Source of the DNA: a virus
Reading direction: 5' to 3' (one strand)
Length of the DNA: 38,554 bases
IMG/VR virus record: IMGVR_UViG_3300035695_000013
Location: 1-38,554 of that record
The position numbers were made by a program, and so were the translations under genes. Below are positions 1-38,554 of this stretch, one piece after another (within the stretch, counting starts at the first letter, position 1; each line of letters opens with the position of its first letter). A model generated the notes under the pieces. It saw only the letters and a list, made by a program, of their open reading frames with translations, was not told where the DNA came from and made no database searches.

Positions 1-1
1 A

Positions 2-427
2 GGGCGAGCATTCCAGGCCTACGGTGATCGTATTGTATTTGGGCCAGATCCTAAGACTTTAGGATTTGGTCAACAGGCATTACCTACGGGCGCTAGTGTT
101 ACTCCTAAAGCGGGTATGACTAACCCACCACAAGTAGCCCAACCGCCCAGTGCCGCTCCGTCTCAGCCATATACACCACCATTACCTAATGCGCAAGCAG
201 TTTCTGCAACACAAGCATATATTCCACCTTCTCCGGCCATACAAGCAATTACGCCGCATCTTGGTATTTTAAACCCACAACCCGGTATAGGAGTGCCTGC
301 TCCTATAACTCCGGTCCCCGTAAGACGCATGACTGCCAAAGCAGGTGCATACACCTATGAACAGTTTGTAGCCACGGGTAATTGGACTGATGAACTCTTA
401 ATTCGCGATGGTTACATGGAGCCCTAA
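2..427 (+). CDS. 3' end of Pro-rich phage protein upstream of DNA polymerase (partial)
   Basis: The frame is open from the first bases of the window to the stop at 425-427, so this is the C-terminal part of a longer gene. The visible part begins around GRAFQAYGDRIVFGP, passes through a long Pro/Ala/Gln-rich linker that is probably disordered, and ends in a compact tail with TYEQF, WTDELLI and GYMEP. An internal ATG at 116 is unlikely to be the start because coding continues upstream. Phages with a similar replication module often encode a DNA-binding (SSB-like) protein just before the polymerase, and a folded domain plus flexible linker plus short tail would suit that. This is inference from position; no catalytic motif is visible. 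Confidence 0.7.
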   Translation, partial: GRAFQAYGDRIVFGPDPKTLGFGQQALPTGASVTPKAGMTNPPQVAQPPSAAPSQPYTPPLPNAQAVSATQAYIPPSPAIQAITPHLGILNPQPGIGVPAPITPVPVRRMTAKAGAYTYEQFVATGNWTDELLIRDGYMEP

Positions 428-428
428 A

Positions 429-2750
429 ATGATACCGATGCCTTTATCATTGGATGATATGCCCGCTGGAACTCAATTACCGGTGGGTTTAGGAAAGTCT
501 ACGATCATAGCCGATATGGATTTTGAAACTTATAGTGAAGCGGGCTATGAATGGGATTCCTATGAAAATAAATGGATTGGACTTCCTGGCGCTAATGATA
601 AAGGCTTATTTTGCACAGGTGCTGCGCGGTATACAGAACACCCTAGCGCAGAGGTATTATCGCTTGCATACGATTTAAAAGACGGTTCAGGCCCTAGACT
701 ATGGCTACCAAGCTTTGATTATTTACCTGAAGACTTATTTCAACATCTGGCGGATGGTAAATTGATTGAAGCTTGGAATTGCCAATTTGAACGATGGGTG
801 TGGATGCACATTTGCCAGAAGAAATATGGTTTTCCCCCATTACCCTTTGGACAACTTCGGGATGCCATGGCCAAGGCTCGAGCGCACGCTTTGCCCGGTG
901 GGCTCGATGCTTGTTCCAAAGTTTTAGGCTGTCATCCAAAAGACCCTCGTGGAAAGAAGCTTTTGGACAAGTTCAGTATTCCTAGAAACCCTACGAAAAA
1001 TGATGAAAGAAGGCGTATATTTTGTAGGCAAGAGAAACAAGAAGCCCAAGCGCTTTACGAATACAATTTGAAAGATATTCAAGTCGAAGCTGAAATCTCA
1101 AGCAAGATACCCGATTTAAATGACAATGAATTAAAATTTTGGCAATGCGATCAAGCTATTAATTTACGCGGCGTTAAAGTAGATCTTGAAATGGTTGATG
1201 CTTGTATCGCTATCGTTGAACAAGCTCACTATCGGTATACCCGTGAATTATCTGAAATTACAAATGGTTATGTTACTTCAGTTTCTGAAATACAAAAAAT
1301 AAAAACATGGGCAGTAGAAAATTGCGGAGTTTTCTTACCCGACGTAACCGAATCAACAGTATCGAAATATTTAGAAAATCTCAAAGAAGCCATAGATCCA
1401 CAAGTTTTAAAAGTTCGTCGAATCTTACAAATACGTTCCCTAATTGGTTCTTCGTCGGTAAAAAAACTTTATGCAATGAAGAACCAAGTAACCTCTGACG
1501 GTCGGTTGCACGATTTATTCCTGTATCATACCGCACGTACCGGTCGTGCCTCTGGCCAAGGTCCACAACCACAGAACCTACCCAATAGTGGACCAGAAGT
1601 AATTCTGTGTGATGTATGTAATAAATCATATACTTCTTATGATGCAGAAACCGGAGTGTGCTCCTGGTGCGGAAAATTAGGTGTTAAAGATTATGCTTAT
1701 TTTGTTATTCAAAAAGTAATTAGAAAAAAAGAATGGAACGAAAGAGCCATCGAGGATGCGTTTGAAAGCATAACCCCGGGGGACTTATCTTGTGTTGAAT
1801 TCTTTTGGGATGATCCTATCGCGGTTATCTCGGGTTGCCTCCGCAGTTTATTTATCGCTGAAAAAGACAAAAATTTAATTTGCTCGGACTATAGCGCCAT
1901 TGAAGCGGTAGTACTTGCAGCACTCGCCGGTGAGCAATGGCGACTTGATGTATTCAATACCCACGGTAAAATTTATGAGATGTCCGCGTCTAAAATTACC
2001 GGAATTCCTTTCGAAGAATTTGAAAAACATAAAAAAGAAACTGGTAATCATCATCCCGCGCGAAAGAAAGTTGGGAAAGTTGCTGAACTAGCTTCGGGTT
2101 ATCAAGGCTGGACGGGAGCATGGAAACAATTCGGTGCTGATGAATTTTTTAGTGAAGAAGAAATTAAGAAAAATATTTTAGCTTGGCGTAAAGCAAGTCC
2201 CAAAATCGTTGAAATGTGGGGCGGTCAATTTAGACATTGGAATAGCGAATTATATGGTCTGGAAGGCGCTGCAGTTTCTGCTATCGCAAATCCAGGAAAA
2301 GAATATTCATACCGAGGAATTACTTATGTTGTACATCTTGATGTTTTATATTGTCGGCTATTATCTGGACGATATCTCACTTATCATAAGCCGCGTTTAC
2401 AACCACATGTTGATTCAAAGAAAGGGCTTCAGCTCTCTTTTGAAGGATGGAATTCTAATCAGAAATACGGTGCCCCCGGTTGGATTAGATTAACGACGTA
2501 TGGCGGTAAATTAACAGAGAATGTGGTTCAAGCAACTGCTAGAGATATATTAGCGCATGCGATTGTTAATCTCGAAGAGCGTGGCTATCCCGTAGTTTTA
2601 CATGTGCATGATGAAATTGTTTGCGAAATTCCGAAAGGATGGGGGTCAATCGAAGAATTCGAATTGATTATGAGTACAATGCCATCTTGGGCAAAGGGGT
2701 GGCCTATTAAAGCAAATGGGGGTTGGCGTGGACAACGATATAGAAAATAA
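429..2750 (+). CDS. Family A DNA polymerase with 3'-5' exonuclease and zinc-finger insertion
   Basis: Replicative DNA polymerase, 773 aa. Exonuclease motifs come first: DFETYS (Asp31, Glu33), NCQFE and the YNLKD box. The polymerase domain follows: TGRASGQGPQPQNLP, motif A CSDYSAIE (Asp487), motif B around RKKVGKVAELASGYQG, and motif C HVHDE (Asp728), so all the catalytic carboxylates are present. Between the QNLP box and motif A lies an extra CxxC-x13-CxxC element (Cys394, 397, 411, 414), probably a zinc finger. The ATG at 429 is preferred over the in-frame ATG at 408 because GGAG lies 7 bases upstream of 429, while 408 has no ribosome site. The gene follows the partial upstream gene almost directly, and the next gene overlaps its end. 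Confidence 0.95.
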   Translation: MIPMPLSLDDMPAGTQLPVGLGKSTIIADMDFETYSEAGYEWDSYENKWIGLPGANDKGLFCTGAARYTEHPSAEVLSLAYDLKDGSGPRLWLPSFDYLPEDLFQHLADGKLIEAWNCQFERWVWMHICQKKYGFPPLPFGQLRDAMAKARAHALPGGLDACSKVLGCHPKDPRGKKLLDKFSIPRNPTKNDERRRIFCRQEKQEAQALYEYNLKDIQVEAEISSKIPDLNDNELKFWQCDQAINLRGVKVDLEMVDACIAIVEQAHYRYTRELSEITNGYVTSVSEIQKIKTWAVENCGVFLPDVTESTVSKYLENLKEAIDPQVLKVRRILQIRSLIGSSSVKKLYAMKNQVTSDGRLHDLFLYHTARTGRASGQGPQPQNLPNSGPEVILCDVCNKSYTSYDAETGVCSWCGKLGVKDYAYFVIQKVIRKKEWNERAIEDAFESITPGDLSCVEFFWDDPIAVISGCLRSLFIAEKDKNLICSDYSAIEAVVLAALAGEQWRLDVFNTHGKIYEMSASKITGIPFEEFEKHKKETGNHHPARKKVGKVAELASGYQGWTGAWKQFGADEFFSEEEIKKNILAWRKASPKIVEMWGGQFRHWNSELYGLEGAAVSAIANPGKEYSYRGITYVVHLDVLYCRLLSGRYLTYHKPRLQPHVDSKKGLQLSFEGWNSNQKYGAPGWIRLTTYGGKLTENVVQATARDILAHAIVNLEERGYPVVLHVHDEIVCEIPKGWGSIEEFELIMSTMPSWAKGWPIKANGGWRGQRYRK

Positions 2751-3099
2751 ATACGAATTAACTTTACTTGCATGGCAATTGAAAAAAGAAGGGCATATAC
2801 AGGAACATGAATTAAAACTTTGTTCAATATATGAGATAGTTTCCGCATTTTTAGGATTTAAAACATACGCAGCATATAAGCACTCAGATAATGAAGGAAT
2901 AATAATTTTACCTGCTAATCAAGCAAAGTTACATATCGAATGCGGTTGGGAAAGAACATACCAAGTTTCTGGTCTAGATCAAATTACTAGCGCCTATATC
3001 GCGGATGTCATAGAGGAAGAAATAGGTCGAAGTGGTATTAAAGTTCGTTATCAAAAAGAAAAACCAGAGGGTTTCACTTGGACAGAAGAGGACTGTTAA
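2716..3099 (+). CDS. Conserved-looking hypothetical protein downstream of polymerase
   Basis: A 127-aa soluble protein overlapping the 3' end of the polymerase gene by 35 bases, so translation is probably coupled. A GTG at 2728 preceded by GGGGG is an alternative start, giving 123 aa. The N-terminal half has an AFLGFKTYAAYK segment resembling small helical regions found in plasmid and phage accessory proteins; the C-terminal half is acidic (DVIEEEIG) and ends TWTEEDC. I recognise no catalytic motif. Coupling to the polymerase hints at a replication or takeover role, but that is inference only. Confidence 0.75.
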   Translation: MGVGVDNDIENKYELTLLAWQLKKEGHIQEHELKLCSIYEIVSAFLGFKTYAAYKHSDNEGIIILPANQAKLHIECGWERTYQVSGLDQITSAYIADVIEEEIGRSGIKVRYQKEKPEGFTWTEEDC

Positions 3100-3384
3100 A
3101 TGAAAGACAAATATTTAGAAAGTATATTAAAACATAGAATAAACGCGCTTAGTGACTCGGAAAAAACAGTTTTTGAATTAATGAAAGAAATTTATGTTCT
3201 CAGAATACTAGGAGCACTTTACCCTATTTTATTATTTTCTCTGAGTATTTTAGCTCAGTATAAAGTTCACGGCGGCTCATGGGTATTCTCTATTTTTGGA
3301 GTCGTTGCAATACTCTTATTTTTGTTTGGTTTTACTTTTTTTAAATGGTTGTATTTTGGGCCGTATAGTGATTTTAGAGAATAA
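3100..3384 (+). CDS. Small membrane protein, two transmembrane segments
   Basis: A 94-aa protein starting immediately after the TAA of the previous gene. Residues 1-33 are charged and helical. Two hydrophobic segments follow, at about 37-52 (LYPILLFSLSILA) and 62-85 (FSIFGVVAILLFLFGF), and the C-terminus is short and polar. It probably sits in the host inner membrane. It is distant from the lysis genes and on the opposite strand, so a holin role is not the first choice; superinfection exclusion or another membrane effect is possible. No family recognised. Confidence 0.7.
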   Translation: MKDKYLESILKHRINALSDSEKTVFELMKEIYVLRILGALYPILLFSLSILAQYKVHGGSWVFSIFGVVAILLFLFGFTFFKWLYFGPYSDFRE

Positions 3385-3388
3385 ATAT

Positions 3389-3547
3389 ATGTATGATCCC
3401 ATTGTGTTACAGCGATTAACGAATCTTGAAAATCGCATGGAACAAATTGAAAAACAGCAGCGGGATTTTAATAACATAGCAAACATACTTTCATTACAAT
3501 TAGCTCAATTATGCCAGTTACTTGGTTTACATTGGACACAACATTAG
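3389..3547 (+). CDS. Short coiled-coil protein
   Basis: A 52-aa protein starting at the ATG at 3389, four bases after the stop of the membrane-protein gene. A longer reading from 3296 in this frame would run through that gene and is less likely. The sequence is almost entirely a predicted coiled coil (RLTNLENRMEQIEKQQRDF), then a Leu/Gln-rich helix. Such short coiled-coil proteins are common in phage early operons. Function unknown. Confidence 0.6.
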   Translation: MYDPIVLQRLTNLENRMEQIEKQQRDFNNIANILSLQLAQLCQLLGLHWTQH

Positions 3548-3557
3548 GAGAATTTTT

Positions 3558-3800
3558 ATGATCAGAGAATATTTAGTAGTGGTTACTAACGATCATGAAA
3601 AACGCATTAAAGAATTAGAAAATGAAATAAAAATTTTAAAAACAAATACGTTAAAAACTGAACTAACTATTGAAGAATGCTGCCCTCATGATCAAGCGAT
3701 TACTTCTATAGATAAAAACGAAGAACAGCGTCCTATTAGATCTCTAGATATTTTAAGAGTAAAGTATAATTTAGATATTTCTGTTGAGGATATAAAATGA
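3558..3800 (+). CDS. Small coiled-coil hypothetical protein
   Basis: An 80-aa protein. The start at 3558 is supported by TAGGAG 7 bases upstream; an in-frame start at 3522 would overlap the preceding gene without a ribosome site. Residues about 10-35 form a heptad-patterned helix (HEKRIKELENEIKILK); the rest is acidic and polar with a CC pair near residue 42. The end overlaps the next start by 4 bases (ATGA), indicating coupled translation. Function unknown. Confidence 0.7.
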   Translation: MIREYLVVVTNDHEKRIKELENEIKILKTNTLKTELTIEECCPHDQAITSIDKNEEQRPIRSLDILRVKYNLDISVEDIK

Positions 3801-4057
3801 TAATTCGATCCTTACTCATTACGGGTGTGCTATTACTGCTGGCTGCATGCGCCGGTTGCCCCGCGCGAAATATCGTTGCGGTACCTATTTCAGCTACTTT
3901 GGTTAGAATAAAAATACCGCCAAAGCCCATACTGCTAAGCACACATTTAACTAAAGATTCAACCCCCATGCAGGTTGAAAAAGCACAAGTGACTGATCTA
4001 GACGCGATGATCGTTTATTCAAAACAATTACTTAAATTATTAAAGGAGTTTCAATGA
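3797..4057 (+). CDS. Outer-membrane lipoprotein, possible o-spanin (Rz1-like)
   Basis: An 86-aa protein with a classical lipoprotein signal: basic start (MIIR), hydrophobic core and lipobox LAAC with the acylated Cys at residue 18. The mature part is about 68 aa, has a KIPPKPILLSTHLTKDS stretch and ends in a short helix (SKQLLKLLKEF). A small lipoprotein with a PP-rich segment and a terminal helix matches the Rz1-like outer-membrane spanin pattern, and the i-spanin gene at 5625-5978 has no visible embedded Rz1. The o-spanin assignment is inference, since this gene is in the early operon on the other strand. It could instead be an exclusion lipoprotein. Confidence 0.7.
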   Translation: MIIRSLLITGVLLLLAACAGCPARNIVAVPISATLVRIKIPPKPILLSTHLTKDSTPMQVEKAQVTDLDAMIVYSKQLLKLLKEFQ

Positions 4058-4320
4058 AAAATGATACAAGAAAATTCGTAAATAAAGAAGAAATGATAGA
4101 TTATAATCTTACATTATTTTTACAAAATTTTAATTCTTTAAAAAATCAAGCTATTACTGGACTGTTCGCATTAGAGATTTCAAATAAAAACGTAGAAATA
4201 AAATTACGTAATTTAATAAATACGTTAACTGAGTTACTTAGGCAATCAGATTTTTATGAAACAACAAAATTAATGGCAGAAACATTAAAGGAATTAGAAA
4301 ATGATACCCATAAGACCTGA
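4054..4320 (+). CDS. Helical hypothetical protein
   Basis: An 88-aa protein overlapping the lipoprotein gene by 4 bases (ATGA) and preceded by GGAG. It is predicted almost all alpha-helical, rich in Asn, Leu and Lys (NLTLFLQNFNSLKNQ, LINTLTELLRQ), with no Cys. Its last 20 bases overlap the start of the Acb2-like gene, so the two are probably translated together. No family recognised. Confidence 0.65.
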   Translation: MKNDTRKFVNKEEMIDYNLTLFLQNFNSLKNQAITGLFALEISNKNVEIKLRNLINTLTELLRQSDFYETTKLMAETLKELENDTHKT

Positions 4321-4525
4321 ATTTAAAGCATATAAATTAAATGCCCAAGGAATAATGGCTATTGAAGAACTACGCGCCAAATTTAGTATTCTTCTTGATT
4401 ACTTAGAATATTTTTGTTCTGCTTCTACAAGAGAGTTTTCTATCGCTAAAACAAAACTTGAAGAAGCTCTATTTTTCGCTAATAAAGCTATTTCATTAAA
4501 CCCCGAAAATCAGGAGATAAAATAA
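4301..4525 (+). CDS. Acb2/Tad1-family cyclic-nucleotide sponge (putative anti-CBASS/anti-Thoeris)
   Basis: A 74-aa all-helical protein. The C-terminal half has the pattern I know from the Acb2 group: TREFSIAKTKLEEALFFANK, then AIS. The family signature is a Ser/Thr-Arg-Glu, then A-x-TKLEEA, then an aromatic and ANxAI. The N-terminal part has an aromatic at Tyr11 and a helix with LRAKF (Lys27), near the positions reported as nucleotide contacts in Acb2. Known Acb2 proteins form hexamers that bind cyclic di- and trinucleotides made by CBASS, blocking effector activation; Tad1 relatives sequester Thoeris signals. AAGGA lies 8 bases before the ATG. Assignment is by remembered pattern; exact ligand unknown. 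Confidence 0.7.
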   Translation: MIPIRPEFKAYKLNAQGIMAIEELRAKFSILLDYLEYFCSASTREFSIAKTKLEEALFFANKAISLNPENQEIK

Positions 4526-4692
4526 TGATATTTAACGATAAAGATATGGCAACCCTAGCTGAAGGATTTAAACACCTTTCTGCGGCGTTAAAAGAAACGC
4601 ATAAAGCCCTAACCATTATGTCCGATGAAATAAAAGAAATACAAAATGATTTGTTAGATTTCAATGAACGACTTGGTAAGGTGGAAAAATAA
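4525..4692 (+). CDS. Short coiled-coil protein (55 aa)
   Basis: The ATG overlaps the TAA of the Acb2-like gene (ATAATG) and its TAA overlaps the next ATG (TAATG), an arrangement that strongly supports translation. Ribosome site CAGGAG lies just upstream. The 55-aa product begins MIFNDKDMATLAEGF and ends in a heptad-like helix (SDEIKEIQNDLLDFNERLGK). Probably oligomeric; function unknown. Confidence 0.7.
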   Translation: MIFNDKDMATLAEGFKHLSAALKETHKALTIMSDEIKEIQNDLLDFNERLGKVEK

Positions 4693-4919
4693 TGATTATA
4701 GAAAGATGTCCCTGGTGTAACGGTAGTGTCGATATCGACAAAATTCTTCTAACGGAACACACTTCCGACAATTGCACGGCGGGTATGTATGAGATAACTT
4801 GCTCAAATGAAAATTGCCTTGTAAGACCATCGTCACAAGCGTTTTCAGATAAAAAAGAAGCTATTCATGCTTGGAATACAATTAGAAATAAGATAACTCA
4901 AAGGATTTTTTCAGTATGA
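4692..4919 (+). CDS. Lar-like restriction-alleviation zinc-ribbon protein
   Basis: A 75-aa protein with a CPWCNG knuckle at residues 6-11, a second pair ITCSNENC at about 35-42, and the typical ending DKKEAIHAWNTIRNK. The order CPxC-G ... C(x4)C ... EAIxxWN is the hallmark of the Lar family of small zinc ribbons, whose Rac-prophage member modulates type I restriction. The family match is clear from motifs; anti-restriction activity is not guaranteed, since many relatives are untested. Overlaps both neighbours by one to four bases. Confidence 0.8.
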   Translation: MIIERCPWCNGSVDIDKILLTEHTSDNCTAGMYEITCSNENCLVRPSSQAFSDKKEAIHAWNTIRNKITQRIFSV

Positions 4920-4996
4920 TTATAGGAACAATACCCGTATTAATTTTAAAACATTATAATCAAACACAAGAGGTTATTACTAATGCTAGAAACTAA
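4916..4996 (+). CDS. Possible 26-aa leader peptide
   Basis: An ATG overlapping the Lar-like stop (ATGA) opens a 26-codon frame (MIIGTIPVLILKHYN...) that ends at 4996, just after the ATG of the next gene at 4983. AAGGA lies about 10 bases upstream. It fills the only gap in an otherwise fully coupled operon and could carry ribosomes to 4983, but it is too short to judge by composition. Confidence 0.3.
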   Translation: MIIGTIPVLILKHYNQTQEVITNARN

Positions 4997-5387
4997 ATTA
5001 TTTGAAGTACGGGATTCAGGAACTTTTATCGTAGTTATGGCCACAAGGCTTATTCCTATCTGGGATAATCAATCACTGCGAACCGGTCTTTTTACTAACG
5101 GCGTAAATACAAATCCAGGTAAAGAAGCGTGGTTATTACACCGCGTGGGGTTAGGTCATCCAGATTCATATCAAATCTTAATGTCAAAAATTGAAAGCGG
5201 TGAGAGTTCTTTAGACTCCGAATACTGGACGCGAGAGTCACCTTTGAGTAGAGGTACTCGAACATTAACTATGGCGCATCGTTATATAGAGCAAACATTT
5301 TCTCAATTAAAAAGCGGTGATTTAATTGATGTGCAATTTATCATTGGCGAAACAACGGAGCCTAAAGTATCGGAGATGAAGCTATGA
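4983..5387 (+). CDS. Conserved hypothetical phage protein
   Basis: A 134-aa protein beginning MLETKLFEVRDSGTFIVVMA, an opening I associate with phage proteins of unknown function that carry an RDxGTFI segment. The middle holds EAWLLHRVGLGH and the end has a beta-rich LKSGDLIDVQFIIGE. It is soluble, with no Cys pairs or nucleotide-binding loop. AGAGG precedes the ATG by about 9 bases. Its stop overlaps the next start (ATGA). Confidence 0.7.
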   Translation: MLETKLFEVRDSGTFIVVMATRLIPIWDNQSLRTGLFTNGVNTNPGKEAWLLHRVGLGHPDSYQILMSKIESGESSLDSEYWTRESPLSRGTRTLTMAHRYIEQTFSQLKSGDLIDVQFIIGETTEPKVSEMKL

Positions 5388-5647
5388 CCAAGCATTATTT
5401 TAAAGAATTTATAGAAATGCTAATTTGTATGTATTTTGAGAGTGCTATTTATGAATTAAGAGATAGAAGTGAAATTAGAATACTTCATTGTAATGAATGT
5501 GAGTCACCTGATTTTATTGAAGGAAAACAAATAGGGACAATTAGCAGCAATCCAGATGAATATGAAAAATATAAACACGATGGGGATTGCAAATTACAAC
5601 AGGTGATAAACCATCTTAAAAATTTTAATCCCGATCAACCCAAGTAG
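5384..5647 (+). CDS. Hypothetical protein with possible Cys/His metal site
   Basis: An 87-aa protein, last gene of this plus-strand operon. It has an N-terminal amphipathic helix containing Met/Cys (EMLICMYFES), then a possible metal site (HCNEC ... HDGDC). Its final 23 bases overlap the converging i-spanin gene, and I see no terminator between the operons. Function unknown. Confidence 0.65.
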   Translation: MTKHYFKEFIEMLICMYFESAIYELRDRSEIRILHCNECESPDFIEGKQIGTISSNPDEYEKYKHDGDCKLQQVINHLKNFNPDQPK

Positions 5648-5978
5648 CAGCAATAGCAGCAGATCTCTCAGACCCCCATTTAACAGCGCCGGTACAATCA
5701 TCAATAATGGGAACCCGATCAATCTCCGCCGCTCGCTTCTTTTGTTCATTAAGTTCATTAAGATACGATTTTTCTACAGAAACTAGACGTTTATTGAGTT
5801 CTTCATCTTGCTTTTGCTTTAGCGCAATAGCCGCGTTTTGAACATCAATTTGCGCACTGCATTGATAGTATTCTTTTTTAAGTGAATTAATTCGGTAAGC
5901 ATCCACACCTAGTAAAATCATACAAAATACTAATCCGCAGGCTAAGGCACAAATAATTGTAAACTTAAAATCCATCAT
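5625..5978 (-). CDS. Inner-membrane spanin (Rz-like)
   Basis: A 117-aa protein: one N-terminal transmembrane anchor (residues about 5-26, FTIICALACGLVFCMILLG), then a long periplasmic coiled coil (about 30-90) and a compact end (DDCTGAVKWGSERSAAIAAT). This is the type II i-spanin architecture; it would link to an outer-membrane lipoprotein to disrupt the outer membrane. It is last in the lysis cassette after endolysin and holin, overlapping the holin gene by 4 bases. I searched the +1 frame for an embedded Rz1: there is an ATG frame of about 54 codons, but it lacks a lipobox. Confidence 0.8.
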   Translation of the reverse strand: MMDFKFTIICALACGLVFCMILLGVDAYRINSLKKEYYQCSAQIDVQNAAIALKQKQDEELNKRLVSVEKSYLNELNEQKKRAAEIDRVPIIDDCTGAVKWGSERSAAIAATWVDRD

Positions 5979-6211
5979 TGCTTAGGCTCCGTGTCGCTTT
6001 TAAGTTTAATATTTATGCCGAATCCAACGGCCATAGCGCCGGCACCGCCAGAGAAATCAATCGCAGACCATGGGTGGCCGTGTATTGTACTAATAATAGC
6101 CATATAAAAATAAACGATGTAACACAGGAAACAGAGTACGCGACCACTATCGTAGCTCTGCTTATCGATTCCAGTGAGTATGTCCTTAACTAATTTCATA
6201 ACGACCTTCAT
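5975..6211 (-). CDS. Holin
   Basis: A 78-aa protein with two hydrophobic segments (VLCFLCYIVYFYMAIIST and FSGGAGAMAVGFGIN) and a charged C-terminus (KLKSDTEPKQ), sitting between endolysin and i-spanin. This layout fits a small holin. Two starts are possible, ATG at 6211 and ATG at 6199, four codons apart; AAGG lies 5 bases before 6199. A TTG at 6223 would add four residues but has its AGGA directly adjacent, so it is not favoured. The extra N-terminus adds a Lys, as in dual-start holins. Confidence 0.75.
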   Translation of the reverse strand: MKVVMKLVKDILTGIDKQSYDSGRVLCFLCYIVYFYMAIISTIHGHPWSAIDFSGGAGAMAVGFGINIKLKSDTEPKQ

Positions 6212-6254
6212 GATCTTAATCAATCCTTAAGAAATTATAGCACACATTTTTTGT

Positions 6255-6641
6255 TCAATAAGACCATACCGTAGGACGTGGAAACCCATCCGCTTGCGTT
6301 AAATCATCAAAGTGAAGATATCGGCTAATCCCCGTTTGTTTAACCCCGATACCTGTAAAACCTACTTCATAAGCGATTTTAAGCAATTTATAGGCATCTT
6401 CACGAGAGACTAAAATATCACTAGCGCGACCAGTGGTATGAGGTCCATTCGGACCCGTAGTTGATATTCGCTCATTATAAGCCGGGCATCGATAGGGGGA
6501 AGCAATAGTAATAGCACCAAATTTTTCACGGGCCGCATCAAGCTTATCCATGAACTCTTGCTTCATTTCACTGCCATCAGAATCACATTTACCACAACGA
6601 CACTTCATCTCTTCTGGAGTGAAATATTTTGAAGTCCACAT
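6255..6641 (-). CDS. Endolysin, peptidase M15-type (L,D/D-Ala endopeptidase)
   Basis: A 128-aa protein with the zinc triad of the M15 peptidase family: His68 and Asp75 in GPHTTGRASDI, and His110 in RYLHFDD. Family members cut peptide cross-links in peptidoglycan. The beginning (SKYFTPEEMKCRCGKC) is the usual M15_3 opening, with three closely spaced Cys. There is no signal peptide, so release would depend on the holin. GAGGTGAG precedes the ATG by about 6 bases. Followed by holin and i-spanin. Confidence 0.9.
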   Translation of the reverse strand: MWTSKYFTPEEMKCRCGKCDSDGSEMKQEFMDKLDAAREKFGAITIASPYRCPAYNERISTTGPNGPHTTGRASDILVSREDAYKLLKIAYEVGFTGIGVKQTGISRYLHFDDLTQADGFPRPTVWSY

Positions 6642-6653
6642 TGCTCACCTCTT

Positions 6654-7877
6654 TTAGGTTTTAATGATCATTGATGCTACATAGTATGGATGCATTGTGT
6701 TATGGCCATCATTAAGACCCGTATTACCTGTGTTAATAGTTTGATCACTTGGTCCCCATGAAGTACCGCCGCCTCCAGCACCATTTTGGTTGCCCCCAAA
6801 AGCCACATTAGTATATGAATGGGCATGCTCTGCAAGTTCACCTACACTCAGTACATGTAATTCCTCACCGCCAGTTTGTCCAACGGTACGTGCAGTTAAT
6901 CCCGACCCTGTACCGGAACCCAATGGCGATCGACCCCGCGTATCCGGTAAATTGAAGGTGGTAGAACCATCACCCGGGCCCCAAGTCGTGCCAAGTACCG
7001 CAAATAGAGCGGCATATGTTGTTCTACTGACCGCAGAACCATCGCCCAATAAAAATCCTGCGGGAACTGATCCTGTGCTAAACCATGGTAAACCTGTACC
7101 TGTGGGAATATCGCTAGAAATCTCGCTCGCGCTCTTTAGAAATAAAGTCGTTGCAGTTAAGGCAACCCCTAATTCCATTGTAAATCCACTGGGTTGTGTA
7201 GCGGTAATATCTCCAGGAGTAGTAGTTGAAAGATAATAGGTAGCCCCCGGTGTTAATCCGCTAAATAGCGTTAATGACCCAAAACTACATACCCGTAAAT
7301 TAGTAACATCCGCTACACCAATAACTTGTTGCGCCGCAGTGCCATTCGCAACCGCTAAATCAAATTTATTGATAGAAGAATTCCAATAAACCATATCTCC
7401 ATCAGCAACACCGGTTTGAAAAACGGAGTTATCTAAGGTAATTTTACCCGCCGTATTATCCCTAAGGCCCCATTTAGTCGCATCGTCGGGTTCAGCCACG
7501 TTAAGGTTTTCTAATGATTGATAAATACGCGGGCCATTAACACCATCATCAAATAAAGCGAATGCCCAAATCGAATAAGGAAATGGCGTGGGCACGGGCG
7601 GATCCCCCGGTGCGTTATCATCTGGAGTAATAAAGCGCGGGATACCCCATTGTTGAACCGCTTGTAATGCGAGCGTTATATCAAACAAAATCGAATTATG
7701 CTCTGGTTCTGGATAAGGTAATGCCGCAGGATCTACTCCAAGCTGACGAGTATACCGATCACCAAAACCTTGCTGGTACGTAACGGTACCACCTGGATCT
7801 GTAGGATTAGGAACTGCGCTTTGAACCCCGTCTACAGCAAATGGATATAAAAAATATCTGTTAGTTGGAAGAGCCAT
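6654..7877 (-). CDS. Tail fibre with C-terminal collar domain
   Basis: A 407-aa protein. The N-terminal region (MALPTNRYFLYPFAVDGVQS) probably attaches to the baseplate; the middle has beta-rich repeats. From about residue 255 a phage tail collar domain is visible (GSVPAGFLLGDGSAVSRTTY, TFNLPDTRGRSPLG), ending MHPYYVASMIIKT as in many short tail fibres. It directly follows the DUF2612 baseplate gene (overlap of one base), which fits a receptor-contact role. The host-range part would be the Gly-rich tip at about 365-390. Confidence 0.85.
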   Translation of the reverse strand: MALPTNRYFLYPFAVDGVQSAVPNPTDPGGTVTYQQGFGDRYTRQLGVDPAALPYPEPEHNSILFDITLALQAVQQWGIPRFITPDDNAPGDPPVPTPFPYSIWAFALFDDGVNGPRIYQSLENLNVAEPDDATKWGLRDNTAGKITLDNSVFQTGVADGDMVYWNSSINKFDLAVANGTAAQQVIGVADVTNLRVCSFGSLTLFSGLTPGATYYLSTTTPGDITATQPSGFTMELGVALTATTLFLKSASEISSDIPTGTGLPWFSTGSVPAGFLLGDGSAVSRTTYAALFAVLGTTWGPGDGSTTFNLPDTRGRSPLGSGTGSGLTARTVGQTGGEELHVLSVGELAEHAHSYTNVAFGGNQNGAGGGGTSWGPSDQTINTGNTGLNDGHNTMHPYYVASMIIKT

Positions 7878-8560
7878 TAAAATACCTCCATGAAATTACC
7901 ATTGCCGAAGTTTTGGTTAAAAGCACCAAAACCGAAAACTTTACCTGTGGCTACAATGATTTTACGCAACACTCCAGCCGGTCTAGGTAAAATATCATAA
8001 TTTTGAAACATATATATCAATTGAGATGGAACATAGGCTGTAAAAACATAGGTCATAGACATATCTAAACCATCAAGCACATAAACATTGCCGGTATAAT
8101 TAAGACCTGGTTCCGCGAAAACTTCCTTTAAAAATTTATTTATCTCAAGAACCGCCCCCCGGGTGATTAATTGAAAATATCTTAATCGAAGCAATAAACG
8201 TCGTTGAGGGATAGTAAAAGGAATAACTGCACCGGGTCTTACAAAATTACCATTATTTAAATTTTTATAATTATTCTCTGGTACTAAATTATTAAAGCCA
8301 AAAATAGGTTTATTAATATTAATCGAAGGGCCTAATTGTAAAGGTATATCCAATATTATTGACCACACATCTAGACCAAAGGCGTTACAGCTCTGTAAAT
8401 TAAAAACATCGTGAAACCAGTCTTCCCAAAAAGCGGTTTGATTTTCATCATACCAAACTTGTTTTTCAGCCAATAGCGTTTGCAAACGCTCCGCGTCATT
8501 ATATTGCCACAGAATAGCTTGTAATAAGTTTACTGAATAGTCAAAGGCCTGAACTCTCAT
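7877..8560 (-). CDS. Baseplate protein, DUF2612 family
   Basis: A 227-aa protein with the DUF2612 look: an N-terminal helical part with WEDWFHDVFNLQSCNAFGLD, two FGFxx segments (IFGFNN and VFGFGAFNQNFGNGNF), and a position after baseplate J and before the fibre. In myoviruses of this group it plays the part of the gpI/gp48-like baseplate-to-fibre connector. Its start overlaps the baseplate J stop (ATGA). Confidence 0.8.
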   Translation of the reverse strand: MRVQAFDYSVNLLQAILWQYNDAERLQTLLAEKQVWYDENQTAFWEDWFHDVFNLQSCNAFGLDVWSIILDIPLQLGPSININKPIFGFNNLVPENNYKNLNNGNFVRPGAVIPFTIPQRRLLLRLRYFQLITRGAVLEINKFLKEVFAEPGLNYTGNVYVLDGLDMSMTYVFTAYVPSQLIYMFQNYDILPRPAGVLRKIIVATGKVFGFGAFNQNFGNGNFMEVF

Positions 8561-9756
8561 GAAATATTCACCGTGATTGAAACTGCGTTCGTGGCGGCGA
8601 TTTCATCAATATTGATAGGAATGGTTGCATTACTCCAACCGCCAGGGTCAGAAGCCAGTGTGGTTTCTAAGTTAAGAACAAAAAGCTGTGGTGATGCAAT
8701 ATTTATAGCCCCCGCTAGTTCAAAACAGGAAACATCTTCACCGACCGTAAAACCAGGTTCGTCGGTTAAATCTCCATTAACATAAGCAAGAATTGCATTT
8801 TTAACCACGCTTTCTATGTTTGTTATAATGGAAGTATTTTGAATAGTAGCTCGTATCAATATATTTACTTGTGTCGGTCGATCAAATTTAACTGGATAAA
8901 TTTGCCCACTCACCGGATCAGTTACGTTAACAGTAGTCCCCCCATTAAAATTACAACCACAATCTTTTTTAGAAAGAATCGCGGTACCTACATCTAAGTC
9001 TGTACCCCCTTGAACACAGGCGTACATGGAATGTGCAACCAGTGTTACTGTTTCAATAACAATGGATGATCCGGTAAAATTTTCTCTAAAAGAAAAACTT
9101 GTAACCCCAGGTACTAATGCTAACGCCGCTTCAATAGCTGCGGCTAATCCTTGGCCTTGTAGTCCTAAAGTTTGACGGCGTAATAAGCGTAGCGCTGCGT
9201 CAGACTGCTCCTCGCTCCCGAGAAAAAATTGAATAGCGCTATTACTAACAGTTTCCCAACCCAATACGCCATTCACAATGCGGTTCAGACTATTGATCGG
9301 AACTTCTATAGGACCAGAAATAGTACATCTAAAAGTACCTTCCCCATTGCCATTGACATCTAAGGTGATAACTTCGGTATTTTGAAAAAGAGTATTATCT
9401 GGGAGAGCCGCAGTTGCTGCGGTGGAAATAACCGTACCAGCCACACCGGTTACTTGGACAATAACTTCCGTAAAAGTTGCAGGGTTTGCTTGAAGTCCCA
9501 TTAATGCACAAATAGCTTTTAAAAAGACGCCTCCTGCGATATTAGGGTTAATCTGATTAGCCAAAGCTGCGTTATTACTAAGCACTGCAATACGCGCCAA
9601 TGCCTCGGCAACAATTAAAACACCCTGTGGAGTGTCCGGCGTGACGATTAAGTTCTGTCCAAAGGCTTCTTTAAATTCATCCTGAACCTGTATTAAAACC
9701 TGTGACGAATCCGGGATAATAGTGCCCGTATTATTGATATATTGATAATCAGCCAT
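8557..9756 (-). CDS. Baseplate J-like protein
   Basis: A 399-aa baseplate wedge protein. It opens with the usual acidic lead (IPDSSQVLIQVQDEFKEAFG), has the central EEQSDAALRLLRRQTLGLQG helix common to J/gp47 proteins, and a beta-rich C-terminal half ending in NVDEIA-like sequence (INIDEIAATNAVSITV). It overlaps the gp25-like gene by 8 bases. It would form the baseplate ring with the gp25-like and DUF2612 proteins. Confidence 0.9.
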   Translation of the reverse strand: MADYQYINNTGTIIPDSSQVLIQVQDEFKEAFGQNLIVTPDTPQGVLIVAEALARIAVLSNNAALANQINPNIAGGVFLKAICALMGLQANPATFTEVIVQVTGVAGTVISTAATAALPDNTLFQNTEVITLDVNGNGEGTFRCTISGPIEVPINSLNRIVNGVLGWETVSNSAIQFFLGSEEQSDAALRLLRRQTLGLQGQGLAAAIEAALALVPGVTSFSFRENFTGSSIVIETVTLVAHSMYACVQGGTDLDVGTAILSKKDCGCNFNGGTTVNVTDPVSGQIYPVKFDRPTQVNILIRATIQNTSIITNIESVVKNAILAYVNGDLTDEPGFTVGEDVSCFELAGAINIASPQLFVLNLETTLASDPGGWSNATIPINIDEIAATNAVSITVNIS

Positions 9757-10120
9757 TGACTGTACCTACTCCAAACTCAGTTAAAATAACCGCCACATAT
9801 GATAAAACCGTATTTACTATTCTACCCGTAGTTTCTTTTTCTTGAGTAATAGTTAATGATTGTACCCCAATTACCCCTTCAACATTTTGAAAAGCAACTC
9901 TTAAAGCGGCTTCCCACTGGGCGACATTGGGAACCCCCACCCAGATTGTTTGAAAATTCGGTAGCCCTAAGTTGGTATTTAAAACCATTTCTCCTAATAG
10001 CGCTTTAGCGGAATGCGCACATGCTTGTAAGGTAGCTTCTAAGTCATTCACAATGGCTAAATTACCATTAGCATTAATATACAAATCATTATTCTCATCT
10101 ACTGCGAAACATCGAGTCAT
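9749..10120 (-). CDS. Baseplate wedge protein, gp25/W-like
   Basis: A 123-aa protein with a short beta-rich start (NDLYINANGNLAIVNDLEA), a helix and then the wedge core (AALRVAFQNVEGVIGVQSLT). Size, fold pattern and position between spike and baseplate J match the gp25/gpW lysozyme-like wedge family of contractile tails. It nucleates baseplate wedges with the J protein. Confidence 0.8.
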   Translation of the reverse strand: MTRCFAVDENNDLYINANGNLAIVNDLEATLQACAHSAKALLGEMVLNTNLGLPNFQTIWVGVPNVAQWEAALRVAFQNVEGVIGVQSLTITQEKETTGRIVNTVLSYVAVILTEFGVGTVNG

Positions 10121-10128
10121 ACGTATCC

Positions 10129-10929
10129 TTAGGGCGGTGGCGCGTCAGGGACAATTTCTTCAGATGCATGAATCTTACCTGTAACATATACATCCCCCGT
10201 AATACGCACGGGAAAAGAATCACTACTATTGGCGACTAAATTAACTTTATCCGCGGTAATATCTACTTCCCCACTGGAGCTTATTGTAATTTGTGTGGGT
10301 GCTATGATTTCAATTGACCCATCTTCTGAGAAGGTTAATTTAGTACTACCATCTGTTGACTGAAATAATATTTTTCCTTCATCTCCCTCGGAAATAGTAT
10401 ACCCCGTCATAACATCAGGTATAAATCGGCTATCCGCGAAATCATTCATCCGAAAAGTATTAGGCTGAGCGGTATTATAAGTTTGCAAGAAAAGTGATAT
10501 GTCGCGATCACTCGCTTCAATCCATCCTAGGTCACCTTCTTTAAGGGGGAATATAATCATAAAACCGCCCCCGCCTAATTGAAGAACGGGAAGACTAGCA
10601 ATTTGGCCCCGTTGTATCTGTAATCCATCAGTAGTAACCACAGGTATGAGCGGTTGCACTTGAACGCGAGGCGGAGGGCCCGGCGTATATTGGATCACTT
10701 GAGCGGGTAGCATTCCATTTACACCTTGCATCAGTTTGTTAAAAACATGACGAAAAGTGCCCGTCAAGGTTCCTACATCCGCCGGATTAATTGAGGGATT
10801 AGCATGTTTCATCGAGGTTCCGTTCCCTGTAATTCCTGAGGCCGCCTGAATCTGTGCCCCAAAACTAGACAATACCATCTGAATATCAATATCGTCCAAT
10901 TGTTCTATTTGTTCAAGTTCTAATTCCAT
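10129..10929 (-). CDS. Baseplate spike (Gp138/gpV-like)
   Basis: A 266-aa protein. The ATG at 10929, three bases after the hub stop, is preferred to a TTG at 10959 inside the hub gene. It has an N-terminal helix, an OB-like section (PGPPPRVQVQPLIPV, LKEGDLGWIEASDRD) and a regular beta-helix-like C-terminal stretch (about 185-250) ending PDAPPP. This is the layout of trimeric tail spikes that pierce the outer membrane; the Pro tail may bind a tip protein. No tip (PAAR) gene was recognised nearby. Confidence 0.8.
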   Translation of the reverse strand: MELELEQIEQLDDIDIQMVLSSFGAQIQAASGITGNGTSMKHANPSINPADVGTLTGTFRHVFNKLMQGVNGMLPAQVIQYTPGPPPRVQVQPLIPVVTTDGLQIQRGQIASLPVLQLGGGGFMIIFPLKEGDLGWIEASDRDISLFLQTYNTAQPNTFRMNDFADSRFIPDVMTGYTISEGDEGKILFQSTDGSTKLTFSEDGSIEIIAPTQITISSSGEVDITADKVNLVANSSDSFPVRITGDVYVTGKIHASEEIVPDAPPP

Positions 10930-10931
10930 GT

Positions 10932-11765
10932 TTATGTTGTAGGCGCAGGTCGTTGGCAACTAGCGACATAATAAAACGGGGTATCACGATTCGAAAGCTC
11001 AAAGTCAAGTTTAAAAATATTATAACTGCCGGTAGCGGCTTTATAAATTTCGCTCGTGACTTGGATAGCTCCGCCGACCACGGAATCATTATCAAACAAA
11101 TATTTAACATGGATACCAAATTCATCAATTTGAGGAATCCCAATCATGCCAGTATCTAAATTTATAATTTTTGTCTTACCAATAAGCGGCTTATTACGAT
11201 CCTTAACTATTAATTTATCATCATCAATATATGCATCCACAAGGCCCATTTTACCTAGACGATCTAATTGATTAGCAAGGCCCCCAGTAAAATTGTAATT
11301 TGAGATAATTTTATTTGTTGCTTGAAAATCTAAAGTATAATTAGCATCATTAGCCAATTGTTGGGCTATGACGAGCATGGGGGCGGTATTAGGCTGTGTC
11401 TTAGCAACAATAGTTCCATTGTTAAAATAACCAGTCATACACCTAAGAGTTACCGTAATATCGGGGGGTTGTGAAGGAGATGAAGAAAGAATATTCCCTA
11501 AATAAACACGGGAATATCCATAAGATTGCCTACCTGCTTCAACTAAAATAAGTTTAGCTTCTCGATTTAAATTAAAAGGCGATGTCTCTGTAAGAATATA
11601 ATCCTGAGTAGCTTTGTCCATATTGGTAATAGTGACATCACACTCATTAAAAATAGCGTTACTATATTTAGTTCCAACCGCGGTTATAAAAACCCCTTCA
11701 AAAGTTTTAATCGAACCACTGGTTTGAATACTGACACGTAATAACCGCGGGTCTAGTTCTTGCAT
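10932..11765 (-). CDS. Baseplate hub protein
   Basis: A 277-aa protein between the plug-like protein and the spike. It has an N-terminal beta domain (VSIQTSGSIKTFEGVFI, CDVTITNMDKATQDYI) and a middle helical part (LANQLDRLGKMGLVDAYIDD) typical of gp27/gpD-like hub proteins, then a beta-rich end. It would form the ring on which the spike sits. The family call rests on order and pattern rather than a strict motif. Confidence 0.7.
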   Translation of the reverse strand: MQELDPRLLRVSIQTSGSIKTFEGVFITAVGTKYSNAIFNECDVTITNMDKATQDYILTETSPFNLNREAKLILVEAGRQSYGYSRVYLGNILSSSPSQPPDITVTLRCMTGYFNNGTIVAKTQPNTAPMLVIAQQLANDANYTLDFQATNKIISNYNFTGGLANQLDRLGKMGLVDAYIDDDKLIVKDRNKPLIGKTKIINLDTGMIGIPQIDEFGIHVKYLFDNDSVVGGAIQVTSEIYKAATGSYNIFKLDFELSNRDTPFYYVASCQRPAPTT

Positions 11766-12076
11766 TATGACCCCCGGATAGCTGCAAGCTCCGCTGCAGA
11801 AGCATAAATTAAGAATTGCGTAACACCAAAAAAAGTATAAAACGGGTATTCTTCGTTAGCTGTGGTTATAACAAAATTACCGTCTTCTTGATAACGATAG
11901 GGTAATAGCGGTGTGCCGGCCACTATACGAGCCCCAAGTTCTAAAATAATATTGTCGCGGGTAATATCCACACTCATGACATTAACTGTAGTTTTTATAG
12001 TGAAATTATATGCGCGGCTTCCTAAATTAACTGAGAAAGACTGATTGGGTATGGCCGCGAGAGGTATTCTTTGCAT
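11765..12076 (-). CDS. Baseplate plug-like protein (DUF6983-like)
   Basis: A 103-aa all-beta protein (MQRIPLAAIPNQSFSVNLGS opening, GTPLLPYRYQEDGNFVI middle). Size, beta pattern and position just before the hub match the plug proteins found in simple myophage baseplates (the Pam3 gp18 type). It overlaps both neighbours by one base (TAATG), so it is stoichiometrically coupled to the hub and Dit-like genes. Confidence 0.65.
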   Translation of the reverse strand: MQRIPLAAIPNQSFSVNLGSRAYNFTIKTTVNVMSVDITRDNIILELGARIVAGTPLLPYRYQEDGNFVITTANEEYPFYTFFGVTQFLIYASAAELAAIRGS

Positions 12077-12567
12077 TATTGTAAACTCGTGTTAACGGAA
12101 TTTGATGATGGAATGCTGCTTGAGTTTTGTTGTCCCCGCGACACGGTATTACTATTTGCAGGATTCTGAACAAAATTACCCGTAGTTCCTCCTTCAATTT
12201 GAACTTCTTTTAATTTAATACCCATAATAATAGCATTAATCATTTCTGAATTTTCTTCATGGGGGATTTCCATGATGATCTGATTTTCATAAACTCCAGC
12301 GCGTGTTTGAACCAATACTAATGTTCTCGCCTGAAAATACTGATTTATTTGTGCGTACACATTTTTATAATCCGCGCTTTCCAAAATTATTGAGAGATCT
12401 ATTTCCGTTGGCAAAATAATAGAATGATCTATGATAATACTGCCCGTTTCTAATGGATGTTCCATAACTTGAGAACGCTGGCGAATGTTAGCATGCATAA
12501 TTTTAGCGGAAGGAAATAGTTGAACAAATTTTTGAGTATATAGGGCTACAACATCAATACCGCGCAT
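12076..12567 (-). CDS. Dit-like tail/baseplate protein
   Basis: A 163-aa protein placed right after the tape measure. The core (LETGSIIIDHSIILPTEID, then VYENQIIMEIPHEENSE, then KLKEVQIEG) resembles the N-terminal Dit-like domain that joins the tail tube to the baseplate. The last 35 residues are Ser/Asn/Gln-rich and probably disordered. One-base overlaps with both neighbours. Confidence 0.65.
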   Translation of the reverse strand: MRGIDVVALYTQKFVQLFPSAKIMHANIRQRSQVMEHPLETGSIIIDHSIILPTEIDLSIILESADYKNVYAQINQYFQARTLVLVQTRAGVYENQIIMEIPHEENSEMINAIIMGIKLKEVQIEGGTTGNFVQNPANSNTVSRGQQNSSSIPSSNSVNTSLQ

Positions 12568-14078
12568 CAGATCTGTACTCCATCATCAAAATTACTCACG
12601 GTCCGCCTAAACTCAGATTGAAGCGTTTGAATAAAATTAGATGCAATACTTTCCGCATCTTTTGCTAAAGTATTAATAGTAATTGCCCCGGTGCTCACCG
12701 TAACATTTTTATTTAATAAGCTATTTTGACTGCTGGTGCTATTAGTAGTTCTAGAAACAATAGGCACATTAGCGGTAGCCTTAACCGCTTGTTTTCCAGG
12801 CTCTATCGTCATAGCTAGTTTAGTTTTATGGTCTCCATGTAAAAAATTTTTAACCTTAAAATACGCCGACTCGATATCTTGAATTGCACTCATGACCGCG
12901 TGTACTGTTTTCATAACTGCCGCCGTAATCGCGTCCCAGATCTCAACAATACCGTGCCCAATATCTTTAGCCACAGCCCCCCGTGCTTTATGAACAGCTG
13001 CGATAAATTTTTCAATAGGTTCAATGTGCTTTTCTACTTCGGGTTTAGCTTTCTCCCACGCATCATGAATATCTTTACCCCATTCTTTAGTTTTTTTACT
13101 TAATCGTTCAAAACCATAAACAACGAGGGCCCCGGCTGCGGGTAATAACGCTAGCAAACCCACAATCAGGGCAATCCCTATGGCTAATTCACCAAAAGTA
13201 ACCACCGCTATTCCTATGGATGCCGCTACCGCTAACCCTAAACCAGATAAAAGACCCGTTAGAACCGGGGTATTATTTCCTAAATAAACGACTACTTTTG
13301 TTAAAGCATCAACTACTTTTCCTAAGATCGGTAAAATCTGGATGTCCATTTTTAAAAAGGCGATATTAAGTGCGGTGCCTAAATCTAACCAACTATCGGT
13401 AAATTTATGAACCGTAGCGCCACTTTGGCTAGTGACTAACCCCAGTTCTTTTTGTCGCTTAATAAGCTTATCAATCTCTTGAGTACCTTGTTCCAACATT
13501 AAAATAGTACCCGGATCAAAGCCAAGCTCTCTGCCTAGCTGAATATTTACTAAATGAGGTAAAGTATGGAATCGCGCTGCAACTTCTCTTAAGATTTGAA
13601 AGGGATCTTTAGTTTTACCTTTATTATCATTAATCGAAATACCCAGTTGAGCTTGAAGAATAGAGGGTAACGGACCTGCTCCCAGAGTTTTATAAGCCGC
13701 AAGATTATTTACAAGTCCTGTCAAACTACCTTGAAATCCTTGAATACTTCCGCCACTTTTTTCAGCGGCATGCCCCCAAGCGTCTAATTGCTCAGTACCC
13801 ACGCCCAATTGTTTTGATAAGAAGAATAATTTTTCTGAATATTCGCCCGCAGATTTAAGACCTTCAATCGCTTTATCGGTAGAAATAAATGCGAGCATAA
13901 CCTCACTTAAACGCGTGGCTATCTGTGTAAAGGATTCACCTAAATCTTTTGAAACTTTTTGTGTGGCTGTTAAAGAAGTACTGAGTTTATCCGTGGCTAA
14001 CTTAGCTTCTTGTTCGCCTTTTTTAACTTCTGCAGAATTTGTTTTTATTACAATCCACAGGGTTTCTAAAACATTCAT
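12567..14078 (-). CDS. Tail tape measure protein
   Basis: A 503-aa protein: N-terminal long helices (about 1-90), a central hydrophobic block (about 268-325, GLAVAASIGIAVVTFGELA and a following Ala/Leu-rich stretch), and further helices. This is the tape-measure pattern, and it lies directly downstream of the frameshifting chaperone genes, as in nearly all long-tailed phages. At 503 aa it predicts a rather short tail. The hydrophobic block may enter the host membrane during DNA delivery. Confidence 0.9.
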   Translation of the reverse strand: MNVLETLWIVIKTNSAEVKKGEQEAKLATDKLSTSLTATQKVSKDLGESFTQIATRLSEVMLAFISTDKAIEGLKSAGEYSEKLFFLSKQLGVGTEQLDAWGHAAEKSGGSIQGFQGSLTGLVNNLAAYKTLGAGPLPSILQAQLGISINDNKGKTKDPFQILREVAARFHTLPHLVNIQLGRELGFDPGTILMLEQGTQEIDKLIKRQKELGLVTSQSGATVHKFTDSWLDLGTALNIAFLKMDIQILPILGKVVDALTKVVVYLGNNTPVLTGLLSGLGLAVAASIGIAVVTFGELAIGIALIVGLLALLPAAGALVVYGFERLSKKTKEWGKDIHDAWEKAKPEVEKHIEPIEKFIAAVHKARGAVAKDIGHGIVEIWDAITAAVMKTVHAVMSAIQDIESAYFKVKNFLHGDHKTKLAMTIEPGKQAVKATANVPIVSRTTNSTSSQNSLLNKNVTVSTGAITINTLAKDAESIASNFIQTLQSEFRRTVSNFDDGVQI

Positions 14079-14640
14079 TAGCGATTCCTTTTACTTTGTC
14101 GTTCCGCATGTTTCATAGCAAGATGCTCATTGACACGAGTGACTGCTATGGTTTCCCAAAGTAAAAAAGCATCTTCTAAAGTGTAGATTGTTCTGAGTTC
14201 GTGGAGTTTTGCTTTGTCGTTTGCGATAATGACTCCAATGAACTCATCAATATTTTCGTAAGAAACTGTGGGAGCTTCTGGAACAGGCCAGAAACCCAAT
14301 TTGAGAAGCTCCCATTCGCGAAAAAAGAGCAATTATACTCCATGATCGCGATTTCAATTTTTAACAGCGTTTCCCAAGAATCTACATGAGAATCTACAAG
14401 ACCCCGTGTCGAAAGTTGAACTTCCATATTTTCGCTCATTGCTGCTACATAACTCATAATCTTTAACATGATTTCTTCATTCGTAGCATATTCACCTAAT
14501 TTTGGTAAAGCAGAAGTAGGATATTTGTAAATAATTTCACGTCCTGCTATCGCCGGAAATTTAGATATAACGAAAATTTTTTCTGTCCCGTCCGAAAGAG
14601 GAATAGAGACCTTTTTGGGCTGTAATAAAATTCTACTCAT
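14078..14640 (-). CDS. Tail assembly chaperone, -1 frameshift fusion (gpGT-like)
   Basis: Product predicted when ribosomes slip at T_TTT_TTC (14326 down to 14320): 107 residues are read in the first frame, ending CSFF, then reading continues in the -1 frame as REWELLKLGFWPVP to a stop at 14078, about 187 aa in all. The downstream frame has no ATG and only a TTG just before the slip site, so it cannot easily be a separate gene. A 10-bp stem follows the slip site after 6 bases. In lambda and many other phages the ratio of G to GT made this way governs tail-tube assembly around the tape measure. Confidence 0.85.
14176..14640 (-). CDS. Tail assembly chaperone, unshifted product (gpG-like)
   Basis: A 154-aa helical protein between tail tube and tape measure. 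N-terminal part: VSIPLSDGTEKIFVISKFPA, typical of small tail chaperones that begin with a beta segment. After CSFF it continues in frame as ANGSFSNWVSGLFQ and a Ser/Thr/Asn-rich tail that is probably disordered. It would be the major product; the frameshift form is made at lower level. The ATG overlaps the tube stop by one base. Confidence 0.8.
   Translation of the reverse strand: MSRILLQPKKVSIPLSDGTEKIFVISKFPAIAGREIIYKYPTSALPKLGEYATNEEIMLKIMSYVAAMSENMEVQLSTRGLVDSHVDSWETLLKIEIAIMEYNCSFFANGSFSNWVSGLFQKLPQFLTKILMSSLESLSQTTKQNSTNSEQSTL
14270..14326 (-). promoter_or_regulatory. Programmed -1 ribosomal frameshift element
   Basis: On the minus strand: heptamer TTTTTTC (14326-14320) in phase as T_TTT_TTC, a 6-base spacer, then a stem of ten perfect pairs, GGGAGCTTCT (14313-14304) with AGAAGCTCCC (14279-14270), around a 24-base loop. 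Heptamer, spacer length and stem are all canonical. Confidence 0.9.
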
Positions 14641-15095
14641 TAGATAGCCGCCAATGTTCTGGTTTGAAATTTAAACATATAGGTTTTAGTTTTAAGACGA
14701 CCCACACTAGAGAGTGAAGTACCGGGCATACCATCAGAAATAAAACCATCCACGTACGTGGCTGTGATCCCAAGATTAGGATAAGTTGCGACGATACCTA
14801 CAATATCACTCACATTGAGCTTACCTTGCGCGGGGCGATTGGCTTCAAGCAGATAGGTTAAATTCTCGTCATCTGGGCTACCCGCCAAAACGTTCAAAGT
14901 TAAATCAATTGCTTTAGCTACTTTCCATTTTGCCAAAATACCATTGACCGTCATAGCGCCATCCGCAATTTGAATCGATGGAAACTCAATACCATCGCTA
15001 TCATCAGCAAAAGCAGTAATCGGCACGCCGGTGGGATAGGTAATGTTCGCTGTTAATAAAAGTAGCGTTCCAAAACCAGCTATATCTTGTGACAT
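14640..15095 (-). CDS. Tail tube protein, DUF3277 family
   Basis: A 151-aa protein immediately after the sheath. It has the tube pattern: GFGTLLLLTANITYPTGVPI, DGAMTVNGILAKWK and YVDGFISDGMPGTSLSS, i.e. a beta-sandwich with a loop used for hexamer stacking. DUF3277 is the usual neighbour of DUF3383 sheaths. It would form the inner tail tube around the tape measure. Confidence 0.85.
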   Translation of the reverse strand: MSQDIAGFGTLLLLTANITYPTGVPITAFADDSDGIEFPSIQIADGAMTVNGILAKWKVAKAIDLTLNVLAGSPDDENLTYLLEANRPAQGKLNVSDIVGIVATYPNLGITATYVDGFISDGMPGTSLSSVGRLKTKTYMFKFQTRTLAAI

Positions 15096-15106
15096 TTATA
15101 ATCCTC

Positions 15107-16615
15107 CTAGATCAATACGTCGGTACCAACAATTTTACGAATAACATCATTCTTTTTGTAAATCAGTAAATAGGTTGCTTCTCCGGTTACCCCATCTACT
15201 GTTACCGTTAAATAATAACCGTTACTTTGGACTTGACGCCAAGCTCTAGGATTATTAGTCAAATTAGTAATATCGGCTTTTTGATCAGCATCTAAAAAAC
15301 TATTAGTACTGATAGTCCCATTTAAAAGCGCCTGATTAATCACGGGTTGCAATGCACTAATGATCTGTGATTTACCTTGGTCATCCGCAGATAATGAAGG
15401 CAACGCATTTAATAAATTAAATAGAGCTGCGGTAGCATCTGCTTTTAACCAAATCTCATTAACATAAGTACCGATATCCGTAGCATTGGTCGGCTCTTCA
15501 AAACCTGATAAAACACCACGCTGGTAAAATGATCTTTGTTGTCCTGCGGTTTGCGTTAAACCGTAATAATTTACGAACAAAGCATCATATCCATCGGCAT
15601 CCGTATCCGTTGATACCGAAGCAGTTAAATTACTCGCGGACTGATACATGTAATCTTGGACTGAATTAGCTTTACTATAATCTGTTGCGCCTAAAATAGT
15701 GCAAGGTAATTGCTCTGGATATTCCGTTGAAATAGGTGCCAACGTCATTGCCGTACCACCAATTCCACTCAATGCAGTAGAAATAGCACTCGCATTAGAA
15801 ACAGAAACCGGAGTTGCGAACATATATTTAAAATTCAAATCTTCATTCCAAGTAGTCACCTCAACAACCTGAGCTTGATCTAGTGTTGGGATAAACAAAA
15901 AAGAACCAAAATTATCAGAAGATGAATCAGAATTAGTTAATGTGGTTGTAAGTGTCTCAACTAATGAACCATTTGAAAAAATAGGTCCATTAGGCCATTC
16001 TAGACCAGGTAACCAGCCAATCAACGCACGAATATCCACACCGGTTGCTGCGGCAGCAATAGCAATATTATCTGCTACTGTTTCACCACCTACAAAATTA
16101 AATCCATTAGTCCCTGAAGCATAAGTAACAGTGGATTGATCCCATTGATTGTCAGTATCCGCGGCGCGAATCGCTGTTTGAAGTAACGCTGCTACACCCG
16201 CGAAACTAACTGCCGCCGAAAAATTTAGCCCGGTAATGTCATGACTAACACCACCCAACGTCAAATTAAAAGATCCCGTAGTAACCGCCTGTAATTGGCC
16301 CAAAGTAGCCGATAAGTTCTGACCATAAATCAAAGGAGCAACTGCGGTATCTACCCAGCGTGAATAAGAAATAAATTGCGCGCGAGTATCATTTTTGCTA
16401 GTGAAACCAAAATAATCCGCCGCGCGTAAATATTCTTCAGATGAAGTACCAAAATATTCGCCCACTTCTGAAATATTTGAAAAAGTTACAATCCCCCCCG
16501 TAGGAATCAAAGGGTTTGTACTGAAAATTCTTAGCATCAAAGTACGGGTGGGAACTGGATTACCTGCGCCGACACCGGAAGTAATATCTACATATCTGGT
16601 TATACTAATGGTCAT
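15107..16615 (-). CDS. Tail sheath protein, DUF3383 family
   Basis: A 502-aa protein. It opens MTISITRYVDITSGVGAG, then a RTLMLRIFSTNPLIPTGG segment, and ends with a beta-rich domain (YYLTVTVDGVTGEATYLLIY). The start, length and position before the tube match DUF3383 contractile sheaths. Its presence is the clearest sign that the phage is a myovirus. Confidence 0.9.
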   Translation of the reverse strand: MTISITRYVDITSGVGAGNPVPTRTLMLRIFSTNPLIPTGGIVTFSNISEVGEYFGTSSEEYLRAADYFGFTSKNDTRAQFISYSRWVDTAVAPLIYGQNLSATLGQLQAVTTGSFNLTLGGVSHDITGLNFSAAVSFAGVAALLQTAIRAADTDNQWDQSTVTYASGTNGFNFVGGETVADNIAIAAAATGVDIRALIGWLPGLEWPNGPIFSNGSLVETLTTTLTNSDSSSDNFGSFLFIPTLDQAQVVEVTTWNEDLNFKYMFATPVSVSNASAISTALSGIGGTAMTLAPISTEYPEQLPCTILGATDYSKANSVQDYMYQSASNLTASVSTDTDADGYDALFVNYYGLTQTAGQQRSFYQRGVLSGFEEPTNATDIGTYVNEIWLKADATAALFNLLNALPSLSADDQGKSQIISALQPVINQALLNGTISTNSFLDADQKADITNLTNNPRAWRQVQSNGYYLTVTVDGVTGEATYLLIYKKNDVIRKIVGTDVLI

Positions 16616-16632
16616 GTCCGTAATTCCTTTTA

Positions 16633-17175
16633 TTAAATTGGATAGATGCCCGACTGAATCGGCGGAACGACTACAGAAACTATACTACTGTTAGTTTGTT
16701 TATGAGTCAAAGTAAAGTCAAAATTCGCATTCGCTTCGAAAATTTCTTTATCATCTACAAAGTATGGATTTCGAATATCTGTAATTCTTAGGATACCTAC
16801 TCCGGCAGCTAATAACGCAGTTCGACCTACATAGCATTGTAAGATCATAGCGACTGTATTCGCAAGATCTGATGCTGTAGGCGCGCTGGGAGTCGCAGGG
16901 TTTTGAATAGCCCAAACTTGAATATTAAAAGTAGTTTCGTAAAGTTGAGTTTCGGTTTTTACCATTTCTTCGTCGGATTCATTAAAATTATTTTCGCTTT
17001 CTAAAAAGCCATACCGCCGATCACCGACTTTACTAAAAAACACGGTAGGACTTTCATTTACGCCCTGTAATGTAGGCTGATACGCTGCGATAACAGGAAC
17101 AGATGAGTAACCACGTGCTGCCAACCCCGTGGTGATAATACCCGTAAAAAGCGCAATAAGATCATTATCAGTCAT
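16633..17175 (-). CDS. Tail terminator / gateway-like protein
   Basis: A 180-aa protein preceding the sheath. It has a helical start (DNDLIALFTGIITTGLAA), a central ETQLYETTFNIQVWAI strand and the ending IFEANANFDFTLTHKQT. This pattern and position match the tail-completion or gateway proteins of DUF3383-type myophages, which cap the tail tube at the neck. Overlaps the upstream gene by 4 bases (ATGA). Confidence 0.65.
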   Translation of the reverse strand: MTDNDLIALFTGIITTGLAARGYSSVPVIAAYQPTLQGVNESPTVFFSKVGDRRYGFLESENNFNESDEEMVKTETQLYETTFNIQVWAIQNPATPSAPTASDLANTVAMILQCYVGRTALLAAGVGILRITDIRNPYFVDDKEIFEANANFDFTLTHKQTNSSIVSVVVPPIQSGIYPI

Positions 17176-17552
17176 CCTGGAGCCCCGCTATTTAACACCA
17201 TTAACATTCCAACCCACCCGTCAATTTTAAACCAGGGCCCATCTGCTTGCACACAGATATAGGTTTGAGCGCCAAATATGATTTTATCCGAAGAAACATT
17301 GCGTTGAACATCAATAAGTTCTTGGCTCACATAAAAAATGACATAAACCTTATTAAGATCTAGACCATAGATCTGTTGTAAATTTCGTGTTACTGGTTGA
17401 AAACTCCCTTCCAAAGTAATTGGACTTCCATAAGTAGTCACGTACTGTTTAGTTACAGAATTTACAGTACGACCGGTGGCTTGATAATACGATACGGTTT
17501 GAGTACCAATAATCGAAAGCGCCATGTTCAGAAGATTTATTCCTGGGATCAT
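17172..17552 (-). CDS. Head-tail connector / head closure protein
   Basis: A 126-aa protein with LEGSFQPVTRNLQQIYGLD, VYVIFYVSQELIDVQRN and SSDKIIFGAQTYICVQ, a beta-barrel-like pattern seen in phage collar and head-completion proteins at this map position. It overlaps both flanking genes by 4 bases (ATGA). It probably bridges the connector ring and the tail terminator. Confidence 0.65.
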   Translation of the reverse strand: MIPGINLLNMALSIIGTQTVSYYQATGRTVNSVTKQYVTTYGSPITLEGSFQPVTRNLQQIYGLDLNKVYVIFYVSQELIDVQRNVSSDKIIFGAQTYICVQADGPWFKIDGWVGMLMVLNSGAPG

Positions 17553-18091
17553 TCTTCTACAACCTCATAGGTTACGCTGGTAATCATAGTACGTGTTTCA
17601 ACAAGGGGTTTTGTAAGATTACCAATGGCTTTATTATCTTGTTCCGTTGATTTACCTTCTGAAAAACGCCGTCTACGAGATTTAGAAATACCCGCTTTTC
17701 GCATTCTAGCTAAAATAGTTGAAGGTTTAAGTGGAGGGCTATAGAGCGCCGCTATTTCTTCCCGAACATTACCTGCAGCTACCGAAGCAACTTTAGTCAT
17801 TACCGATCGAGCGGTTTCATTGCCAGCCATAATAGCCTTAGCACCCGCGCTGAAAAGATTAGCCCATTGTTTTTGATTCTTAATAATCGCGGGTCGCATA
17901 GTGGGACGTGCCGGAATGCCTTTTGAAGGAGCCCCGTACTCTTGAATAGCCGCCACTGTAGCAACCGGAGTACCATCTTCATATCGAGCGCTAGAGAAAT
18001 AACCAATACGTCCGGTTAAACCTTCTAGATCTTTGCTAGCCTTTTCCAAGCGCGCATACCCTGGACCTTTCTCTCGTTTTATTTTAATCAT
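17549..18091 (-). CDS. Neck protein, HK97 gp10 / virion morphogenesis-like
   Basis: A 180-aa basic protein. It contains IGYFSSARYEDGTPVATVAA, IQEYGAPSKGIPARPTMRP and an ending with PLVETRTMITSVTYEVVEE. The HxxG/EYG-x-IPARPxMRP box and the PLVxTxxMxxSVTYxV ending are common to gp10-type and phage morphogenesis proteins. It probably acts at the head-tail junction. Confidence 0.8.
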   Translation of the reverse strand: MIKIKREKGPGYARLEKASKDLEGLTGRIGYFSSARYEDGTPVATVAAIQEYGAPSKGIPARPTMRPAIIKNQKQWANLFSAGAKAIMAGNETARSVMTKVASVAAGNVREEIAALYSPPLKPSTILARMRKAGISKSRRRRFSEGKSTEQDNKAIGNLTKPLVETRTMITSVTYEVVEE

Positions 18092-18094
18092 TGC

Positions 18095-18562
18095 TCACCA
18101 CAATGGTGTTGGAAAAATCCCAGCCACCGATCTAAATGCCGCACGTTCGGGCAATCCGCCAATATAAAAACCACCAACAGATCTAGCGAACAACAGTGCG
18201 TATAGAGTCATGCCATACGGTGTGGTTGCTAACCACCACTGCCAATCATTTTTAAATTCCGGCGGTTTCGTAGTCACAGTGATTTTATCGATTGTGGCGC
18301 TTGCTAGTATATACGGCGTCTTAGCATTATTAGCATTCGGACCAATGTTAATCATAAGCTGGAGAAGATGTGCGACCATATAATTAATGGCTTTTTGACG
18401 ACAAATACCCGTAAGACTTCCGCAATTTCTATTACTAATGAAACATGTCGCAGTATCCCAATAGGTCTGCAACATGTCTGTTGGATAAGTAGTAACATTT
18501 GAAAACGGCGGAAACATTTGCCGAAATAAAGTTACATCAAATGTAATAACTGCGGTAGTCAT
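18095..18562 (-). CDS. Head completion protein, DUF4054-like
   Basis: A 155-aa protein beginning MTTAVITFDVTLFRQMFPPF, then a helical segment (AINYMVAHLLQLMINIG) and a C-terminal part with FARSVGGFYIGG. DUF4054 adaptors share the FRxxFPxF opening and the late GGFxxGG box, and this is their usual position. It probably binds the portal ring. The gap to the next gene is 3 bases. Confidence 0.8.
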   Translation of the reverse strand: MTTAVITFDVTLFRQMFPPFSNVTTYPTDMLQTYWDTATCFISNRNCGSLTGICRQKAINYMVAHLLQLMINIGPNANNAKTPYILASATIDKITVTTKPPEFKNDWQWWLATTPYGMTLYALLFARSVGGFYIGGLPERAAFRSVAGIFPTPLW

Positions 18563-18574
18563 TACTACCTCGTA

Positions 18575-18988
18575 TTATTTTTTCTTTTTATTTAAAGTTG
18601 GCTGTGGCGATGGTTCTGCGTTTTCATCATTCGGATTTTTCTTTGGGAAATCTTCAGGAGTCTTAGGCGCAGAAAAATCTTTAGGAGCCATTTCACCTAC
18701 ATCTACAATCACTTCAGGATCTTCATTTGAGTCTTCTATAATTACAAATTTATTCGCCATATGCATCAAAAATACTTTATTCTCCATCAATAATTCGGCG
18801 TCTTCTTGAGTAACTTTAGTAGCTTTACCCCTGGGAGTAACCAATTTCTTATCAGCCACACCGGTTCCACCCGCTATTAATATTTTTCTGATAGGTTTTA
18901 GTGGGCCACTATGCGTGGTTTTACCTTCTCTTTTTACATAAACATTATAGCTAGTATCTTGTGAAAGTGTTGAATAGACAAAAGGCAT
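18575..18988 (-). CDS. Putative structural protein between capsid and neck genes
   Basis: A 137-aa protein. Residues 1-95 look folded (SYNVYVKREGKTTHSGPLK, IRKILIAGGTGVADKK); the last 40 are Pro/Glu/Lys-rich and end in four consecutive Lys. It is the first gene after the capsid hairpin. A minor capsid, fibre or decoration function is plausible from context only. Confidence 0.7.
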   Translation of the reverse strand: MPFVYSTLSQDTSYNVYVKREGKTTHSGPLKPIRKILIAGGTGVADKKLVTPRGKATKVTQEDAELLMENKVFLMHMANKFVIIEDSNEDPEVIVDVGEMAPKDFSAPKTPEDFPKKNPNDENAEPSPQPTLNKKKK

Positions 18989-19014
18989 TAATTAATCTCC
19001 GTCGTTAATATTAT

Positions 19015-19049
19015 TTAAGGCCCCAAATACAATTAACTTGAGGCCTTAA
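19015..19049 (-). terminator. Hairpin after major capsid gene (possible attenuator)
   Basis: Twelve-base arms TTAAGGCCCCAA (19015-19026) and TTGAGGCCTTAA (19038-19049) pair in minus-strand RNA with a single G-U pair, around an 11-base loop. It lies 7 bases past the capsid stop. No strong U-run follows, so it may act as a partial terminator or protect the capsid mRNA 3' end rather than end transcription. Confidence 0.6.
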
Positions 19050-19056
19050 TATCAGT

Positions 19057-20208
19057 TTACGAAATACCGCTGATTCGGCTGACTGCAAATGGACGTTTAC
19101 AAATAACACCCGCAGTCGCATTGGTGTAATCTTCTATATACGCTTTAGCTAACTGTTCAACTCCAAGTACTTGGAATCGCGCAGGTACGGGCTGAATAAA
19201 AGTTCTACGGTCATCAGTAGAGCTACCAGCCATTACTTGATCAGCATAAAGATATGCAACACCAACACCGCCATTAGCAGTATTTAATTCAGGTGCTGAA
19301 ACAATACGGATCTTTGGATATGCTTCATTCAACCATTGACGAACTGAAATACCAAACTCTGTTACTTGAGACAAGTAAACATAAGCATTAGTAGCCACAG
19401 CCATCGTCATCGGGGTTGTATCTGGATTGATATTGTCCTGTGACGCAGTTTGAACATAAGAAATCATATATAAAATATCAGATATAATTTCTAAGAATGT
19501 CTTAGTACTCCATTGAGGATCACCGGAACCGCCATTGGCCACTGTGTGATATGCAACAAGCCCAGGAGCATTTAAGAGACCATAGGTATTATTAAGGCCA
19601 TTGTTATAGCCGTAAAAACCAGTCAAATTTCGTACTAATTCAAGGGCTAATGCAGCTGCAGCACGTTTATTAGCCGCATCGTCAACCTGAATTCGAGCAG
19701 AACGTGCCGACTCTAATCGACCCACCATCATACCTTCTTCGAAACGTACTACGGTTTGCGTATTAAAATTCACGTTCCAGCTTGAAAGAGGTACATTCTG
19801 ATAATCACCATAGGGGCTAGACGTACCCACTTGTTCCAAGATCGCTTGTACGACTTGCTCATCTTCCCAAGAGCCTACAGTCATCATGGGCACTAAATCA
19901 TCGATGCGCATTGGGTTGGTCAAAACATGAACCATACCTGGGAGCCATTCCTGCAAAAATTGTACCAAGTTAGGAATAGAAGCGGTGGTTATTGTAGGTT
20001 GCGCCGAGTCGAATGCTGATCGACGAGTCATACGACTACGTGCTTCTAACATACGTTCTAAGACACCATCATGAGTATCTAAGCCAATACCAATTTTTCG
20101 ATATTTATCAAAATTCTTAACATTAACTTTTTTCTTAGGAATCTGAATCCATTTACCGGCATCAAGTACTGAGTGCACACGGGATGGGCTTTGTAATGAT
20201 TGCAACAT
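19057..20208 (-). CDS. Major capsid protein, DUF2184 family
   Basis: A 383-aa protein with a strong upstream AGGAG. It contains FDSAQPTITTASIPNLVQFL, PLSSWNVNFNTQTVVRFEEG and ARSARIQVDDAANKRAAAAL, all typical of DUF2184 capsid proteins, which have the HK97 fold. The extended N-terminal part fits an E-loop and N-arm. It is followed by a hairpin (19015-19049), consistent with differential expression of an abundant protein. Confidence 0.9.
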   Translation of the reverse strand: MLQSLQSPSRVHSVLDAGKWIQIPKKKVNVKNFDKYRKIGIGLDTHDGVLERMLEARSRMTRRSAFDSAQPTITTASIPNLVQFLQEWLPGMVHVLTNPMRIDDLVPMMTVGSWEDEQVVQAILEQVGTSSPYGDYQNVPLSSWNVNFNTQTVVRFEEGMMVGRLESARSARIQVDDAANKRAAAALALELVRNLTGFYGYNNGLNNTYGLLNAPGLVAYHTVANGGSGDPQWSTKTFLEIISDILYMISYVQTASQDNINPDTTPMTMAVATNAYVYLSQVTEFGISVRQWLNEAYPKIRIVSAPELNTANGGVGVAYLYADQVMAGSSTDDRRTFIQPVPARFQVLGVEQLAKAYIEDYTNATAGVICKRPFAVSRISGIS

Positions 20209-20222
20209 TTTTTATCTCCTTA

Positions 20223-20753
20223 TTATGCTAGTACCGGTATTTTATAATTTGGGTCCAACTCAACTACTGCTAATTGAGTACCTGATATAGCGGGTGTTAA
20301 ATATATAACTCTGGCCTGCGCAAAAGAGGTACCAACTGCTAAAGCCGCGGTAGGCGCGATAGTTGTAAAAGCACCCGTGGTATTGTTGTAACACAATAAA
20401 TCCCCGATATTACATGCCGCAGGTAAAGTAACCCATAGTTGACCCATAGTTACTAAATCTGCTTGAGTATAATCTGGAAGTGTCATAGTCGCAGCTAAAG
20501 GACCACCCACTGACGTACCAAAACTCGCCTGTTGTTTAGGATTAGCTAAAATACCTGCGAAAATTTGAGTGCCTCCCGTATTACCCGCATTGGCCACACC
20601 TTGGGATGTAACCGAGAAACCGGTTGCACCAATGATCTGAGGCGTACCACTTGAATTTAGAATATAGGATCGAGCAATATGCGGTGCATCTGAAAATAGT
20701 TCCCCTGGTACCGCAGCACCTTGGAATAAACTAACTGTTGATTGATAAGCCAT
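20223..20753 (-). CDS. Capsid cement / decoration protein
   Basis: A 176-aa beta-rich protein directly upstream of the capsid gene. The start (TVSLFQGAAVPGELFSDAPH) is the VPGExF opening of phage structural cement proteins. It lacks Cys pairs or catalytic motifs (only one Cys near CNIGDLLCYN). Its role would be stabilising the expanded capsid. Confidence 0.75.
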   Translation of the reverse strand: MAYQSTVSLFQGAAVPGELFSDAPHIARSYILNSSGTPQIIGATGFSVTSQGVANAGNTGGTQIFAGILANPKQQASFGTSVGGPLAATMTLPDYTQADLVTMGQLWVTLPAACNIGDLLCYNNTTGAFTTIAPTAALAVGTSFAQARVIYLTPAISGTQLAVVELDPNYKIPVLA

Positions 20754-20755
20754 GA

Positions 20756-22042
20756 TTATTTACCTCCGTTTATGAATGCGTCAATTTCATCTTCGACTGC
20801 ACCATCTTCAACATCTCTAGAGTCCATAGAATGATCAAAAGACGTTCTAGTACTAAAGCTGCCTGCGGCTAATCGATGACCTGCTAAAAAGCCTTCAACT
20901 ACGGAAAGTTCATGACCATCCATACAAGGAATATTTAGTTTTTTTAGACCATATTTGGCTACATCTTCAACGGTCTTATCTGAATGATCGAAAGTACCGA
21001 TGTGCTGGGACAATTGATTTGCTAAAGTATCGCGTTTAGCAATAGCCGCCATGGCATGCTTAACCGTATCTTTTGCGCCGCTTTCAAGGGCCGCAATTTT
21101 TTTATTCAAGAGTTTAATTTGAGAATCCATAGCTGACTTATCCTTCTTTTCTTCTTCAGATTCGTCTTTGGTTTCTTTTTCTTCATCTTCTTTTTCATCC
21201 TGAGCAGCTTTTGCACTCATAATCGTATCAATGGTCTTATGAATGGTATCCGCAAGCCAATCAGCTTGTTCTTTATTAAAGGGCATTTCAGTCTTGCCCG
21301 CTTCATCTTTTTCGTTCATCTCAGTTTCTTTTTTTTCGTCAGCCATTTTTTTTAACTCCATGTGGTCTAAAGCAACTTTAAAGTGATGTTTTTTGTGGTC
21401 AAGCACTGCGACATCTGGACCCGCACGCCCCTGGGTGACCAATGCAAGATGATTCCCACGAATATTTCGTTGCACTGCATCATACGGTGTACCTTTGTAC
21501 ACACCAGATACAATATCATAGTCGCAACGATACCCGATTGACAATTCTTTTTTACCGCTGTCAATAAGATTCTTAAGTCTTTCAGAAAATATTTTAATTT
21601 GATTACGAAGATACTCGCCATCAAAGTTAACTTTATCTCCAGTCACGCCTTCGATCCCGACTTGTTCGGCGGGAGTAACTCCACTAACTGAATCACCCAA
21701 CATGGTGTGTTCATCAATCAAAGGAATTAATTTAAAAGACTCCATACAATCTTCAGAACTTAATTCTTCTGCAGGCCGATAAACATTAACAATTTCATCT
21801 GGCGCAAATTGTTCAGAAACATCTTTCCCAAGATAAGGAAAAACCCCTGTTTTTGTAATAGGATTATTGTGAATCGTTAGAAAATCATTCATATCGATTT
21901 CACGTTGAGACCCATTAACTGCGTCTTCACTAGCTTTTGAATAAGCAATAGCCGCAGCCTGTTTCTGTGCATATCCCGATTTAACTAATTCAGCGATATT
22001 TTCGGAAATCACTTCTTGTGAACTTCCTGACTTAAGCGGCAT
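20756..22042 (-). CDS. DUF2213 prohead protease fused to scaffold
   Basis: A 428-aa protein. The start at 22042 (MPLKSGSSQEVISENI) is chosen over the ATG at 22069 because GAGG lies 7 bases upstream and the PLKSGxSQxxxSxNI opening is conserved in the family. Residues about 50-225 are the DUF2213 protease region (IDEHTMLGD, KELSIGYRCDYD, NHLALVTQGRAGPD). Residues about 230-340 are a very acidic/Lys-rich coiled coil (DEKEDEEKETKDESEEEKK), typical of an internal scaffold. Self-cleavage during capsid maturation is expected from the family. Overlaps the MuF gene end by 11 bases. Confidence 0.85.
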   Translation of the reverse strand: MPLKSGSSQEVISENIAELVKSGYAQKQAAAIAYSKASEDAVNGSQREIDMNDFLTIHNNPITKTGVFPYLGKDVSEQFAPDEIVNVYRPAEELSSEDCMESFKLIPLIDEHTMLGDSVSGVTPAEQVGIEGVTGDKVNFDGEYLRNQIKIFSERLKNLIDSGKKELSIGYRCDYDIVSGVYKGTPYDAVQRNIRGNHLALVTQGRAGPDVAVLDHKKHHFKVALDHMELKKMADEKKETEMNEKDEAGKTEMPFNKEQADWLADTIHKTIDTIMSAKAAQDEKEDEEKETKDESEEEKKDKSAMDSQIKLLNKKIAALESGAKDTVKHAMAAIAKRDTLANQLSQHIGTFDHSDKTVEDVAKYGLKKLNIPCMDGHELSVVEGFLAGHRLAAGSFSTRTSFDHSMDSRDVEDGAVEDEIDAFINGGK

Positions 22043-22919
22043 TGAGTTCCTCACCTTCATCGAATTCAATTATAGGAGTCATTGTACACCCACAGTTAAT
22101 CGCTTGACCAGGTATCCCGCGTTCACCCGTTCGTTTATCAATCACGGGTAAATTATCAAAACTATAAATATTACCGCTCATCGCAATATGGTCGGGTCGG
22201 GGTTGACGCGCGCCACCGCTGTGAAGCCATTTAAATTTCTTCACGCCATTTCGAATCATTTGTTCTTTGTTCATAAAGCTATAGGCTTTTCGAGTCTGAT
22301 CATGTGCAATCATTCGAGCACGACGATAAGTAATACCTTTATAACGCTGCAAAAAAGGTATTAAATCCTTTAACCCTTGGCCGGAAATAATCGAACGCAT
22401 TACTGCGCCCTGCACTTGATTTAAATAATCAGAGGAGATACTTTTTATTAATTTTACATTTTCTTTAGTTACCGAAGAGATAATTTCTTTCAAGTCAGAA
22501 CTCATTCGATCCGTGTTAATAGTTAGACCCCCACTAAGAGTCGCTAAACTTGCTGCAATCGATGTCTTACTGGTCTGGTGTGCGCCGTTTACCATCTTTT
22601 CAACAATCGGCTCTGATTTTGTAGCAAAAAGATCATTAAACTTATCCGCAAGCTGGTTCATTAATTTCTGAGCTTTCGATGAAATGCTATCGTCCAAAGC
22701 TTCTTTTAACCCCGAGTAATATTCTTTAGCGATTGACCCCTTAAAAAACTGAATTAATGCTTTTTCTGTCGCATCCGCAAGTTGTGTGATTAAACCCCGC
22801 AATTCAGAGTAATAGCGTTGCTGTTGACTGGCGTTATAATTTAAACGATTGCCCAAAAGCGTGGTTGTTCTCATGCCAACCCATTTTTTCTTTTCTGGCG
22901 CTAGTTTGAAATCACTCAT
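22032..22919 (-). CDS. Head morphogenesis protein, Mu gpF-like
   Basis: A 295-aa protein. The N-terminal two-thirds is helical. The C-terminal MuF domain (about 205-288) is clear: RARMIAHDQTRKAYSFMNKE, KKFKWLHSGGARQPRPDHIA and the NCGCTMTPI ending with its Cys pair. It follows the portal (ATGA overlap) as in most phages with this family. It is a minor capsid protein that may be ejected with DNA or help assembly. Confidence 0.9.
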   Translation of the reverse strand: MSDFKLAPEKKKWVGMRTTTLLGNRLNYNASQQQRYYSELRGLITQLADATEKALIQFFKGSIAKEYYSGLKEALDDSISSKAQKLMNQLADKFNDLFATKSEPIVEKMVNGAHQTSKTSIAASLATLSGGLTINTDRMSSDLKEIISSVTKENVKLIKSISSDYLNQVQGAVMRSIISGQGLKDLIPFLQRYKGITYRRARMIAHDQTRKAYSFMNKEQMIRNGVKKFKWLHSGGARQPRPDHIAMSGNIYSFDNLPVIDKRTGERGIPGQAINCGCTMTPIIEFDEGEELNAA

Positions 22920-24499
22920 AACAAATCATTCTCGTTAAACATCTGGCCAATATTCCATTCGTTTACTCCTGCTTTTCCTTCTTCGGGATCATCTATCGAA
23001 CTTGAATCAATATCTGGAGTAGCGGGATTACTTTCACTGGATTCATCTTCAAGGCCACTATAGCCGCTATAGGGGTCATTAATAATACGTTCTCTTTCGT
23101 CTTGAGCGTCAATAGCCCCAGAGGTAATAAGTGTTTGTCCTGCGCGCGCTTTAGATTCATTGATCGAAGCAATTTGTTCATCACTTAAAGTAGAAGCTTT
23201 ATTCCAGATAACTTTAGTAGAAAAGGGCATATCGGGAAGTATTTCAGAACGAATCAATAAATCATGATGACGTTCAATAACTGGTGTCAAATGCGAAACT
23301 TGAATACTTTCTAAAGTCTCATGATAACTACGTTCATCATATTCTCCCGTAGCATTAAAGCCTTTAGGAGTAGTCCCCAAAATCTTAGTTGCCGGGACAC
23401 CGGATGCCGCAGCCACAAGTTGATACTGTGTCATAATCACATCATTCAAATCTGCTAACGACGTATCATATTGCTCTACTTCATCGGCATTATCTATACA
23501 TTTAATGCCATAATTATCGCGAATTTTAGCAAAAAAGTTTAATCGATCTGAGAAATCTTCTTCGTTCGCAAGTGCTGCGGCCATATCCGTTTTTAAAACC
23601 ATTAATCGTTTTGTCATCGCTAATTGTGGAGCTTCATTGGCCGTACGTTCTGCGGCGTATACACGATCTAAAATCATTTGGGGGATTGGAATACCACCAT
23701 AAAAATAAGTGGGTTTTAAGATATCCGGCAGTTCCGCGGTACGTGCGATCATTAAATGGGTCCTGTGAATACGCTGATCATTCACACGCCACCAGGTCGG
23801 TTCATAAAAATACATGGACGCGGGGTTACCTGCGGCTTCAGCATCCAACTCGGGGGTAATCCAGTACGGATCAACTTGAACCATTCCTCTATAACTTCCG
23901 GGGGTTACTCCGTCTAAATTAAAAGGCTTTTCGTAATACTTTGGATCTTTCGAATCCACTTTAAAATACATAATTCGAATACCATAGATACGACAAAACC
24001 GTTCGTATTGTTCCAGATTATAGTTAAGCCGATATTTCAAATCCCCCTCACGGATAGCATCTCTAATTTCGGGGTCAATTTTAGTCCCGTCATTAATAGA
24101 AATTTCAAATCCGGGTCGTACCGCATCTATACCGGGTAAACTACAAGCCCGATTAATAAGCCACTGCTGTGCAAGGATACCTGCGGTTTGATATCCGATA
24201 AAACCTTGTGAAGAATACCACGCTAATTGTGCTTCAGAAATTGTAGAAAAATTGCTATTAGAACCTATAAAAGGCTTAATCGCGGCATCCATTCCTAATT
24301 TTTTAAGTGCCGGTGCTAAATCATCACTCGCATTACGTTGGATATGTCTTTCAACAAAACCATCCATCGAGGTAATTTGAGCATAATCTTTAGCAAATCC
24401 ACGACGGCGGTATATACCCTGCGGTTTTTCTTTTATAACCTCGGGTTTCGGTAGTCCATTTTTATAGATTTGATACGCGAGCTTTAATCTATCCCACAT
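22916..24499 (-). CDS. Portal protein, DUF1073 family
   Basis: A 527-aa protein. The start at 24499 (MWDRLKLAYQIYKNG) is favoured over 24535 because AAGGGA lies 7 bases upstream; it overlaps the terminase end by 11 bases. Portal features include LAWYSSQGFIGYQTAGILAQ, LAQQWLINRACSLPG, a stem-like region (AASGVPATKILGTTPKGFNA) and TGEYDERSYHETLESIQ. The NTPATKLLGxxPxGFNATGE-type box is the DUF1073/portal signature. It would form the packaging vertex. The last 50 residues are Ser/Asp/Glu-rich. Confidence 0.9.
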   Translation of the reverse strand: MWDRLKLAYQIYKNGLPKPEVIKEKPQGIYRRRGFAKDYAQITSMDGFVERHIQRNASDDLAPALKKLGMDAAIKPFIGSNSNFSTISEAQLAWYSSQGFIGYQTAGILAQQWLINRACSLPGIDAVRPGFEISINDGTKIDPEIRDAIREGDLKYRLNYNLEQYERFCRIYGIRIMYFKVDSKDPKYYEKPFNLDGVTPGSYRGMVQVDPYWITPELDAEAAGNPASMYFYEPTWWRVNDQRIHRTHLMIARTAELPDILKPTYFYGGIPIPQMILDRVYAAERTANEAPQLAMTKRLMVLKTDMAAALANEEDFSDRLNFFAKIRDNYGIKCIDNADEVEQYDTSLADLNDVIMTQYQLVAAASGVPATKILGTTPKGFNATGEYDERSYHETLESIQVSHLTPVIERHHDLLIRSEILPDMPFSTKVIWNKASTLSDEQIASINESKARAGQTLITSGAIDAQDERERIINDPYSGYSGLEDESSESNPATPDIDSSSIDDPEEGKAGVNEWNIGQMFNENDLL

Positions 24500-26129
24500 T
24501 GAAAAATCCCTTACGTATGCGATGTTCGGGTGCAAAAGCTATCATACATGCATCCGCATAATTTGGCGACCTTGAACCATCGGGCATTTTGTCAATAAGA
24601 ATTTTACCTACATCATTTTGTTTATACGTAGGTTGCGAAAGCTCAGTTACTAATCTTCGATACTCCGGGTTAGCACTAGAAATTGAAATAATCTGATCTT
24701 TATCATACTCCTGCTTTTCAACCACAGCTCGATACGTGTTTTGGAATCGCTTACGCAAAAGCCACCATGCTTGTGCTTTAGCATTAGCAAAGAAATCCGC
24801 GTTAGTTCGACCTTTCGAATATTCCACTTTTTGTGTGGATATACCTTTAGTGGGTTTAGCCGGAGGGAAAACCTCCGCATCCGGTTCAAATACTTCTCCT
24901 GAGCCTCGGAAGGGCACAAATTCAATTTGATCATCTTTCGGACGTTTCCCATTAATACTTCTAGCATCCCCGCGCACTCCCGCGCCCATGCCATCCGAAT
25001 CAAAAATGACTAGGGGGTAATTATAGACATCGCAAATACTCGCCACTCTTTCCGTTGATCGAAGAATATCACTATCTTTACCCGACCAAGCCTCCACATG
25101 TTCCACAAGAATACCGTAGCGACCGATAATGGCATTTGCATCCCGACCCTCATCCGCTACGTCAAAACCAACTTTACGTAAGCCACTGGGGGCTATACCG
25201 AGTTTAACGTGGGCATCAATAGCCGCTTGTACCCAAGACGCCGGAATTAAAACCCCTTCAATTGAAGCGGTATAATTTAAATCCAATTCTTGGGCGATAA
25301 TCACAGGGTCATCAATGCGTTTACATTCTTCTTGATACCACGCGTCATCTTTTCTCGGATCATCGCGCCAGTGCATGCTCATAACCGGAATTGCACCAGA
25401 GAAACGCTTTCGTGCGAAAGTATTATTAGGCCCATGAGGCGTGGATACATAGATCAAACATCGCGTAGCTTGTGATAGCGCCGCATCAATACTTTCCGCT
25501 TTCTCATACCATGCGGCTTCATCTCCGACAAAAATAGTATACCGGTTACCTCTGCCCATATTCGGACCAGATTCACCTATAATTACTGATTTTGTATGCG
25601 GGATAAATATTTTTCGGTGGGGAGCATCCTTTTTAAGATCCCATGCGCCGCGAAATTCACGGGGGGTGAATTGAATATAGTGGCGCGCCTTTTCGAAGAT
25701 ACAACCCGGATTACCCAATTGATCAACATAGCTTTCTTTATGAGATCCAAAGCCGCAGGTGACATCATCGTAAAGAATACAAATTGAAGAAATCACCGCG
25801 ACCAATAGCCACGTTAATCCCATTTCACGAGATTTATCAATCAGCATCCAACGTCGATTTTTCCAATTATCAATAACCCAGTTAACAATTTCTTCTTGCT
25901 TGGGGAATAATAAAAACGGCATAACCGCAGGTAAATTCAAATCAACATTGCGGGGATCCACAGTCGTTCCCCAGTCAATAATAAATTGAGCAATATTATC
26001 GCGATAGAATTTTTTTAAAGGCGCTAAATCTTGAGGATTTTTTCGAAGGCGATCCATTCGTTCTAATCGCCATTCGAATATTTTATAGTAGTCGGGGTTC
26101 CTAAAATCAAAAGCAAATGGCAATGGCAT
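24489..26129 (-). CDS. terL: Terminase large subunit
   Basis: A 546-aa DNA-packaging motor. ATPase: Walker A variant DKSREMGLTW (about 98-107), Walker B TIFVGDEAAW (198-207) and the coupling motif YVSTPHGP (227-234). Nuclease: acidic residues in KVGFDVADEGRD (Asp323), LVIFDSDGMGAG (Asp377) and SPNYADACMI near the end. All core motifs are present. It starts one base after the stop of the upstream 216-aa gene, showing coupling with a block of surface proteins rather than with a small terminase. Confidence 0.95.
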   Translation of the reverse strand: MPLPFAFDFRNPDYYKIFEWRLERMDRLRKNPQDLAPLKKFYRDNIAQFIIDWGTTVDPRNVDLNLPAVMPFLLFPKQEEIVNWVIDNWKNRRWMLIDKSREMGLTWLLVAVISSICILYDDVTCGFGSHKESYVDQLGNPGCIFEKARHYIQFTPREFRGAWDLKKDAPHRKIFIPHTKSVIIGESGPNMGRGNRYTIFVGDEAAWYEKAESIDAALSQATRCLIYVSTPHGPNNTFARKRFSGAIPVMSMHWRDDPRKDDAWYQEECKRIDDPVIIAQELDLNYTASIEGVLIPASWVQAAIDAHVKLGIAPSGLRKVGFDVADEGRDANAIIGRYGILVEHVEAWSGKDSDILRSTERVASICDVYNYPLVIFDSDGMGAGVRGDARSINGKRPKDDQIEFVPFRGSGEVFEPDAEVFPPAKPTKGISTQKVEYSKGRTNADFFANAKAQAWWLLRKRFQNTYRAVVEKQEYDKDQIISISSANPEYRRLVTELSQPTYKQNDVGKILIDKMPDGSRSPNYADACMIAFAPEHRIRKGFFNVG

Positions 26130-26130
26130 T

Positions 26131-26781
26131 TTATGCCCCGATGCTTCCTGACAAAATCCAAGTATCCGTAGCTATTTTTTTCAATCGCATCACCGCGTAT
26201 TGATTTGCCGCCGATAAGGTAGCCGCAGGGTTAATAGTCACACCGCCTGTCGCTGCAATTGTTAATTTACCCGCGCCCAACTGCGCCAATTCAATCTCAG
26301 TTCCCACGGGGAATGCCGCTGTCGCATTTAAGGGTACAGTAAAAGTTTGCGCTGCCGCATTACTTGCTCCGATAAAGGTGTTTGCATCGGTAAGCGCAAA
26401 TGTATATGTAGTTCCGGTGTAAGTATTAGGGCCTAACGGACGAAAGGACCGTAATGATCCGGGAGCTACTGCAACCCCACTTAATAATGAAAATGTTGCT
26501 TGCGTCCATACGGCTGCAGCAGCAATACCCGCAGTCGTACAAATCCATAAAATTCCGTTAGTAGTATCCCAAACCATATCCGCTAATGCGCCTGCGATAA
26601 CAGTATTGGGGTTTCCTGCATTAGTCACAGCTCCCTTCGCATACGCTTTTAAAACCGAGGCTAAAGCAGCGCCATTATTACCTGTAGCCGTATGTGGAGT
26701 TGCGTTTAGATAAACCAGCATGGTATCTAAAACGATAGAAATCGGATTATCAATAAAAACTTGGCCTATATCTCGTGACAT
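26131..26781 (-). CDS. Virion surface protein with shared N-terminal anchor
   Basis: A 216-aa protein whose first 13 residues, MSRDIGQVFIDNP, match the start of the 581-aa fibre at 29924 with one change. The C-terminal half (TFTVPLNATAAFPVGTEIEL, LTIAATGGVTINPAATL, then a WILSG ending) is a common fibre-tip module. I interpret it as a short decoration or fibre protein using the same docking peptide as the larger protein. Function inferred from composition and context. Confidence 0.7.
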   Translation of the reverse strand: MSRDIGQVFIDNPISIVLDTMLVYLNATPHTATGNNGAALASVLKAYAKGAVTNAGNPNTVIAGALADMVWDTTNGILWICTTAGIAAAAVWTQATFSLLSGVAVAPGSLRSFRPLGPNTYTGTTYTFALTDANTFIGASNAAAQTFTVPLNATAAFPVGTEIELAQLGAGKLTIAATGGVTINPAATLSAANQYAVMRLKKIATDTWILSGSIGA

Positions 26782-26981
26782 TATTCTGCTCCTTCTTGGG
26801 GGTTACCGGGTAATTCACCCGTAGGAATAGCCATTTCTGGTGCTTGTAAGCTATCCATTTTAATTTTGTTCAAAATAAAATTAACGTGTGAAAGCACTTT
26901 CATACCTTCCTGCTTTAATGCCGCGTCCATTAAATAACCGAGTATTTTATCTGTGGTTTCATCAATAACTAACCGATTCAT
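26781..26981 (-). CDS. Small hypothetical protein
   Basis: A 66-aa protein with a helical first half (ILGYLMDAALKQEGMKVLSH) and a Pro/Glu-rich end. It overlaps the next gene by one base. Its position inside the late surface-protein block suggests a virion or assembly role; nothing recognised. Confidence 0.6.
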   Translation of the reverse strand: MNRLVIDETTDKILGYLMDAALKQEGMKVLSHVNFILNKIKMDSLQAPEMAIPTGELPGNPQEGAE

Positions 26982-26983
26982 TT

Positions 26984-27286
26984 TTAAGCTCCATAATTTA
27001 AGTAATTTATTTCTGGATCGGGAACAGGATTAGGTTCCCCCTCAATTTGTTGTAATTCTATATTTTCGGGGGTGTGTACTAAACCACAAGGTACTTCTAG
27101 TCCTAACGCATACCCCGCTATAAACATCCCTATTCCTAAGAATGCCCATTCAATACATAAATACCCTGAATTATTCTCTCCCCGATTTAAATAATTCGCC
27201 GCTAGAATTATAGGTATTACTGACATACTAACTGCGGTAAATCTAATCGCAGGCACCTTTAGTCTTTTAAAAAATTCACAACTCAT
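26984..27286 (-). CDS. Membrane protein with two transmembrane segments
   Basis: A 100-aa protein. The ATG at 27286, four bases past the upstream stop, is preferred to a GTG at 27304 inside that gene. Two hydrophobic stretches (FTAVSMSVIPIILAANYL and WAFLGIGMFIAGYALGLE) are separated by a short charged loop; the C-terminus is Pro/Glu-rich. A membrane protein in a late structural block is unusual; it could be an extra holin or exclusion factor, but there is no direct evidence. Confidence 0.6.
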   Translation of the reverse strand: MSCEFFKRLKVPAIRFTAVSMSVIPIILAANYLNRGENNSGYLCIEWAFLGIGMFIAGYALGLEVPCGLVHTPENIELQQIEGEPNPVPDPEINYLNYGA

Positions 27287-27290
27287 AAAA

Positions 27291-27653
27291 CTAAACTGCC
27301 TCACCTTCTAGATTAATAGAAATTGTCTGCGATGCCCCGGTTGACCCAATCGCTACGTTAATAAAAATATCCGTATTTGCCGCAACGATATGACTTAACT
27401 GCGGAACTTCAATTTCAAAAGTTTGATCCGTTTCTACCAGCCCGGTTAGTACGGTTGCGGGTATAATATTATCGTAATCTTGAGCATTGGTTCCTACGCT
27501 AATAGTTGGGGGAATAGTTATTTGTGACGCTGTTTTACAATAAACTAATATTTTTATAGGGCCAAAAACGAGCGGAAAATTTTTAAACAAAAATGCAGAC
27601 CCTACTACTGTGGCGTCTATTAAATTAGATTTATATATGATTGTACTAGCCAT
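27291..27653 (-). CDS. Beta-rich surface protein
   Basis: A 120-aa protein starting MASTIIYKSNLIDATVVG, with AAGGAG 8 bases upstream. It appears to be a beta-sandwich (ILVYCKTASQITIPPTISVG, ending TISINLEGEAV). An in-frame extension reaches back to 27731 (MACRRCEERRDKIKSFINK) with no stop between; see findings. Probably a virion decoration or fibre-associated protein; no family recognised. Confidence 0.65.
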   Translation of the reverse strand: MASTIIYKSNLIDATVVGSAFLFKNFPLVFGPIKILVYCKTASQITIPPTISVGTNAQDYDNIIPATVLTGLVETDQTFEIEVPQLSHIVAANTDIFINVAIGSTGASQTISINLEGEAV

Positions 27654-27720
27654 TTTATTACTCCTTTTAAATATCTTATTAATGAAACTCTTTATTTTAT
27701 CTCGTCGTTCTTCACATCGT

Positions 27721-28179
27721 CTACACGCCATATTGAGCCCAATAAATAACAATCAAATTACCTTGTGATTGTACTGTAGCATCCGTAATACTAGTAACTG
27801 GAGTCCCGCTATTATTTTCATCCATTTGCATAGTAATCACATCGTTGGCTAAACAATTGGGTATTAAAAAATGATCGTGAAAATCAGTACAATCTGTATT
27901 AGTTGTTACCCATGCTTGATTATAAACGGGCGTACCGCTTCGAGTATTAGTAACCTTAACTGTTCCATCACCCACGCCGCACCGCCATCCCGACAATCTA
28001 AATTCATAAATCCCTGCGGCGGGCAAAATAATTCCAGTATAAGGGGCGGATCCTTGAAAATATTGGGCCCCAATATCAACTTGATTAAAAGTGACCGCAG
28101 ATAAAGAGCCAGTCGAGGCCGCGTGTGAATAACGCGCGTTACACAAAATTGAAGAACTACGGGGTACTTTGTAAGACAT
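27721..28179 (-). CDS. C1q/TNF-like jelly-roll surface protein
   Basis: A 152-aa protein. The ATG at 28179 overlaps the fibre stop (ATAATG) and has GGAG upstream, so it is preferred to 28194. The pattern VTFNQVDIGAQYFQ, then ILPAAGIYEFRLSGWRCG, then a final NLIVIYWAQYGV is that of C1q-like beta sandwiches (PxAGIYxF followed by a hydrophobic last strand). In phages such domains often form trimeric receptor-binding tips. Function is inferred. Confidence 0.7.
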   Translation of the reverse strand: MSYKVPRSSSILCNARYSHAASTGSLSAVTFNQVDIGAQYFQGSAPYTGIILPAAGIYEFRLSGWRCGVGDGTVKVTNTRSGTPVYNQAWVTTNTDCTDFHDHFLIPNCLANDVITMQMDENNSGTPVTSITDATVQSQGNLIVIYWAQYGV

Positions 28180-29924
28180 TATAAAACACTCCATTCAGAA
28201 CCGTTATAAACCATATCGATAGAACCATAATTTGTGTTAATTACATAATTAGCTGCTCCATCGATAGTCCCAGATGCCGGTGTGATTGTAATATTATTAG
28301 TATTCGCCGCACCGCTAATATCTTTAATCCTATAGGTTCTACCTGTAACTGGAGAAGAAATTAACGTAATAGCTATAGTCCCCGCGCGATTACATGCCAA
28401 TACAAAATCGGTAGTTAATGTAGTATATGTAGCTGCCGTAACTGAAGTAACCGCATGGACTTCACCGCCATAAAAACTTGCCAAGCTACGAACATACGCA
28501 CTATTCGTCCCAAAATTACCTAACGCATCCATGCTAGTTGCTTCAAAACTAGTAGTTTTCCCAGGGATATCAAAAGCAGTAGCTGCAACTGTTTGCGAAG
28601 GTGTAACAGTCATTGAAGTTGTACTTCCGACCGCAGTAATAAAAGCAGTACTACCGGTAGAAAATCGAATCATATGGCCTATGTATGTACTATCCCAGCT
28701 TGTACCCACCCCCGTAACTGTCGTTGTCGATTGGGATGCAGTTTGATTGCTTGAATTATTAGGCGCTGTCGCCAAACTCGATGTTATAGATAATGTTCTT
28801 GCGCCAGCATTAGGTAAATTCAAATAGGTACCCGTGGCAGTTCCTAATGCTAAATATCTAATATTTGTAAATAATGATATAAAACTACCAAAACCTGAAT
28901 TTCCCGAATCCAGAGCGGAAGCAAAATTTACACTATTTGGAAAATAATAAAGCGTACATGCGGTACCAGGAGCAATCGTTTGGGAAACATTCGTTGGGAC
29001 TGTGGTTGTTCCTTGATATGAAACGATTGTAAATGGAGATCCAGTCGCTGGCACTACATATGCGCTCGCCAATGAACTGGATACACCCGCAATGGTGGCT
29101 AAGATCCCGGTTTGAGACATGGTGCTTACAACTGCGGTCGGCTGAAATAAATAGTTATTTGTATTGGTTATACTCCCAACGACCGCGCCCCCCGCCAAAG
29201 GCAAATATGAAGCTAAATTAGCCGTAGTAGCCAATGTCCCGGCGATAGGAAATGTAACCGCCGTATTGGCCGTAAACGTAAAAGCGCTTGTAAAAGCACC
29301 AATAAATGCCGCACTACCACCTAAGGTTAATGTGAATGCTCCGTTATCAACCCCAGTTCCACCATATGCTGGCGATATTATAGAACCATTCCAAATACCG
29401 ATATCAATGGCAAGACTAACTGGATCGATAGAAAAGCCAATTAGCGAAGTTAATGCGGTTGTTCTACCAATTCTAAAAGAATCGCTAGTAATCTCATCGC
29501 CCATTACCCAAACGACACCGCTACTATTATTCACAAAAGAACATTTTGGTGTAATTGTCGCCGGATTATCACTCTGAAATACTAACGCAGAATTTATATT
29601 TACTTGGGCGTTCGCATTCAATACCCCACTTAAAGTACCGCCGCTCAATGGCAAATATGCGCTTAAATTTTCGATTGTAGCTAAAATACCCGCACTAGGG
29701 AAAGTAAGATCGGTATCAGCAACAAGCGTAAAATTACCGGTAAAACCACCAAGCCAATTAATTTGATCTAAATAAGGATTTATTAATTGCTGTAAAACCG
29801 AGTATTCAATCGCGCCATTATCGGGGGATGAATCATGAGCACCTTCATTTATATACATCAACGCAGTAGGCGATGGATTCGTTATGGGGTTATCGATGAA
29901 TATTTGCCCTATATCTCGTGACAT
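28179..29924 (-). CDS. Large repetitive tail/capsid fibre
   Basis: A 581-aa protein. Residues 1-13 (MSRDIGQIFIDNP) are the anchor shared with the 216-aa protein. Two related modules occur at about 58-100 (FTGNFTLVADTDLTFPSAGI) and 205-250 (FTSAFTFTANTAVTFPIAGT), each followed by an ATxxNLxxYLPLxGG box. The middle is Ser/Thr/Ala-rich. The C-terminal module (about 510-581: TGRTYRIKDISGAANTNNIT ... VYNGSEWSVL) is a common fibre end. It probably binds host surface structures. Confidence 0.8.
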   Translation of the reverse strand: MSRDIGQIFIDNPITNPSPTALMYINEGAHDSSPDNGAIEYSVLQQLINPYLDQINWLGGFTGNFTLVADTDLTFPSAGILATIENLSAYLPLSGGTLSGVLNANAQVNINSALVFQSDNPATITPKCSFVNNSSGVVWVMGDEITSDSFRIGRTTALTSLIGFSIDPVSLAIDIGIWNGSIISPAYGGTGVDNGAFTLTLGGSAAFIGAFTSAFTFTANTAVTFPIAGTLATTANLASYLPLAGGAVVGSITNTNNYLFQPTAVVSTMSQTGILATIAGVSSSLASAYVVPATGSPFTIVSYQGTTTVPTNVSQTIAPGTACTLYYFPNSVNFASALDSGNSGFGSFISLFTNIRYLALGTATGTYLNLPNAGARTLSITSSLATAPNNSSNQTASQSTTTVTGVGTSWDSTYIGHMIRFSTGSTAFITAVGSTTSMTVTPSQTVAATAFDIPGKTTSFEATSMDALGNFGTNSAYVRSLASFYGGEVHAVTSVTAATYTTLTTDFVLACNRAGTIAITLISSPVTGRTYRIKDISGAANTNNITITPASGTIDGAANYVINTNYGSIDMVYNGSEWSVL

Positions 29925-29933
29925 TACTTATCC

Positions 29934-30845
29934 TTAAGATTGACCCGTTAAAAGAAAACTTCCACCACCGGTTAAGAGAAAACTAGATAATCCTGAATTT
30001 CCCGTTAATAATAATGAACCACCAACCATAAAGCCCCATTTGGTTAATAAATATTTTTGAACTTGAACCGCTTGTGCAGGTGTATGCATAGAAGAATACA
30101 ATATGATTTCAAAAATATTACAACTCAATAAATTTGCACCGGTGTTAGATTGTCCTAAATAATTATTAGGCGTTAATCCCATAGCTGAAGGTTGCGATAA
30201 ATCACCCCCTATCGCTGAAGTAATCGCTTGAGGTGCACCATTTACATTCATTGACCATTGCGTTTCGGGTGATCCAAAAATATAGGTATCACAAGTTGGA
30301 GTAGTTAACGATGCCGGCATACTATTATAAAAACTAGCGCTAGCTGCCGTCGCCGCATTGGCGAAAGATAATTTACGCCCCTGGCCTCCAGAGGCATTAG
30401 GCGTAATTTCTAAATAAGTCGAACTATTCACACCAATCGACAATAGGGCCGCATCATCTACGACACTAGATTCTGTGGAATAAACCGCATATAAAGTCAT
30501 ACCATTGGCTTGAGTTAACAAATTGGGCGGAATAGTATAACTTTGATTAGGGGGATTACGACCATCTAAACTGACACAAGGAAGTCCGTTAAGCTGATTA
30601 CGAAAGAAATTAGCATGAGGCTCTCCCCCAAAAACAGCATTATTCGTATTCCCCGATTTATCATAAAAAATGGGTAAAACCGTACCGTCATTTGGTACCA
30701 CCCCCGTATTCAATGGGTTCGCAGCGTCTAACCACATCTTTAAGTTCTGAGTGGGTATAATTCCACTGCCGGGGACATTGCCGCCACCGCCGGGTGTTAC
30801 TTTGAATATCTCAAGCCATTTTAGAAAATCACTTGCTATAATCAT
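29934..30845 (-). CDS. LamG/concanavalin-like lectin-domain virion protein
   Basis: A 303-aa protein. After a short Gly/Pro linker, residues about 35-265 show the lectin-sandwich pattern: LKMWLDAANPLNTG, FYDKSGNTNNAVFG, LPCVSLDGR, MTLYAVYSTES and CNIFEIILYS, then YLLTKWGF. The last 28 residues carry three LLTG-containing repeats. It probably binds carbohydrate on the host or a surface, from the capsid or tail. Start overlaps the neighbour's stop by one base. Confidence 0.8.
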   Translation of the reverse strand: MIIASDFLKWLEIFKVTPGGGGNVPGSGIIPTQNLKMWLDAANPLNTGVVPNDGTVLPIFYDKSGNTNNAVFGGEPHANFFRNQLNGLPCVSLDGRNPPNQSYTIPPNLLTQANGMTLYAVYSTESSVVDDAALLSIGVNSSTYLEITPNASGGQGRKLSFANAATAASASFYNSMPASLTTPTCDTYIFGSPETQWSMNVNGAPQAITSAIGGDLSQPSAMGLTPNNYLGQSNTGANLLSCNIFEIILYSSMHTPAQAVQVQKYLLTKWGFMVGGSLLLTGNSGLSSFLLTGGGSFLLTGQS

Positions 30846-31045
30846 TACTGCACCTCGAATGGCGTAATGTTCGTCATATTACCGTCGGTCCAAGTCAAAG
30901 TTTGTATATAGGTTTCATTTTGATACTCAACCGTAATCGTCACAAGATTATTACTTCCGTCATACCCGAATACTTGGGTAAGATTAGCTAGCGGCAATTG
31001 AACCATTACACCTTGACTATTGATTACATTAAGGACTTCAGCCAT
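30845..31045 (-). CDS. Small beta-rich late protein
   Basis: A 66-aa protein. The ATG at 31045 with AGGTGA about 6 bases upstream is preferred to a GTG at 31054. It is probably an all-beta domain (MVQLPLANLTQVFGYDG, LVTITVEYQNETYIQTLTW). It may be an attachment piece for the lectin protein that follows. No family recognised. Confidence 0.65.
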   Translation of the reverse strand: MAEVLNVINSQGVMVQLPLANLTQVFGYDGSNNLVTITVEYQNETYIQTLTWTDGNMTNITPFEVQ

Positions 31046-31123
31046 TTTATTCACCTATCAAATTTTAGCAGTTGGATCAATATTAATCGGTTTTGAGAAG
31101 TTTGTCTTATAATTTTTCAGAGA

Positions 31124-31555
31124 TTATGAACCCATAATCTTTTGATAGATCTTTGACGCTTCTACGGCATCGATATCTTTCGGTAAAACATGCGTGTCAT
31201 TGGGACGTTCGGTGCCCACTTGATCCCGCGTCAATTTGATTAATCGTTCTGCTTCTTCGGCACTCATCTTCCCAGTGATCGCAGTTTTTACAATTTCATC
31301 GTGCAATTTTTGTACTGTTGCCACCGTAAGCTTCGGCGGGCAGTCAAAACCGACGGCTTCACGATTCATACGGGGCACAATTCGTTCCACCCAAATTTTA
31401 ATAGCGGTGGTATCCCCAGCCTCTGCGAGTTCCAAAAGTTTCTTTACAATCGGAGCACTACCGTCAATCAAATCCTGTAATATTTTTTGACGTTTATCTT
31501 GTATACCTTTTGGCCTCCCTTTCGGATTCCCTGATTTTCCTTTTTTAAATCTCAT
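31124..31555 (-). CDS. DUF5681 protein, possible terminase small subunit
   Basis: A 143-aa basic protein, first gene of the late operon. It opens MRFKKGKSGNPKGRPKGIQD; the KGxSGNPKGRPKG box defines DUF5681, a DNA-binding-looking family frequent in phages and often next to terminases. The rest is helical (APIVKKLLELAEAGDTTAIK). In this genome it is the only candidate for a small terminase, though it is separated from the large subunit by about 5 kb. Recognition of packaging DNA in the adjacent control region is an attractive inference. Confidence 0.6.
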   Translation of the reverse strand: MRFKKGKSGNPKGRPKGIQDKRQKILQDLIDGSAPIVKKLLELAEAGDTTAIKIWVERIVPRMNREAVGFDCPPKLTVATVQKLHDEIVKTAITGKMSAEEAERLIKLTRDQVGTERPNDTHVLPKDIDAVEASKIYQKIMGS

Positions 31556-31597
31556 AATGTTCTGATTTTCTTCTGTTACGGCTAAATTACAAAAATA

Positions 31598-31611
31598 CCA
31601 CAGCTCTGCGG
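31598..31611. repeat. Imperfect dyad near late operon start
   Basis: CCACAGCTCTGCGG has 6-base arms with one mismatch around two central bases, about 45 bases upstream of the first late gene. Possible operator for late transcription. Confidence 0.4.
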
Positions 31612-31669
31612 TTATTTCATCCTAAAAACATATACCCAGTATAATCACGCTGCAGAAATTGGTTTTGTG

Positions 31670-31685
31670 CATATGCCGGTATATG
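31670..31685. repeat. 16-bp near-palindrome with GGTATATG half-site
   Basis: CATATGCCGGTATATG is a palindrome except for one pair. Its right half is the GGTATATG box found elsewhere in this region, so it looks like a binding site for a dimeric regulator. Confidence 0.5.
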
Positions 31686-31716
31686 TTTTCCCCATACCCA
31701 GGGTTAATCGAGTTCG

Positions 31717-31751
31717 GGGTGACTTCGGGGAATTAGTACGGGGAGTCACCC
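31717..31751. repeat. 8-bp inverted repeat spanning first CGGGG cluster
   Basis: GGGTGACT (31717-31724) and AGTCACCC (31744-31751) are perfect inverted arms with a 19-base loop, followed by TTTT on the plus strand. It could be a weak terminator or a protein site. Confidence 0.5.
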
Positions 31752-31765
31752 TTTTCTCTATCTAT

Positions 31766-31810
31766 CTTATTAATTAATATAATATTTATATAAATATATA
31801 ATATATAAAT
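31766..31810. other. AT-rich tract, possible DNA-unwinding element
   Basis: About 45 bases composed almost only of A and T, with alternating TA steps (TTAATTAATATAATATTTAT and onward), between the first CGGGG cluster and the long inverted repeat. This would melt easily, as expected at an origin. Confidence 0.5.
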
Positions 31811-31844
31811 ACCCCAATACCCCATAGGTTAAGCTGTACTATAG

Positions 31845-31903
31845 AAAAGGTAGAGTAGGGTATATGATTGTGGATATAAAACATATACCCTACTCTACCT
31901 TTT
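31845..31903. repeat. 22-bp perfect inverted repeat
   Basis: Arms at 31845-31866 (starts AAAAGGTAGAGT, ends GGGTATATG) and 31882-31903 pair at all 22 positions around a 15-base loop. Each arm includes one GGGTATATG box. T's follow on the plus strand and the mirror gives T's on the other strand, so it could act as a bidirectional terminator, cruciform or dimeric-protein site. Confidence 0.8.
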
Positions 31904-32085
31904 TATATGTGTGGGTAGAGTGACGGGGTATCGGGGAATTTGAGTCGGGGAAAGCCTTAAAAATCTTTATAAATCAATAGGTTATAGATTTCCCCCTACG
32001 AGAAAATTTGTGCGGGGAATCACGGGGACACCCGGGGGATTTTTTTGAATTAAATTTGACAGATGACTATGTAGGGTATATGATT
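31855..32085 (+). repeat. 15-bp direct repeats GTAGGGTATATGATT
   Basis: Exact copies at 31855-31869 and 32071-32085. The second covers the -10 element of the early promoter. The shorter box GGGTATATG also occurs inverted at 31629-31637 and 31882-31890. Confidence 0.75.
32056..32084 (+). promoter_or_regulatory. Sigma70 promoter for the plus-strand early operon
   Basis: TTGACA (32056-32061), 17-base spacer, TATGAT (32079-32084): six of six at -35, five of six at -10 and ideal spacing. The predicted start is about 28 bases before the first gene at 32119. A GGGTATATG box overlaps the -10, suggesting direct repression. Confidence 0.8.
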
Positions 32086-32118
32086 TGTTTACTATGAATA
32101 GAGCCAAGTAGTATAACA

Positions 32119-32382
32119 ATGCGACAAAAGACACGCAAGCAATCTGAGAATGACGGCGATAAAAGATTCTATACGGGAATTCCTTGCCGCCAGGGCCACG
32201 ATTCATTTCGCTACACGAGCACGGGCAATTGCTGCGCCTGTATTACTATTTACCGCCGTAATTATAGAAAAAATAATAGGAAGGGGATGCGATTGTTTCA
32301 AGTATATGTATATCCCCAAAACTTACAACCGCTTAAAGAAATGGCAAAAGCCATGAATGTGGCCGTAGAACTTATGCAATGA
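32119..32382 (+). CDS. Small zinc-ribbon protein
   Basis: An 87-aa basic protein, first gene after the strong promoter. The middle segment FYTGIPCRQGHDSFRYTSTG, then CCAC, matches the zinc ribbon (G-x-PCxxGH-xxRYxxxGxCxxC) that precedes HNH or endonuclease VII domains in phages, but no nuclease domain follows. The C-terminal part (FQVYVYPQNLQPLKEMAK) is a separate small module. DNA binding is likely. The ribosome site is weak. Confidence 0.65.
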   Translation: MRQKTRKQSENDGDKRFYTGIPCRQGHDSFRYTSTGNCCACITIYRRNYRKNNRKGMRLFQVYVYPQNLQPLKEMAKAMNVAVELMQ

Positions 32383-32395
32383 AGGAGATTAAATA

Positions 32396-32554
32396 ATGTT
32401 CGCTATCGTTGACCTAAAATCAAAAAAGCCCGTTGAAAAATGTGTTCATCGATTCCGCAAAGGTGCAATTCGAAAACTTAAAGTGCTACAGGACAATCGC
32501 ACGTGGAAATCTTTACGTAAAGCTGGGTATAGAGTGGTAGGGGGCAAGAAATGA
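32396..32554 (+). CDS. Small basic protein (52 aa)
   Basis: AAGGAG lies 7 bases before the ATG and the stop overlaps the next ATG (ATGA), giving good support despite the size. The product (MFAIVDLKSKKPVEKC ... TWKSLRKAGYRVVGGKK) is strongly basic, so may bind nucleic acid. Nothing more can be said. Confidence 0.65.
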   Translation: MFAIVDLKSKKPVEKCVHRFRKGAIRKLKVLQDNRTWKSLRKAGYRVVGGKK

Positions 32555-32781
32555 GCGATAAGATTAATCATCCACAGCACTATACGTCCGGTGAAGCTAA
32601 ATGCACCTGTGGGCGCATAGTAGAGTGTATCGATATTGTGCGGACGTTAGGTTTCAATGCCGGTAATATAATCAAATATGTCTGGCGTTACAAAGATAAG
32701 AACGGCCTAGAGGATTTGAAAAAGGCGCAGTGGTATCTTAATGATCTAGTCCGGAAGGAAGAAAATAAGACGTCGGACTAA
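32551..32781 (+). CDS. DUF3310 protein
   Basis: A 76-aa protein with the DUF3310 signature: INHPQHYTSGEA, ECIDIVRTLGFNAGNIIKYV, and WRYKDKNGLEDLKKAQWYL. The family occurs in many phages and forms part of the T7 gp1.7 nucleotide kinase, so a nucleotide-metabolism link is known for one relative only. An extra CTCGRIVEC segment between HY and the core adds a Cys trio not usual in short members. Confidence 0.9.
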   Translation: MSDKINHPQHYTSGEAKCTCGRIVECIDIVRTLGFNAGNIIKYVWRYKDKNGLEDLKKAQWYLNDLVRKEENKTSD

Positions 32782-32822
32782 ATTTAAAATCGAATTTGAA
32801 ATCTAGTCCAAGAGGTAATTTT

Positions 32823-33221
32823 ATGATCAAAAGTATTATAGGTATTTCGCTTTCACTAATAACCACACTTGCAATTTCAGACAACCTCTGGAACTGCCCG
32901 CCTTCTGCGGCGTGTACGACGGATCAGTTTTCCAGTTGTGAACCCAGTGCGGATTTACCTCGTTTTGATCCCCACTTTGTAGGTAACCGTGGCGCGATCT
33001 TAGCTAACCAACCCTATCGATTAACTGTATCAACCTTCGTACATGGCGTAGGTTGGGCAATCTGTGATTATGAATATCAAACCAACGCTTTGGTTTTTTA
33101 TACTTACCCTGGCGAATTTCCGAGTGTTGAGGGTAAGAATTGGAGTTATGGACATGAGCGTAATTGTACGGATTTTATTAACTGTAAATTTGTATTGCCT
33201 TTAGGAGCGAAAGTAAAATGA
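32823..33221 (+). CDS. Secreted Cys-rich protein with signal peptide
   Basis: A 132-aa protein. The start at 32823 has AAGAGG about 8 bases upstream; a TTG at 32796 is less likely. Residues 1-20 form a signal peptide (MIKSIIGISLSLITTLAIS). The mature part has six Cys in pairs (CPPSAAC, SSC, AIC, NC, NC), suited to periplasmic disulfides, and is beta-rich (NQPYRLTVSTFVHGVGWAIC). No family is firmly recognised. A phage protein exported to the periplasm may modify the lysogen or infected cell. Confidence 0.75.
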   Translation: MIKSIIGISLSLITTLAISDNLWNCPPSAACTTDQFSSCEPSADLPRFDPHFVGNRGAILANQPYRLTVSTFVHGVGWAICDYEYQTNALVFYTYPGEFPSVEGKNWSYGHERNCTDFINCKFVLPLGAKVK

Positions 33222-33568
33222 TGCATCCTGCGTTAAGAATGTTCGGTTATGGGGTTTGTGGGGCCATTATGCTTATTATTTTAAGCTTTGTGGTTGCTAT
33301 GTGGTGTAGTTCTCCTGATAAGACGGCTCCAAATATAAACGATGCGGCGAAAGGAGCTTGTGAGATCTTCATATACCGCCATTATAATGAGCCTAAGATC
33401 GATCTAGACAGTGAACGAGTGACTAAGGTCAATAATGTTACTTATGTGGTAAATGCCACCATGACCGCTAAAAACAATTTTGGAGTAGATATCCAAGTCC
33501 AGGAAGAATGCCGAATGAGCTACTATGAAGATAAATGGTATATGAAGTCTGTTGAACAAGTAGGTTAA
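33218..33568 (+). CDS. Membrane-anchored periplasmic protein
   Basis: A 116-aa protein overlapping the secreted-protein gene by 4 bases. One transmembrane helix (about 10-30, GYGVCGAIMLIILSFVVAMW) is followed by an alpha/beta domain resembling small NTF2- or cystatin-like folds (ACEIFIYRHYNEPKIDLDSE, TYVVNATMTAKNNFG, ECRMSYYEDKWYMKSVE). The two Cys may pair. With its partner it forms an envelope pair; it ends the operon just before a terminator. Confidence 0.7.
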   Translation: MMHPALRMFGYGVCGAIMLIILSFVVAMWCSSPDKTAPNINDAAKGACEIFIYRHYNEPKIDLDSERVTKVNNVTYVVNATMTAKNNFGVDIQVQEECRMSYYEDKWYMKSVEQVG

Positions 33569-33626
33569 GCAATATACAATATTGGGTTCATAAAGACTCT
33601 CCTCTTTTATGAAAACAAGATAGAAG

Positions 33627-33658
33627 AACCCGGGGGTGAAAGCCAACGGGTTTTTTTT
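33627..33658 (+). terminator. Rho-independent terminator
   Basis: AACCCG (33627-33632), 14-base loop, CGGGTT (33647-33652), then a run of eight T including the arm's last two. It sits 58 bases after the last plus-strand gene and just before the end of a converging minus-strand gene. Confidence 0.8.
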
Positions 33659-33662
33659 AATT

Positions 33663-34031
33663 TTAACGCATTAGATGATTCCAGTATTTTATAACATCTT
33701 CTCGATAGATATGAATGTCAGTTGATACATAACATTCATTACAAATTATTTTAAATAAAGCATTAGGGGCAGGACTATCAAGTATAGTTGGTTTTCCACC
33801 ATCCTCACAATATCTACAAGGTCTTAATGAATTGTTTAAAATTTCTCTGTGTGCTATTTCAAACTCAGTAATCTTTCTTTTTAAAATAATAAATGCACAA
33901 TCTGAAGAATGTTCCCCCATATTCAGCATAGTTTGACCGCAAATTCTACAAGTACCAAAAGGATAATTTTCATTTTCAATAGTTGTTATTGATTTTACAA
34001 CTTCTTGAATCCATTCTTCGTAATTAATCAT
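33663..34031 (-). CDS. Double zinc-ribbon protein with Lar-like C-terminus
   Basis: A 122-aa protein. First metal site: CRICGQTMLNMGEHSSDC (about 28-45), a CxxC-H-C finger. Second: CRYCEDGGKP (about 72) and ICNEC (about 95), followed by a EDVIKYWNHL ending as in Lar-family proteins. It is the last gene of the minus-strand accessory cluster. Possible anti-restriction or nucleic-acid-binding role by analogy only. Confidence 0.7.
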   Translation of the reverse strand: MINYEEWIQEVVKSITTIENENYPFGTCRICGQTMLNMGEHSSDCAFIILKRKITEFEIAHREILNNSLRPCRYCEDGGKPTILDSPAPNALFKIICNECYVSTDIHIYREDVIKYWNHLMR

Positions 34032-34264
34032 TATTTATTCCCCGGCAAATGAGTGTCACAATGACCACAATCGGCACAATAATCATAACCACACGTTGTT
34101 AAAGCGACGCGGATATTACAATCGAACACGGCGGGTTTATTACAATAGTGGCCATTGACCCGGGTTTGGCATTTTAAATCCATGTGAATGTCACAAAATA
34201 TATCAGTACCTTTTGTATTATAATCGCACTGATCCTTACGATTTAAATTAAACTGGCATTTCAT
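34031..34264 (-). CDS. Cys/His-rich zinc protein
   Basis: A 77-aa protein with 11 Cys and several His arranged as C-x(9)-C ... FCDIH ... CQTRVNGHYC ... CGYDYCADCGHCDTH. It resembles small multi-zinc proteins and is probably a folded two-site zinc binder. One-base overlap with the following gene and 4 with the preceding. Function unknown. Confidence 0.7.
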   Translation of the reverse strand: MKCQFNLNRKDQCDYNTKGTDIFCDIHMDLKCQTRVNGHYCNKPAVFDCNIRVALTTCGYDYCADCGHCDTHLPGNK

Positions 34265-34617
34265 ATATTTTCCCCCTCATAAAGTTCCAGTGAACCGCCG
34301 TAAAAACCATTAGATTCATTGCGGTATTCGATATTCCAAGATATTTTTTCAGTTTTTAAAGTATCTTGATAAACTCGAACGACGTTTCCATACTCAACAT
34401 CAAGCTCATTCATACCATGTTCTTCAGTAGAAATAATTTTTTGTCCAATAATATCTTCTATAGGGCCAGTAGTCTCAATCCAACTTCGGGAACAACAATC
34501 ACCATAAGCTAAATATCTTCGTCGTCCCCCATCGGTAATAAAAGTAATTTCATCTTTATCATCCGAAATAATAACTTCTAAGATAGTTTCTCCGATTAAA
34601 TGGGTTAGGTTACTCAT
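34261..34617 (-). CDS. DUF7448-like phage protein
   Basis: A 118-aa protein beginning with LIGETILEVIISDDKDEITF, then the diagnostic YGDCCSRSWIETTGPIEDII. The pattern LxGxTI ... GDCCSxSWIE is shared by a phage family of unknown function (annotated DUF7448). The ATG is preceded by ACAGGAG, which belongs to a duplicated segment. Confidence 0.75.
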   Translation of the reverse strand: MSNLTHLIGETILEVIISDDKDEITFITDGGRRRYLAYGDCCSRSWIETTGPIEDIIGQKIISTEEHGMNELDVEYGNVVRVYQDTLKTEKISWNIEYRNESNGFYGGSLELYEGENI

Positions 34618-34883
34618 TTATTTTCTCCTGTAATTCTTCGATTTCTATTTGCATAAAGCTAACACCCGATAAAGTTGATTTTCTATTTCTTTCAAAGTAA
34701 TATTTCCGTGAATACCTTGCTTGCATATATCATTACAATGCGGGCAATTAAAATATTGTCGTAAATCAAGTAACAATTTTGCTATTTTCCCCGATTTATT
34801 AGAATCCAACGACATTTCTTTTAAACATTCAAGTGATTTTTTCATAAAATTTCCTCCTGTAGTTCTTCAATCTCTATTTGCAT
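34615..34883 (-). repeat. Pair of duplicated 30-bp segments with ribosome site
   Basis: Copies run from 34654 and from 34883 on the minus strand, starting ATGCAAATAGA and ending ACAGGAG, with 3 differences in 30 bases, all at third positions of the frame MQIEIEELQE. Each copy ends in the ribosome site of the next gene. Confidence 0.75.
34645..34845 (-). CDS. Small protein with CxxC motif
   Basis: A 66-aa helical protein with a CPHCNDIC segment (about 34-41) that could bind zinc with a partner. Its ATG overlaps the previous stop by 4 bases and has CAGGAGG upstream. Its last codons (LCK) lie inside the duplicated segment in another frame. Function unknown. Confidence 0.6.
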   Translation of the reverse strand: MKKSLECLKEMSLDSNKSGKIAKLLLDLRQYFNCPHCNDICKQGIHGNITLKEIENQLYRVLALCK

Positions 34884-35045
34884 ATCCTCGATCTTAGCGG
34901 ATAGCTTATCTAGTACATTACAAACTTCGATTAATTTTTTGGTTAAAAAATCCAATCGCATAAAAGTGGCTGAGTGTATATCAATATTAATTACATTAGG
35001 GAATGTAGCTTTAATGTCTGCTTCTGTAAATGATAGTTTATTCAT
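34842..35045 (-). CDS. Small coiled-coil protein
   Basis: A 67-aa protein. The ATG at 35045 with AAGGAA upstream is preferred to a start at 35081. The N-terminal part has KATFPNVINIDIHSATF, and the second half is a continuous heptad helix (LIEVCNVLDKLSAKIEDMQI onward, ending EEIL). Function unknown. Confidence 0.65.
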   Translation of the reverse strand: MNKLSFTEADIKATFPNVINIDIHSATFMRLDFLTKKLIEVCNVLDKLSAKIEDMQIEIEELQEEIL

Positions 35046-35221
35046 TGTTTTGTTCCTTTTAAATAGGGGGCTAGGTAACACTCCCTACAATCCGGGCACC
35101 TTTTACAACGAGTACATACAAATATAAAATATTTATTATTATCTTTAATAAAATTAAGTACATCGTAGGGTCTTTTATGCCCCAATAACCAACAAATTAA
35201 TTTTTTAAAGAATAATAACAC
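35042..35221 (-). CDS. Short zinc-ribbon protein, DUF1660-like (GTG start)
   Basis: A 59-aa protein starting at a GTG with GGAG 8 bases upstream and ending with a TGA that overlaps the next ATG. It begins with a hydrophobic helix (MLLFFKKLICWLLGHKRP) and has CTRCKRCPDCREC, a dense Cys knuckle. The 'LLGHK ... CxRC' order resembles DUF1660 phage proteins. Function unknown. Confidence 0.6.
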   Translation of the reverse strand: MLLFFKKLICWLLGHKRPYDVLNFIKDNNKYFIFVCTRCKRCPDCRECYLAPYLKGTKQ

Positions 35222-35369
35222 TATAAATACTCCAGATAATAAAAATGATTCCTAGAACTAAACGCCAAAGACTATCCCACTTCCACCCATATTCGATTAA
35301 CTTAGCTCCACAAAATCCAACTCCTGTTGAGTTAAAAATATAGAATATTATGAATAGACTATGGCGCAT
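35205..35369 (-). CDS. Small membrane protein (54 aa)
   Basis: An ATG 2 bases past the upstream stop opens a 54-aa frame with two hydrophobic segments (MRHSLFIIFYIFN and WRLVLGIIFIIWSIYSVIIL). GGGGA lies about 10 bases upstream. Its end overlaps the following GTG-start gene by 17 bases. Probably an inner-membrane peptide; function unknown. Confidence 0.55.
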   Translation of the reverse strand: MRHSLFIIFYIFNSTGVGFCGAKLIEYGWKWDSLWRLVLGIIFIIWSIYSVIIL

Positions 35370-35371
35370 TT

Positions 35372-35608
35372 CTATTTATCCCCGAATGCTACGTCTTGAA
35401 ACGCAGGACAGCCGTATCTACCGCATATTAAAATTTTTTGTTTTATTTCGTTATACTCATCTGATAGCTGCCTAATGTTCTCCAGTAATTTGTGATAGTG
35501 TTTAAGTATTTCTTCCGCTTCCTCGATTGCCTCTGGGACTCCACGATGCGTAGCCATAGTAAAACTACCGTTTTTAATAGAACTAAGTATCTTTAGTGCT
35601 TGGTTCAT
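35372..35608 (-). CDS. Helical hypothetical protein
   Basis: A 78-aa protein: short N-terminal part (NQALKILSSIKNGSF), long helix (AIEEAEEILKHYHKLLENIR) and a C-terminal CGRYGC pair. GGAG lies upstream (GTAGGAGCAGCTG). Function unknown. Confidence 0.65.
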   Translation of the reverse strand: MNQALKILSSIKNGSFTMATHRGVPEAIEEAEEILKHYHKLLENIRQLSDEYNEIKQKILICGRYGCPAFQDVAFGDK

Positions 35609-35617
35609 CAGCTGCTC

Positions 35618-35800
35618 CTACAAAATTTCAATAATTAAATCAATTTGATGTTGTGTTTCAGCAATAAGTTCACGACCTTTAATTTTTTGTTCGATCGACA
35701 TAGAATGATCACTACCCCACATTTCTTTGTTCAAATGAACCAATGAGGCGATGGCAGTTTTAAGCTGTCGTTTAGTTAATTCTCGTTCTGAATTTTCCAT
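35618..35800 (-). CDS. Small helical protein
   Basis: A 60-aa protein, highly charged and helical (ELTKRQLKTAIASLVHLNKE, IKGRELIAETQHQIDLIIEI), preceded by AAGGAG. No Cys. Function unknown. Confidence 0.65.
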   Translation of the reverse strand: MENSERELTKRQLKTAIASLVHLNKEMWGSDHSMSIEQKIKGRELIAETQHQIDLIIEIL

Positions 35801-35825
35801 TTCAATGTCTCCTTGTTAATTAAAT

Positions 35826-36392
35826 TTATTTTTTAAGATGATTAAATTTATTCCAGCCATTAATAGCGTCTTCCCTACTTTGATAAAAAATATTTTCTTT
35901 AAGGCTATTACACTCTTCATTATCACATACAACTATTATTTTAATTTTTCCCTCGGCAATATCGCGCTCAGTTTTATCATATATCGAAGCCGTATGATTA
36001 CAAACGCAACAAGGGTTAGCAAATAATTTATTTTTTGGAGGTTCTGGGACACGCATCCAATATCTAACAATAACGTTTGAATTACATTCAATATCATTAC
36101 TTTCCCAATCCTCATCCAGAATTGTTTCTATATACCATTTTTTTAATTTTTCATGATACCGCGCTAACCCCGGCCATAGCTGTTCGCTCGCCCTATCTTC
36201 ATGGGATAGTAAATCGCTTTTTAAATGATACAAAATCAATACTGGTTGAATTTCATTAATATCATAATCACCTAATACGTGAGTAGGTAATAAATCGGAT
36301 ACATCAATCCATTCTAATTCAGCAATTAAAGAATTTAAAAGTTCCAATTTATTAGCGATATATCTATATTTTTCTGGTTGTTCTTCGGCCAT
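35826..36392 (-). CDS. DUF551 and Lar-like zinc ribbon fusion
   Basis: A 188-aa protein in two parts. Residues about 25-120 show DUF551: WIDVSDLLPTHV, then VLILYHL, a WPGLARYHEKLKKWYI section, and the ending IVRYWMRVPEPP. Residues about 125-186 form a Lar-like ribbon: NPCCVCNHTA, IIVVCDNEECNS and SREDAINGWNKF. Both families are common, usually as separate small phage proteins. The fusion suggests a shared task, possibly anti-restriction, though DUF551 has no known function. Confidence 0.8.
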   Translation of the reverse strand: MAEEQPEKYRYIANKLELLNSLIAELEWIDVSDLLPTHVLGDYDINEIQPVLILYHLKSDLLSHEDRASEQLWPGLARYHEKLKKWYIETILDEDWESNDIECNSNVIVRYWMRVPEPPKNKLFANPCCVCNHTASIYDKTERDIAEGKIKIIVVCDNEECNSLKENIFYQSREDAINGWNKFNHLKK

Positions 36393-36397
36393 TTCAA

Positions 36398-36637
36398 TTA
36401 TCTCCGATATGAAAATGTTATATGGTTTTTATGTTCTTCAATAAACTGTCTTACTAAAGTTGGCGAACAAAATACTCTTTCTACATGACAACTTTTACAA
36501 GTGATCCTGAAAGTCTTATCGCACCGAAGATACGGCAGGCTTTCAAAAAATCTCACCCAAGCAAGCTGTTTTGCTTGTCTTCTATTGAATCCTTGTGCCA
36601 CGATGGCATTAATGTCTTCTTTAGTTACTGGTTGCAT
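36398..36637 (-). CDS. Small protein with CxxC site
   Basis: A 79-aa protein. The ATG at 36637 has AAGGAG 7 bases upstream; a GTG at 36643 is unlikely. The first half resembles a helix-turn-helix (KEDINAIVAQGFNRRQAKQL); the second half has CKSCHVERVFC, possibly a metal site. First gene of this minus-strand cluster, so it might regulate it, but that is a guess. Confidence 0.65.
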   Translation of the reverse strand: MQPVTKEDINAIVAQGFNRRQAKQLAWVRFFESLPYLRCDKTFRITCKSCHVERVFCSPTLVRQFIEEHKNHITFSYRR

Positions 36638-36667
36638 AATCACACTCCTTCGTAGTTATGAAACAAT

Positions 36668-36696
36668 ACTTTAATCGCTATTGAATAAAAGTTCAA
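36668..36696 (-). promoter_or_regulatory. Putative promoter of minus-strand accessory cluster
   Basis: On the minus strand TTGAAC (36696-36691), 17-base spacer, TAAAGT (36673-36668), about 30 bases before the first gene. Four of six matches at each box with ideal spacing; moderate support. Confidence 0.45.
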
Positions 36697-36707
36697 TATA
36701 AATATTG
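36679..36707. repeat. Interlocked dyads between divergent genes
   Basis: TATTGAA (36679-36685) and TTCAATA (36692-36698) are perfect inverted arms, and CAATAT/ATATTG at 36694-36707 forms a second dyad sharing one arm. They cover the spacer and -35 box of the putative promoter, so they look like operators. Confidence 0.5.
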
Positions 36708-36768
36708 CAATCTTTTAAAAAATATTTAACAATGTCCTTGTTACTAACCTTCACATGGAGAAAATACA

Positions 36769-37047
36769 ATGGAAACCTATTTTGTTGACGTGCTAGTTAA
36801 TGGATCTACTAAGATTATCAATATCCACGGTCGTTCAAAACACGAAGCGGTCATTAACGCCCTAAACCTAATGAACCGAGAGACCATCATGTCTCAAAAG
36901 AACAAAGAAGGTCGTTGGGTAAACTATGGAAATAACCTATTCCAGTACTGCGTAATCGACCGTAACCGCCTTTTACCGCGGTTTATCGCTAAGAGCGATG
37001 CCTACCTCGTAAACGCGCGTCATCAATCTTCCTGTGCCTCCATATAA
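36769..37047 (+). CDS. Small hypothetical protein
   Basis: A 92-aa protein preceded by GGAG. It has an N-terminal beta/alpha part (METYFVDVLVNGSTKIINIH, SKHEAVINALNLMN) and a basic end. A lone plus-strand gene whose last 25 bases overlap the converging primase-helicase gene. No family recognised. Confidence 0.65.
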   Translation: METYFVDVLVNGSTKIINIHGRSKHEAVINALNLMNRETIMSQKNKEGRWVNYGNNLFQYCVIDRNRLLPRFIAKSDAYLVNARHQSSCASI

Positions 37048-38554
37048 GCTTTTTCAATCTGAACGGGATCACTGATGTTTAACGCATCGTGATCCTTCTT
37101 TAAAAATAATCTAGGTTTACCGGCATCTGGCATGACACGGCTATTAGTACGACCGCCCGTTAAGTGTGGATGCATCACATAATCTAGCTTCAATAAAAAT
37201 TCCTTACGTCGGTTCCTGGGGATCTTACGCTCTGCACGTATACGTTCAAATAAGCGCTGTAACTGTATGGATGAAATCCACCCGCCGCGAAAGCCTGGGG
37301 TACCATCTTCAATACATTCTAGAACTTCTTGTTCGACTGTACCTAAACTGTAATTAATCGATTGAGAAGTACAAGAAGTAATAGGCGCAGGCTCTCGATT
37401 AGCGGGGTTGAATTCCGGCGGGATTTTATAAGAATATAAATATTCATTAACAATTTGATAGCCGCCTTCTTCAAACCAGCGCCAAAGCTTGTGGAAATAA
37501 TTACCCGTAAGACCATGGCGTTGTAGATCACCTTTGTTCTGTTGTGGACAGAAGAACGGTGCGAAACGACGTTCTGTTTCATCTTTGCGAATACCATCCT
37601 TAAAGTTACTGGTGATTACAAAGTTACAACAAATATCTCGCATAATCTTATTTTGACCCATGGAACGAATTTCTAAACGACTTTCGGTAATCCACGTTTT
37701 TAGGGTCTCAATAAATTCATCTGAGAAATAAGAAGTTTGAGCATCATTAATCCCGATAAATATTTTACGATAAATCCAGTCGTTAAATTTTTCATCAAGA
37801 TTTTGAATATTGGGGCAGTGTGAATACCGACGTCCAATGGCGTAAGTTAAAAATACCAATAATAAGGATTTTCCATTACCCGGCATTCCCTGGATAAAGG
37901 GAGCCCATGAAAATTTAACACCGGGGTGTTGTACTAATGCGGCGGCGTAGGATGTAATAATCACACGGTCGGTATCATCAGGGAATAATTTTACAAGATG
38001 ATTTACGAAAGGCTCTGCATTCCCGGCTTGGCGTTTAATACTAGGTGGAAACCATAGGTTTACTAGGCGTATTCCTTCTTCCGGGACAATAACTCCTGGT
38101 TGCAAACTCGGTCTAAAGCAGGTAGATTCCGCCAAGCATTTCTCTTTCTTGCTAAGTGCCTGGGATTGTGTGAAGGCTTCCCAGGCATTCCTTGAGACCT
38201 TTTCGTTCTTAAGGTCTAAAGGAAAACTATATCCTGAATAGACGGTTTTAAATTGCGCCTCAGTTAAGAGATGCCCTCCCGGAATTAAAATCTTATGTTC
38301 ATCGATCACATAAGTACATCCTTTGAATTTTTCTTTTTGTTGATCAAAGTTTAAAAAAGTTGCTTCGGTATTAGCCATTAATTCAGGTATTTCATAGCCC
38401 ATTTGTTCTAATTTTTGTACTTCGACATTGGGTTCAACCATCTTATCTTTAAGCCACTGAGTCTGCCGTGCGCATGCCGTCAAGATGGTATAGGGCAGAT
38501 AATCAGACCCCGTGGGATTTGTAGAATAAGCGTTTCCACGATTCCATTTATCCC
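37023..38554 (-). CDS. Primase-helicase, DUF5906/D5-like ATPase (5' part outside window)
   Basis: The frame is open to the window's end, so the N-terminal part, perhaps with a primase domain, is missing; the TTG at 38483 is not a true start. The helicase has Walker A QGMPGNGKSLLL, a Walker B-like KIFIGINDAQT, and the sensor and arginine-finger segment CNFVITSNFKDGIR, then ETERRFAPFF, characteristic of superfamily 3 phage/plasmid helicases. The C-terminal part has a winged-helix-like region (SSIQLQRLFERIRAERKIPR). It would unwind DNA for the family A polymerase encoded at the other end of the window. Confidence 0.85.
   Translation of the reverse strand, partial: DKWNRGNAYSTNPTGSDYLPYTILTACARQTQWLKDKMVEPNVEVQKLEQMGYEIPELMANTEATFLNFDQQKEKFKGCTYVIDEHKILIPGGHLLTEAQFKTVYSGYSFPLDLKNEKVSRNAWEAFTQSQALSKKEKCLAESTCFRPSLQPGVIVPEEGIRLVNLWFPPSIKRQAGNAEPFVNHLVKLFPDDTDRVIITSYAAALVQHPGVKFSWAPFIQGMPGNGKSLLLVFLTYAIGRRYSHCPNIQNLDEKFNDWIYRKIFIGINDAQTSYFSDEFIETLKTWITESRLEIRSMGQNKIMRDICCNFVITSNFKDGIRKDETERRFAPFFCPQQNKGDLQRHGLTGNYFHKLWRWFEEGGYQIVNEYLYSYKIPPEFNPANREPAPITSCTSQSINYSLGTVEQEVLECIEDGTPGFRGGWISSIQLQRLFERIRAERKIPRNRRKEFLLKLDYVMHPHLTGGRTNSRVMPDAGKPRLFLKKDHDALNISDPVQIEKAYMEAQED

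Follow-up and report, generated by a model that had tools for sequence, protein, structure and literature searches.

In phage lambda, cosB places terminase boxes and an IHF site (R3-I1-R2, with the IHF site between the boxes) upstream of terS, and the parS site of P1 arranges its boxes around an IHF site. The SaPI Rep and Cch2 helicases recognise iteron origins via their C-terminal domain (PMC7581432). The biochemistry of NrS-1-type primase-polymerase-helicases is well studied, and the portions of the NrS-1 literature at hand (PMC7102993, PMC8718748) describe no origin array and no natural origin beyond an 8-nt motif, TTTGGTTA, the known priming site of the NrS-1 primase (PMC8718748). Here, we describe a region of repeated boxes, an AT tract and an IHF-consensus site that is a testable candidate for where and how phages with NrS-1-type primases start replication.

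The window, i.e., the whole stretch of DNA analysed, spans an entire IMG/VR virus record (38,554 bp), whose ends carry no repeats. A gap of 563 bp, flanked by a leftward DUF5681 gene and a rightward 87-aa gene, holds the features listed here with its neighbours and the primase gene.

31124 to 31555, minus strand: DUF5681 gene, 143 aa, probable small terminase (Pfam DUF5681, E 2.7e-13), first gene of the leftward late operon.
31556 to 32118, no strand: divergent non-coding region, 563 bp, gene-free; candidate origin and early/late promoter region.
31625 to 31689, no strand: inverted pair AAAACATATACC (31625-31636) and GGTATATGTTTT (31678-31689), operator-like, from a repeat search.
31715 to 31743, plus strand: CGGGG triplet 1, boxes starting at 31715, 31726 and 31739.
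31767 to 31811, no strand: pure A/T run of 45 bp, candidate DNA-unwinding element, the longest in the window.
31809 to 31823, minus strand: two opposite-strand boxes ATACCCCAATACCCC; the pair (31807-31823 as an inverted-repeat arm) is 88% complementary to triplet 2 (31925-31941), from an inverted-repeat search.
31845 to 31903, no strand: hairpin with arms at 31845-31869 and 31879-31903, 25 nt each and 96% complementary, and a 9-nt loop.
31924 to 31950, plus strand: CGGGG triplet 2, boxes starting at 31924, 31932 and 31946.
31956 to 31988, plus strand: IHF-consensus site AATCAATAGGTTA at 31972-31984 with its upstream A-tract, from a consensus scan and blastn.
32013 to 32038, plus strand: CGGGG triplet 3, boxes starting at 32013, 32023 and 32033, immediately upstream of the rightward promoter.
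32056 to 32084, plus strand: sigma-70-like promoter TTGACA-17-TATGAT, 11 of 12 consensus matches.
32119 to 32382, plus strand: zinc-ribbon-like (phrog_1081/ICEA-like) gene, 87 aa, which adjoins the same region in B2 and in loci L104, L106 and L055.
37023 to 38483, minus strand: NrS-1-type primase-polymerase/SF3 helicase, C-terminal 486 aa (DUF5906), its N-terminus missing at the contig end.

We find nine CGGGG boxes in the gap against 0.84 expected, a count reached by 0 of 5000 order-1 shuffles of the gap, and the second-largest cluster in the whole window has four; the three same-strand triplets described in a first-pass annotation are thereby borne out. Spacings are 11 and 13 bp in triplet 1, 8 and 14 bp in triplet 2, and 10 and 10 bp in triplet 3, so that the one-turn spacing claimed there holds roughly (8-14 bp) but not strictly. 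The boxes do lie on both sides of the AT tract, as was also claimed, but asymmetrically, with one triplet to the left and two to the right, and the reported inverted repeat is present with arms that measure 25 nt rather than 22. That annotation lacked the IHF-consensus site, the sigma-70-like promoter, the AAAACATATACCC repeat and four C-run boxes on the opposite strand (CCCC at 31690, 31812, 31820 and 31992), which bring the G-run boxes to 13, in both orientations and spread over more than 300 bp of the gap. A G-quadruplex reading was set aside, as G4 runs number only three per cluster, and Rfam and tRNA searches gave no match.

The runner-up to the 45-bp A/T run is 24 bp long, and GC content over 50 bp reaches its window-wide minimum (4%) inside the gap. 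The hairpin has a DNA fold z of -9.1, and its arms contain the GGGTATATG repeat; it was considered as a two-way terminator, which its left A-tract and right T-tract fit, yet it stands upstream of both divergent genes, and this reading was rejected. The second repeat, AAAACATATACCC, has five copies in the gap, and CATATACC is enriched, with seven occurrences in the window versus 1.6 expected, five of the seven in the gap. Members of the AAAACATATACCC(TAC) family are found at 31625-31636, 31678-31689, 31858-31889 and 32071-32085, plus 33370 and 33537, and copies stand around the leftward -10-like hexamer, in the hairpin arms and over the rightward promoter; the family looks like the operator of a phage regulator. 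Promoters can be proposed in both directions: rightward TTGACA-17-TATGAT, where a GTAGGGTATATGATT copy of the repeat (32071-32085) overlaps spacer and -10, and leftward a possible -10, TATACT (complement of 31638-31643), recognised only by eye inside the AAAACATATACC/GGTATATGTTTT pair. Promoter-like matches in the stretch of the rightward promoter number no more than the shuffle level.

The IHF-consensus site sits between triplets 2 and 3. Nucleotide similarity to the whole gap is absent from plasmids and is confined in phages to the IHF stretch and short fragments; distant blastn matches are mainly of ≈30 bp and lie in non-coding DNA of unrelated phages. Such matches to the IHF stretch stand beside eight 15-bp tandem repeats in Shewanella phage 1/44, upstream of a primase/polymerase gene in Klebsiella phage YX3973, and near TGTGGATAA repeats resembling DnaA boxes in Cronobacter phage A24, and all three are WATCAANNNNTTR sites with an upstream A-tract, similar to the H′ site of lambda. 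The repeats of phage 1/44 (L088, 2800-3030) are CAGTTAACCCGGCAT, adjoin the IHF-consensus site and appear origin-like, though unannotated. An exact scan of viral contigs for the IHF element of the window returned 0 matches. The IHF stretch also has a weak match in a 2,953-bp "plasmid" that is recorded under many genera and may be a control or vector contaminant.

The structural genes of the window are of the SEN34/B2 type, and its polymerase A and primase are common to Scuro, SppYZU01 and B2, while VP16T-like phages share the polymerase only. The syntenic gap architecture is kept in about 60 related phages. In nine of eleven genomes compared, the syntenic divergent gap contains the genome's lowest-GC 50 bp or nearly so, and most carry lineage-specific GC-rich boxes. 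Vibrio phages CKB-S1 and 1.009.O have GGGG repeats ≈12 bp apart, upstream of a TTGAC promoter directed towards the primase operon, and these occupy the position of triplet 3.

A search with the primase alignment (A1) gave 80 viral and 10 genome loci; for 48 loci with a detectable TerS or neck gene we took the gap upstream of it, ending at the ICEA-like gene where one was found and otherwise at a set length of 600 bp, and these fixed-length gaps may contain some coding sequence. In 32 of these 48 primase-bearing relatives, the locus has its 50-bp GC minimum inside the gap. The IHF consensus occurs 23 times in 26.3 kb of gaps versus 22 times in 692 kb elsewhere, a 27-fold enrichment, and 26 observed occurrences in gaps compare with 1.6 expected from shuffling and, for scrambled versions of the motif, 2.8 on average; only scrambles that nearly copy the motif approach the observed count. 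Among 55 non-redundant gaps, 29 contain three or more copies of GGGGTA (2.4 expected) and 24 of CGGGGT (0.6 expected), with consecutive same-strand G-runs at 8-15 bp spacing numbering 92 against 11.4 expected; the CGGGG boxes of the window are therefore the local version of a family-wide repeat. Of 45 gaps, 38 have boxes to the left and right of the AT minimum, and the closest loci, L104 and L106, have the same box types adjoining IHF sites. A second word, AGCGGC/CCGCTA, characterises part of the relatives, and by shuffling a significant box repeat is absent in 25 of 60 gaps. The box word alone is non-diagnostic, since a strict scan of viral contigs for three CGGGGTA gave 72 matches, of which only about ten seem to come from phages of this kind and the majority resemble ordinary tandem repeats. 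The first-pass annotation had held that lack of conservation of the boxes in relatives would tell against its reading; we find that boxes, AT tract and IHF site are kept.

The arrays follow the replication module. When at least four GGGGTA within 450 bp are required, box arrays are found in 28 of 80 primase loci (1,203 kb) versus 0 of 80 loci with a related TerL and without this primase (1,238 kb), figures that give an association rather than an independent count because the loci share descent; in 21 of 21 primase loci with a defined gap, the arrays are inside it. Boxes, AT tract and IHF-consensus site exceed chance, hold their position in relatives and co-occur with the primase module; the region is conserved and non-coding, and it accompanies the replication primase, not the packaging enzyme.

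We find that the best solved match of the window primase model (pLDDT 88) is the NrS-1 C-terminal region (E 1.1e-19), with the SaPI5 primase-helicase and PriRep1 ranking lower among the fold matches. The full-length relative in L055 comprises HBD and DUF5906 (PF22763 and DUF5906 matches), and the family profile matches NrS-1 primase chains with E 1e-37 (N-terminal) and 5e-16 (C-terminal). The window primase belongs to the NrS-1 type, with PrimPol, HBD and SF3 in the family and the N-terminus lacking from the window copy. The contig ends within this gene and starts shortly before polymerase A, and a few kb are probably missing from it, since relatives have a helicase and several genes between primase and polymerase A. 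The C-terminal 116 residues of the primase run helix-strand-helix-helix-strand-strand, a winged-helix-like order; because Foldseek gives no significant match for this domain, we only infer from the model that it may bind DNA. The NrS-1 priming motif is unenriched in the window and absent from the gap.

Judged from the sequence, the gap at 31556-32118 is somewhat more likely than not a replication origin region of the iteron/A+T-tract/IHF kind, serving at once as the divergent early/late promoter region. Clustered repeats beyond chance, an adjacent A/T-rich tract and conservation at the same place in relatives are origin-type features. We infer that replication would start in the gap as follows: the (C)GGGG(T/A)A boxes flanking the A/T tract would be bound by a phage initiator, for which the NrS-1-type PrimPol-helicase encoded 5 kb to the right is the likeliest candidate; IHF would bend the DNA at 31972-31984 and bring the box arrays together; the 45-bp A/T run would melt; and the hexameric SF3 helicase would load and prime. 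The origin design put forward in the first-pass annotation is thus supported, short of proof, by conserved boxes, AT tract and IHF site and by arrays that go with the primase; GC skew, proposed there as a check, just follows gene direction and is uninformative on the origin.

The main rival, possible but not what we expect, is that the gap serves divergent early/late transcription control only, with boxes that bind a phage or phage-modified regulator, an A/T tract of promoter type, IHF in an architectural role and replication starting elsewhere. Wherever it can be placed, the region lies between the early genes and the first late gene, and a late operon, beginning with TerS or neck, always starts from it, a placement that an origin does not require. 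A strong sigma-70-like promoter stands at its right edge, with the second repeat covering the spacer, and the outermost box on either side tends to be 25-34 bp away from a -10-like hexamer; box-to-hexamer distances in this range number 12 versus 3.0 expected on the late side and 13 versus 4.1 on the early side, a preference that fits transcription control. Also against an origin, Jedunaviruses, e.g., Klebsiella phage KpV52, carry two near-identical copies of the region, before TerS and before Neck1, each preceding a late block. Set against transcription alone, KpV52 restarts three other late blocks without a region copy, the arrays follow the primase family, and a simple operator would not need 13 G-run boxes that point both ways and extend across more than 300 bp around the window's A/T-richest 50 bp. 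The two Jedunavirus copies, the constant position at late-operon starts and the box/-10 distance keep transcription control in full contention. All observations would be accounted for by an origin combined with a promoter region; transcription control by itself would leave more of the AT tract, the IHF site and the array size unexplained.

The copies of KpV52 (L194) are at 47225-229 and 13985-14389, and Jedunaviruses mostly have two copies of ≈370 bp about 14 kb apart; one copy matches 71 records at 146 places. No IHF-consensus site is found in the KpV52 copies.

Packaging is unlikely to be the function of the region, although the first-pass annotation allowed for it: here the gap would be a cos or pac site read by the DUF5681 small terminase, in the manner of lambda cosB with boxes and IHF upstream of terS, and the order triplet 2, IHF site, triplet 3 does resemble R3-I1-R2. 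The gene bordering the region is, from its sequence, very probably TerS, as was suspected in that annotation and is now well supported: the C-terminal tail EASKIYQKIM of the DUF5681 protein is found in one of 138 window ORFs, and of 39 TerS candidates located next to related TerL genes, 18 have this tail motif. A search of viral contigs for DUF5681 homologues found none. The gene is ≈5 kb from TerL (24489-26129), and a cassette of that length with tail-fibre-like genes lies between the two, the span from TerL through the DUF5681 gene being 24489-31555; the spacing of these genes in L104 and L106 points to a like arrangement there.

Even with DUF5681 as the probable TerS, the DNA next to its gene need not be a pac site. 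The records of VP16T, 1.009.O, CKB-S1 and SFCi1 start at one conserved sequence in the neck-TerS interval, outside the region, and 1.009.O, PD0307 and AeroV have a short sequence repeated at both record ends. VP16-type records (L095, L099, L100 and L101) share the start GTTTGGAATCTGCCCC in slightly varying form, together with an AGGTTCTTC element to its left. This start, between neck gene and TerS in relatives with the same kind of region, is probably the cos of the VP16-type group. Moreover, a related TerL combined with another replication module comes with arrays in none of 80 loci, phage 689R2 has merely about 60 bp before TerS, and the region precedes the neck gene rather than TerS in half of the relatives. 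Arrays that track the primase and not the terminase, together with a probable cos elsewhere, thus argue against packaging and for replication.

A partition or plasmid-maintenance site with parS-like boxes around an IHF site is very improbable, because no ParA or ParB was recognised among the window genes searched and the region is conserved across lytic Jedunaviruses, even though the box-IHF-box layout resembles P1 parS and a protein with a ParB/sulfiredoxin-like start (by eye) adjoins the region in L104. In this closest relative, the 411-aa protein (14993-16228) replaces the TerS gene at the left border.

The origin reading might be extended, as a rather speculative proposal, to a family-wide origin type in which the NrS-1-type PrimPol-helicase would read the boxes as iterons, melt the A/T tract with IHF, self-load as a hexameric helicase and prime de novo at the boxes, acting as initiator, helicase and primase in one; the two Jedunavirus copies would then cooperate like ori and crr of P4. 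Cultured Klebsiella and E. coli Jedunaviruses hold box/AT-tract versions of the region, mostly in two copies, which makes a direct test feasible, and the region is a marker for origins in uncultured relatives.

Compared with known systems, the region resembles lambda cosB in that an IHF site upstream of terS has boxes to its left and right, but the probable cos of its relatives is elsewhere and window-type arrays do not follow the terminase. It shares primase family, boxes, AT tract, promoter and the place before TerS with the Jedunavirus intergenic regions, which differ in having two copies per genome, the second before Neck1, and, in KpV52, in lacking an IHF-consensus site. With pRN1-type origins (PMC4234260) it has in common a replication protein with PrimPol and SF3 helicase and a large stem-loop, in the window the hairpin with 25-nt arms; the pRN1 stem-loop lies behind the replication gene without box arrays, and the relatives examined show no hairpin of the window's form. 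The primase-polymerase of phage NrS-1 (PMC7102993, PMC8718748) has the PrimPol, HBD and SF3 parts of the window's primase family, and its Tail domain is reported there as a novel fold, whereas the window primase has a winged-helix-like C-terminus. The SaPI/SCCmec Rep/Cch2 origins (PMC7581432) are likewise short repeated boxes in non-coding DNA, and the initiator helicase/primase that uses them belongs to the same broad class as the window primase; in SaPI the origin comes straight after rep, whereas in the window clade ≈5 kb separate the region from the primase gene and it lies between early and late operons that diverge, and where SaPI/SCCmec Rep is a self-loading helicase that works with iterons, the window primase is the putative box binder.
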